Source: Crambe crambe
Lineage: Eukaryota; Porifera; Demospongiae; Poecilosclerida; Crambeidae
Direction of reading: 5' to 3'
Assembly (NCBI GenBank): GCA_963924555.1
Contig: OZ004588.1
Span: 5,146,001-5,210,000 of the forward strand
Length of the DNA stretch: 64,000 nucleotides
The translations under genes were made by a program, and so were the position numbers. Positions 1 to 64,000 of this stretch are shown here, piece by piece. Each line of letters opens with the position of its first letter. The first letter of the stretch is position 1. The notes beneath the pieces are model-generated. The model was not told where the DNA came from. It was given only the letters and a program-made list of their open reading frames with translations, and did no database searches.

Positions 1-429
1 CAAAAATTCTTCAAACCATATCATTGCAAAGCTCTCTAAATGATTGAATTTTACATTTCATAATTAAATGCTGATAGAGGTACCATAAATTGGGAAATTG
101 GTATCTTGTTCAACAACTACTGCTGTCTTTAGCACATGGCTTGTGGTGAAGAACCACTTAAGTATAAAAACTAATCAGACTAATGAAATTTATAGGGCTT
201 GTTAAGTGGTTTAGTGGTAATTTTTATGGGTTCAGGTTTACCAGGTAAGAGCCTTGAAGTTAACTGAGTGGAATCTCTTAGTTCCAAAAATTTCCACAGT
301 GTCTTGATTAGAGATTTTGAGGGGTACACTGGGACACACTGTCCTGAGGAGTTTGCATGTACCCTGATAATCTTTTCCATTACAAGTTATCATTACATTT
401 TTAATACCATAGTTTTTCATACCATTACA

Positions 430-495
430 AGTTTGTTTGTTTGTTTGTTTGTTTGTTTGTTTGTTTGTTTGTTTGTTTGTTTGTTCGTTTGTTTG
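430..495. repeat. (TTTG)n microsatellite
   Basis: About 16 units of the tetranucleotide GTTT run in a row with one C-for-T change near the right end. Open frames across it (poly-CLFV on one strand, poly-KQTN on the other) are products of the repeat. The rest of 1-870 shows no convincing exon; the upstream exons of the gulonolactone-oxidase-like gene probably lie left of the window. Confidence 0.95.
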
Positions 496-874
496 GTTCA
501 TACCAGTACAATAAAATAAGTTGTAGTACCACTTGGTTTATACCAAGTATAAGTTAGCTGATTGCTGGTCTGACCATGGTTATCAACCTCAGTGTTTTAT
601 AGTGTCTATGCAATTTACCACTTGACATACAGATCTACACTGGTACTATACTCAGGTAGCTGCTTGTGTATTGAGGTATTTTGTGTGTCTGTAGCCATTT
701 CAAGTTTACATGCCATTACAAGTAATCATCAAGTGCTCAGGAAGAAAACAACTTGCATACTGAAATTAGGTTATTGCATATCTATAATGTAGTGTGACCT
801 TTGAACCATGGTGCATACCCAGCCAAGATACTGTTACACAAGGGTACGTAATATCGACCACTGTAACCCCACAG

Positions 875-3295
875 GTCAGCTTAGGACTACTCGGGGTGAT
901 TACAGAGGTCACTTTCCAAGTGGAGCATTCCTTTAACCTCAAGGAGACCATGGAGAAGAGATCTCTGGAGAACTGCCTTCAGAATCTCCATGGGATAATG
1001 CGTCAGAACGAATATGTGAAGCTCTGGTTGGGAATCTACAGTGAGTCATGTGACATCTACAGGTTTGAGAGAACTGCTGAAGAGCCAAGCACCACTGATG
1101 GCCCATGGTGGATCAATCTGAAAGTACGTGAGTGCATGTATTATGCTAATATAGGATATACTTATTATTAGTTTACCAGTTTAGATATTAAACATATAGA
1201 TGACTTATGGTATGCATTAACTTACGGTTATGCTTATCTAAAGCATAAAACTGTGTATAATGGATTACCTCTACAGAACTGGAGCCAGCTCATTTGTAGT
1301 GGTACGGCCATGCATAGCTACCAATCTGGTATGATCTAGGCAATGCCATGTACTAACTTATAAGTCATTATTATTATTCAAATTGCATACACACACAAAA
1401 CAAACAAACTAAAAAAAAAACAAATGGTGGTACGGCCTGGCTGTACCAGCTGTAGCAGTGCCTCTGGCCATGCTCTATAGTGCATGAACACAACCCTTTG
1501 TTCCTAGAAAGTGCATGTGGTTTATTGAGGCTTGCCTTTGCAATGGAGATGAATTTTTCAACTTCCAAGGAACTTAATGGGCTTTCCAGATTAGAGGAGA
1601 GAGGTCATAAATATGTTGGTTTGCCAGCTAGCTAGCTACTCACAGGCAGATGTTCTTATGTGAGCTGGCAATACTTCCTTTATATTCCAGATGTATCTCT
1701 GGGAACCGTTTCTCTGGTTAGCATCATGGCTGCCCTCCTTGGCACCAGCTATCATTCAGAATTCTTATGGAAAAGTGTTCTACCCTGAGTACACTCGAGT
1801 TGGGAAGGGCTTCCAAATGCAAACTGCTCCTCTCTACGTCCCGAGTAATATACAGGTACATTGTGTTGATAATTAATAGGCTCAGTATTCTTTGTAATAG
1901 ATAAAACATGTGTGTGTGAGGTTTCTGGTTGATTTAGCCTGAGGGCCATAGGCCCGAGGGATGGTGCACTAAATCAACCAGAAACCGAAACCGAGTGCAC
2001 ATGCTTTATCTAATTTAGCTCCACTGCGCATGCACTAGCTACTGTTACAAACATCATGTACATCAGCTAGACTGTTTTCTACAGCCTTTTGTCACAGCTT
2101 ATCAAAGTGAATTGTAGGTACTTGGCTCATCTTGTGGTAAGTATTATTACAGCTTTTTATGTATGGAGCTTCCTGGTTGGAACCACCACTTACATGGCTC
2201 TTGTCTCTACAGCAAGATCTTCTAAAGAGTTGTAGCACTAAAGAATGCTTGCTAGCTTGCTCGCTGTCAGAATCAGAATGGTATAGCTAGCAGTTACCTT
2301 ATACATCACTCACTATCAATGATTCAGAAGATAGCCTGGGGGTGATAGTGTGCACACTTGGAACAAAAATTGCTGATTTAATCCACATAGCAACCACATA
2401 GCAACGGGATCTAAATTGTATACTATCATAAGTAATTATGATACCCTCACTACAGTTAGCTGTATTAATTACAGTGGAACTCGACTCCCTGAAGTTTACT
2501 AAATTTCGGGATCCCTCTGCTCTAAATATTCACGACATCAGGACACTAAGTTACTACTGTCCCAAAAGTGTCCACGTTTAGAAGTTCCAACTGGAACCTC
2601 TGAGTAAAGTACAGTCATATAGAGGTTGTCCTTTTCTCACAGGTCATAAATGTACTAATGCTATGGGAAAGGGGCCCAAAAAGAGTGTCCTTTATTGGAA
2701 GGTTGTCCTTTTCTTGGAGGGTCAGGTTCATTCGTATTTCCATTGATAGATTGAGTTTGCGGTTGCTATGGAAGATTGTGTGCCTGCACTGAGGGTGATT
2801 AAAGCTGAGCTTGAAAAGTGGAGACCTTCCAGCATATTCGTTGAGGTAATAATTGGGAGCAATTTGAGTCAGTATAATTAACTCAATGATTAAAATTAGA
2901 AGATAGGATTTAGAATCAGCATAATATAATTATTAGAACATTAGTATCATAATTGCTTGTAGAGATTTGATTCATAATTAGTCTATTTTTATCAGGTACG
3001 ATTTGTGAAAGCAGATGATATTTGGTTGAGCATGAACTACCAGCGTCAAGGGTGCCATGCAACGATGCTTATCTACAACCCTTCAAAACAGTTTGTAGTG
3101 GATTTCTTTAGCTCTATTCGCCACTCTCTCCATGAATTCAAGCCCAGGTTTCATTTTGGAAAGTATGTAAATATCAGCTCCAAAGAAATATCGGATATCT
3201 ATCCTCGAGTGTCAGACTTTTTACGAGTTAGGTCACTCATGGATCCAAGTCGATTATTCATGAATGAGATGTTGGAGGAAATGTTTTTCTCTTAA
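875..3295 (+). CDS. L-gulonolactone oxidase-like protein (ALO domain), 3' exons
   Basis: Four phase-compatible exons: 875-1123, 1691-1855, 2750-2845 and 2996-3295 (stop). They spell the C-terminal half of an aldonolactone oxidase, the flavoenzyme family that makes vitamin C or its analogues from sugar lactones in the ER. Visible landmarks in order: GLLGVITEVTFQVE (the 'LG..GVI..VTLQC' block of GULO), an aromatic membrane-associated stretch MYLWEPFLWLASWLP (compare animal GULO YYLLEFLLWISTFLP), VRFVKADDIWLS (GULO VRFTRGDDILLS), then RFHFGK, YPRVSDFLRVRSLMDP and F.NEMLEEMFF at the C terminus. The family HWGK motif reads HFGK, keeping the Lys. The FAD-binding N-terminal half lies outside the window. 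A possible extra exon near 1277 does not keep phase and was left out. A short-range palindromic transposon sits in the third visible intron. Its 3' end converges on the minus-strand gene with about 30 bp between them. Confidence 0.85.
1897..2413. mobile_element. Composite inverted-repeat transposon, copy 1
   Basis: The left part, about 115 bp, is a near-perfect palindrome with arms TTTCTGGTTGATTTAG / CTAAATCAACCAGAAA bounded by ATAGATAAA / TTTATCTA. The right part ends in GCAACGGGATCTA, the reverse complement of TAGATCCCGTTGC, which starts the second copy at 21341. The same two modules recur in opposite orientation at 21341-22027, so they spread together. No transposase is visible; it is a non-autonomous element lying in an intron of the oxidase gene. 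Confidence 0.8.
2472..2716. mobile_element. Degraded GGAACC-type miniature element
   Basis: Begins ACAGTGGAACTC and contains the GGACA / GTGTCC / TTGTCCTTTTC words shared with the elements at 9456, 28246 and 40627. The ends are eroded and the right edge is approximate. Confidence 0.4.
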
Positions 3296-3327
3296 TTAAT
3301 GTATTCAAATTATAGTCATCAAAAACT

Positions 3328-5195
3328 CTACATTAATTTTATGCAACAAAGATAATGAAGTTTGAGCTTTAAAAATATGCCATATCTGTCCATACTAGCT
3401 ATGATAGTGCACACTATGCATAATGAAAATATATTCATTTTTCTACGTGACTGAAGAGATATTGATAATAATTTCAAGCTGGTGCTTCTCAGCTGCTCTT
3501 CAAAACCAAAGTACTCTGCAAGAACGAAATATTGACTTGAAAGTGGGTTTGTCATGGCTAGAAATAAGTCAGTGGCAATCTGGATAAGGACACTAATATA
3601 CTAAGAACACTTGTTGAGGATAAAATCATAATGCTTATGTATATTATTGTAGTTGCAGCATTATCCAGCAAAAAACAACAAAATGCATGAAGGAACCTGT
3701 GAAATGTGGCATCCCAGATACAGACAGCTATATGTGACATACCCCATTGTGCACTCCTTGCATTTCTAGTGTATTATCATTCAAGCGGTCAGAGTTGTGG
3801 TAAAGATCGTACTCGTCCACTGAAACACAATAATCCAATCATGACAATTGACGGCAATAATAATAATAACTTACCTTTCTCAGCCAAGTTTACTCCAAAG
3901 AAAAAGAATTTTATTATGTTTCGCTTTACAGCTGGTGCTGGAGTGCTTGTTGTCACCTAGTAAAGTATAAAGGTCTGTAACTAGTACTATTTCAAATTCC
4001 AAAGGTTAATTTTTGCTGTTTTGCTATTGTTTCATTTATGTGCTAATGCTTTTCATTAGTTATCAAGCAGTGAGTTATATCGAAGACACTCGTATGCAGG
4101 AAGATTTGAAGGATTAAGTTAACCACATTTTTGTGGCCCAGAGGTGATCACCATGCATAGACAACCTTCACTGTATTTTCTGTCAAGTTAGAGAAGTATT
4201 CCACCAAACTAAAATTTTCATAGTTTCTTTTCTAAGTAGCCAAAAGCCAGAATTAAGTCCTTTGAAAGGAGGTTATGTAAATTTGGTTTGGTATTCTGAA
4301 TTTCATGTTGCAAGATTACTGCAATCCACTGTATAGCCATAGTACAAAATCATACATACTGGTGTTTGCATTGAACTTCAGTACTTACTGTTAATTCTCT
4401 GTATTTCTTTCCGAAGTCAGCTGAGTATAATTCCACGTACACTTTGATTCTTTTCCTTGGAGTTAGTGGTGTTTTGTGGTGGATGCATTCTTGAAGAGGT
4501 GGTGGTGGTGGTGGTGGTTTTCTACAGCACACTAACAATAATTAAAAAAAAAAAAAAAGATACTCTAGCCAATGCAATGAATTTCAATCGGGTGTTAAAT
4601 AAATTAATATTGTTGTGTTATGCTCATCCCATGATTCCTATCCAAACAAATGATCGTGGGAAGACAAAAAAAAATTCTACTAGCTGATATGGTTTAACAA
4701 AGAGCCTTGGAATAAAACTTTATACAGCATCTCAAGGATTACACCACCCACACCAATTTGTGTAAGTCATGAGTCTCCAATTCACACAAGCTTATATCTA
4801 TTCAGACTGAATAGCTTATACCAACAAAAGTACATATCAGGGGTCATGTTACTGTGTTTATTTTAGGGTAGAGGTGTGTTATACCTCTAGTAAGCCTTCT
4901 AGTTATGAAACAATGGCTTTAATGATCAGTCGTTGCTGTGAAAAATCATGCTTCATGTTCCTTAAGAACTCTCTGGGCCCACAATGACACGACACAGCTG
5001 CTAGTTTAAATAAAACTCACAGTATTTTATGAAAATGAAAGCTAACATTAACAGCAAAAGCAGCACACACCAACATAGCAGGCAGGTAGATAATGCCGCT
5101 TCCTCAGGCACAATGAAGAAGGTACCGCCGCTGCAATTGGTAAAGCACCCTGTATCAATGCAGCTTTTTGCTGCTTCGACTTCTATTTCGTCCAT
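3328..5195 (-). CDS. Uncharacterised multi-exon protein with N-terminal membrane segment
   Basis: Exons on the minus strand: about 5195-5021 (start MDEIEVEAAKSC, then a 19-residue hydrophobic run LCWCVLLLLLMLAFIFI), about 4520-4390 (Pro-rich, then KRIKVYVELYSADFGKKYREL), 3956-3875 (VKRNIIKFFFFGVNLAEK), 3819-3743 (VDEYDLYHNSDRLNDNT) and 3580-3328 (IATDLFLAMTNPLSSQYF, stop). The last four keep phase through clean GTAAGT/GTATGT donors and pyrimidine-AG acceptors. The join of the first exon to the second does not keep phase as drawn, so an exon or a different boundary is missing there. Cysteines just before the hydrophobic segment suggest a small type III or anchored protein. I recognise no family. 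It is head-to-head with the tandem-FERM gene and converges on the oxidase gene. Confidence 0.55.
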
Positions 5196-5499
5196 GTTAG
5201 TAAGTAAAGTAACCAACTAGCTGGTTGTTTACCTGAATTCACTAGAGTAACGGGGGCGTGGCTGCCTGCTAAATTTAATTGTTTCGAGTGGGTGTTTTGA
5301 GCCCTGCCCCCAAGACTGACGTCACTGATTGCATATAGGGAATGCGCATACATATATGCAAGCATGCCACAAATTCCGAGTGTTCACTCAGTAGGAACCT
5401 GCAAGCAGTTTTTCATTTACCGAAAACGGCTACTGAATAGGGCTATCTTAGAATCTCTCCAGTATAAACTTGACTGTTTGATATATCCAGCTAGCTAGC
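5196..5499. promoter_or_regulatory. Bidirectional promoter with CRE palindrome and GC boxes
   Basis: About 300 bp separate two divergent start codons. It is the most GC-rich stretch nearby, with GGGGGCGTGGC at about 5253, its near-inverse GCCCTGCCCCC at about 5301, and a perfect CRE/ATF site TGACGTCA at 5317-5324. No TATA box is seen, which fits a constitutive shared promoter. Confidence 0.6.
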
Positions 5500-8400
5500 A
5501 TGGCTGCTAAAATGGCACCAAGTGATGACGCTGGACCTAGTGCTTTCGAAATCAAGCTAGGCATGACCACAGGCAGGCATTCCCCAGACTGTGAACCGAC
5601 GACCATTGTAGTAAGTATGATCAATAATTTCAGAGCATAGGTATAGCTATAAAATAATCATGTTTTACTCTAAAGGTTAATGCTGAGACGACAGTGAATT
5701 GGATTTTCCTGCAGGGAGCTTATGTTCTCAGTCATGTGCATGGGAGAGATAATGCAGCACTGCAGAAAGGTAGACTTTAGTTGATGATAGATGATTTTGT
5801 GAATGAAGCTGGACTCACTGTACTGTATGCAGGTGGACATCCATGCATGGGTAGTGTTGATACAAAACCCCATGGAACTGTGTAAACTTGAAAAATAAGT
5901 AGTGAACCACAGAAATCTGATCCTTTCATGTCTGGTACTGGTAAATCCACACTGTTGGTTTTCCCCAAACCTGACCTGCAATGGACAGTATGCATCAGAA
6001 CCTTTTTATGCGTAGCTAAATGCCTTGAAGTTTTTTGCAGCATGCATGTGGGTGTGTACGCTTCTTCGTTATAGTCATGAAGTGTTAATAATTTTGTTGT
6101 TGTTTATTTCCTAATAACAATGACACACCTCCTCTGCAAATAATAGTTTAGAATTCATAGCGACTGGGTGGTTATCTGTCATCTTGTATTTTGCATGCAT
6201 GATGTGAGGTGTATTCATACCTGCTAGGTCAGGGGTGAAGGGTCGATACAGAAATTATCAAAAAAAATTTTCAGGTGTTGCATAATCATACCAAGAAAGT
6301 AGGAACAGAATTTATTATTGAAACTACATGGTCATTATCTTCTATAGATTAAGCTAGTCATCTATTGTGTTCTATCTGCATGCACACTGTCCATTAATTT
6401 TGCTTAAGATAAGTCTCAACTTGGTAGTTCTATCTGTATGCATGTTGTGTTTAAATGTACTAGGTGATTTTAGTATGCTCTCATAGTTCTGTATTATATC
6501 TGTGTGGCAATCATTAGCAAGCCAGCTAAATTGAATAGTGTGCTTTTGGATACACTTGAGTAGAGACCATTAAGCAAATTTGGGACAGTTACACTGCCTA
6601 ATATTTCATTATAGCTTTTTGGTGAAATGTAAGATTAATATTTTCTCCATGCCAACACCAATAGTTAGGCATGGGGCTAAAATGCTTTTTTTGGCCTATT
6701 ATTCTATTCTGCAGTGCTCCCCCAGCAGACCTATTATTCTTTTATAGTAGCCTATTATTCTCAACAATATAATATCAAAATATACTTTTGAACTGTGCGT
6801 AACATTAAAGATGTACATTTTTCTTGCTGATCCCCAAAAGGATGTTTTTGAAATCTCACTCAGAATGCACATACCAGTATCAATTTTGTGCTAAGTCAAG
6901 ATGCCAGGGCTATGGAGGAGTGAGGTTATGGTAGCTATAATAATGACTGCGGCCTATTATTCTCATATGCTAGGATTCCAGTGAGACCCTATTATTGCTA
7001 GCATATTAGCCCCATGCCTACCAATAGTACTGTAGTTGGTGACGAATTAAGAGGGATATTATGAATCTTGTTGTACTTGGAGAAAAGAGAAAATGATATA
7101 GCAGAGACATTTTCTAGTCAAAAATTAATTGCTAAATTCCTATCATAAATCAGGACAAAATGATCTCAGAGTGCTGGCCGAATGCTCAATGTATTTGATA
7201 AGAGTATGACATTACTAGCCACTTAATAATTATCTGTGGTCTAACCAGCCCTTAGTTTGTGGTACAATCCTAAACCATCCAGCCCATGGCCTGATTTGCC
7301 TGTGGCGGTTTAATAACTAGTTGCCTGGACTGAGTTAATGGATGGAAGCTGTACATAGCACAAGCATCACTGCTTCCTCATGCTCAAATCAGATTATGGC
7401 TCATCGGGCAGCCATAGAAGTTAGAGAATTGCTACTCAAATTCAATATTGGTATGAGAATAAGCTTTGGGATGCATCTGTTATTATGTAATGAATTCTTA
7501 AGTATGAAATTGAACTACTTCTCTGAGCATTCCAAAGCTCTAATTTAGCTACCATTCAACCAACTTCATTTTGAGGGCCCTTATTGTAAAATGGTCAGGG
7601 TTTTTCTCTCTTTTTTAAAATCGGGGGTAGGGGAGGAGGGGGGAATTAAATTTGAGTGCTGGCTGTTGATGATTAAGTGTAAATTGGAGGGGAGCATTTT
7701 ATTGGGGGGGGGGGGGGAAGCCCTTCCTTATAAACCCCTGGCAACATCATTATAAAACCACACTTATTGGTTTGGTATGATCAGTTACATTTAAAAAATG
7801 GAGTTACGTATCTTGTATAACTATTACGTCTTGAGGACTTCATAGATCATTGATCTTGCTTCCGCATGTACTTGGCTAACCCTTTCCTGTTTACTTCTGT
7901 TGTGTACTTTGTCCAATACCATTTAGTAATGCAAGATCATGAAACAGCTTTGTACATGGACTTCTTAAGATACTTTGTTGGAATAAGTATTCAGTTCGTA
8001 GGTGTAAGTGAAGTCATGAGAGTAAGTTATGATTATGGCTGAAGGACTCTGACATAAGGAACGAAACATTCTGGGAGTCTAAACATGGACCTGGTGTAGA
8101 ATGCTTGTAATGTGAATGTGTATGTGTATGTTTTCAGTGAAGGGGCATATGAACTTGTTAGCTATAATAACCCAAAGCCACCACACATACATAGCTACTT
8201 GGGGATGACCTCAGCAATCTAAAACTTCATCTTGGTCGTGATTGGGGTGAGCGAAGCAAGGGAGTTAGCTGGAGAAATTTCTACTATGTTTATACTAGGG
8301 ATTTGAAGCTTTGGCCAATGATGTCACCTTATCGCAAGGGACGGAACTGTAAGAACGTACGAGATATCCCTTTCATTCAACCCCCAAGTGGCTTGCTTCG

Positions 8401-11400
8401 CTTGCAATAATATTTCATATGCATGTATGTATATTGGAGTTTCCTTGCGTGACGACCTTGGGTAAACTGAGCCAGCATGCTCACCTTTTAAGAAATGTAT
8501 GAAATTAAAATGTATAATAGTGATCAGTAGACAGAGACATGCCAATTGCTTCACGTCAGGATATCACAAATCACTAATCTCTTAAATAATCATCAATGAT
8601 TGCTAATTAACACTGACTTTTTTCCCTGTCACTTGATACAGATGGTGGGAAAATATATGAAATCCGATACATAAGTGTAATTTACACTTTTTGAGTGGTT
8701 TTTTATTACTTCGATATTGTGTGTTTCCCTTTGATGTTTACTTATTGTTACCCCAGGCATCGTAAGTATGTATAGCCTTCCATATCCATGCAGCCACAAG
8801 CATCTCTTCATTAAGAGCACCTCAGTGTGTTTTGCTGTTTTGAAATAGGCATGACACACTTTGAATTTGAGTGCCCTATTGCATGCCTCTATGTTGCTAA
8901 AGTAGCTTTCTTTGTGAAACTGAATCGGCCATCTTGTAGCATTTAATTAGCGATCAATAGCCAGTCTCTTGACAGCTTGTCTCTCTCAATGTCTCATTCT
9001 CTGGCATGGATTGAAGCTCTGTATTCAATACTCAGATCACATTCAATTATTAATGAAGAGCTGTGAGCCAATTAAGTGGCAATCACATACTTGCTAACTG
9101 CTGCAATTGATGGAGAAAATTTATCACTAAGTCTCATCAGCATTAGAATTAGATATTGAACAGCAATTCATCAGCTAAGCTTTTACCGACTCATTATTAG
9201 CATGTAGTGCTTAGCCATGTAGTACTATTGGCCACTGCCTATAGCGGCTCAATGAATCAAAGGATATACTAAGGATATACTAGGATATAATAGGATATAC
9301 TAGGATATACTAGGATATACTAGGATATACTAGGATATACTAGGATATACTAGGATCAATTAAAATAGCCTGAATTATTGTGGTCATATTAATGGGATGA
9401 ATCCTACTGTTGTATTGTGACCGCCTGTGGAATAATGGAGTGACTGACTTGATAGTACAGTGGAACCTCTAAATGCAGACACCTTTGGTACCAGTGAAAA
9501 GTGTCCTGATTAGAGAGGTGTCCCTATTTCAGGGGTTAAATTATACACATTTATATTGTGTTGGGACAAGAAAAAGTGTCCTGATTAAAGAGATTTTTGC
9601 ATTTCAGGGAGTCCACATTTAGGGGTTCCACTGTATACAGGAAAGAGATAATTTTTAGTACAAGTCGTTCACAGCTTGGAAATTGTACTGTATCATACCC
9701 TTTCCTTTCTCTCTTCAGATTTTGACTTGTACCTGTTGCGTCCTGGGAGAGACGACATTGTTCTCAACCCATCAAGAGTCATTGCAGACTACCAAATCAA
9801 GAAGAATGTAAGAAATGACGTGTGTGATCAGCTAGCTATGTGTGTGTGATCAGCTAGCTATGTGTGTGTTACCAAATTTGTTGTCTAACTAGACTGATCG
9901 TCATTATTGTGGTCAATACAATGTTACAGTACAGACTGAGTATAGATTTGTGCATTACAGTGATTTGCAACATGAAATTCAGAACACCAAACCAAAATTT
10001 ACATAGCCTCTTTCAAAGGACTTAATTGTGGCTTTAAGGTCACTGCAATGATGCAATCCACTGCCAATAGAATGAAAAAGAGTGCACATGAGGTGGAGCA
10101 AAGTTGAAACCCTACACACAATTTTTATGGTAGTCCCCAATTGATAGCAACTCTGGTTGGCCTACATATCTCTACTTGTACCAAATTTGCTATCAGTAAT
10201 GACTTATGGGGAGCTAGACACGAATGATTGAGTCCAATAATTGGGCCTGTCAACATGTAGTTGTGTCCTGATCCAATAGTTGTGTCTTGAATCCTTTTTC
10301 CAATATTCAAGCAACTATATTTGTATCTCTATAAGCAAGACATTTAAATCAAATTGTGAGTGATATCAGACTCTCCAATATGCATGCACATCCTCTGACT
10401 GTATGAAGCGAGCCACACTAGGGAGTCACACCCATTTTCACGTCACTTTGAACATGCTCTGGGAATTAAGCGTATGGTGTTTTTTTTCAAGGCTGTTTCC
10501 GTGAGATTTGGAAGGTTATGCTTTGTGCATGCCATTTAATGTTTATTGAAACTGCCTGAAAAACAAACCATATGCTGTCCCGGGGCACGTTCAAAGTGAA
10601 GTGAAAATCGGTGTATGTACGTTCTTCCAGTTCCAGATCAGTGCATTATAGTGACATCATCAGCTAACTGAGCAATGCACGCTCACCCCACAATACTTTG
10701 CATTTCCCTAATAATAGACTGAATATCAGTTCCTCTTATGAGATACATATGATTGTGCTTGTATTTGAGTAATAGATGGGGTCTATTCCCTTGCTGGAAT
10801 GTTGATAATGATAATTGGTTAGTTGATTCCTCTAAAATTGGTTGGAGACCGATTGGTCATCAGTTATGTAGCTAATTATGGAAGTACCTTACCCGATGCT
10901 TGAGAATGCGTGCGTGCCAACAAGCAGAGAGAGTCATAATAGTATTTAGGTAACACAGAAGTCACAAGAGCACTTGGGTATAATTGAGCGGAAGGGCAAG
11001 TAAGTGCCTGCAATAAACCTCGCCCTGGATTCCTCAGTAACTGTGTAATGAACACTATCAACATGAACTAGCTATGCTGTGAGAATCATAATGGCTGGAT
11101 CATAATAATGTATAGCCATAATAAAGTATGTAATGAGATTGATATGTAAGTATATTATTGCTGATTATGAATTAGTTGATCTTTTCAGAATGTGAATACA
11201 ACTGTAGCCCATGAGTGCATGTGTATCGTGCACTTGTGTGCAGTGTTTAAACACTGAGGCTCTACATGTTTGAAACTGAGGCTCTACATGTACTGAGATT
11301 TTATAGCTTCAGCATTAGGCAATCGATTGCTCAGCATTTTTGTTCCCTAGACACTACTCCTTGTGTTGTCACCGATTGTCATATCTACCCCTATTATGCT

Positions 11401-14400
11401 CAGCATTATAGTGCAGTGCTTATAATGTAGAAGGATGGGGGGGGGGGGGGGGGGGGGGGAATGGGATATTGAGGGGTAACTCCTCTGATAGCCCCAGAAT
11501 GTTATCCTGTTTATAAATAGCTTAATTAAATTAGCCACTTCTTGAACATCTAAATTTTTGTCACGTGTTAATTATTGCTTGACTATTGCTGCCAGGTGCT
11601 TGGTCATACTGACTAACTCATTAAACTGCCAATTGCTTCTATTGTTAGTACTGTGTCATCTCCAAGTTTTCTTCCTATTAAAATGCTTCCTGCATGTGAT
11701 CAGTTTTCATGAATATGTTTTCCTGCTCTTACTTGGTGTGTTAGTATTGTGTCATCAGTCATTATATTTCGAACACTTGCAAACTCCCTGACATGGGAAT
11801 GTCTCTGTGCAATACAGATGTGTGGAAGTATCAAGGACACCTTTTCCCTACGTATTCTACATTAAGTATCTGCATCCAGAAATATCTCATTAATTGCTGG
11901 CTGTAATAATAATGATTGCGTGCATATGTATAATGCTCACCCCAAGCACCTCCCCTCCCCTCCCCCTCCCCCTCCCTCCCTCCCTCCTACCTAGTGTGCA
12001 TTGCACAAGTGTTTGCTTTTTCCTTCTCTTCTCTTTCTTGTTGTGCCTGATATTCCAGAAAGCATGCAATGTTGATAAACTTCAGAGAATTTCATACTAC
12101 ATGCAGCCATAGAGAATATGTGTTCAATAGTCCTGCAAACTGGAGCCATAATTATTAATATTGCGTGATTGTAGAAATCAGGCATCTTTTAAGGTTTCAT
12201 CAGAAGGAAAAGTTTTTTTTTATACTATAAACACTAATTCTATAGGTATGTAGGTGGTTGGGTGGGGAGGAGTTGGGGCAAGTGTTGAGGGGAGGGGGTG
12301 GGATTACACTGCAGGAGGCAGGGTAAGGTGGTGAGATAAGGAGTGGGGAGGAAGTGGGGCAAGTGTGGTGGGGGGGGGGGTCACGCTGCAGGAGGCAGGG
12401 TAAGGTTGGAACACAGTGGGAACAAGGTGTTGATACTGTAGGTGGAAAGGGGAGGGGGAAACAGTAGGCAGCAGGGAGAATGGGGGTATAGGTACTAGAG
12501 AAGGCAAGGGGAACGGGGGTGTAGGTACTGCAGGAACAGGGACATTACTATAACTATAAGCACTGCAGGAAGGGGGACACTCATAAAAGACCTTGGATTC
12601 AGTGGGTGTGGGTGATACTTTTATTTTCTGATTAGGTGGCAATTTCTTAGTGGGCAGCTCATTAAAAGTGAATTAGTGGCTAATTAGATAGAGAGGGTGG
12701 GGATAAACTGATTTGATAGTCTAAATGTGGTAATTTTCATAAGATAATGAAATGCTGGTATAACTGTTGTCATGAAATAACAATGATGACTCTACCTCTC
12801 CGGATTTTGCAAGTTGCATATTTTCACACTAGTACATGTATGCATAGTTACAACTGCAAGCGGCTCTGACAAACTTGCGAAGTCCTTGCTATGCAGACAG
12901 CATACCACTCAAGGGAGTGCACACAGGAAGTGAACTGGTCCCAAAAAATAATAAACAGAAATTGCATTTTATTATGTAATGTGCAAAGCTTATCAGGATT
13001 GAAATTAATATTAATATTAACACCTGTACAAGGTGATCATTAAGATGTACGTAGTGAACAGCTTAAACAACATTCTAGCAAGTAAGCTATGGATGGAATC
13101 CACAGTCAACAGTCTATTGTATAGAAGAGCGAGCTAAGCGTAACGTTTTAGCAAGCAAAAAACATGTCATAACAAACAATGGAATGGAGTCAACAAGAGG
13201 CTTCAATGCTCTTTGAATGAACCTGTTATGAAGGATTTAATTTAATTTAATGCGTGTACTTTGAAGTTATTAAACCATGCTTAAAAATATTTTCAGATGG
13301 TTGTCTGCTATCAAAACATGTAAATTTCCAGACAGATCTACTTATTAAATTTTACACACTACACTGGAGCTGCTTGTTAATTTCAATATCCTAAGAGTAG
13401 GAGAGCATTCCAGTGTGAGAGGGTACTTTATCCTGGATATATTAATTTTTGTTGAGTCTATCTACGTAATATTCTGAGATGTTACTGTCACGTAGTTATA
13501 TAAAGACTCCAATGTAACATTGTGTGCAACTTACCATATTATTATTGTTTTTATGAACTTCCTTCTCACCCTGAGTGTTAACTAGCTACATAGAACATGC
13601 TGTAACTTGCTACAAAGTCTAATTTTCATACTCATTCTGTTGATTGCAAAAAGAGTCTGTTAACTCTAGCCAAGTCATTTCAGTGGAATCTCTGAATGGA
13701 CAAAACATTTTATCCATTGTGCATGTAGAGAGGTATCCTTTATACAGAGAACCTCTAAATAAAGGGCAACCTCCAAATAAAGGACAACTTCTAAATAAAG
13801 GACACTAAGTCTTGTTGACTAATCATGATTAGAGTGATTAATCTGTCCTTTATTCAGAGTGTCTTTATTCAGGGTATCCTGTACATTAATTTGTTCAAAG
13901 TGTCGACCCTTTATATTTTGGATGCTTAGCATTCACTCTTTCAGAACGCTGCACGGAAATCACAAAGTCCAGTTAGAAATGCAAGTTGTTTATTCAATAT
14001 TTTCTCTGGACTCTAATAAGTGTGACATTCCCCTCTCCACCACATGAAAAGATACCGTAACCACGTACAACAGGCCCGTGCTACCCTTCTAGGTCTTCAA
14101 AGCATCCAGAAGGCATGTAGGCTGACAGCTAACAAAGTTCGTTGCTGTACGTAGCCCAGGGCTTCTCTGCAATGAATTCCTATCACTGTCACTTCATCGT
14201 ATTATATAGAATATTTTTGTGGGTAAATGTATGAACCAAAAATTAATATTAATAAATAAAAAAACCAGCAAAAGTTTCCTGTTTATGTTGTCTGCGGTGA
14301 ATGCATGTTTGATGAGCATGTTCTGAAGCCTATGATGGATGAATTCCTTTCTTTGCCTGTAGGGACTATTATTAAACTCTCTCTAGTCATAATTCATTTT

Positions 14401-14604
14401 GGCACAGGGAATAGATAGGGCAAATAAAAGTGTTCATTAGCTTGGCAGTATTGAATCCAAGGTACCATATGATGATACACATTTTATGTTTGTGTGTAGA
14501 ATTACCGTATCAAGTACTCGAGTATTCTGTTTGTTCCTTATTTGTTGATGTTGACAGTAGTGGGGGGATTCTTTAGTCAAGTACATAATATACTGTTTAG
14601 TATA

Positions 14605-14659
<55 letters not shown>

Positions 14660-14745
14660 TTGAATATTTTATTTCAGTCCCAGTTCTATAAGTCGGTTGT
14701 CAGAAGGTTTGGGGCATATTTAATTTATTTGCAGAGGGAGGGAGT

Positions 14746-14798
<53 letters not shown>

Positions 14799-17700
14799 TA
14801 TAAATCTATAGAGAGTGAGTGGGTGATACGTATAATGTGCACATGTAAATTTCAAGTGGATACATCATTTCAGGATGAGTTGGTGCTGCGTCACAAGACC
14901 CTCCCCCTTCCCATCTGTGTTAAGCTCTGTGAGGGTGAAGACAGGAAGATTGAGGTGAACTCAGGGTTCCCACTCATGGACGTCGTCCCCAACATATGCA
15001 AGGATATTGGTATGTGCAGTTAGTTTAAACCTTGGCCTCTGTATCACAACTGTTTGAAACTTATCAAATTGAGTTTATGAACAAAGTTACCCTTTACCTC
15101 ATTGTTTAAAATAAGAACCCTTTACCATTTTAGTGTTATTCAGGCTCTTGTCAGATATTATGCAGAAACTAAAACACTGACTTTTATGTGTGATGATAGT
15201 AGTAATGAATATTGCTGTATATAGGAATTGAGGAGTACAAGGAACTCTCATTAGCTCTACCTACAAGTGGACCAGGTGGAAACACAATGCAATGCAAGTC
15301 AATAAAATACTTATGAGTTACATCAGAGCTTCATTTCCCTAACCAAATGTCAAACAGTGAACTTGCTGTAATCAAAAAAACCAAAACAAAACAATAACAA
15401 TAACAAAAAAACTGGAAAAAAACAAAAAAAACAAAAAAAAACAAAACAAAAACAACAACAACAACAACAAAACAAACAAAACAACAATAAAAATGAATTC
15501 AAAAAACGAACAAAAACAACAACTTAGTAGCCAGGAAAGGAGTACAAAATCATTAACTAAGTTACAGCATACCTTTTTATAAGTACAGTCAGATAAGATA
15601 TTTATTTTGACCTAATCCATTCTCTCAAACAGTCATGCTTTGATGAGATGGTCTTGAACCTCTGTCATGTGTTTTTTATTGGGATTAGGCACATTCTGTG
15701 AAGATTGTAATTGACTAATTGAAGTTCAGAAGAATTCATGACTGAAATTAAATGCATGATTTCTAGCTGGAACAATAAATTATTATTAATTTACGTATGC
15801 TATGTGCATGCAGATGAGTGGCTGGACCTTGGGAGCTCACTGAATGGACAGGGAATCCAGCAAGGTGACACAGTTCTTCTCCGCAAGAAGTTCTTCATCC
15901 TCAACGATGACATCCAAGAGGCTCTTGAAGGGAACCAAATCCTCATGGATCTCCTCTACCAACAGGTTTGGAGTAAAAAGTCAAAATAGAGTCTGTATGT
16001 ATGTGACCAAGGGCAATATATTACTTGTGGATAGTAATTTTAGTGATTTGGGATTCCAGAATTGGTATTGGGACTTACTCAGGTTCGGTATTGGTATTGG
16101 GACCTACCCAATTATCTCTGCACAAGGCATTGCCTACATACTTGATTGACTGGAAAAACATGTACAGAATTACACCTGGTAAGGGTGGACATCAACTCGA
16201 CACTTTTAAAACCCACGCCATGCAATGCAACAGTCATGGAAATAGAGATGTGTGAAGCATTATATTGAGATTTTTTTTTTTTGGTGAAATAGCAAAAAGG
16301 ATGATTTACTAAAAAGTTTCAGAGTCTATGATAAATTATCTTTTGTAAGTCTTGGTAATTTCTGAAGCAATTTTACGATCGATAACCATCACAGCCTTGG
16401 CAAGCGTCTGCCAAGTGGGAGGGGTCCCACTGTTCAGCCAAAGTGTAATCATCTCACGCAGGCAGGCATGCACCCCATCTTTATCCCGCTCGATAACAGA
16501 CAGTTCATTTGCTGGTATATCAAGTAAGGTGCCGATGTCATCCCACTTGTGTGCTATGGGGTACAGAATGTGAAAAGTGTCACGGAGTGTAGGTTCATCT
16601 GAACTCCATGATGAAAACTTATCAGGAGCTGGTGGATTTTCGGTTGATGTTGATGGGTGATTAGGAATATTTCTTTGCTCTGTACTATGATGCTCAGGAC
16701 TGTTGCTGGATTCAGCACTTTTAGGACCTGAAATGGAATAGGTCATAATTAATGATGATTATATATTAATATATTAAGCATAATTAATGTGAACTTACTC
16801 GGGTCTTCAATATTAAAGCAACACTCCACGTCTAGTCCACATACTCTCAGCTTAATAGGGTTGGAGCGTTCATTTGTAGAATCCAGTGAATGAAATTTAA
16901 TAGACAGTTTTGGAGGATAATCAGGACACTTGGAGATATCTCTATGCAACTCTTCAGGAAGATGAATATTTCTTTTTAAAATCTAGAAAAAAATCATGCA
17001 GGAATGCATATTCATAGATGAAGATAGAGCTGCAACTGTACAGACTGACCTTAGTGGGTTCTTTGTCAAATATGATGTTCCATCCTTTTCCATCGGCCAC
17101 ACGAAGACTAACTTCATCTGATGTTAGTCGAGCAGTGACTTCACTCAGGTTCCATTCCTCACCTTTCTTTACTACCATTTTGTCACAATGCTGTGTGGAT
17201 ATCATAATACATAATAGATACATCATAATACATACTAATACATACCTTTGTATATACTTGATGGTACAAGCACATGCAGAATACTGCCAAGTTTTGAGGT
17301 AAACTTCTGTACAACCTTGCAGAGTAATAGAAAGAGTTTCCTGTGAAGTATTGAAGAATAAGCACATGGTAATAATGTAGTGCAGATGTACCTTTAGATT
17401 TCTTTATTTTAGAGGATTCGGGAGACTTTGATGTCCTTTTTCTTTTACCAACCTTCACTAAGCAAAAGTGCCTCAAGGTGATTTCTCCTATCAGGTATCC
17501 AGGTTTGAATACCCCCTTGGCTTGCTTTATTTCCTTGAAGACATACACTGGACCAGACTCCCTGAATTCTGGAGTGGCACTTGCTGAGAGGAATACCATG
17601 TCATCACAGTCTTCCTCACTCTCCAGACAAGCATAGTGGTGGATTATGACTTCAACGTCCTCCTGAAATTCCACCCTTCTACTGTGTTTGATAAGATAAG

Positions 17701-20700
17701 CCGGACTTGCTGACTCGTACTCCTCTGGTAGTTCAAATGGTCCACTGAAGCAAGGGTGGATCTGTAGAGTGAGAGGTTCCTCTGCAGAACTCAATGAGTC
17801 TTGAGGGATGGACACACGTATGCCCATGCCTTCAACAGTACATTCTTTAGATGTAATAACTTCTTGTATGACTGTTCCTTCAACTAATATTAGCCCAGGA
17901 AATGCTGAAGTATTCCCTATAATAAAGAGCACATGAATGTAGGCTAATGCATAATTCTTACTGAATAACAACTTATAAACTTTTTCTTTCTGAGATAAAG
18001 CTCAAAATGCTTCTTTAGCTGTCAAATTCCAGCTCTTCATTAAGTCAGTTATTGCTCATTTTTATCATAGTATCCACATTAAAAAACAGAACTATATTAA
18101 TTTTATGTTAACATATTCAATTGGCGAGCGAAGCAGCTAGTTGGTGAGTCATTAATCAACTTAAGATATTGCTGTTAGGATGAAGTGGTGGTTGGCAGCT
18201 GCATACACAAGAGGTTGTATAATGCTTACTACCACAAGTACTTAGAAACCCAAAGTGCCTACAATCCTGTTTTGGGCACGTTTTATTTGTGGGGTCAAAG
18301 GTCAAACAAATGTATGCACATGCATATTAAATTTTGTGATCGATTGCATGAATGGGGGGGGGGGGGGGGGGGGGGGGGATTGCTTTGCTCGCCAACAATT
18401 AAAAAAACAAAACAAAAAAACTCATACACACACAAAAGCATTTAACAAAAAATTGATTGATGTAATACATACACAAAACTTACTTCGATACGTTGCAGTA
18501 GATTCTGTGTGATAAACTTTAATACAGATCTGTGCTCCATATTGTTGTAGCAGTCGCACTATTCCAATATGTCCAGATTTATTGGCTATTGTGAGAACAG
18601 ACAATTCACTGTTACTTAGTAGATTGATTTGAGCACCCCTTTCAAGTAATAGTTTGACTGTTTCAGTTTATCCTGCATCACTTGCAGCCATTAGAGCAGA
18701 CCATCCATCATTATCTTGTTGATTGATTTGAGCACCCTTTTTGAGTAATAGTTTGACTGTTTCGGTTTGTCCTTTATTGCTTGCAAGCATTAGAGCAGAC
18801 CCTCCATCATTATTCTGCAGATCAATTTTAGCACCCCTTTCGAGTAATAGTTTGACTGTTTCGATTTGTCCTGTATAGCTTGCAGCCATTAGAGCAGACC
18901 CTCCATCATTATCCTGTAGATCAATTTGAGCACCCCTTTCGAGTAATAGTTTGACTGTTTTGGTTTGTCCTTCATTGCTTGCAAACATTAGAGCAGACCC
19001 TCCATCATTATCCTGTAGATTGATTTGAGCACCCTTTTCGAGTAATAGTTTGACTGTTTTGATTTGTCCTGTATAGCTTGCAGCCATTAGGGCAGACCCT
19101 CCATCATTATCCTGTAGATCGATTTGAGCACCCTTTTTGAGTAATAGTTTGACTGTTTTGGTTTGTCCTTCATTGCTTGCAAACACTAGAGCAGACCCTC
19201 CATCATTATCCTGTAGATCGATTTGAGCACCCCTTTCGAGTAATAATTTGACTATTTCGATTTGTCCTGTATAGCTTGCAAACATTAGAGCAGACCCTCC
19301 ATCATTATCCTGTAGATTGATTTGAGCACCCATTTCGAGTAATAGTTTGACTGTTTCGATTTGTCCTGTATAGCTTGCAATCATTAGAGCAGACCCTCCA
19401 TCATTATCCTGTAGATTGATTTGAGCACCCCTTTCGAGTAATAGTTTGACTGTTTTGGTTTGTCCTTCATTGCTTGCAAACATTAGAGCAGACACTCCAT
19501 CATTATTCTGTAGATCGATTTGAGCACCCCTTTTGAGTAATAGTTTGACTGTTTTGATTTGTCCTGTATAGCTTGCAGCTATTAGAGCAGACCCTCCATC
19601 ATTATCCTGTAGATCGATTTGAGCACCCCTTTCGAGTAATAGTTTGACCGTTTTGGTTTGTCCTTCATTGCTTGCAGCCATTAGAGCAGACCCTCCATCA
19701 TTATCTTGTAGATCGATTTGAGCACCCGTTTTGAGTAATAGTTTGACTGTTTTGATTTGTCCTGTATAGCTAGCAGCCATTAGAGCAGACCCTCCATCAT
19801 TATTCTGTAGATCGATTTGAGCACCCCTTTCGAGTAATAGCTCGACTGTTTTGGTTTGTCCTTTATTGCTTGCAAACATTAGAGCAGACCATCCATCATT
19901 ATTCTGTAGATTGATTTGAGCACCCCTTTCGAGTAATAGTTTGACTGTTTTGGTTTGTTCATCACTTGCAAACATTAGAGCAGACCATCCATCATTATTC
20001 AGCAGATTGATTTGAGCACCCCTTTCGAGTAATAGTTTGACTGTTTCGGTTTGTCCTGTATAGCTTGCAAGCATTAGAGCAGACCCTCCATCATTATTCT
20101 GTAGATCGATTTGAGCACCCCTTTCAAGTAATAGTTTGACTGTTTCAGTTTGTCCTGTATAGCTTGCAAACATTAGAGCAGACCATCCATCATTATCCTG
20201 TAGATCAATTTGAGCACCCCTTTCAAGTAATAGTTTGACTGTTTCAGTTTGTCCTGTATCGCTTGCAGCCATTAGAGCAGATCCTCCATCATTATTCTGT
20301 AGATCGATTTGAGCACCCCTTTCGAGTAATAGTTTGACTGTTTCGGTTTGTTCATCGCTTGCAAATATTAGAGCAGACCATCCATCATTATCCTGTAGAT
20401 CAATTTGAGCACCCCTTTCAAGTAATAGTTTGACTGTTTCAGTTTGTCCTGTATTACTTGCAAACATTAGAGCAGACCCTCCATCATTACCCTGTAGATC
20501 AATTTTAGCACCCCTTTCGAGTAGTAGTTTGACTGTTTCAGTTTGTCCTGTATCGCTTGCAGCTATTAGAGCAGACAATCCATCATTATCTTGTTGATCG
20601 ACTTGAGCACCCCTTTCGAGTAATAGTTTGACTGTTTCAGGTTGTCCTTTTTCGCTTGCAGCCATTAGAGCAGAACATTCATTGCTCTCCTGTATATCAA

Positions 20701-23700
20701 TTATCTCAAATTTTTCTTCCAGAAGTTTCTTCACTATTTTAATCTCTCCCTTTGAACTCGATGTCGTATTCATCTCCCTACTATCACTCATCTGACCTAC
20801 TCCACTATCCTCATCTTGTTCTTCCGTGAATCTTAATATATTCTTTATATTGAGCAGATCTGGTTCGTCGAGGTATAGTTTAGAGTAACTTCCTTGGGAC
20901 GTTGAATGTTTGTTGAGCTTCCTATCCTTGTCTGCAGTTATGTATCCAATCCTAATACCGAATGACCTTATTCTCTCTCTATTTTTCTTCAATGTTTGAG
21001 TAATTGGTCTCACCAGATGTTTGATTGACTTGGTCCTGTGTTTTTCAGTTCCTTCTGTTTTCTCCATGCTGCACTGCACTTTAACCAGTAGTGGAGTTTA
21101 CCTGCTGACACGCCCATTTATGTGTCACATGCACATATGCTTCAATTAAATTAAATATGGATATCAAATAGTATTCATGACTATTAGTTGCCATGTGAAT
21201 TTTGGTGTATAGATATTATGGGCCAGTCATCTATAATTACCATGACAATGTCAGCTGTGCTAGTGTATGCATGTTAGCAATCACTTGTACACAAAAATTA
21301 TCATAGCTTGTAATTATTATTAGCAGCACTAGGCACTTATTAGATCCCGTTGCTATGTGGTTGCTATGTGCATTAAATCAGCAAGTGTGCACTAATTCTG
21401 TAGGAGTGCACTAATTTTTTGCATCCCCAGGCTATGCTGAATGCTGCAAGACAGCTTGAAGAAGTTGTTGAAGTTCTGCCTTTTATGCTGGCTACTATAC
21501 TCTCTGAAAAGCTTGTTGGGTTTGAAACGTTATGTCATTATAAACGTGCAACGTGGCAATGAATAACATTAAAATTCCACGTTTCGAACCCAACAAGCTT
21601 TTCTGAGAGTAGCTAGTATAAAAGAAGGAACATTCTAGCTGGTCTACAGCAAGCTGGTGTTTCACACGCCGCCTTCTTTGATCTTCGGACTGGGCAGGCA
21701 CAAAATACTTGTATCCTTTGTGCTCGGGGAGTATCCCCGATTTATAGATAGCTATAACAGGAGCATCAGCAGGTACGTGGACTATTCTTGCCGCCATTTC
21801 ACAACTCAAGAAAGAAGTGGAGACACAACAATTAGCTAGCTATAGCAAACCAAACAGTACTGATGTTTGTAACTACAGTAGCTACGCGCATGCGCAATGG
21901 GATCTAAAATAGATAAAGCATGCGCACTCGGTTTCTGGTTGATTTAGTACACCATCCCTCGGGCCTGCGGCCCTCGGGCTACGGTGCACTAAATCAACCA
22001 GAAACCTCGCGCACATGCTTTATCTATTACATAAATACTTCTGTATACTACAATAGCCCTTGATCTCATAAACTAATGAGTATACTAACACTTGATCTCA
22101 GTATATAGCTACTACACTGTTTATCAAATGGTCTCTATATAATACAACACTATTGTCAAATGGTCATACTGTATATTTGAATTCCTTGCTCTTATTCCAT
22201 ACTGCGTTTTGCCACCAATAAGACATGATGAACCATAAGATATAGGCATAGGAAGGGAATGGCTACCCACTTAATTGTTAATTGAGACACTCGGTAAAGG
22301 TCATCATAACATGTGTGTGCTTTTCAATGTACATTAGGCTAGACATAGCAATCCTACTTCAAAATTCTTTCCGTCACTTAATGTGAAGGTATAAAAATTT
22401 GTTGTCCCAGGAGACTGTTGAAATCAAATTTAAGTACTAGCTATAAACTTCTGTATCCTGCATAGATTCGTGAGTTGTACACGACTGAAAACCATGTTGG
22501 TTCTGGAAGTGACAATATTTCTAACTGTGCTAAAGTGAGTGAGCTATAATAAAACATCTGGAGGTTCCATGATAACTCTGTCTTAACTCTTCCTATCACA
22601 GCTTTCTTCCCTTCTTCACCACATTGAGCAGAAGGATGAAAACATAAGGTACGTAATATACTCATACTGTAATAGTATTTAAGCTTATTAAGTAACAGAA
22701 CCAAATCCATTTTGGGTTGAATTCTGAAGATGCTTCAATCTGGCACCTATTTTTATATCAAAACTTGTTTGTAAATTGCCACCTTTTTGACTCCCCCTTT
22801 ATTCTTTTCCCCCCTCCCCCCTGATCTCCTCCTCCTTCCTTTCTCTACCTCTTTATCCTATATCTCTCTTTCATCCCTCCCTCTCACTCCCCCCAGTGAT
22901 GAAGAGTCAGTGTGCAAGGTGATGCCAAAACTCTTGCAAAGCAATTCAGAGTTCTATGAAAAGACTGTCACGGTAAAATAATATTGCATGGAGTATAATA
23001 ATTATACCCTAGGTAGTTATGTCCATATAGATACAGTGAGACCATTCAATGTGGATAAAGACATTTGACTTCTGTTTAAAAGGATTGACACTTTTGAGTA
23101 TCAGTAGAATAACCCCTGAAACAAGGACATAACACTTTTAGCTAATAATACTAATAAATTTTCCTTATCCACAAGTATTCTCATCAAAAATGGTGCCATT
23201 ATTATAACACTTTCCCCTTTGCTGTAATATAATGAAACACTCAACATTAACAAGAAATCGTACTAGTATGAAGGAGACCGTAGCAGCTTGGTTTGTTATT
23301 TTTTGCAGGCCTATTATCAGGAGCGAGTAGGGACCCTTGAAGAACTGGAAGCTAAGAAACGATTCCTGAAGTTCTTCTCTGATTCTCAATCTATTATCGT
23401 CAATTACTTTCCAGTCAAGGTCTGATGCAAATTACACACTACAACCAAGTACATTACAACCATGTATACTACACACTACTACAACCATGTACACTACAGC
23501 CATGTACATTACACACTACAATCATGTACACTTGCACTTAATCATATTCACAATTCATTCCTTTCTTTCCTACAGAAACCTGACAGTTTGGATGAGCTTG
23601 TTTTAACTGTTGATAGTGCAACAGTTAAAGTTTGTAAAGAAGGCAAGCATCAAGTATTAAAAGTAAGCTGTTATAATACAACTCATTTCCTATAAATGCT

Positions 23701-26700
23701 ACACTCTGATAAGTTGGGGGATTCTGAAGTGTTTGATGATATTACTGTAGTTCAAAATGATCTATGATTGTAGTCTCTGGAAGGGATGAGTTGGAGATTG
23801 AGGGACTTGAGGGATGTCAAGTGCACTTCAGAGAAAGAGCACCACATGAAAATTGTAAGTATCCCACTGGGAATCTTCATGCACTGATAGGTATCTCCTT
23901 CATCCATACTGACATAGCTAGTTATAAACGGTTAGAAATTGGACCAATAATATTTGAGGTTAATAATTATTGCTATCAGCCTCCTATAAATGCTGGGCCA
24001 ATGTTGGAACAACAGAATTGCTGGTTTAGTAGAAGTTACATGTAGGAGATGGCTATCCATAATGTGTCCAAGGACATATAAATTTTAGTGAAACTGCTTC
24101 TTGTTTATATATTTCTACAGAATATTCTTGGGTCTTGGCACGAGTTTGTGACTGACCACACGACACAGATTGCAAGTTATTTGATGGAAGCTCAGGCCTT
24201 GACCAAACAGCGAGGTAACTACATAGCAATAACTGTACTGATAGAGCAGGGATGAACGTACAGCATTTGTAGAAAAATATAGTCGACTAGTGATCGATAC
24301 TAGTGGTGTATATTTAAGGCTGTGTTGTTCATACTTTTCAATGATCTGCACGTTGCAGTGGCTGCATGATTATTAACTATTTGGCTCATCTTTAGGTACA
24401 GAAATCAATAATAATGCTTGGGATAATTGAAAACTGCTTGGATATAATGACAATCCATTACATTTAATCAATACAGTAAATTTCAATGTTTAATCTTACT
24501 GCATCATTGAACAACTTTCTTCTATCGGATGATGGCCTCGTTGACTATTATTCTTTCCATTGATTATACTTGATACCTTTATGTTTGCACACTTAATGTT
24601 GCATTCACATAGTATTTGGTTACTCTACGTAAGTCTCTAGGCATGCATGTCATCCATTCAATAACAAGTATGGAATATCATCCATGCTGAAGTATTCTAC
24701 TTCCCTATGGGAAAGATATCATATCCATTAAAAATACCAATTAAGACTTGTTATGAATAGCAACTGGCTAGCTATATTAGCAAATGCAACATTAGTGATA
24801 CTGGCATTCCAGGTTACAGTTATAAGGCTGCATTAGTTCAGATGAAGTTAGTCTTGGAGATTTTAAGTGATTTTGTAGTTCTTATCGTTGGGTTACTGAG
24901 TCGTGTTCTGTTATTTGCAGTTGCTAAGGGAAGAATGTCTGTGATGGTGAATCGGCCGTCAACTGATAAACTTGACTTGACCCAACCTGGGTACTTTAAA
25001 GAGGAGGAAGAGGAGGAGGAGCCTAAGACCCTTGGACCACTTGCTGTTCCTGGGATGGTGCCTAATATCTCTCAGGAGATATGTGAAGAAGAGATTTCTG
25101 AAGATATAGAAGACAAAGACCCATCTCCTGAATCACCCAAGCTTGAAGAAGTCCATGAGGAAATTCCCCCAAATGAACCACTCTCTCCTAAATCTGAGAA
25201 TGAAACGCCTACTGATCTGACTGTGCCTGCTAGTGAACCAATAGTTATTCCTCCTGGTGATGAAGAACCTAAAGTTGATGATGAACAGCCAGGCAAAACT
25301 GAAGAGGTACATACATAAGTCCCATTGACAATCAGAGCAATGTTGAAGTATGTAGCCTTCTTAGCACCACAGTTACTGCACAGCTAATTATGACATAATC
25401 TAAAGCCATGGCGGTTATTAATAGACTATGCTGCATTGTAGCTCGCCCCCTTACAAATATGTAGCCAGTGCAACTATTTCAGACAAGGAAAAACCTAGAG
25501 GGCTCATGCATAGTTATTGAACTATGTTTGGGGAGCCAAGAAACCAAGACCAAAACAACAATGACAACAACAACAACAACAACAACAATTATATTTACAC
25601 TTTATTATATTTTTTTGCTTCAGTTTGAACTGGAAGACATCACAGAAGCAATGGACCAGCTTCCTCCTGACGACAAAGCCTCCACTGAGTCCTTAAGTGA
25701 CCAGGCAACGGCCATTAACCCTCCAGCCATCATTGAAACAACCACAGTGATAGACTCCGAGGGAAATGTGGTGAAGAACTCTTCTCATGCCAGAACTCCA
25801 ACCAAGGCCTCAAGAAGCTCCACTTGCTCACATGTTCACATTCCAGAATTTCTTGGTCTGGTAAGTTAATAGTACATAGCTGTACCTGCATAGCTAGCTG
25901 TGAAATAGCTGTACCTGCATAGCTATAGCTGTGAAATAGCTGTACCTGCATAGCTATACCGTAAATCTGGAAATTTTCGCGTAAAATATCTTCGCGTTTT
26001 ATTTTTTCGATGCGTTTATTATTCGTTTTTTGAATCACCCGCGAATTATTTTCAACAATGAAAATTTCGCTACTAAATCCAGCTGGAGAAAAATGGCGGT
26101 AAGTGCTAGCGCAGAGTTCCAGATCACTTGCTGTGTTCGTGGCTACCATGTGTACCGTGACATGTGGGATGCCAGTCTAGGTGAAACGCTAGAGTGTGAG
26201 GGAGCCAACGAATGAAAAGGACAGGTACACGGTGGCAGTGAAGAAATCAGGTACGATTGTAGGACGTGATCGAAAGACTATCTCGAACTAACTAACTCTG
26301 CCTCTACTTCACAATTCGCTCGAGCAATAGCCCAAGAAGGAACAGGGGGATCTGGAAGACCTTCAAATACTTGGAGAGCTAGAGACTAGTACGCAATGCA
26401 ATGTGCTTCCTACCGTATATATTTTCAATATTTTAATAATCCGTTGTAGAAAATATTTCACGTGTTTAATTTTCGTTGTTTGAGCCAACCGCGAATTATT
26501 TTTAACAGCGAAAATTTCCAGATTTACGGTAGTTGTGCAAACTATCAACATAACTATTCACTTTCTTCAATTCTCTAGACTACATTATTAATAGCTTTGG
26601 AGTTGAAGCATGTAGAGATAATCCATAGAACACATGACAAAAGTTTTTGTTTGAGAAAATTAATTCATGTGAGCTCATTAATAATTTATTAGTTTCTATT

Positions 26701-29700
26701 TTAATTGCTCACTTTCAGGATTACCGTGAGGTGCTAGAGGACTATAGGTTGTTCCAGATAGTGGTGATGAAGCAAGATGTTCGACCAGTGTTGGTAGGTC
26801 TGCTGGCTATTGTATGTATCTAATGTGTAGAAATGTAGTATAGAGTTGCAAATCTCGAAGTGCAGTTAAAGACTTTCTCCCTTCCCCGTCCCTTCCTTTC
26901 CCCTTCCCCCTCGCTTCCTTTCCCCCTTCCCCATCCCTTCCTTTCCCCCTTCCCCCTTGCTTCCTTTCCCTCTTCTCCCCCCCTCCCTGCTCCTGTAGTT
27001 AAACATTAATAAGCCAGTTCAGGAAGTTGTGAACTCTCTCTGTGGCACCTTTGACATCGAGAATCCAGGTTCTTACTACCTCTGGATCCCCACTGGGATA
27101 CAGAGCATCATAGAGAAGTATGGAGGCAGGCCAGTAAGTAGAAAATACAGATCATATGTGACCTGATTTGCAAAAACCCACATTGTAGCGAAAATTAAAA
27201 TTTTTTTGCTATGTTGATATTCATTATCTATCGCCCTCTGGCTCTCCACTGTGCAAATTTCAAAGCTCTAGCTCCTATGTTGCCTGAGGAACAGCTACTA
27301 GAAAACTCCAGGTAGCGTCCTTTAGCGTTTTGAAAAAGCTGAATAAGCAACGTAAACATTGAATCCGTTCACGCCCGCGGACTACTAAAAGTTGAGTGGG
27401 TGTGATCTCGAACTAGAGTCAGAGAGAAGCTAGTTTCTCGCCTCCTGGCGCTAAAGAGTGCCAACTAAAGCTCAGCGAAGAGCAACAAGGTACCGAAGGT
27501 AGCGTAGTTAGCTTAGTTAGTTCATATTTCAAACGTATAAGCTAGAAAGCCTACTTTAGTTCTGGTGATTTTCCACATGACTTTCTGCTCCGTGCACGAA
27601 GCTTTCATGGCTGGCTAACTAGCTTTAGCGCTTTATTTGAAGTCCTTCTACTTTAGTTTAAGCTCTAAAACTTTGCCAGACATTAGTTTAGGGATCATAG
27701 TTATACAGAAAAAAATTTTTTGTTAAAAAAATGATAGACTCACTAAAAATACTCCTACGTAATAATTAATTATTTCGCTACAATGTGGGTATCCGGTCAC
27801 ATATTTATAATGATAGTTGCTATTATTATTACACTCATAATCTGCAATATATATCCAGTGTGCATTGATCATAAGAATGTCACCATTGCTAGCAGTAAAA
27901 TGTAGTAATAAAATGTCACTATTGCTCTTCATTTGTTGTGCAGAAAAGACGTGCTGGAAAGTTCTTGAAACATCATCATAACAAAAGTGATTTTGGTTAG
28001 TCCAATTAATATGTATTTAAGCATGAGGTTATAATTCTCACTGCATTTTGTAGCCCCAAGACTGGATGTCAGCAAAACTCTGAAGGAGCAATACAACTTC
28101 TCAATCAAGCCATTTCTGCTCCACCTCAAGTAAGGCCGGATGTTTTAATAGCTACATAAGACTGGATTGTCTATAAGTAGCCATGATTGGAATGAGAACA
28201 AGAAGACATCCTAGAACTTATCAAGCATGCAATCGTGATTATATACAGTTGAACCTCTGAGTAAAGGACACTTTGGGATCAGTCACTTTGTCCTTCATAT
28301 CATAGAGAGGTTGTCCTTTTCTCGCAGGTTAAAAATATACTAATGCTGTGGGAAAGGGGCCTGAAAGAGTGTCTTTTATTGGGAGGTTGGAGGGTCCTTC
28401 ATTGGATAGCTAGAATCTCTATCATCTATTCATACGTACTTACTTAGCCTCATTCGGGACAGATGTAATTGTATTCTTTATAATTATTGACTTAACCTCA
28501 TTGCAGGCGCTACCAGGCAGAAGAAGGGGTAGATGATTCAGAGGAGGTGGATTGTGGCACAGAGTGGCCTGAAAATGAGAATTTCGATGTTGCTAGATAC
28601 CGTCGTTTTTACCAGGTAAACCATTAGTATGAAGGAACTATAAAGGAGTACTCATAACTATCTTGTCTCACTTCAGAGTTGGACTGGCATTGTCCAGGGT
28701 GCTTATCCCATTAAAAGAAAAGGTGCAATCAAAGTAAGTCATGGACATTGTAATCATACAATGCACTTCAATATGCAGTATTAACACACACTGTCTCTCT
28801 TTCTGTAGCTTGCTGCTCTATTGACTCAAGTTTACTATGGAGACAGGGAAAGTGCTTCTATTTGGCCCCCACGTGATTATGAGTGAGTCAGAATAAATTC
28901 AGCTCTTCAAAATTCAATAGTAGCTAATTTGAGCATGATTTAGAAGTTTGGAGAGATGAGTTATTGGAACTAAATCTTATTATCCAGTGCAAAGGCCTTC
29001 CTCCCTGAAAAGCACAAGAACTCATTTGGGATTTGTGCTGAAATTGAAAGGGAGCATCAACTGCTGTCAGGGAAAACGACACAGGAGTGTATAAATGATG
29101 TTATTGAGGGATGTGAGCAGTTACCGACCATGAAGGGAGTCTTCTTTGAAGTAACCATCCCTGTTAAGAGTGACATTTTCGTGGTGATTCCCTGGAACAA
29201 GATGGAGTCCAGGTGGTTTGGCATCAACAAGAATGGGATCTTCAGCATGGATAAGGACTCTGAAGAGGTACTAGCTATGACATTATTAAATTTTAATATG
29301 GTTGTGCATCCATCATTGAAAAGTGAGTGCATGGTGGAACAGACACACCAAAAGAGGACAAACCTCTAAAACCCCCTCAATAAACTAAAAGTAGTACCAT
29401 TGTATACACTCTATACAAAATAACCTCAAAGAGGACGGCTTCTCTACAAAGGATAAAAGATTGACCCCAAATGTACATGTCCTCAGAGGGTTCACTAGCT
29501 TGTGTATCAAAGTTACACTGCTTGATTTATCTATTGTCATACACAAGTCTATTTTCTGTTGTAGGTTCAGTTCACACAGGAATTGAGTGACATATCAAAA
29601 TGGTCTTCCGCTGAGAATAACTTCAAGTTGGTAAGTGTTGTAGGTACCAAAAGGTTGTGGGTGAGTGAAGGAGAGGAAGGAGTTTCAACACAGTTCATAT

Positions 29701-30512
29701 TAAATTAACTAACAGTTAATTGGGTTATAATTAATTTTGGTAGAATTATGGAACGTACACCAAATCTTTTAAAGTGTGAATCATAAGCTACATTCCATAG
29801 AATCTTTCTTGCTGATTTATACAGACATGTCGAGAGAAGGCCTTCAATGGTTACACTTTCCAGGCCAAGGAGATTATGGATATCCTTGAGCTCTTTATTC
29901 AGCTGACCATCAAAGAGAGGAGAAGGCAGCAAGGACCACGCGACAATGGATCAACACCTCAGAGCCAGACATTCACTGTAAGGAGAAGGTAGCTGTAATC
30001 ATGCAGCACTGATTTACTGCACCTGAAATTAATATCAAAAATGGCTCAGAAAGAATCAGAAATGTTGTATACTGTAGCTTGTTAGAGTGGAGTTTCTTTC
30101 TCAACATGGTTTACTTGTCCTGACTAGAGTGAGAAAGGACACCAATTTTTTTTACTACCTCTGAGTCTAGTTGCCATTGATAGTGCTAGGAAAGGTATAG
30201 CTACATGTCACATCATGTACATATTATAGCTACCCTGTTATAGTTGGAATGGACTATTCAATTCTAGCTTGTTATTTTACCTTTTTCAAAGTAGCTGCTA
30301 TCATAGCTAATCGTGACATACGTAGTTCAGCTACATGCTGCTCTAGGTTTGTTACAGCTGATTATTATCCTCCTCCTGTATAGAGTGAATTCTCGGGTTT
30401 GAAGGATGTTCCTCTGGATGGTCCGTTGAATGGTGCTTTGAATGGCAGTCCTCACAAGATACCCCTCAACACAGAGCAGTCTTTGATTACCAACTTGACC
30501 TATGACCTTTGA
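5500..30512 (+). CDS. Tandem-FERM protein related to the talin head, no rod
   Basis: Twenty-six exons keep phase from ATG 5500 to TGA 30510-30512: 5500-5610, 7393-7450, 9719-9807, 14874-15009, 15225-15275, 15814-15965, 22466-22534, 22602-22648, 22897-22972, 23309-23419, 23576-23662, 23774-23854, 24121-24214, 24813-25306, 25624-25860, 26719-26793, 26999-27133, 27944-27995, 28054-28129, 28507-28615, 28677-28733, 28809-28882, 28988-29267, 29565-29630, 29825-29977, 30384-30512. Product about 1,032 aa. Residues 15-90 match talin F0; residues 90-199 match talin F1, including DEWLDLGSSLNGQGI..GDTVLLRKKFF (talin NWLDHGRTLREQG..LLLRRKFF) and LMDLLYQQ. A divergent F2/F3-like part follows (WHEFVTDHTTQIASYL), then an acidic Glu/Pro linker (about 410-620). 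The second FERM set runs about 632-960: a ubiquitin-like F1, F2 (AIKLAALLTQVYYGD, AKAFLPEKHKNSFG) and F3 (FFEVTIPV..WFGINKNGIFSMD). There are no talin rod helices. FERM modules link membrane receptors or phosphoinositides to actin. The 15966-22465 intron contains a whole minus-strand gene. Alternative: two genes split there, though phase agrees across the gap. Confidence 0.75.
6666..7020. mobile_element. Miniature inverted-repeat element, TAGGCATGGGGC type
   Basis: Ends are TAGGCATGGGGCTAA and its exact inverse TTAGCCCCATGCCTA. The interior repeats CCTATTATTCT several times. No coding capacity. It lies in the first intron of the tandem-FERM gene. The remainder of 5611-7392 shows nothing I can name. 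Confidence 0.75.
9253..9355. repeat. 11-bp minisatellite (AGGATATACTA)n
   Basis: About nine near-identical units of AGGATATACTA with small variants at the left edge, in the second intron of the tandem-FERM gene. The flanking 7451-9252 holds no feature I can support. Confidence 0.9.
9456..9636. mobile_element. Miniature element, ACAGTGGAACCTCTAAATG type
   Basis: Terminal inverted repeats ACAGTGGAACCTCTAAAT and ATTTAGGGGTTCCACTGT are flanked by TA, the target duplication expected of Tc1/mariner-like elements. The interior holds two AGTGTCCTGATTA words. It is the best-preserved member of a family seen again at 2472, 28246 and 40627, and lies 80 bp upstream of the third exon of the tandem-FERM gene. 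Confidence 0.8.
10415..10625. mobile_element. Imperfect palindromic element
   Basis: Two arms about 120 bp apart read CACTTTGAACATGCTCTGGGA and, inverted, TCCCGGGGCACGTTCAAAGTG, continuing into TTTTCAC / GTGAAAA. This looks like an old miniature element; edges are approximate. Most of the remaining 9808-14873 intron has only simple repeats. Confidence 0.5.
11437..11459. repeat. Poly-G run
   Basis: An unbroken G run of more than 20 bases on the plus strand, inside a long intron. The length is likely to be unreliable in any assembly. Confidence 0.9.
11941..11992. repeat. C-rich CCCTCC tract
   Basis: Pure pyrimidine stretch of CCCTCC and CCCTCCC units. The complementary strand could fold into a G-quadruplex. 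Intronic. Confidence 0.8.
12247..12560. repeat. G-rich degenerate tandem repeat
   Basis: A unit of roughly 100 bp containing GCAGGAGGCAGGGTAAGG and GTGGGGAGGAAGTGGGGCA appears about twice, followed by shorter G-rich fragments. The minus strand has a 112-codon Pro/Ser/Leu open frame here, but it only reflects base composition. The sense strand of the intron is purine-rich with many GGG runs. Confidence 0.7.
14607..14793. repeat. (CT)n followed by (AG)n, inverted dinucleotide arms
   Basis: About 50 bp of (TC)n at 14607-14657 and about 45 bp of (AG)n at 14748-14793 are separated by about 90 bp. The two arms are complementary, so DNA or the intron RNA could form a long hairpin, 80 bp upstream of the exon at 14874. 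Confidence 0.9.
15370..15515. repeat. A-rich (AAC)n/(AAAAC)n tract
   Basis: Low-complexity A and C stretch, a possible old poly-A tail or simple repeat, in the intron between the exons at 15225 and 15814. Confidence 0.8.
16336..21067 (-). CDS. Ankyrin-repeat / ZU5 / UPA-like / Death protein, copy 1 (in-frame stop)
   Basis: Six minus-strand exons in phase: 21067-18484 (N-terminal about 110 residues, then 33-residue ankyrin repeats), 17916-17392 (ZU5), 17340-17246 and 17190-17050 (UPA-like, [28 protein letters not shown]), 16982-16799, and 16727-16336 (Death: ILYPIAHKWDDIGTLLDIPANELSVIE). Total 1,306 codons. ZU5 shows [15 protein letters not shown] (family 'G..L.IP.GAL'), [12 protein letters not shown]-like strands and [18 protein letters not shown]. 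Ankyrin repeats bind partners; ZU5-UPA-Death supramodules in UNC5, PIDD and ankyrins hold the Death domain in check until activation, so a cytosolic signalling adaptor or sensor is likely. One TAA at 18670-18668 (CAA to TAA) interrupts the array near its end and would remove the last two repeats and all later domains; the frame continues intact beyond it. The gene is nested in an intron of the tandem-FERM gene. It is either a pseudogene, a null allele or a sequence error. Confidence 0.85.
18354..18378. repeat. Poly-G run
   Basis: A G run of about 24 bases in the intron between the ankyrin and ZU5 exons of copy 1. Confidence 0.9.
18560..20740 (-). repeat. 99-bp coding tandem array (ankyrin repeats), copy 1
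   Basis: About 22 units of 99 bp, each encoding the 33-residue repeat [19 protein letters not shown] plus NDG.SALM.AS. Units differ at only a few bases, far less than ankyrin repeats usually do, so the array behaves as a minisatellite. Variants alternate (TETVK/TKTVK/IKTVK; AAS/FAS/LAS), suggesting higher-order duplication of unit pairs. Confidence 0.9.
21341..22027. mobile_element. Composite inverted-repeat transposon, copy 2
   Basis: Opposite orientation to the copy at 1897. The first module runs from TAGATCCCGTTGC (21341) to GCAATGGGATCTA (about 21906), imperfect 13-bp ends. The second is a near-perfect 118-bp palindrome from ATAGATAAAGCATG to CATGCTTTATCTAT. Inside the first module, 21497-21612 is another long palindrome (arms AAAGCTTGTTGGGTT and its inverse) absent from copy 1, so a third small element sits inside. 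It begins within about 10 bp of the upstream edge of the duplicated ankyrin-gene segment. Confidence 0.8.
22785..22896 (+). repeat. Long polypyrimidine tract before an exon
   Basis: About 110 bp almost free of purines (CCTCC, CTCTTT words) ends in the acceptor CCCCCAG of the exon at 22897. It is an unusually long splice-acceptor pyrimidine tract, repeated in kind at 26872-26998. Confidence 0.7.
25877..25956. repeat. Tandem repeat of about 30 bp
   Basis: Three units of AGCTGTACCTGCATAGCTA plus TAGCTGTGAAAT lie directly beside the left end of the element at 25957. Confidence 0.8.
25957..26531. mobile_element. Miniature element, TACCGTAAATCTGG type
   Basis: Terminal inverted repeats TACCGTAAATCTGGAAAT and ATTTCCAGATTTACGGTA extend, less perfectly, through about 100 bp per side (CGCGAATTATTTT on both). 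The roughly 300-bp middle is not repeat-like and holds a short open frame with no recognisable product. Intronic in the tandem-FERM gene. Confidence 0.85.
26872..26998 (+). repeat. Polypyrimidine tandem tract before an exon
   Basis: About 120 bp of CTTCCTTTCCCC-type units of roughly 30 bp, ending in the acceptor CTGTAG of the exon at 26999. Mirror-symmetric pyrimidine tracts can form triplex DNA. Confidence 0.75.
27155..27803. mobile_element. Miniature element, TATGTGACC type
   Basis: Left end TATGTGACCTGATTTGCA with ACCCACATTGTAGCGAAA; right end TTTCGCTACAATGTGGGT then CCGGTCACATA, the inverse. About 650 bp, no open frame of note. It fills most of the intron between the exons at 26999 and 27944. 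Confidence 0.85.
28246..28420. mobile_element. Miniature element, GGAACC type, degraded
   Basis: Starts TACAGTTGAACCTCTGAG and carries GAGAGGTTGTCCTTTTCTC and GGGAAAGGGGCC, shared with the copy at 2472. Intronic. Confidence 0.55.
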
Positions 30513-31142
30513 TTTCTTGGTGTGACACTAACAATAACTACAGTAATGACCATTTTTTTTCTAAATCAGTCTTTTTATAACATTGACTTTTTTGTCACCA
30601 CATTTTGCTGTTCTTCATGATTAATGCTCCACAATGTTATAGGCTTCCTATGGCTCTAGCTAGCTAGCTATGTAGCTGCATGCATCACATCTATTGGGGA
30701 GGAAATTAAGGTATGCCTTCCCATGTGATATCATGGAACTGCCTCTCCTACCACACCAAAGAATGTTGGAGGAAGCCACATTCCACTATGATGGACTTCT
30801 TGGTTACTTTTTACATGGAAGGAGTGAAGGTTATTATTATAACCAAGAGTGCATGTACATGGATTGTTTACTGTCTAGCTTTAAACGTCCTACTCTTTCA
30901 GAACTTTCCATGGGCCTAGGTGAGATCTTCAATAAGCATCAGTGTTGCATATCTTCATCACAGCTAGCTATGGACTACAGGCTTGCTGCCTTGATGAGGC
31001 TACAGGAATAATTATTCAGTGCCTCAACCTGTGAACTTTGATTTTAGCTTCCATTATCAGTATTTTACCATGAACTCATAGACAATTTAGAAACAGCTAA
31101 GGTGATATGATAATAATAGCAAGTCAATTTTGAGAACAAACT
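30513..31142. other. Intergenic spacer, nothing identified
   Basis: Between the end of the tandem-FERM gene and the stop codon of the second ankyrin gene. A plus-strand open frame at 30694-31011 has no splice support or recognisable motif. Homology to the first ankyrin copy begins abruptly at about 31147. Confidence 0.6.
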
Positions 31143-34100
31143 TCATCTTTTGTAAGTCTTGGTAATTTCTGATGCAATTGTTTTATCCATAGCTGACACA
31201 GCATCTGCCAGTGACTGCCAAGTAGGACGGATGGCCACACGCTTCAACCATAGTTTAGTCATTTCACGTAGACAGTCATCAGCCTCATGGACGTCATGCT
31301 TGATTCTAGATAGTTCATCTGGTGATAAATCGAGCAAGGTACCAATGTTCTCCCATTTGTGTGCTATGGGAAGCAAAATACGAAAAGCTTCTCCGATTTT
31401 TGGTTCATCTGAACTCCAGTCACTAGTTGCAGGAGGATCCTTGGTGATTGAAGGCGAAGGGAGATCAGAAATGGAATCGGGCGAATCTACTGAATTTCTT
31501 TGTTCTGTGTGACAATGTTTGCTGGACTCAGAACTTTTAGGACCTGAAATGGAATAGGCCGGTCATTAAAGTGTGGAGCATGTAAAATTATTGTGCGAAC
31601 TTACTTGGATCTTCAATATTAAAATAACACTTCATATCTAGTCCCTTCACTCTAAGCTTGATTGGGTTAGAGTGCTCATTTGCAGAATCAAGTAAATGAA
31701 ATTTAATTTTAAGTTTTGGAGGATAATCAGGATACTCAAGTAGCTCTTCAGGTAGATCAATATTCCTTTTTAAAATCTAGAATTTATGCAGTAATGCAGT
31801 CATACAATTCATAGAACATGAGTTTAAAGTTCAGTACAAAGTTCAGTATGTTATTGTGAATATAACCACAAGCTAACTACATTAAATTCAGACAGAGCTG
31901 TAACTCTATGTACTGACCTTAGTGGGTTCTTTGTCAAATATGATGTTCCATCCTTTTCCATCGGCCACATGAAGACTAACTTCATCTGACGTTAGTCGAG
32001 CAGTGACTTCACTCAGGTTCCATTCCTCACCTTTCTTTGCCACCATTTTGTCACAATGCTGTGTGGATATCATAATATATAATAGCTAGATACATCATAA
32101 TACATACTAATACATACCTTTGTATATACTTCATGGTACAAGCACATGCAGAATACTGCCAAGTTTTGAGGTAAACTTCTATACAACCTTGCAGAGTAAT
32201 AGGAAGCGTTTCCTGTGAATTATTGAAGAATAAGCGCATGGTAATAATGTAGTGCAGATGTACCTTTAGATTTCTTTGTTTCAGGGGATTCGGGAGACTT
32301 TGATATCCTTTTCCTTTTACCAACCTTCACTAAGCAAAAGTGCCTCAAGGTGATCTCTCCTATCAGGTATCCAGGTTTGAATACCCCCTTGGCTGCCTTT
32401 ATTTCCTTGAAGACATACACTGGACCAGACTCCCTTAATTCTGGAGTGGCACTTGCTGAGAGGAACACCATGTCATCACAGTCCTCCTCACTCTCCAGAC
32501 AAGCATAGTGGTGGATAATGACTTTAACATCCTCCTGGAATTCCACCCTTCTACTGTGTTTGATGAGATAAGCTGGACTTGCTGACTCACATTCATTGGG
32601 TAGTTGAAATGGTCCACTGAAGCAAGGGTGGATCTGTAGAGTGAGAGGTTCCTTTGCAGAACTCAGTGAGTCTTGAGGGATGGACACACGTATGCCCATG
32701 CCTTCAAGAGTACATTCTCTAGATGTAATAACCTCTTGCATGACTGTTCCTTCAAGTATCAACTCAGGAGAATTCCCTATGATCAACATGTAGGCTAACA
32801 TGCATAACTCTTCTGTGGATTTGCTACTGAACAACATATAGTTGCTCACACACAACTTGGAATGCTAACACACGCACACACACACACACACACACACACG
32901 CACGCACGCACGCACGCATGCACACGCACACACACACGCACGCACGCACGCACACGCACACACACACACGCACGCATGCACGCACGCATGCACACACACA
33001 CACACTTTTAATTAAGATTATTATGCCTACAAAACTTACTTCGATATGTTGCAGTAGATTCTGTGTGATAAACTTTAGTATTTATCTGTGGTCCATATTG
33101 TTGTAACAGTTGCACCATTCGAATGTGTCCAGATTTATTGGCTATTGTGAGAGCAGATGATTCATTGTTATTCAGTAGATTGATTTGAGCATCCCTTTCA
33201 AGTAATAGTTTGACTGTTTCGGTTTGTCCTTTATCGCTTGCAGCCATTAGAGCAGACCATCCATTATTATTCTGTAGATCGATTTGAGCACCCCTTTCGA
33301 GTAATAGTTTGACTGTTTCGGTTTGTCCTTCATCGCTTGCAAACATTAGAGCAGACACTCCGTCATTATCCTGTAGATCGATTTGAGCACCCCTTTCGAG
33401 TAATAGTCTGACTGTTTCGGTTTGTCCTTCATCGCTTGCAGCCATTAGAGCAGACCATCCATCATTATCCTGTAGATCGATTTGAGCACCCCTTTCGAGT
33501 AATAGTTTGACTGTTTTGGTTTGTCCTTCATCGCTTGCAAACATTAGAGCAGACCATCCATCATTATCCTGTAGATCGATTGGAGCACCCCTTTCGAGTA
33601 ATAGTTTGACTGTTTCGGTTTGTCCTTTATCGCTTGCAGCCATTAGAGCAGACACTCCATCATTATCCTGTAGATTGATTTGAGCACCCCTTTCGAGTAA
33701 TAGTTTGACTGTTTCGGTTTGTCCTTCATCGCTTGCAAACATTAGAGCAGACCATCCATCATTATTCTGTAGATCGATTGGAGCACCCCTTTCGAGCAAT
33801 AGTTTGACTGTTTCGGTTTGTCCTTCAACGCTTGCAGCCATTAGAGCAGACATTCCATGATTATCCTGTAGATCGATTTGAGCACCCCTTTCGAGCAATA
33901 GTTTGACTGTTTCGGTTTGTCCTTCAACGCTTGCAGCCATTAGAGCAGACACTCCATCATTATCCTGTAGATCGATTTGAGCACCCCTTTCGAGTAATAG
34001 TTTGACTGTTTCGGTTTGTCCTTCAACGCTTGCAAACATTAGAGCAGACAGTCCATCATTATCCTGCAGATCGATTGGAGCACCCCTTTAGAGTAATAGT

Positions 34101-35920
34101 TTGACTGTTTCGGTTTGTCCTTCAACGCTTGCAGCCATTAGAGCAGACCATCCATTATTATTCTGTAGATTGATTTGAGCACCCCTTTCGAGTAATAGTT
34201 TGACTGTTTTGGTTTGTCCTTTATTAATTGCAAACATTAGAGCAGACCATCCATCATCATCCTGTAGATCGATTGGAGCACCCCTTTCGAGTAATAGTTT
34301 GACTGTTTCGGTTTGTCCTTTACCGCTTGCAGCCATTAGAGCAGACCATCCATTATTATTCTGTAGATCGATTGGAGCACCCCTTTCGAGTAATAGTTTG
34401 ACTGTTTCGGTTTGTCCTTCATCACTTGCAGCCATTAGAGCAGACCATCCATTATTATTCTGTAGATCGATTGGAGCACCCCTTTCGAGTAATAGTTTGA
34501 CTGTTTCGGTTTGTCCTTCATCACTTGCAAACATTAGAGCAGACCATCCATTATTATTCTGTAGATCGATTTGAGCACCCCTTTCGAGTAATAGTTTGAC
34601 TGTTTCGGTTTGTCCTTTATCGCTTGCAGCTATTAGAGCAGACACTCCATCATTATCCTGTAGATCGATTTGAGCACCCCTTTCGAGTAATAGTTTGACT
34701 GTTTCGGTTTGTCCTTTACCGCTTGCAGCCATTAGAGCAGACCATCCATTATTATTCTGTAGATCAATTGGAGCACCCCTTTCGAGTAATAGTTTGACTG
34801 TTTCGGTTTGTCCTTCATCGCTTGCAGCCATTAGAGCAGACCATCCATTATTATTCTGTAGATCGATTGGAGCACCCCTTTCGAGTAATAGTTTGACTGT
34901 TTCAGTTTGTCCTTCATCACTTGCAAACATTAGAGCAGACCATCCATTATTATTCTGTAGATCGATTTGAGCACCCCTTTCGAGTAATAGTTTGACTGTT
35001 TCGGTTTGTCCTTTATCGCTTGCAGCCATTAGAGCAGACCATCCATCATTATCCTGTAGATCGATTTGAGCACCCCTTTCGAGTAATAGTTTGACTGTTT
35101 CGGTTTGTCCTTCATCGCTTGCAAACATTAGAGCAGACCATCCATTATTATTCTGTAGATCGATTGGAGCACCCCTTTCGAGTAATAGTTTGACTGTTTC
35201 GGTTTGTCCTTTATCGCTTGCAGCCATTAGAGCAGATGATCCATTATTATTCTGTAGATCGATTTGAGCACCCCTTTCGAGTAATAGTTTGACTGTTTCA
35301 GTTTGTCCTTTATTGCTTGCAAACATTAGAGCAGACCATCCATTATTATTCTGTAGATCGATTTGAGCACCCCTTTCGAGTAATAGTTTGACTGTTTCGG
35401 TTTGTCCTTCATCACTTGCAAACATTAGAGCAGACCATCCATTATTATTCTGTAGATCGATTTGAGCACCCCTTTCGAATAATAGTTTGACTGTTTCGGT
35501 TTGTCCTTTATTGCTTGCGAACATTAGAGCAGAACATCCATTGCTATCCTCTATATCAGTTACCTCAACACCTTCTTCCAGAAGTTTCTTCACTATTTTA
35601 ATCTGTCCCTTGGAACTCGCTGGTATCATATTCATCTCTTTACTATCACTCATCTGACCCTCTCCACTATCCTCTTCAGTGAATCTTAATATGTTTTTTA
35701 TATTGAGCAGATCTGGTTTATTGAGGTATAATTTAGAGTAACTTTCTTTGGATGTAGAACGCTTAGTGAGCTTCCTATCCTTGTCTGCAGCTATGTATCC
35801 AATCCTAATACCAAATGACCTTATTCTCTCTCCACTTTTCTTCAGTGTTGTTCTCACCAGATGTTTGATTGACTTGGTCCCGTGTTTGTCAGTTCCTTCT
35901 CTAATTTTGGTTATCTCCAT
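31143..35920 (-). CDS. Ankyrin-repeat / ZU5 / UPA-like / Death protein, copy 2 (in-frame stop)
   Basis: Six exons match copy 1 one for one: 35920-33040, 32776-32264, 32212-32118, 32058-31918, 31776-31605 and 31543-31143; 1,400 codons, all in phase. Start [20 protein letters not shown]. About 25 ankyrin units against about 22 in copy 1 account for most of the length difference. ZU5 ([33 protein letters not shown]) and Death ([26 protein letters not shown]) are well preserved. One TAA at 34090-34088 (GAA to TAA, LLLERG becomes LLL-stop) cuts the array about two-thirds of the way through the exon; everything after it stays open. Its start codon faces that of the 2A-Death-MAST gene 326 bp away, which suggests joint control. 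If the stop is real, the product would be an ankyrin-only fragment. Confidence 0.85.
32871..33005. repeat. (CA)n/(CGCA)n microsatellite
   Basis: Alternating purine-pyrimidine tract, prone to Z-DNA, in the intron between the ankyrin and ZU5 exons of copy 2. Copy 1 has a poly-G run in the same intron. Confidence 0.95.
33075..35590 (-). repeat. 99-bp coding tandem array (ankyrin repeats), copy 2
   Basis: About 25 units of 99 bp, even more uniform than in copy 1. The three-unit block carrying [18 protein letters not shown] recurs at about 34330-34560 and 34750-34960 almost unchanged, direct evidence of recent unequal exchange within the array. Confidence 0.9.
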
Positions 35921-36246
35921 GCTGCACTTAAATTTAACCAGAAGTTGCCTTTAACACTGTTTACCTTCTGACACGCCCATTTATATGTCACATGTTTCGA
36001 TTAGATTAAATATGGCTATCAATAATAGTATTCATGACTATTAGTTGCCATGGGAATTTAGGTGTGTAGATATTATTGGCTCTATAATTACCATGACAAT
36101 GTCAGCTGTGCTAGTGTATCACTTGTACACACAAAAATCAACATAGTTTGTAATTATTACTAGCAGCACTATATAGCTAGATAGCTAGCCATTTAGCTAG
36201 TAACACAATAATACAGTCTAGATAATTCTGGAGGAAGAAAGAAAAC
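35921..36246. promoter_or_regulatory. Shared promoter of the ankyrin-Death and 2A-Death-MAST genes
   Basis: 326 bp between divergent start codons. The left about 245 bp (to about 36165) is homologous to 21068-21335 upstream of copy 1, including GACACGCCCATTTATATGTC, TTCATGACTATTAGTTGCCA and CCATGACAATGTCAGCTGTG; these blocks are conserved and therefore candidate regulatory sites. Confidence 0.5.
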
Positions 36247-39200
36247 ATGAAAACTTCAAACATCACAGAAGGTGGTAAGCCTTTAATATTTCGTTACTTA
36301 GCATAGATAAGTGCATATGAAACCTTTCTCCCCCCATGCAGACCTGCTCTCTTGCAGTAACCTTAAAAGTTATCTGGCTAGCCTTTGTGATTCCTACATC
36401 AATCGTTCCTTCATAGCACATATAATTCTCCCCTTGGTGCTGATACTGTCGGGAGATATAGAACTAAATCCTGGACCTGAGAGTGAGTATCTATCTGATA
36501 CAACAATTGAATTTTGGGCCACACAATGAATATCCAGTGCTTTAACTACCATTCCTTGCTCAAAATAATGCTGCATGCCCTTGAATATAGCCACCACCCT
36601 TGAATAGCACCATTAGCTATGTCACCACCTTCAAATAGTATATAGCGCGCACCACTATATATGTCACCACCTTCGAATAGTATATAGTGCGCACCACTAT
36701 TATGTCACCACCCTTGAATAGTAGCACTGCTATAAAATTATGTCACCATGCACCTTTGAATAGTAGTCACATTCCAGTTAGAGCCCATTGAGCACACCAA
36801 TGCTATGCCCTTATTCGTAGCACATACTACTCAATGAGGTGTAGCATACCTAGCATTAATTTACTGGAATTGTACAATAATACCATTCTGAAAATTTGGT
36901 ATCAATATTAATATCTCACAAGTAATTTTAATATAAATTTAATGTAATTTGAGTGAATTTGTACCTCGGTCACCATTATTTTCCTATCTGGCCGGTACTT
37001 GGTATGTAATAACTCTACTTTGGTATGTAACTGCTACTACAGTTGGGAGTCTATGTGATCATAATTATTGCATGTATGTAGCTCTGTTGAGGCCCAATGA
37101 CTTGAAGGAAGTGAGAAATCTTGTTTGGAATGCACAAACCAAGTGGTACGACATTGGCGTGGAGCTATCTCTCGATCCCTATTCCCTCAGAGCCATCAGA
37201 AGAGATTACTCCAATAACTCTGGGGACTGCTTCAATCAAATCTTGCAGGATTGGTTGGAAGGTTGTGGCTCAGAGCCCACATGGAAGAATCTGGCTGCAG
37301 CTCTCAATGCATTACCTGTCAACTTTCCTTCTATTGCTAAATCTATTGAGGAGAAATTCATCACACCTGAGGAATCTAAAGGTACCTGGCGTATAGTTAT
37401 TTTGTAATTGTCTGATGATTCTACATGTAAAGGCAGAGAAGAATTGGTCACTGAAGTACATCACCCTAAGGATACCCTATCACCTGCTCAGCAACTTACA
37501 GAGGGTGACAAAGATCACTTGAAGGCACGCATACGCCATGAAACTAACGAAATTAAGCGTAAATTTGTTAAGGTGGTGTTTCAACTCCAAAAAAATTTAG
37601 AGAAAACTAGTGTCCAGGTTGATGACGTCATAAATGTAATTGCTTGCATGGACCCTGATTTCTCTGAAGTCCTAGAGAAGTGTGATAGCATCGCGAAAAT
37701 CTTCCGTGTTTCCAACAGATACTGGACATTTTTTGACTACATATTAGTCAAGATATTGATTGATAACTTTGGCACACCACAAGATAAGTCCAATTTGGAA
37801 GAGTATCTTGTAGAATTGAAGCATTACTGCAGAAGAATGCTCTGTGACTGTCCCACTGATGCCTTTGGGAAAAGTAGTGGGGAAGACCCCAATAATCAAC
37901 TCATCATAAAGATTGATGGAGAACTAAAGACTATGGATATGCGAAAACTTGAGGTGCTACGCAGTGAATTTTCAATGCATTTGAAGATCAAGTACATGAG
38001 ATTGTTGAGTGTGGACGAAGGTTGTGTTCAGTTGACATTCTTGACACTTCCAAAGAAAAAGGAGTTAGAAATACCAGGTGAATATAATTATATTAACTAT
38101 CATAGTTAGAACCAGAATTTCATGATTTTCAACAGCACAAGTCTTTTTTGTACTATAATTATAGCTGATAAGCTTGCTATAGCTTTCAGCTAGTGACATG
38201 TATACATATACATGTATAAGAATGATGCCTAATGTCCATATATGCAGAAGAGAAGCAAGAGATCTTAAGGAATCTGGGAGTCCTCAGTATTCACTATGGA
38301 GATCAAGAGATTGATCTCCTCTGCAGTGATTCCACACTAGTTGAGGTAAACACAATACTTGCTAATGTTTTTTTCTTATGACATGTATTGTAAATAGCCT
38401 GAAGAGATTGGCGATTTTGATAGGACAATCCAAGAAACTCCGTCCTGTCAGAAAACCTTACTTTCACCTTACAGAACCATGACATCATCTCCTCCACATT
38501 CCATTGCACGTCGACGTTCTGTCTCTCTCAAGCGTCAAACCCCTGTGACTTCTGATCTATGCTATGTTCGAGACAAATGGAGACTATCAGATTCAAAAAA
38601 TGTGAGAAACACAGTTAGCTACGGTATACACATAAATCATGTTATAATTCATAAGATGTGTTAAGAATATGTATAATAGTGTAATAGGATTCCTGACCAA
38701 TAAATACATTCTTAGAGCATTTTTGAATAGATCATACTTCTTTCCTTTTTTTTTTTTTTTTTCAGATAACAAATTTGTATCGAGGAGATAGTTTTAGAAG
38801 TGATTTTTCTGATGATGATTATAATGTGGCTGAAGTTGATGTACGTCATGATAGACTCAAGCTACCTGTACGTGCACAGAGTCTCAAACATCGTAAATCT
38901 CAAACACAAACTTCTTTCTTAACTTCCTCTCCTAGTGGCTACCCTGGTGAGTTATAGCTCATAATATCTAGCATGCAGTTAAGAGAATGTTACAGCATTA
39001 AATTTTATTGAGAAATTTAATTTTTAGATTTCTCAGGAGCAGTGTTGCCATTTTCACTGGCACAGTTTGCTGCAGGACAACTGTAAGGCTGATCAGTGTG
39101 TGTGTGTGCATGCATGTGTGTGTGCATGCATGGTGCGTGTGTGTGTGATTATGTGACTCAATAAATGCTTTCAGTACAAATAATTATATAACATTCACAG

Positions 39201-42200
39201 GTACAATGAACGTCGTTGGTCAATAGTCTCAGCTTCATCTGGATACTTCACAAATTCTCCTGGATCATTATCGGCAAGTAGCTATAGCTAATCATAATCC
39301 TTTTTACTCTGAAAATTATACACTTCTTTTATCATAGTCACATCCATCCGATGAACAAATACATCAGGTAAGTAGTAAATGCTCTCCAGATTTTACTCAT
39401 GCCTGCATAATGATCTTGAATTGCCATGGAAGTTTCAGGGTTGTATGTGACACACACACACACTATTAGCTCCCCAAAATGCCCACCATGGATGATTCCA
39501 GCTCACTTTGTCATTGGGAATCAAATTCAAGCGTGAATAGTGACACTCATGAAGAGTTTAGAATACTCACCCTAGCAAGAAATTTCAGGTACTTTTAATA
39601 CTTGCTGAGGGTATATGTAGCTATTTCAATTATTATGTTAATCCTTGAAAGGTCACTTCAAGAGGTAGCTCCACCAGACTTTAAGTCAACAAGAGCCATT
39701 TTTGAAGATAAAATCTCTAGTGTCCAAGATGAAATGGAAGAAAAATTACAGGTATTATTATGATCATAATCAGTAGCTAGCTAGCTCTATCATAATTATT
39801 GGGAATCCAACAAACAACAGTTGTGTTTGTGTGTCAGTAGCAAAAGAGCTCTGTCATTAATGTTCATTTAAAAAAGGTATGCAGTTCTATGTGCATCTGC
39901 ATCATCATTCAAAACTTATCATAGTTCCAAAAATAGTTGTCAGCATCTTGGAATGTAAAGCAGTTGGTAGTTAGCTGTGTATTTTAATATCCCAGTTAAT
40001 AGCTAGTGTCTTAACACAAGTGCCACACATGCAAACTGAATGTATTTCAACTTTCTTTCATTAGGAATTCCTTATTGAATACCCGGAAGAAATTTTGTCA
40101 TCAGTTTTGATGGCCAGCTATGGAAAACACAAGATTTTGGAATGTGCTTATGATATTCTTGATCAATCTCAAAATGGGTCATTGGATACAGCATCGTTTG
40201 TCCATATGTCAGATTGTCTGGAACTAATATTGATAGAGGTACGTATAGTGTAATACATTCATTCTTCACTCTATCATTAATTTTATGCATGTACCAATCG
40301 TACAGGAGAAAGAGCAAACCAAGTCTAAGCCTATGCAACTCCAACAAATGGTCAGAAAACTTTTGACTGTAGTGGGACAAACAGCAAGACTTTTTGAGCT
40401 AAAGGTAGTTATGTCATGACTATACAGGATGAAAGTTCATGAGCTAAATTCTTGACCGTAACATTGATTATAGCTGGCTAAAAAAATTAAAAAAAATTTT
40501 TTCTTCAGGATTTCAAGCCAGAAAAATTGAATAACTCTGAACTAGTATCATCCTCTTTGGTTCCATATGTGCAAAGTCGACTTGGCATACTCACTACAGG
40601 AGAAGAAAGTGAGTGGTAATAATGTGTACAGTGGCGGAACCTTTGATAAAGGACACTCAATCTAAAAGTACCTTTGTATTGGTCCTAAGTGTGTCCATTA
40701 TTGGAGATTCCACTGTGTTATCATGTAGCATAAGAGTGGTTCCAAAATTAGCTAGTGCTGTTTTTAATGTTTAATACAGATACATGTGATGAATTAAGCG
40801 GAGAAGAGATGACGGTTGATGAAATGAAGCCAAACCTTGATGATTTTACAACTGTTAGAACTGTCAGCAAAGGGGATTTTAGGTGAGATTCAATTTCTTC
40901 CTGCCAATTATCAATGTAGATATTGACCTGTAGTGTGGTTCATTTGGTGCGGCATGACCAGATGAAAAAACGCTTTGCCCTTAAAAAAATTAGTAAACAT
41001 TGGATGGACATGAAGCAGATTCAGCAGGATTCCCCAAAATCTACTCTCAACAAGAATCCATTTTTAGTTGGATTATGGTGTACCTTTTCGACAGAGGTAT
41101 GTATGAATGATGATACCATGCATGGATTTAATACTGTAGTGAAATTATTTTTTTGTTGCAGTCAAGTGCATGAGGAACTAGCTAATCATTCCAGTAATTT
41201 GTTGTTGTTTTTCATTGTTTTTTTTGCTAACGTAGCAGATATGTTCTTCCAGTTCACTCCTTTGCAATACGGCGATGTCATCAGCTAAAGCTTTGCTTTG
41301 CATTTCCCTAGTAGCTAAATAGTGCACAGCATGACTACCATCAAGGTTAACTATTCGATATTTATACAGAACTGCCTCTCAGTGGTGATGGAATACTTAG
41401 AAGGTGGTGACTTGAGCATGCTGTTGAAGAATGTTGGTTGTCTCACTCTGGAAGTTGCCAGAGGTTACTTTGCAGAGATGGTCCTTGCATTGGAGTACAT
41501 TCAAAACTTAGGGATCATACACAGACATCTCAAACCTGACAAGTGGGTTCATTGTGTTTCTGGTTTGCAGTAAGTTTGCTGCCACAATTACCATGCAGGT
41601 TACTTCCTCCCTGCCTCCTTTAGTAGATAGAACCCTGCCATGTTAGCTACTACATTTAGTTAGCATGCTCATTTTTTTTAACATGCAGGCCACTATAATA
41701 TTATCTTCCATTCAGTGTCCATGGCTATGGCTATGGCTATGTAATGCAACCCTTGGATTATCCTTTTATTACTATTATTATCAAACAGTATATTGATCAC
41801 ATGTGAGGGACATATTAAAGTGACAGATTATGGCTTGTCAAAGATCGGACTAGTGAACTGTAGGTCATGAAATTAACTATACATTGATTAACTAATATAA
41901 ATTTATCTTTACAATGTATGCAGACACAGCTCATGTGATTGAAGAAGCCAAGTTGCATGATCATGTTTATGACTCAAAAGTGTATAAAAACCTGGATTAC
42001 ATTGCACCCGAAGTGATCTTGGGACAGGAGCACGGCTTTGGAGTAGACTGGTGGTCAATGGGAGTAATCTTGCATGCAATGCTCATTGGAACTAGACCTT
42101 TCCGCTACAAAACGTTACAGGAATTATTTGATCAAATCATTAATGGTAAATATATCCCTGAACGTAGCTAGCTATAGCTGAAGTTATTAGTTGCAGGTGT

Positions 42201-44907
42201 TATTTTTTTGCACACAGAAAATCATACTATTATATGGCATGAAGAAGACGAGGAAGATATTATTCAGAAAGAAGTCAAGCAATTGATACAAGATTTGCTC
42301 TGCAGTGATCCACATTATAGATTGGGTGGAACCTTCAGGGAGGGCATAGCAGGAGTGAAAAGGCAGCCCTTCTTTAAGTTTTCAGACTCAGATTGGCAGA
42401 ATCTACTGCAGAAGAAAGTGGAGTATATGCCTAAATATATTGGGAAGGATGCTATGAGTTACCATGAGAGTGAGTGGTTGCAATTTAGATGAGAATCCAA
42501 TAGCACATTGTGTTTCTCTCCTATCCTTAGCCATCCAGTTATGTTTTTTACTGCATATCATAGCTGCTATAGCTACAATTAAGTATTATATGTAATGTAA
42601 TGCAGCCTCTCCTGACTACCATACCCATAGCGTTGTGAGTGATGAAGAGGATGTAGAAGCCACTCGTTCTTCCTTCCGCTACTCTTACTCTGCCACCATA
42701 CCTTCTCAATTCTCAACAACACCCAGCAAGCAATCTAGTCTGGATAAGGAAACTCAGAAATTGAAGGAGAGAAAGGATTCTGGCATTTCAGAATCAGAAG
42801 AGAAATTCAATCCAACAGCAGAACAGTCAGAAACAGCAGAGAATAGTGTTACCAATATTGATGACGTCTCTGACAAGGAAACTAATGTTCCACCCATTTC
42901 AAGAGAAACCACACCCTCTCCAAGTTCGAAAAGTCGTAAAGTCAGCAATCTCTCTGTCATCTTGGGAATTCCCTCCAAACCAAAATACCTTGAAGTTCCA
43001 TACGAACCTGCTCAGCCAAGTTCTAGATCACAAGATCACTCATCAACTTTCCATGCCCCTTCTTCAACTATCCCTCATATGCTGTCTCCTCTCTCATCTA
43101 GTATGACTGCACAACAAAGGAGGGTGGCTCGGATTGAAGATGTAACTCAGCTCATGGGGTCACATGATTTTAGCTTCACTGTATCTCCATCTACTCCAGG
43201 TTATAGTCATTCATTTATAACTTACATATATAGCTCATGTAATAGTTAAACCATGCCTACAAGGGCTGTAGCTACCAAGGGTGAAGGCAATAATTATATC
43301 CAGTACAACATGAGGGTAAGGCATGGTTTAATATTACATTAAAAATGTAACTGCATCTCTACACATTTTTTCCACATCACATAAAGCTACATTCACACTT
43401 TCTTTGGTCTAACTATAGAGCAAGAAATCTTACAGTTCTTTGCCAGTGAAACTATTATAAAGACTGGTTTTATACAGTGTTGTGAGTAGACATCATTTAG
43501 TTGGCATTATTCATACATGGTTTATGTATTTAAGATACCTTACTGAAATTATTCAATGCAGCATTATGTGATGACCTTTACAAACACTTCTGGGTTATCT
43601 TCTTTGTTACTTCTATAAAGGAGTTGTGCTTGGGTTGTAGTTTTGCCCCTATTGATAATTTATGCTCTTATATGCACTGTAGAGCTCTATTCTCAACTCT
43701 CATACAAAAGCCAAAATTATTTGCCATCTTCTAATTCTTAGCCATTGCTTGACAGTTCAGTAGGCTAGCATATGCCATTTTCTTGTTCTAATTTGCTTGA
43801 TTTACACGACGTCGTATGACATTATGTTAAGTGATGATCTTTACCAACTGTATTTATTCTTCATTTCTTACTAATTTTTCTACTTGGTATGTGGTGATTT
43901 TTGTGGAGGGAATGAAGATGTTACCCTAGCAATATCAAGAAGTGTAGCTAGTTGAAATGCAGTTTGGAGTATTTTTAATAATAAGGGTCATCACTGTTGC
44001 CATGGGATTTGGGTCATAAAAACCTCACTTAATTATCTGTTTTCTAAGCAATGGTTGAGAAATAGAAGATGACAATCTTTGGCTCTGCTATGAAAGTAGC
44101 TAGTAAAAAAAAACCTCTAGTGTGCCTGTAAGAACTATAGATGTAATCATCATCATCATCATCATCATCATTATTACTTTATGCAGATCTGCAGGACAGC
44201 TCCACTAGTAATGCAACATTGTCTATGAGAAGTCCAGTCAGAAATTCAATGACGGCCATCCCTTTCACTGTCAGCAGAAGCCATTCAGGGTATGGCCTCA
44301 TGCTGAAATCCATCCGAGTCTACATTGGAAATACAAATGACTATAAAATGCACCACATCATTGAGGTGAGTAAAAGGGTACACCAATTTAATAGCTATAA
44401 CATTAGAACATAATAATTTTATAGAATGTTGATGAAATGGGTCCAGCATGGGAAGCGGGACTTCATCCCAACCAATTAGTCACCCACATAAATGGTGAAG
44501 CAATCAGTGGACTCCAACATGTTCAAGTTATAACTCTTACGATCAAAAGATCCACCATCAACATCAGCACCATTCCTCTGGACCAGACCACCATCCGTAA
44601 GGATAAGCAGGTGAGAGATCCATTTTGGGGGCATCGCATTGGCAAACTTCTTAGACACCACTCCAGTTCAAGTCAGAGAGTGAGGAAAAAGTCATCTATT
44701 AATCGCTTCCGAGATATGGAGAGAGGCTATCCCCGGCACTCCTCTAGCAACCTTCCTTCTCCACTGGTGTCTTCACCCCACAGATCGAGTTCATTCAAGA
44801 ATCGGAAGAATGGGAACTCTATATCCATCCTTGCTAGGAACACTTCACCAAGTCCTTCCATTCTGGATGCAATTCAAAACTCCTCTGGATCTAGACTATG
44901 TAGTTAG
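36247..44907 (+). CDS. 2A leader - Death - helical region - MAST (pseudo)kinase - PDZ fusion
   Basis: Twenty-four exons stay in phase from ATG 36247 to TAG 44905-44907 (1,528 aa): 36247-36274, 36342-36482, 37082-37381, 37433-38077, 38248-38345, 38398-38601, 38766-38946, 39028-39082, 39201-39273, 39338-39367, 39470-39588, 39652-39751, 40065-40238, 40306-40404, 40509-40608, 40780-40882, 40934-41096, 41370-41542, 41789-41859, 41924-42145, 42218-42469, 42606-43199, 44187-44365, 44425-44907. Residues 33-55 are hydrophobic and end [11 protein letters not shown] (2A). Residues 60-150 are a Death domain ([18 protein letters not shown]). Residues 157-405 are an unnamed helical region. Residues 420-600 are Ser/Arg-rich ([11 protein letters not shown]). 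Residues 626-780 are the MAST pre-kinase domain. Residues about 803-1,060 are an AGC kinase fold most like MAST. Residues 1,110-1,308 are Ser/Thr-rich and 1,333-1,425 a PDZ ([31 protein letters not shown]). The kinase keeps the VAIK Lys (FALKK) and DYG, but HRD reads HRH, the helix-C Glu is lost and the Gly loop is reduced. An internal start at 38478 could give a MAST-only form. Confidence 0.8.
36449..36478 (+). other. 2A-like ribosome-skipping motif ([10 protein letters not shown])
   Basis: Codons 46-55 read [10 protein letters not shown], matching the 2A consensus D-[V/I]-E-x-N-P-G-P at every fixed position, preceded by the hydrophobic [13 protein letters not shown]. By known 2A chemistry the Gly54-Pro55 bond would be skipped, freeing a 54-residue leader and a Death-MAST protein starting with Pro. 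If skipping fails, the leader could act as a signal anchor. Activity is inferred, not shown. Confidence 0.85.
36583..36775. repeat. Tandem repeat of about 50 bp in the 2A-Death intron
   Basis: About four degenerate units containing ATGTCACCACC and CTTGAATAG lie in the long intron between the 2A exon and the Death exon. Confidence 0.75.
40627..40717. mobile_element. Short miniature element, GGAACC type
   Basis: Ends ACAGTGGCGGAACC and GGAGATTCCACTGT, 91 bp, with the GGACACT and GTGTCC words of the family. It lies in an intron of the MAST fusion gene between the exons at 40509 and 40780. Confidence 0.6.
44147..44173. repeat. (ATC)n microsatellite
   Basis: Nine ATC units just upstream of the PDZ exon. 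The rest of the 43200-44186 intron shows no further feature. Confidence 0.9.
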
Positions 44908-46160
44908 CAAAATATTTTCTTGCTGTCTGTAACAGCTATATAGCTAGCTAATACGTAAGTATAGCTTGCCTGAGTTATACCCATACATTTTCCCCCCAAA
45001 CTAAAGTTTCCCTAATGCTACGAAATTTAGTATTACTTTTATGATTTCAAGCCCAAAGGTATTAAAACAGCAGCTACAGAGAAAGTTTTTAGACTATTGA
45101 ATTGGCTCACTCCTTCACCATTCAATTGTACTTCAAGCAAGAACAAGGAATTGAACTAATAGCAAGTAAAGGAGAAAAAAAACAAAAAAACAAAAACAAA
45201 AAGAGAAGTAGGGATGTCTGTGTGTGGTTCCAAAAAGTTCGGCAATAAGAGAGCGAACTTCAGTCAAGTAACCCCTTAGCTACCCATCACCAATAATTAT
45301 GACCAAACTATGAGCTAACTATACTTCACTCCCATGACAGGCCAAGACTTTTGGCTTGATCGATGGCTAAGAAGAAGTAATCAAAACTCAGGAGTGTTGC
45401 CAAAATCTCTTTGTCTGGCCTTGCATCTTGTTAACTAAAACTGTCAACACAAGGCTGCTGCTTGAGAATTTTGATGACAAAAAATCGATCAAATCATGAC
45501 CGGTCTTAGCGGTCGAGTTTCTCTGCATTCTAGAGTGTCTAGTTTGCCCTCAGTTGTAGATTGTAGTCAGTATAGTTTTAAATTATAGCATCTCGTAGTC
45601 AGTGTTACTATCCACCTCCTGAAATATTCATGAGCAAACATTATACCATAACCTTAATACTCTATCAAGAATGTTAACTTGACACTGAATGTGTCAACTT
45701 GACACACTTTAGGTATTAACATTAAATTGGGTGTCATTTTTGTACATACATGTCCACTCCACACACCCTGATGAACTATTACAGTTTATTAATTCCATTC
45801 CTTTCCTCCATTCCACTAAAGTATAATGCATGCACTCATGTCATCATTCCTCTGATATTCTTTCCTTGACTTCAAGATTTAATTATGTTTAATAAAACAT
45901 TCCTAACCTTGGATTCACTGGTTCTTAATTATACCCTTGGAAAGATATTTTTCAATTGCTTGGTGGTTCTAGGGGAGCCATTAAACTCCTCCTGGAGTTT
46001 TCAAGTGTAGTGTAATTATCCAAGCTCCTGCCTAGCTAAAATCCCTCCTTTCCCCTTTCGGTACTTAGGATTAAAAAGATTAATTAGAGCAGCAGAAATT
46101 ATCTGTACACATAATTGAATATTGTGATAATTATAAACTCCACATACATGAAAGGTGTTA
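44908..46160. other. Intergenic region; start of tandem unit 1 at about 45490
   Basis: No gene seen. About 45170-45370 resembles 56220-56390. From about 45490 (AGTTTCTCTGCATTCTAGAG at 45515) the sequence matches 51030 onward, including ACCCTTGGAAAGATATTTTT and GTTCTAGGGGAGCCATTA, the left flank of the duplicated unit. Confidence 0.6.
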
Positions 46161-47726
46161 TTAGACCCATTTAAACACTATCAGCTCAAACAGGGCTTGG
46201 TCACCATGATCTTCGACTTTGGATTGTGCTGTCCCGAGTTTGCTATGACAGTCGTTTTGCATGTACACGTATCGATCTGGCCACTTGACTGTGCTCAGCC
46301 TGAATACTCTTTCTCCCATATTCTTGGCACGATGGAAGAGCCAGTGACATTGAGTATCTTCTGAGTTTTGAGTAGACTTGACAGGACTGTCAACCTTATC
46401 ACTCTCCAGTCGCATACACTCTCCAGGATAGTATCTGCAAGTGACAATGAATCCTGCATTGTTGTCACAAGGTTGAATGTGAAAGTGACCCTTGTGTCCA
46501 GGATCAGCTGGCCATCCACTAACTCGCTGATTCCCCCACTCCATGTACAGAAAATGATTTGGTGTTAAAGCTCTGATCTTGTACTGACCGCCAATCAAGT
46601 TGAAATCGAGGTACCATTTGAATGTTGGCATGGGGTCACATTTTTCACGCTGAGAACCAAGATTTTCAAGGATGGATGTAATATCAGTTTTGTATTGAAG
46701 GCCGCTCTCTGTAAGGACCAAAAATGATCGTAGCATTCGGATAGCTCTTATTTCCAAACCTAGCACAAAATGGAATTGGCCAAAAATGGTTGCTATGAAG
46801 TTATCGAAAGCATCCCCTTCATATTCATCCATCAATTTAGCGAGCTGCTGGAACAAGGGGTCTCCGAATCCAGTGGTTCCCATGATGATATTGTGGATTT
46901 TTTTGAGGTCACTAATGAGATGATTTGGTGTGTAGTGTTCAACCATATCCTCAAGGCATTTATACAAGCTAACAGAATCGTTTTTCTGTGCATTTTCCTC
47001 AAATATTTCCACTTGGGATTTTATTTTATTGAGGATGTGTGTGAAATCAGCTAAAACCCGATTGGCCTCTAATCTTGTCTGTAATGCATCAAAACCACTC
47101 AGCATATCACTATGCAATTCATCGATCTGTTTGCTTATTGCATCAAGCTTAGATGTTACAGGGTCTGTATCAGTCATAAGACCAAATGCAGCCACTAAAT
47201 CTACTGCCAAACCTAAAGCTGCTCCTGCTGGTCCAAGTAGACTTGCAAACTCTGCAAGCTTCTTCAAATTGGCAGCGATCGAGGGTAGTCGTTTCAAAAG
47301 CTAATCCTTGACCTCTGATAGGTAATCTGCTGTACTACTAGATTTATCTATATGCTGAGCACTATCACTAATGGCTTTGTGAAGAGCTTGGACTTCAGAC
47401 TTGAAAAAATAGTTCCTAATCTTTTCTTTGAATTTGTCACTGTCAGTTTGTTCAGGATTCGGGAAATGTGGTCTTTCATCATTGCTATCTTTTGACTCAC
47501 AATGTTCTTGGGCAGGCTTTGGGTGGAGTTTCGCTGCATCATCTTCTAGTTTGCCATTCTCTTTTAATTCAGGCTTTGGGGAAAGTTCTACTCTCTCTTC
47601 ATTTGGTTTGTCACTGTCTTTTAACTCCCTCTGCCCTAGATCTTTGGCAAGCTTTGGGAGAAGCTTTACTGCATTAATGAGATCATTACCAATCTTTCCC
47701 AAGATAATTACTTTATTTGCAGCCAT
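46161..47726 (-). pseudogene. Toxin-like helical + beta-trefoil-like gene, unit 1 copy (fossil)
   Basis: Single-exon minus-strand relic of about 520 codons, apparently interrupted about once. The start side is charged and Pro/Lys/Glu-rich. The middle has a hydrophobic helix pair (LLGPAGAALGLAVDLVAAFG) followed by coiled-coil-like helices (ISKQIDELHSDMLSGFDALQ), the arrangement of helical membrane-active proteins. The last about 150 residues have the spaced aromatic and Gly pattern of a beta-trefoil or lectin-like fold (RALTPNHFLYMEWGNQ, FHIQPCDNNAGF, ERVFRLSTVKWPDRY). Family uncertain; I do not recognise an exact match. About 95% alike to the unit 2 copy, so the duplication is recent. It is divergent from the cationic peptide gene across a 507-bp spacer. 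Confidence 0.6.
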
Positions 47727-48233
47727 GCTCTAGTCTTGCAATGATGACTTGAAAATTTTTCCTCGTAGCTACACTGGTAGCTAAAAAAAAACAACAACTG
47801 AACTAGCGCAAACCTTTTATAGCTAACCAGACAGATAAAAAAATTAATCACTGACTGAAAAACAGGAAGTTTTTTTAGCAGGTAATAATTATTGCAAATA
47901 GCTATTTTAGTCATCCTAATTAATTATGAGCTGAAGTTCTGACACTAAAAAGTATTTCCTTATAATACTTTAAACAGGAAATTACTGGACAAGAAATTAG
48001 AAGTTTAGTGCATGAGTATTAGTAGCTAGATAGCTATGTACCTCATAGCGAGCATGAATATTAAGGATGGATAGTGTATAGTGTACCCCACCCCTCCAGG
48101 CAGTTGGCTAAATTCTATAAAAGAGGCGGTTTGATTTGGAATGACATTCGCTCAATCTCCATCACTGGAATAATAAAGCTAACGTCATTGAACTTATTTC
48201 CTCTCCTTTAGTCTCACAACGAAACAAAAGGAA
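47727..48233. promoter_or_regulatory. Divergent promoter with TATA box, unit 1
   Basis: TATAAAAG at 48116-48123 lies about 115 bp before the peptide start codon, leaving an AT-rich 5' leader with TAATAAAGCTAACGTCATTG. The same block, TATA included, is conserved at 53930-54125. A strong TATA box suggests inducible or cell-type-specific expression. Confidence 0.65.
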
Positions 48234-48647
48234 ATGAAGATTGTTTTGCTTGGTATTATCTTCATGGTCAGTGCCTTGATAACAGCTGATGCCAAACCTT
48301 CTGTCACTCCAGGGGTTGCTGAACTGCTCAATCTTTACGACAAGAATGCCCACATTGAAGTGGCTAATGCCGACCAAGAAGGAGAGAATGAAGTTGCAAG
48401 GCTCATGATGATCCACCTCGTAGCGAGTATGATGCAAGTTAGTGACGACGGGAAAGAAGATTTAATGGCTGTAATGATGGGGGAAGGTGGAGAAGGCAGT
48501 AAATGTGCTGAGAGTCAGATCTGGAAGCACATTAAAAAGATTGGCAGGGGTGTGAAGAATTTTGTTACCTCTCCAACAGGGAAGGCACTGATCAAATATG
48601 GAGTCGCTGGACTAAAGACAGGACTTCACTTAGTCGGAAAGAAGTGA
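48234..48647 (+). CDS. Secreted cationic amphipathic peptide precursor
   Basis: Single exon, 137 aa. Residues 1-20 are a clear signal peptide (MKIVLLGIIFMVSALITADA, cleavage after ADA). Residues 21-90 are an acidic propeptide rich in Glu/Asp. From about residue 89 the chain turns strongly basic and amphipathic: KHIKKIGRGVKNFVTSPTG then KALIKYGVAGLKTGLHLVGKK, with alternating Lys and hydrophobics and a lone Cys before it. Signal, acidic pro-part, cationic helix is the plan of many animal antimicrobial peptide precursors, so host defence is the best guess; no named family is recognised. The ATG is the first in the transcript predicted from the TATA box. A short 3' region with A-rich runs follows. 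No equivalent frame remains at the matching place in unit 2. Confidence 0.75.
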   Translation: MKIVLLGIIFMVSALITADAKPSVTPGVAELLNLYDKNAHIEVANADQEGENEVARLMMIHLVASMMQVSDDGKEDLMAVMMGEGGEGSKCAESQIWKHIKKIGRGVKNFVTSPTGKALIKYGVAGLKTGLHLVGKK

Positions 48648-49144
48648 GAGGCCTTTTAAAATGACAAGCACATTATGATAAGCAGTAGTTAAAAAAAAAA
48701 CAGCTTTAAACTGTAATGAGAACTCTGTATTTTAGAATTTTAGCAATTATCTTTAATTTGCTGTAACATTATTGTTGTTATCTTATCAAAAATTCAATGT
48801 AAGCAAACCAAATACACAAAGGCTACACTAAAAAAAATCACCCTAACCTGGAAGAGTGTATCAAGCCGTGAAGTGGTGAGAGGGCATGCAACTGATCTAG
48901 TGTATGTAGGTAGACAGCAAAATGTAAATATTGTTACCAATCCTGGACAGGCCAATATCTCCAGTAGTTTGACAATCACTAGCTAATAGCAAGGACATTA
49001 GGCATATGAATTCTTCATGCAGATGGCATAATGTAAGATGTTACTAAAAATCGCACCTTGTAGGCTCTGTCTGCACATGCCTGGTGTAAGCATGGAGTTA
49101 GCTAGTACTGAACATACATTAATTATACTTCTGTAAATGTATGC

Positions 49145-51012
49145 AGTTTGCCCTCAGATTTACACAGAAACACCAAAAATGCAACTCCAGGAAAATGGGC
49201 TCCTACGTAAGTGGAGACTTGTGAAACCAGTTGCCTTGTAAACTGGAAGATCAGAACAATCTACAAGGTGGGCAGGACCAAGGACCATGGCTATTGTGTT
49301 TGGGCTTTGGCTGCATAGCTATAGCGCTGTACTGCATTTCAGGTGCATATTGATATCGAATCCATTTTTACTCTCCAGTGTAAACACAACCTTGCGTTTC
49401 AGGATACATTTGAAAACATTGCAGTGTAAAGGTGGGCTGCATACCATGTACAACCAAAGTAAAAAAACAAAATACTTTTGCCACCAACTTACTACGAACC
49501 TTCATAGAACATACTATTATTTTCTGCCATCTCTTGCTTGTTTTACTTCAATGATAGCACTATGAAGCCCATTTTGACCTTTGAACCCTCAGTTATTTCC
49601 ATCTAGCTGTACTGTCTAATAAGTAAATTTCCATTCATGTAATCAGCTAACCATCAACCATCACATGCATTTAACAAGGAGTGCAAGTCCTGTACATATA
49701 GGAATTACTTCAAGTGATGAACTCCTCCAAGAAAGGGCTAAGAAACAAGCCTACCTCATTTGCCATTTCGGTAGTTGGTCACACTTGTAAAAAAAAGCAA
49801 ACAAAAAAAGAAAAAAAACGATAAAAGAGTAAAAATTATGAACTGTTTGATGCATTTTTTGGATCACCCACAAATTTAAGCTACAAAAGTAACCACATTT
49901 CCCTAATGGTAGCTAAGATTTAGGAAATAAAAAATCAGGGATTGTTTTGATGAATTTTTTTTTGTTTCAATATTTTCAATACAGTACACAACTCATTTCC
50001 CAAAGGATGGTCAAGATTTAGGATTACTATACACATGCACTGCTCATAATGCCATATGCCAGGAAAAAGAAGTGATTCAAGTCATGAATTCACTGTTTAC
50101 AAATTTCAATCATTTACTCAAATGCATGTCCATGGCTGTATTAGCTAAAGTGTGCAGTAAGGAAAGAATCACTTCGTCATCTTAACTAAAATATGCAGAC
50201 ACCGATCTACTATTAATAAGTCACAGATTGAATAACTTCAGTCAAATTTTTTTCCTTTAGAAACAGGATTGGTGTCTTTATTTCACTTAAGATGACAAAG
50301 TGATTCTTTCCTTACTGCACTTTCTAGCTAGGAAAGAATCACTTTGTCATCTTAAGTGAAATAATTGAAATATGCAGACACCAATCTGCTATTATTGGCT
50401 ATTAATAAGTCACAAATTGAATAACTTCAGTCAAGCAGTGCTATCACTGAGGGTATGTCCATGGCTCTATTAGCTAAGAGTGCAGTAAGGAAAGAATCAC
50501 TTGGTCATCTTAAGTGAAATAATTGTGTTAAATATGCAGACACCAATCTGCTATTAATAAGTCACAGATTGAATAACTTCACTCAATTTTTTCCTTTAAG
50601 AAACAAGCAGTGCTATCACTGAGTATATCTTCATAGCTAAGTGCAGTAGGGAAAGAATCACTCAGTCATCTTAATTGTGTTAAACATGTAGACACCAATC
50701 TGCTGTTATCATTAATTTTGTAAACTATTAAAATTGGCTATTAATAAGTCACAGATTGAATAACTTCTTTTTCCTCATGAAGTCATTTTTTTCCAAAGCA
50801 GTACTATGATAATTGATCACTAATTTTTGGGGAGCTAACTAAGAGCTATGGCTACAGAAACACAATTAAGTGTAGAAGGTAGTTATATATAGATTTCCAG
50901 GTCCAGACTCCAGCACCCAGAAGTCCAGTGGACCACCCAGAGGTCGATCCGGAGGTCCAGACTCCAGTGACAGCAGTAGATCAGGTCTAGATTTTCATTA
51001 TAGCCAGCTAAC
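49145..51012. repeat. Flanking repeat R1, unit 1 copy
   Basis: Matches 56406-58521. Shared landmarks: CAGAAACACCAAAAATGCAACT, GTGGGCAGGACCAAGGACCA, ACAGTACACAACTCATTTCC, and the closing ACAGCAGTAGATCAGGTC. Within it, 50150-50770 is a local array of about four units of 150-180 bp carrying AAAGAATCACTTTGTCATCT and ATTGAATAACTTCA. Near its end are several GGTCCAGACTCCAG repeats. No coding frame supported; 48648-49144 shows nothing. Confidence 0.75.
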
Positions 51013-51021
51013 AGAGAAACT

Positions 51022-52106
51022 CGACTGATCAAATCATGACTGCTCTTAGTGGTCGAGTTTCTCTGCATTCTAGAGTGTCTGGTTCTTAATTATACCCTTG
51101 GAAAGATATTTTTCAGACAAAAATCACATTGATGGGTAGGTAGCATAAAATTTTAAAAAGTGTCTCCTTCCCCAATACACACCCAAACACACACACCCTT
51201 AGTAAAACCTACCTTAACTTCCCCTTTAGGTGTAAGTAAATCTTCCTTGTGGAATACAATTACAGCAAGAAGTGGAATATTAAGAAGGAGCATACATAAT
51301 TGCATGTATATGGTAGTAATGTTCTAGGGGAGCCATTAGCTCATCCTGGAGTTTTCAAGTGTATAATTCTCCAAGCTCCTGCCTAGCTAAAATCCCTCCC
51401 TTTCCCCTTTTGGTACTTAGGATAATTAGAGCAGCAGAAATTCACTAGCTAAGAGATGAAGCACTGCCTAGTCTAAAGACTTAGGCTAGAACTCAAATCT
51501 CAGACTGACACAAATATGAAATTATAATCTTTTATACTAAAAAAAAGTTTGTCTGGATTGGTCCAAAGTTGTCCAATGAGATCATGAGGAAGGCGAGAGC
51601 TTCATCTGATCCTTGTGTGATGTCATGTGAGTTGCTTGAAGTGTAAATGCAGGGTGCTAGGGAATCCAGAGACTTGCTATGGATACTGTACTTAAAGAGC
51701 AAAGACATACATGATAAAGATAAAGAGTTCAGGAGCAAAAATAACACATACTAGATTCAGGTTTTATAAAGAAGATCAAAGACATAAAGATAAAGAGTTC
51801 AAGAGACATAATAGATTGCACAAATAACACATACTAGATAGACAATTCAATAGAGTAAGGATTTTATAAAGAAGAGTAAAGACAAAGATGAAGAGTTCAA
51901 TCAAGAGACATAATAGATGGCACAAATAACACACTAGACAGACAATTCATATAAAGATTAACATATAGATACTTACACATAGCTAGATGACATTGTTTGG
52001 TGGTGGAGGGCACCACATCAAGATAGCATGAAAGTTAGGGGGGAAGGAGTATATTATCTGTACATGTACACGTAATTGATAAACTCCACATACGTGAAAA
52101 GCGTTA
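51022..52106. repeat. Left flank of tandem unit 2 with local insertion
   Basis: 51030-51115 and 51325-51450 match 45490-45960 and 45968-46100. Between the flank and the relic gene, about 51450-52060 is unit 2-specific and made of degenerate repeats with AAAGATAAAGAGTTCA and GACATAATAGAT. Confidence 0.65.
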
Positions 52107-53629
52107 TTAGACCCATTTAAACACTATCAGCTCAAACGGCTTGGTCACCATGATCTTCGACTTTAGATTGTGCTGTCCCGAGTTTACTGTGACAGTCGTT
52201 TTGCATGTACACGTATCGATCTGGCCACTTGATTGTGCTCAGCCTGAATACTCTTTCTCCCATATTCTTGGCACGATGGAAGAGCCAGTGACATTGAGTA
52301 TCTTCTGAGTTTTGAGTAGACTTGACAGGACTGTCAACCTTATCACTCTCCAGTCGCATACACTCTCTAGGATAGTATCTGCAAGTGACAATGAATCCTG
52401 CGTTGTTGTCACAAGGTTGAATGTGAAAGTGATCCTTGTGTCCAGGATCAGCTGGCCATCCACTAACTCGCTGATTCCCCCACTCCATGTACAGAAAATG
52501 ATTTGATGTTAAAGCTCTGATCTTGTACTGACCGCCAATCAACTTGAAATCGAGGTACCATTTGAATGTTGGCATGGGGTCACATTTTTCACGCTGAGAA
52601 CCAAGATTTTCAAGGATGGATGTAATATCAATTTTGTATTGAAGGCCACTCTCTGTAAGGACCAAAAATGATCGTAGCATTCGGATAGCTCTTATTTCCA
52701 AACCTAACACAAAATGGAATTGGCCAAAAATGGTTGCTATGAAGTTATCGAAAGCATCCCCTTCATATTCATCCATCAATTTAGCGAGCTGCTGGAACAA
52801 GGGGTCTCCGAATGATTTGGTGTGTAGTGTTCAACCATATCCTCAAGGCGTTTGTACAAGCTAACAGAATCGTTTTTCTGTACATTTTCTTCAAATATTT
52901 CCACTTGGGATTTTATCTGATTGAGGATGTGTGTGAAATCAGCTAAAACCCGATTGGCCTCTAATCTTGTCTGTAATGCATCAAAACCACTCAGCATATC
53001 ACTATGCAATTCATCGATCTGTTTGCTTATTGCATCAAGCTTAGATGTTACAGGGTCTGTATCAGTCATAAGACCAAACGCAGCCACTAAATCTACTGCC
53101 AAACCTAAAGCTGCTCCTGCTGGTCCAAGTAGACTTGCAAACTCTGCAAGCTTCTTCAAATTGGCAGCAATCGAGGGTAGTCGTTTCAAAAGCAAATCCT
53201 TGACCTCTGATAGGTAATCTGCTGTACTACTAGATTTATCTATATGCTGAGCACTATCACTAATGGCTTTGTGAAGAGCTTGGACTTCAGACTTGAAAAA
53301 ATAGTTACTAATCTTTTCTTTGAAATTGTCACTGTCAGTTTGTTCTTGAGCAGGATTTGGGAAATGTGATCTTTCATCATTGCTATCTTTTGACTCACAA
53401 TGTTCTTGGGCAGGCTTTGGGTGGAGTTTTGCAGCATCATCTTCTAGTTTGCCATTCTCTTTTAATTCAGGCTTTGGGGAAAGTTCTACTCTCTCTTCAT
53501 TCGGTGTTTCACTGTCGTTCAAGTCCCTCTGCTCTAGATCTTTACTGCCTCATCTTTGAGGGCATCAATGAGATTGTTACCAATCTTTCCCAAGACAGGA
53601 GGAACTGGTATTACTTCATTTGCAGCCAT
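52107..53629 (-). pseudogene. Toxin-like helical + beta-trefoil-like gene, unit 2 copy (fossil)
   Basis: Paralogue of the relic at 46161-47726 with the same parts in the same order: charged start side, hydrophobic helix pair, coiled-coil-like helices and a beta-trefoil-like end. It is broken, more so than the unit 1 copy, with at least two or three breaks. High similarity over the remainder indicates a young duplication followed by decay. Confidence 0.6.
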
Positions 53630-53929
53630 GCTCTAGTCTTGCAATGATGACATGAAAAATTTTCCTGGTAGCTACACTGGTGGCTATAAAAAAAAAACGA
53701 CAAACAACTGAACTAGCACAAACCTTTTATAGAGATAAAAAATTAATCACTGACTGAAAAACAGGAAGTTTTTTTAGCAGGTATCAATTATTGCAAATAG
53801 TCATCCTAATCATGAGCTGAAGTTGGACATCATCTGACACTAAAAAGAGTGTTTCCTTATAATAATACTTTAAACAGGAAATTACTGGACAGGAAATTAG
53901 AAGTTTAGTACATGAGTATTAGTAGCTAT

Positions 53930-54125
53930 AGTTACCTCATACTGATCAATGTATAGTGTACCCCACCCCTCCAGGCAGTTGGCTAAATTCTATAAAAGAA
54001 GCAGTTTGATTTGGAATCTTACACAATCCTCGACATTCGCTCAATTTCCATCGCTGGAATAATAAAGCTAACGTCATTGAACTGATTTCCTCTCCTTTTG
54101 TGGAAATTCCATCTCACAACAAAAC
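53930..54125. promoter_or_regulatory. Orphan copy of the peptide promoter, unit 2
   Basis: Nearly the same as 48060-48230, with TATAAAAG at 53991-53998 and the leader words CATTCGCTCAATTTCCATC and TAATAAAGCTAACGTCATTG. The peptide frame that follows it in unit 1 is absent here. Confidence 0.7.
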
Positions 54126-54352
54126 ATGCACCACTGTAATTCTTATAAGTGGCCACACCAAAAAGGGGGGGCATGTACCTGAAATGCCCACTCCCAACTG
54201 ATTACAGATTACTATGCTTCTAGAGAGCATACTGCAATTGCTATTACCAGTAGTAAACTAGCAACCCTGAAATCAGAGTCATCTCTTCATATAAAGTTAT
54301 CATTAGAACTCTCATACATTTATCTATCAAAAATCTAGCACTAGCTAATATT

Positions 54353-54592
54353 CTTGTACTGATAGCTAGTTGAGCATACTACGTATACTATAGGCTAGCT
54401 AGGTCTTTTGTGTTGTCCTGATCACTTTGCTAATTATCATGCAGTTGAACTCAATCACAATGAAAGTTGAAAGTTCTTCATTGTAAGATTGTGGAGTGTA
54501 TATAGCCATTACGTATATGTCTCCCCCTAAAACTTACAGTAACTATAATTCATCCCTTAGCAATGTTTGAGCATGCATATACTATACAATGA
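54353..54592. repeat. Direct repeat left of the four-Cys peptide gene
   Basis: Shares CTTGTACTGATAG, GTTGAACTCA, AAAGTTCTTCATTGTAAGA, TTCCCCCTAAAAC and CCCTTAGCAATGTTTGAGCA in the same order with 55773-55968, on the other side of the peptide gene. Confidence 0.7.
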
Positions 54593-55061
54593 AAGTTGAT
54601 TTTTGATAGTGATGAAGTCATTAAGTAACTGCTATGAAAAAGGGATCAGTGCAGCCACAGAATGTCCATGATGAATGTCAAATAGCTAACTGATCACTAT
54701 AGCTATAGCTAGCAATAAAGACACTCATTTTTAGTCTGGCTGATCTTTGTCATGAGTTTTTCTGTTTTGTTTGTTTGTTTAGCTATTTGTAAGCTTTTCT
54801 GTTTACATTTTCCTGCAACTTTACAGTATCAATGCAATGTGAACAGTTTAAGGATTCAACAGTCTAAGGTCATGAAAAGAGTTATTCTGGCTTTACTGGC
54901 TACATACATAGCTGATCTTCATTGTAACTTTCATTTTGTTTGTTAGCACAACTTAGAAATGCAAATAAAAGCTACATTGATAATTGTTATGACAATAATT
55001 ATTAGCTACATAACTATTGCTATTGACAAAAGTTAACAACTGCCTTCTTGCCATCTTGGAT

Positions 55062-55367
55062 TCATCCATGGTAACATTGGTACACTCGGTGACGAGAGCA
55101 CCTAAATGAAGCACTCCCCATGTAGCACTTGTACTGGTTGGGGCTGTACACATAGTGACATCTCTGATTGGAAGCTGTATTCTCAGTCTCAGGCTCCTCT
55201 TCACCTTGAGAAGAAACATCTTTGTTTCCCAGCATCGATAGAATAGCTGCCAGATCATTTCCATCTTGTCCGTTATCATTTTCTTCCATAGCTGATACTT
55301 TAGTGGGTGAGGTCAGACCTCTAGCCAGAAGGATCCCAATGAAGACAAAGACCAAGACGTATTTCAT
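55062..55367 (-). CDS. Secreted four-cysteine peptide precursor
   Basis: Single exon, 101 aa. Residues 1-20 form a signal peptide (MKYVLVFVFIGILLARGLTS). Residues 21-66 are an acidic pro-part (EENDNGQDGND, GEEEPETEN). The last 35 residues are basic and aromatic with four Cys spaced C-X10-C-X8-C-X7-C, enough for two disulfides. This is the same three-part plan as the peptide at 48234 but a different mature part. The spacing does not match a defensin class I can name. Start chosen because it gives the signal peptide and lies about 95 bp downstream of a TATA box. Likely a defence peptide; other secreted roles are possible. Confidence 0.7.
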   Translation of the reverse strand: MKYVLVFVFIGILLARGLTSPTKVSAMEENDNGQDGNDLAAILSMLGNKDVSSQGEEEPETENTASNQRCHYVYSPNQYKCYMGSASFRCSRHRVYQCYHG

Positions 55368-55460
55368 GATGGAGTTATATAGGTAGGCAGCTGCTGGATT
55401 AAGTGAGATGGAGTGGATGAAATAGCTATATAGAGCTGAAGGAAAATGTTTGACTCTCTT

Positions 55461-55468
55461 CTTTTATA
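55461..55468 (-). promoter_or_regulatory. TATA box of the four-Cys peptide gene
   Basis: TATAAAAG on the minus strand, about 95 bp upstream of the start codon, the same core as at 48116 and 53991. Confidence 0.65.
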
Positions 55469-55772
55469 CTCTTCCCTCATGAGTGAGTGTGCTGAGCATG
55501 GTTGCATGGTTACAGGTTTAGTTATCTTGTACTTAGTTGATAGTAGTGAAGGGAAACAGCTAGCCCTTAATTTTGATAGTAGTCCTGTTTATGAAACAGT
55601 CTTTATTCATGACTAGCTAAACAGTTGATCTAAATGCACGGGAGATGAGTATGAAACATGGGATATTAGCTATTTTACATTAGTAGCCAGGTGGCTCATA
55701 ATATTCTCACTGTTCCATAGCAACTTTTGTTGACTGTGATTTATGAAGGAGGCATTGTATTTCTTGGTTATG

Positions 55773-55968
55773 ACTTGTACTGATAGTTGAGCATATTATA
55801 CTATAGCTATCCCTGCGATGATGTAGTTGAACTCACAATGAAACTTGAAAGTTCTTCATTGTAAGACAATAGAGTGTATGCCATCAGTTTATTTCCCCCT
55901 AAAACCTACAGAAGCTAACTAGTTCAATTAGCTAATGATCCCTTAGCAATGTTTGAGCATGCATACAC
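55773..55968. repeat. Direct repeat right of the four-Cys peptide gene
   Basis: Partner of 54353-54592. The pair brackets about 1.2 kb holding only the peptide gene and its promoter. Confidence 0.7.
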
Positions 55969-57005
55969 AATGATGAGATATAATCAAGATTAACCCATGA
56001 TACAGGGTGGACATGATTGTGATCACCTGAGCCCTGGCCAGAAGGGCATTTGCAATTCGTGTGTGACATCACCGTATCTCATGCTATACTGAGCATGTGC
56101 ACAGTCATTATTTCCAAGGCAACTGCATGATTGATTTCTACCACTTTAATGCATAGTAGGTGCTAACTCTAGCTGAACATACATACTAATAGAGTATTAG
56201 CTAACTACATCAAAAAAAAAAAAAAAAGAACAAATAAAGGAAAAAGAAAAGTAGGGATGGATGTGTGTGGTTCAGCAACAAGAGAGTGAACTTCAGTCAA
56301 GTAACTCCTTACTCATCACCAACTACGAGCTAACTATTCCTACTTCACTCCCTTTATATCTCATCTTGGCCTGTCATGGGAGTGAAGTAGGAATGGTACG
56401 TAGGTAGTTTGCCCTTGGTTTATACAGAAACACCAAAATGCAACTCCAGGAAAATGGGCTCCTAAGTGGAGACTTGTGAAACTGGTTACCTTGTAAACTG
56501 GAAGATCAGAACAATTATTACAAGGTGGGCAGGACCAAGGACCATGGCTATTGTTTTTGGGCTCTTAGGCTGCATAGCTAGCTATAGTGCTGCACTGCAT
56601 TTCATGATATCAAATCCACACAACCTTGCGTTTCAGGAAACATTGCAGTGTAAAGGTGGGCTGCATACCATGTACAAGGTTACTACTACCAAAGTGAAAA
56701 AAACAAAGATAAATATAATATTCTTGCAACCAACTTACTACAAACAAAGTGAAGATAAATATGTAACCAACTTATTACAAACCTTCATAGAACATACTAT
56801 TTCTGCCATTCAATGATAGCACTGTGAAGCCCATTTTGACCTTTGAACCCTCAGTTATTTCTTCTACGAGAACTATCAGACTGTCTAGCTATGAGTTGTA
56901 CTGTCCAAGGAGTGCAAGTCCTGTACATATAGGAATACTTCAAGTGATGCCACATTTCCCTACAGTACACAACTCATTTCCCAAAGGGTGGTCATGCAAG
57001 ATTTA

Positions 57006-57292
57006 CAGGGGCGGAGCGACAAAAACTGAAGTGGTCAGGCTAGGTGGGAAAATATCTGCGCGCTTGCGTGCGGAAAATTTTTTTTCCTAACCAATGCCCA
57101 CTTTTGCCTAACCATGCCCTTTTATGTTAATATGAAGTGGTCAGAACAGATGTTAATTAAAAACCACAAGGTAAAATATTATGTTACAATCGCCTAAATA
57201 GACAATAGCTAATATTGATTGAAAAAAATAAATAGAGTGAAAAAAGTGGTCAGGTTAAAACCTGACTAACCTGACCAGTCGCTCCGCCACTG
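57006..57292. mobile_element. Miniature element CAGGGGCGGAGCGAC, with target duplication
   Basis: Ends CAGGGGCGGAGCGAC and GTCGCTCCGCCACTG. It is flanked by ATTTA on both sides, while the unit 1 copy of the repeat has the single ATTTA at about 50030. A clean filled-versus-empty site pair. Confidence 0.9.
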
Positions 57293-57446
57293 ATTTAGGA
57301 TTACTATACACATGCACTGCTCATACGTACGTATGCCAGGAAAAAGAAGTGATTCAAGTCATGAGTTCACTGTTTACAAATTTCAATCATTTACTCAAAT
57401 GCATGTCCATGGCTGTATTATATAGCTAAAGTGTGCAGTAAGGAAA

Positions 57447-57627
57447 CAGGGGTGTATCCACCACTCCGGTTTTCACCGGACCACTTTTATATGAAACACC
57501 ACATGTTTTAATCATCTATTTTTGCAAAAATTCACACTTTACTGATCAAAAAAGTGGGCATGGCTCATCTGAAAATTTCCACGTATAAGCATACCAGATC
57601 ACTCAAAATTCTGTGGATACACCCCTG
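57447..57627. mobile_element. Miniature element CAGGGGTGTATCCAC, with target duplication
   Basis: Ends CAGGGGTGTATCCAC and GTGGATACACCCCTG. It is flanked by GGAAA on both sides; the empty site AAGGAAAGAATC is present at about 50160 in the unit 1 copy. Non-autonomous. Confidence 0.9.
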
Positions 57628-58521
57628 GGAAAGAATCACTTTGTCATCTTAATTGAAATATGCAGACACCAATCTGCTATTAATACGTAAATCACAGATT
57701 GAATAACTTCAGTCAATTTTTTTCCCTTAAGAAACAGGATTGGTGTCTTTATTAACTTAACTCATTCCTTACTGCACTTGCTAGCTGGGAAAGAATCACT
57801 TTGTCATCCGATTGCAGCTGCTTGAAATTTTACTCAAATCAAGCTGTTTTTGAAAATGCACCCTTCTTGTTTCACAGAAACGAAGTCGTTTTTTATACTT
57901 TGAGAGTGATGAAGCTTCATATCTTGGGTAAGAATTGTCCTTTCTCCTTCATGTTTGGTATGTGTGGTAGTGTTATAGTGTGTCTTAGTCATGTGGAGTT
58001 TCAAGTCCTTAGCATTAGTAGCTTTGGAGATTGGCTTCCTTAGCAACCATGTGTGGGTGGTATGTCTGACCACAGTGCTGTCATTGAGTATATATATATA
58101 CATATCTTCATAGCTAGCTAAGTGCAGTAAGGAAAGAATCACTTTATTATCTTAAGTGAAATAATTGTGTTAAATATGCAGACACCAATCTGCTATTATC
58201 GGCTATTAATAAGTCACAGATTGAATAACTTCACTCAATTTTTTCCTTTAAGAAACAAGCAGTGCTATCACTGCCAATCTGTTGCTACTAATAAGTCACA
58301 GATTGAATAACTTCTTTTTCCTCATTGATCACTGAGGGGGAGCTAACTAAGAGCTATGGCTACAGAAACACAATTTCCCCAGGTCCAGAGCCCATGAACC
58401 AGACTCCAGAGCCCAGAGGTCGGTCCAGAGGTCCAGACTCCAGAGCCCAGAGGTCGGTCCAGAGGTCCAGACTCCAGTGACAGCAGTAGATCAGGTCTAG
58501 ATTTTCATTATAGTCAGCTAA

Positions 58522-59182
58522 CAGTAGCTACCACAAGCACTATTATATAATTGCTTGGTTGATTCAGTCTTTATAAATTCATGCTTACTATTGTGATAGA
58601 GGTCTTACCATGCAAAACTGTAAAAGCTGTTAAAGGCTTGTAAAGTTTACAAACTACATAATAACAATTACAAACTTTTTACAGTTGGCTAGGAATACAG
58701 TACAGTGTAGCTATAATAATTTTATCTCAACAGTGCAGTGGTGCTCTTACACACATCAATATATTAGCTAGCTAGTAATGTTTTCCATGGAAAGCTAAGC
58801 TGTAACTTATGATTCTGTCCTTCAGGGCAGGGGGTAGAGAAAGTTGATTGACTCCTGCTTGTGTTTCACATATCAAAGTCTGCACAATCAATCGAATGCA
58901 GCAGTGTTGAAGGGAAGGAACTTCATTTTGCATGACTATAAATAATAATAATTATAATAATAATGATTCAGCAAGCAAGTGCATTTTAACAAGGTCAGGT
59001 CATGAAATAATATCTACACACCCCAAAGCACAAATGAGTTGCATTTAACTAAGCCATCAGTAACCTCCAATTAAATTCGAACCCAGAAATAGCAGCCACA
59101 TGGAATGAAATCAGGATAATTGATTGGCTCTTGAAATTAAAGGCCACAGTGCAGCTATACTCAAAATTTTAACCCCTCTATT
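58522..59182. other. Intergenic spacer, nothing identified
   Basis: AT-rich, with a short (AAT)n stretch near 58940. No exon supported. Confidence 0.6.
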
Positions 59183-59854
59183 CTATCCCCCTTGAAATGA
59201 CTCAGTTTGGTAAGGGGTGGCCAAATAGCTAAAATGCCCCTCCCCCAACTGCCTACCTGCCTTGGTGATCTTAATCCCATAGTGGTCATTAGAAATATCC
59301 ACCACATGATACACATCCCAGCCTTTTTGGTACACATGATGAGCAGCCAGGCCTTGACACATCCCATTCACAAAATAGTACAAATCCCCGTTCTCCTGAA
59401 TCTGCAAGCCCAACCTATCACCTTCTTCCAAGTCTTTGAGATTAACAATCCCATATGAAGTGTTTAACTCTATTTTTGCACCCAATAAATTCCACAACTG
59501 TTTATTTTCGGACCAAATTAAGTGGTTTTTTTCGGTGCTGATATCAATATCATACCTGCTGAGTTTGTTGTGTCCTTGATATGGTATTGTTCCTTTCTTG
59601 CAGCGCATCACTCCAAATAGTAAGCTACTACTTACTCTTTTCCCAGTAGAGGAAGTCAGAATCTCTATTTCTACTTCAGCTAGTCCCATTAATGGCTTTT
59701 CTCCAAAAACCACGCCTCCAGTGATCTTCCCATTGTTGCATCTAATAACAGTCAAACGATTATCCACAACTGAAAGGACACGTTCATCATAGTACTTATC
59801 ATTGAAACCAAATTGGATTCCTTCAGGAAGAATAAAATAGTCATCTTGATTCAT
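59183..59854 (-). CDS. Neuralized (NHR) domain protein
   Basis: Single exon, 223 aa, almost entirely one Neuralized homology repeat. Landmarks: DERVLSVVDNRLTVIR.NNGKITGGVVFGEKPL (NHR 'A.R..SF..GI.FS..P'), AEVEIEILTSSTG, LLFGVMRCKKGTIP (family 'LRFGVT..DP'), EEGDRLGLQIQENGDLYYFVNGMCQGL (family 'G..L.F.V...G.V.Y..NG...G') and VYHVVDISNDHYGIKIT. NHR domains in Neuralized proteins bind ligands such as Delta or phosphoinositides. There is no RING finger here, so it is not by itself a ubiquitin ligase. No signal peptide. The promoter is not obvious. Confidence 0.75.
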   Translation of the reverse strand: MNQDDYFILPEGIQFGFNDKYYDERVLSVVDNRLTVIRCNNGKITGGVVFGEKPLMGLAEVEIEILTSSTGKRVSSSLLFGVMRCKKGTIPYQGHNKLSRYDIDISTEKNHLIWSENKQLWNLLGAKIELNTSYGIVNLKDLEEGDRLGLQIQENGDLYYFVNGMCQGLAAHHVYQKGWDVYHVVDISNDHYGIKITKAGRQLGEGHFSYLATPYQTESFQGG

Positions 59855-60461
59855 CTTTGATTTTATACAATCATGCTACACAGCTACAATAATGGTCTTG
59901 TTCAATTAGCCATTCCTTATATGAACATGTATCATTATTGTGGAATCAATGAATCTATTTATCAGTAGTACTTTAGTAGCTTAGCTATTAAATTCGTTCC
60001 TTATATGAACAATCACTATTGTGAGTGTAGCACATGTGCAAGGGGTCTATGTCTATGGGTTTACACTTGTACAGTTGCATGGGTGGTGGAACAGGTAAGG
60101 CCAGTCAGACCCAGGCCTGACGAAAAAATATTAAGTGGCTTTCAATCAACAAAATATTTTGGGATTAATTTATGTGGCTAGATCAATCAATAACTTGTCG
60201 TATACGTATGATGCTCGAGTATAGCAAATTGTAGAACTTCGGTGGACTGGTCTGGGGGATTACGTTTCAATTTCGGGCTTGACCAATCGAATCTTGTTTA
60301 GGAGTCCAACAATAACCTATCTCTTTCCCATGATTTTTTTTTTTTTTTTTTTTTTTTTGCTGGATGAGGCAAAACATTCTCTTCCGGATCAATAATAATA
60401 GTGAATCTCACCCACTTATTTTTTCACGGGGCTGTCCGCGAAAAAAAAAAAAAGAAAAAAA

Positions 60462-60487
60462 GTGGGCTAGCCCACGTCGCGCGCGCG
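60462..60487. repeat. Perfect palindrome plus (CG)n
   Basis: GTGGGCTAGCCCAC (60462-60475) is a perfect 14-bp palindrome followed by GTCGCGCGCGCG, a CpG run prone to Z-DNA in otherwise AT-rich sequence. 59855-60572 is otherwise without a supported gene; it has poly-T runs at about 60338-60358. Confidence 0.7.
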
Positions 60488-60572
60488 AATTGGGAAACAG
60501 CCCCTCCCATCTAGTTAGTCTTTAAAATTAATACATAAATAAATTATAAATACTTTTTTTTTCCCCTCAGAG

Positions 60573-63123
60573 CTAACCTATGGACACCACTGCCTTAGTT
60601 ATTACTTCATTGTCCTGTACAGATGTGCTGAATTGGTCTATGCAGACACTTTTAGCTTCAGAGCCATCACTGACCCTTCTAGGATCATAATATAAATCTT
60701 CTCTCTTGGTGAGTCCATTGCTGTGGTGGTTAGGGATCACTCCATTGGACTTTAGATCCACAACAATGCTCTGCTTTTTGTAACTGGTGTCACTCTCATT
60801 CAAAGCCAATCCAGATTCCACATCGGCATCGTTGGAGCTGGAACCAGTCTCAAAGGCCAGAGTGAACTCCAGAGCTTTAGTCTCCTCTTGCTTTGCTTCA
60901 TCTTGTGTTCTGGAATTTGGCTGGTTTTTAGAATTATCAGTAGGTGGTGGTGAATGTATGCATCCTGAAAGAAAGAAGTTCATTACGAGTTGACAACTCC
61001 AGACCAAAATCCTAACTAGAATCCTGGCTAGAATCCTAACTAATAATCATTCTGGTCAGAATCCTGACTAGAACCCTGATTAGAATCCTACCTGTAGTGC
61101 TCGATGTTTCCTCCTGCTCATCTTCAAGATCAGATGACTCATCATCTGCTTCAGCTGCCACTTCATCAATGATAGGAGTGTAGGAGATCACAAGTGGATC
61201 TTTCTTACCTGTACAGAAGAGAAACATTAAAGGCAACAGCCAGAAATAACAGGATCAAATTTCAGTTAGTATGAAATGCAGTAAACAAAACTCCAAGAGA
61301 GATCATGTATATCCTTAGGAAGCATAATTATACATTCCTTCTGCGGATCCAATTGATGTATTTACTCTTAACATTCCCTCTAATAATTAATGACTCAATC
61401 CTTTAATATGTTGCTATGGAAACAGGAATGAACACGTAGAGCTTTCTCACTTTGTAGTATAAGCCAGCAGCTTTTTTTAAGACACTGGCCATGTACTTTA
61501 CCTTAAATGGATAAACCCGCTTGCAGATCAAGCTAGCTACGCACATAGTACACACGTAAACCACTTCAAGATGTTGGACAGTCCAACCTCTTATAACCAT
61601 GTACTCTCTCTTTTAATTGCTTTTCTAATACAAGACCAGTGTTTACTTTTTACAAACCTCTCCCACTATACCTCTCTATTCAGTATCGTGTTAACTATTG
61701 ACTTCACTTGATTGCATTCCTCTCTCCCATTCAGATTGTTGGGGTTCAAAGGTATAGCTTCATTGTGAATTCCATACTTACTCTCATTCTCTGAGTCAGA
61801 GTCCACAAAGGTCATGGTGGCTACCCTGGAAGCCATGGCGTTTCTTTTCGGTCTCTCCTTTTGGGGACTGGGAATTACAATCAACTTTCGCCTTCTTGGG
61901 ATCTAGCAACATTCATCATAATTATAATATAGAACAAAAATTGATCAGAGCTGTCCAAAGGCAGTTCGGTAAAAAAAATCCTGCTCTACCACATAAAGCA
62001 TCCGTACTTATCCTCAGAAGGTAGATAACACAAATTTAGCTTTTAATGATCGAGGAGTCCGAATTTATAGGAATTATTACACTGTACCGAGAAGTCCTAA
62101 CTGTACTGCCACAGAAAAAGGACTACAAGTTTATAAGTAACTTCCAGCAGAATTTAGAATATTAGGAACTAGATGCATGAGACTGTGCACTTTAAGGTCA
62201 CCTCTCAGGAAATGGAAGTTACTGTGATAGGTTTTCTCTTAACAAGCAGAGTAATCTGTTCTAATGGAAGCAATGTGCTCTATGTGGTTTCATCGAGGAC
62301 ATTCTGAAACAGAACAAACCACTCAGTAATAAAACAATAAAACTTCCAAGAATAACTTCTTAAAATTGCTGGCCCAAATAGGCATAACTAAGTTTCCTCA
62401 AAATAAACATCCATAATACTCACAGAAGTAAAAAGAGGGGCTGATGGTCGAGGATGGAGAGGGGAAACTTCACTGTGTCCACGTCTGTACCATCTACGCA
62501 GGGCAAATGCCACTGCCCCACACACTGCCACTGATGCAATGCCTTTCATGAGACCTTGTGTATGTATGTGTGTGTGCATTCAATGAATGGTGGTACAAAA
62601 GAACATGCTAATGCTCAGGCATTATGACGGAGACAAAGACCCAATTATGAATGAATGGTACAGGATGCCACATAGCATGCTTAGGACATAGGGTGCTCTT
62701 TGGAGGCATATTAATATAGTGAATTTGGGACCTTCCTCAAGGTTTCCCTTTGTAGAGAGGTTATCTCAATCATGTCCTAGTCACTTATCTGAGTTTCTAT
62801 TGTGGTATACTTGGACAGGTCAAGTTTGATACTAGAGGCTGGTCTTGCTCTTTTGCAAGTTAATACTATACAACATGCTACAGCTCTTCATTGCATAGTT
62901 AAGTTAGAGAAACAAATCAGCAGTTCTTTAATATTGCCCAAGTGGTAAAGGCTAAGTAATCTTTTCTGTCGTGGGGACAGGATTACATACCTGATCTTTT
63001 GGCTATCACACCGGAAAGGAGAAAGAGCAAAGGAGTCCCGCCACTACCGGGAAGAATCGAATTGATCCAACCACTGAACGGATCATCCAGCACCGTCAGA
63101 GGTAGATTTTCTCCTAACTCCAT
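60573..63123 (-). CDS. Uncharacterised protein with N-terminal membrane region
   Basis: Five exons in phase: 63123-62991, 62554-62424, 61902-61782, 61208-61092 and 60964-60573; 297 aa. Residues 1-45 (MELGENLPLTVLDDPFSGWI, then PLLFLLSGVIAKRSG) and 46-60 (GIASVAVCGAVAFALRRWYRR) make two short hydrophobic segments followed by Arg, the look of a tail- or signal-anchored mitochondrial or ER protein. The rest is hydrophilic: a basic patch IPRRRKLIVIPSPQKERPKR, a serine/acidic stretch FVDSDSENE, an acidic EADDESSDLEDEQEE segment, and a Ser/Asn-rich tail. No family recognised. It lies 240 bp downstream of the CCDC174-like gene on the same strand. Confidence 0.65.
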
Positions 63124-63364
63124 GGCCAGGCCTACCAAGGGTTTTAGTTAATTATCCTTGGTGTATCCTCAGACCAGGTCCAGCTAGTGTGTGAAGTAGG
63201 TAGGTACGTACGTAAACATGAAACGTGTTAACCACGCCCACCTTTAACGCGCGCGCTATATTACCGAGCTGCACGTGCGCGCAGCACTAGTCTGGGACTT
63301 CCCCTACTCTGTCCACTAGAGATTATGTGATTTTGTGTGATAAATTAATCATTAACCATTAATT
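63124..63364. promoter_or_regulatory. Candidate promoter with GC box and E-box
   Basis: The only GC- and CpG-rich stretch nearby: ACCACGCCCACC at about 63231, GCGCGCGC at about 63248 and CACGTG at about 63272, upstream of the start at 63123. Confidence 0.5.
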
Positions 63365-64000
63365 TTACTGTTTATGTTGAGTAGGGAGTTCTGATGTTTG
63401 TTGCTGGTTCACAGTTGTTGGGGGAGGAGGATAACCAAAGTATTGAGATCCATAAGGGGCAGGATATGGCACACCTCCAGGAGCCAGAGGGAAAGGGAAA
63501 GGAGGATGTGGTGGGACAACAAAAACTGGCACTGCACCAGAAGGGGGAACCCCAGGAGCATAAGAAGGGGGGAAGAAGGGAAGAGGAGGAGGAGGAGGAG
63601 GAAGTGAGTATGTTGGTAAGGTAGAGGACTGCTCTGTAGTAACACTCTCAGCAGAGGCAGGATTGTGTGGTTGAGGTATATCTTCGTGTTGATAAAGCTT
63701 GGATTCACTCTCTGATGAACTGGATTTCTTTTCAATTCCTTTGGATCTAGAGTAGAATGAAGGCGGAGCAAATTCACTGGGACGTTCATCTTCTAGCTCT
63801 TTTTTCCTTTTCTTGATTGGATCCACAACTAGAAAACAAGAAAAACAAGGCAATCACTAAGATCAGTAAAGACTGCATGCATGAGATGCCACAATTCAGG
63901 AAGTGAAATGCAATTGCTGTATTTTTTTAACCTTTCCCCCTGTCCCATGGTCGAAGATGGGCAGCTCGTTTTCCTTCCTCTTTTCTCTCCTGCTCTAGCC
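63365..64000 (-). CDS. CCDC174-like protein, 3' exons
   Basis: Two minus-strand exons in phase, 64000-63932 (continues past the window) and 63828-63365 (stop). The first reads ERKEEGKRAAHLRPWDRGK; the second starts VVDPIKKRKKELEDERPSEF and then APPSFYSRSKG. The 'HLRPWDRGK ... R...E..PSEFAPP.FY' pattern is what I recall from the CCDC174 family, a nuclear spliceosome-associated protein. The C terminus is a long Pro/Tyr/Gly-rich low-complexity tail (PPPPPPLPFFPPSYAPG) which gives shadow frames on the other strand. The assignment is by memory of the motif, not a search. Confidence 0.55.

Follow-up and report, generated by a model that had tools for sequence, protein, structure and literature searches.

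A consensus 2A (StopGo) motif stands in frame with a predicted Death-MAST protein of the sponge Crambe crambe, and the leader that carries it belongs to a genome-wide set of such leaders. The gene lies in the window, the 64-kb stretch of DNA that was analyzed. Its second exon is probably a host StopGo leader module at which ribosomes mostly skip and, in a minority of passages, read through into a membrane-directed form. The features on which this reading draws are the following.

36247..36274, + strand: exon 1 (MKTSNITEG), ending in phase 1, donor GTAAGC.
36342..36482, + strand: exon 2, the 2A leader exon, 141 nt, phase 1 at both ends, AG acceptor and GTGAGT donor.
36410..36448, + strand: hydrophobic stretch in the 2A leader exon, a StopGo L-rich upstream motif and possible signal anchor.
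36455..36478, + strand: core octapeptide DIELNPGP, with the skip predicted between Gly (36473-36475) and Pro (36476-36478).
37082..37381, + strand: exon 3, probable Death domain (PF00531), 300 nt, phase 1 at both ends.
37433..38077, + strand: exon 4, a region without a Pfam name, resembling by eye the open reading frames (ORFs) in L023 and L024.
39028..40404 (approximate), + strand: DUF1908 (MAST) region, exons 8-14 (PF08926, E 1.4e-28, residues 540-756).
40780..42469 (approximate), + strand: protein kinase region, exons 16-21 (PF00069, E 2.9e-46, residues 806-1063).
44187..44907, + strand: PDZ region and C terminus, exons 23-24 (PF17820, E 3.5e-7), the last exon set by hand.

The octapeptide DIELNPGP has the form of the StopGo core (D/G/C/N)(V/I)ExNPGP, and the hexapeptide read directly before its D, VLILSG, is of the L-rich class that ends in (A/S/C)G. 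An earlier note on this DNA had described an exact match to the consensus D-[V/I]-E-x-N-P-G-P, and the match is indeed exact: the pattern GGNGAYRTNGARNNNAAYCCNGGNCC, with up to two mismatches allowed, is found once in the 64 kb (36452-36477) and on average 0.00 times in 100 shuffles, and NPGP occurs a single time across the six frames of the window, as the leader motif. Chance as the origin of the window motif is ruled out by the shuffles and, for the genome, by the reversed control given below. The placing of the motif at residues 46-55 proved right once exon 1 is joined in the spliced model; a translation from base 36342 is out of frame because exon 2 starts in phase 1 (the frame is kept from 36341). 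The hydrophobic stretch reported right before the motif is also present, the best 15-mer of the leader starting at residue 33 with a Kyte-Doolittle mean of 2.40. The leader is N-terminal, its hydrophobic stretch adjoins the 2A motif and, in the gene model, coding sequence continues in frame on both sides of the motif. A repeat search around the gene found nothing beyond a 42-nt sequence that is duplicated in tandem, with copies 88% alike, within the intron 3' of the 2A exon (36607-36690).

Donors and acceptors read from the DNA yield a model of 24 exons and an open protein of 1528 aa, in which the 2A leader, Death, DUF1908, kinase and PDZ follow in this order; 23 exons were assembled by script without a stop, and the last exon and the end of the gene were set by hand. 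An in-frame TAA precedes the ATG at 36247 by 8 codons, and position -3 of this ATG is an A. The first four exon joints of the model are in phase 1 throughout, and because the 2A exon and the Death exon are each phase 1-1, each could be gained, lost or skipped with the frame intact. The order DUF1908-kinase-PDZ is that of the MAST kinase family, and by its predicted domains the window gene is a MAST kinase with an added Death domain and a 2A leader, in support of the earlier description of a leader that precedes a Death domain and a MAST-type kinase. PF00531 scores 24.8 bits on the Death exon as an exon ORF and 20.9 bits in the full protein, against a cut-off of 22.6, and a profile of 11 relatives of this Death domain has three weak PDB matches (E 0.05-0.074), which include PIDD and a leucine-rich repeat and death domain protein. 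The usual kinase motifs are HRD and DFG. In the window, the MAST-type kinase motifs read directly from the model at 41370-41859 are HRHLKPDN and DYG, and with HRH and DYG in place of HRD and DFG the protein may be a pseudokinase whose catalysis is doubtful. No match to NACHT was found in the window protein, which is therefore not counted as an NLR carrier, and none to reverse transcriptase. A protein search for orthologues in other species, in a database that may be poor in animals, gave one match, marked as the window's own ORF, and the genome holds a further DUF1908 match at C12:6.87 Mb. Among the ORFs that resemble exon 4, Pfam gave no family for the one in L024 and a weak match below the cut-off for the one in L023. 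On the opposite strand of the window (34088-35920, -), a 610-aa ORF that by eye resembles ankyrin repeats begins some 330 bases away from the Death-MAST gene and runs in the other direction; the two may share a promoter region.

Further D-[VI]-E-x-N-P-G-P leaders, for which the earlier note had proposed a search, were sought within the same genome and are numerous. Across the 143-Mb genome, a degenerate DNA pattern for GD(V/I)ExNPGP, which at the second place also admits M, yields 207 exact matches, and its reversed control yields 0. Allowing one mismatch adds just 14 matches, more decayed copies being invisible to the pattern, and a similarity search with the window leader gave 134 places. 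The 177 located sites used below comprise 100 plus 42 listed exact matches, the window itself and 34 sites known by similarity alone (at least one of which, L050, has the variant GNVELNPGP); 143 of the 177 are known to be exact, and 64 of the 207 exact matches are not among them as such. Located sites spread over fourteen contigs, and many form clusters, for example at C9 0.3-0.57 Mb, C8 0.6-1.09 and 6.3-7.5 Mb, C5 4.6-6.4 and 9.0-9.2 Mb, C10 4.1-4.5 Mb, C11 2.3-3.75 Mb and C1 3.55-3.99 Mb. Upstream of the motif the leaders are very diverse, with about a dozen types distinguished by eye. A G|GTRAG donor follows the motif directly in 75 of the 207 exact matches; among 46 distinct sites that were read, a GTRAG donor follows the motif by no more than 36 nt in 41, always in phase 1, and 5 have none.

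Several loci depart from the short leader of the window. In L030-L032, L034, L036, L038 and L039, the leader is open in frame over at least 115 aa (part of which may be intron) and has by eye a second hydrophobic segment, Cys and N-glycosylation sequons; such a long leader, if released, could be a small membrane protein. At L021 (C8 6.61 Mb), a 601-aa ORF that contains a strong hydrophobic segment lies after each of two 2A leaders, and the first of these ORFs, the one that was scanned, has no Pfam match over the cut-off. In L027 and L035 (C5 6.34 and 5.00 Mb), a Lys comes after GDIELNPGP, the next 36 nt contain no GTRAG donor, and none of the listed Death matches lies within 3 kb; these two are possibly another kind of element.

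The exons downstream of the leaders were sought in the genome with PF00531, the window Death exon and three Death-like exons from other clusters, each search scoring 150 of 334 to 965 candidates. The association test at 2 kb took 377 of 750 matches, with one Death-like search entering in full (150) and the other four through selections that leaned toward contigs with sites, which may favour an association. Among the matches listed, a Death or Death-like exon lies within 2 kb downstream on the same strand at 105 of the 177 sites, compared with 1 of 177 upstream and 0 of 177 on the opposite strand. In 200 draws of random positions from the same contigs, the corresponding count averaged 0.85 and never exceeded 3, and for sites shifted by 3-15 kb within the clusters it averaged 8.5 and reached 18 at most; at 71 of the 177 sites there is no Death match within 3 kb, again among the matches listed. 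When one Death-like search was taken with all its 150 matches, 45 had a located 2A site within 1 kb upstream and none had one downstream or on the opposite strand; for the 33 best of these matches the upstream figure is 28. With the window Death exon matches and part of the PF00531 matches, a Death exon lies within 1.5 kb downstream at 22 of 177 sites, upstream and on the opposite strand at 0 (among the matches listed). In the C10 cluster at 4.1-4.5 Mb, all 15 located sites precede a Death exon of the window type. The splice donors, together with this association with Death or Death-like exons, point to a host exon module rather than a LINE remnant.

Other domains also follow 2A motifs. In L026 the motif is followed by a Death-like exon and a NACHT ORF, and Ig-domain ORFs lie downstream in L037 and in L022 (C1 3.91 Mb), the one locus examined in the C1 cluster of nine 2A sites. 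Since Ig domains are normally extracellular, the read-through form at L022 might be the working one. Ankyrin genes were not counted as 2A carriers, the ankyrin ORF of L023 following a second Death-like exon without a located 2A site.

The more distant Death-like families are candidates for true Death domains. In profile comparisons with the window Death type, hhalign gave probabilities of 98% for the C11 type and 93% for the C8 type (two sequences each) and 63% for the C9 type. Pfam support is weak for three of the four Death-like query families: PF00531 matches 4 of 12 members of the C9 type at E up to 0.1 (best 0.0014), and no Pfam match was found for the Death-like exons of L026 and L033 or for the first ones of L030 and L031, where later exons match PF00531 at 20.5 bits (L030) and 24.8 bits (L031). 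The C9-type profile had no PDB match. For the C8 type, a low-confidence six-helix model (mean pLDDT 67.7, two sequences) had no Foldseek match at E 0.001, a death domain (1wxp) ranking eighth at E 6.3, and it is called Death-like because of the hhalign comparison with the window type.

Divergence was compared in 15 C10 paralogs (L012, L041-L054). Over the last 26 leader codons the mean pairwise difference is 1.8%, whereas the adjoining intron differs by 17.8% and the Death exon by 17.2%. The 2A exon of this cluster thus shows about a tenth of the divergence of the intron behind it, even at synonymous sites. The Death exon has a pN/pS of 0.34; in the leader this ratio is 0.30 for the last 26 codons and 0.12 for the last 14; pS itself is 0.036 in the leader versus 0.355 in the Death exon. 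So low a pS argues for gene conversion or constraint on the nucleotides rather than plain selection at the protein level, and the pN/pS figures alone are not proof of protein-level selection on the leader. The GNVELNPGP variant of L050 occurs among these paralogs, and N at the first core position is reported from a viral site and was active when tested (PMC12846837). Leaders can also be lost, as indicated by relics. Four related Death genes (L055-L058) have no intact 2A motif in the 1.5 kb examined in each, and three of them (L055, L056 and L058, at C10 0.63-0.86 Mb and C8 2.95 Mb) retain stretches 64-79% identical to C9-type leaders; the match stops where the motif would begin in L055 and L056, and in L058 it extends into the motif region, with the motif gone.

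On the proposed mechanism, most ribosomes that pass the leader would skip the Gly-Pro bond, releasing a hydrophobic leader of 54 residues that ends in NPG and a cytosolic protein that starts Pro-Glu-Thr-Leu and holds Death, DUF1908, kinase and PDZ. In a minority of passages the bond would form, and the hydrophobic stretch, now joined to the Death domain, would take the protein to the ER or another membrane. Thus, one mRNA would give products at two places, and splicing out the phase 1-1 exon 2 (141 nt) would give a third, leaderless cytosolic form. Skipping is inferred from viral StopGo (PMC12846837), and the two fates are inferred from the sea urchin leaders (PMC4981915). That the window leader causes skipping appears very likely; that the read-through form is both directed to a membrane and used has a chance slightly below even.

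The hydrophobic stretch does not discriminate between dual targeting and plain release, since it suits a signal anchor as well as a StopGo upstream motif. The main rival is therefore that skipping is constitutive and no membrane form is put to use. Skipping would then be near complete, the leader would be a small membrane peptide or be discarded, and the arrangement would serve either to free the leader or to give the protein a defined N-terminal Pro. Viral upstream classes skip at about 92.7% to almost 100% in the tests reported in PMC12846837, the hydrophobic stretch itself belongs to a StopGo class and need not be a signal, and the leaders that are open over at least 110 aa, with the second hydrophobic segment, Cys and sequons seen by eye, could themselves be the product. 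Yet the window leader is short, with no clear product of its own, and the sea urchin leader that was tested leaves a share of the product in the medium (PMC4981915). Constitutive skipping without dual targeting is rated rather unlikely for this gene.

It is very improbable that the leader is a signal peptide or anchor alone, with an inactive 2A motif. The hydrophobic stretch near the N terminus would suit it, but the octapeptide, which a signal peptide does not need, recurs across some dozen otherwise very different leader types (by eye), and exact copies outnumber those with one mismatch by 207 to 14. The least probable reading, with hardly a chance, is that of a LINE remnant or chance ORF exonised by accident. 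2A-like sequences are known in non-LTR retrotransposons (PMC4981915; PMC11512398), and the C5 sites L027 and L035, which lack a near GTRAG donor and a Death match, could be another kind. Against this, the sites belong to gene clusters, accompanied by splice donors and by Death or Death-like exons, and 4 of 128 reverse transcriptase matches are within 8 kb of a located site, among the matches listed (150 of 801 reverse transcriptase candidates were scored and 22 of those 150 left out). A LINE origin of the leader was rejected on the positions of the reverse transcriptase matches listed and on the gene structure, and the leader does not qualify as a LINE-borne 2A; the earlier reading as a host copy is supported, the leader being a predicted spliced exon in an open host gene with little association with the reverse transcriptase matches listed.

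The preferred reading, a host module with mostly skipping and some membrane-directed read-through, can be extended, tentatively, to the whole set. StopGo would then be a general phase-1 exon cassette placed before Death-domain and other genes: in immune-type families it would yield a free hydrophobic leader and a cytosolic Death protein, with the amount of membrane form set by the rate at which skipping fails; long leaders would be a second functional membrane protein; and paralogs with decayed leaders would be a branch fixed in one compartment.

Cellular StopGo motifs are reported to be very rare (PMC12846837). Against that rarity, about two hundred motifs in one animal genome, many of which are linked to splice donors and to Death or Death-like exons, suggest large-scale use of ribosome-skipping leaders by one animal. 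No report of 2A in sponges, on non-NLR Death genes or on Death-MAST genes was found among the open-access papers searched, and the parts of the main text of a sponge NLR paper that were searched contain neither '2A peptide' nor 'NPGP' (PMC12909245). If the leaders are active, programmed skipping of a peptide bond would be a normal part of animal gene expression and would be linked to Death-fold signalling outside NLRs, and the intact and decayed leaders would form a natural series for testing the use of dual targeting. If the reading of the long leaders is true, these loci would be genuine two-protein animal genes.

Among known systems, the window gene shares with MAST kinases the order of DUF1908, kinase and PDZ and adds the 2A leader, the Death domain and the HRH and DYG motifs. 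For viral StopGo, a consensus core (D/G/C/N)(V/I)ExNPGP is described together with several upstream classes, four of which were tested, one of them L-rich (motif 6) (PMC12846837). The window leader has in common with this L-rich class the core octapeptide and an L-rich stretch that ends in (A/S/C)G before the D; the viral motifs are located in virus ORFs, whereas here the motif is N-terminal in spliced host genes. In animal genomes the same core motif is reported from the 2A sequences that non-LTR retrotransposons carry (Odon 2013, cited by both PMC4981915 and PMC11512398), but the Crambe motif is in a predicted spliced exon with little association with the reverse transcriptase matches listed.

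The closest parallel is SpNLR2A of the sea urchin Strongylocentrotus purpuratus, in which N-terminal 2A-like signal sequences are found on NLR genes (PMC4981915), and the comparison drawn in the earlier note is thus apt. These leaders are 26 aa long and were counted on 85 of 241 NLR proteins at first and in 14 of 87 entries later. The N-terminal 2A leader recodes at about 80% in vitro by the authors' estimate, and acts as a signal sequence if recoding is blocked, with 15% of the product in the medium for the natural leader and 44% with recoding blocked (PMC4981915). Both systems have an N-terminal hydrophobic leader ending in D(V/I)ExNPGP, host genes of immune type, many genomic copies and a switch between the cytosol and the secretory route, which in both is a proposal. 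What is new relative to the sea urchin, judged from the predicted genes, is that the window carrier is not an NLR, that more gene types are involved and that the leader is built as a phase-1 exon. SpNLR2A carriers are NLRs, whereas the window carrier combines Death with a MAST kinase and has no NACHT match. Unlike SpNLR2A, the Crambe leader is a phase 1-1 exon that occurs in about a dozen types (by eye) before Death, Death-like and other exons, in a set that includes a single NACHT locus (L026) and loci where Ig ORFs lie downstream (L022 and L037).
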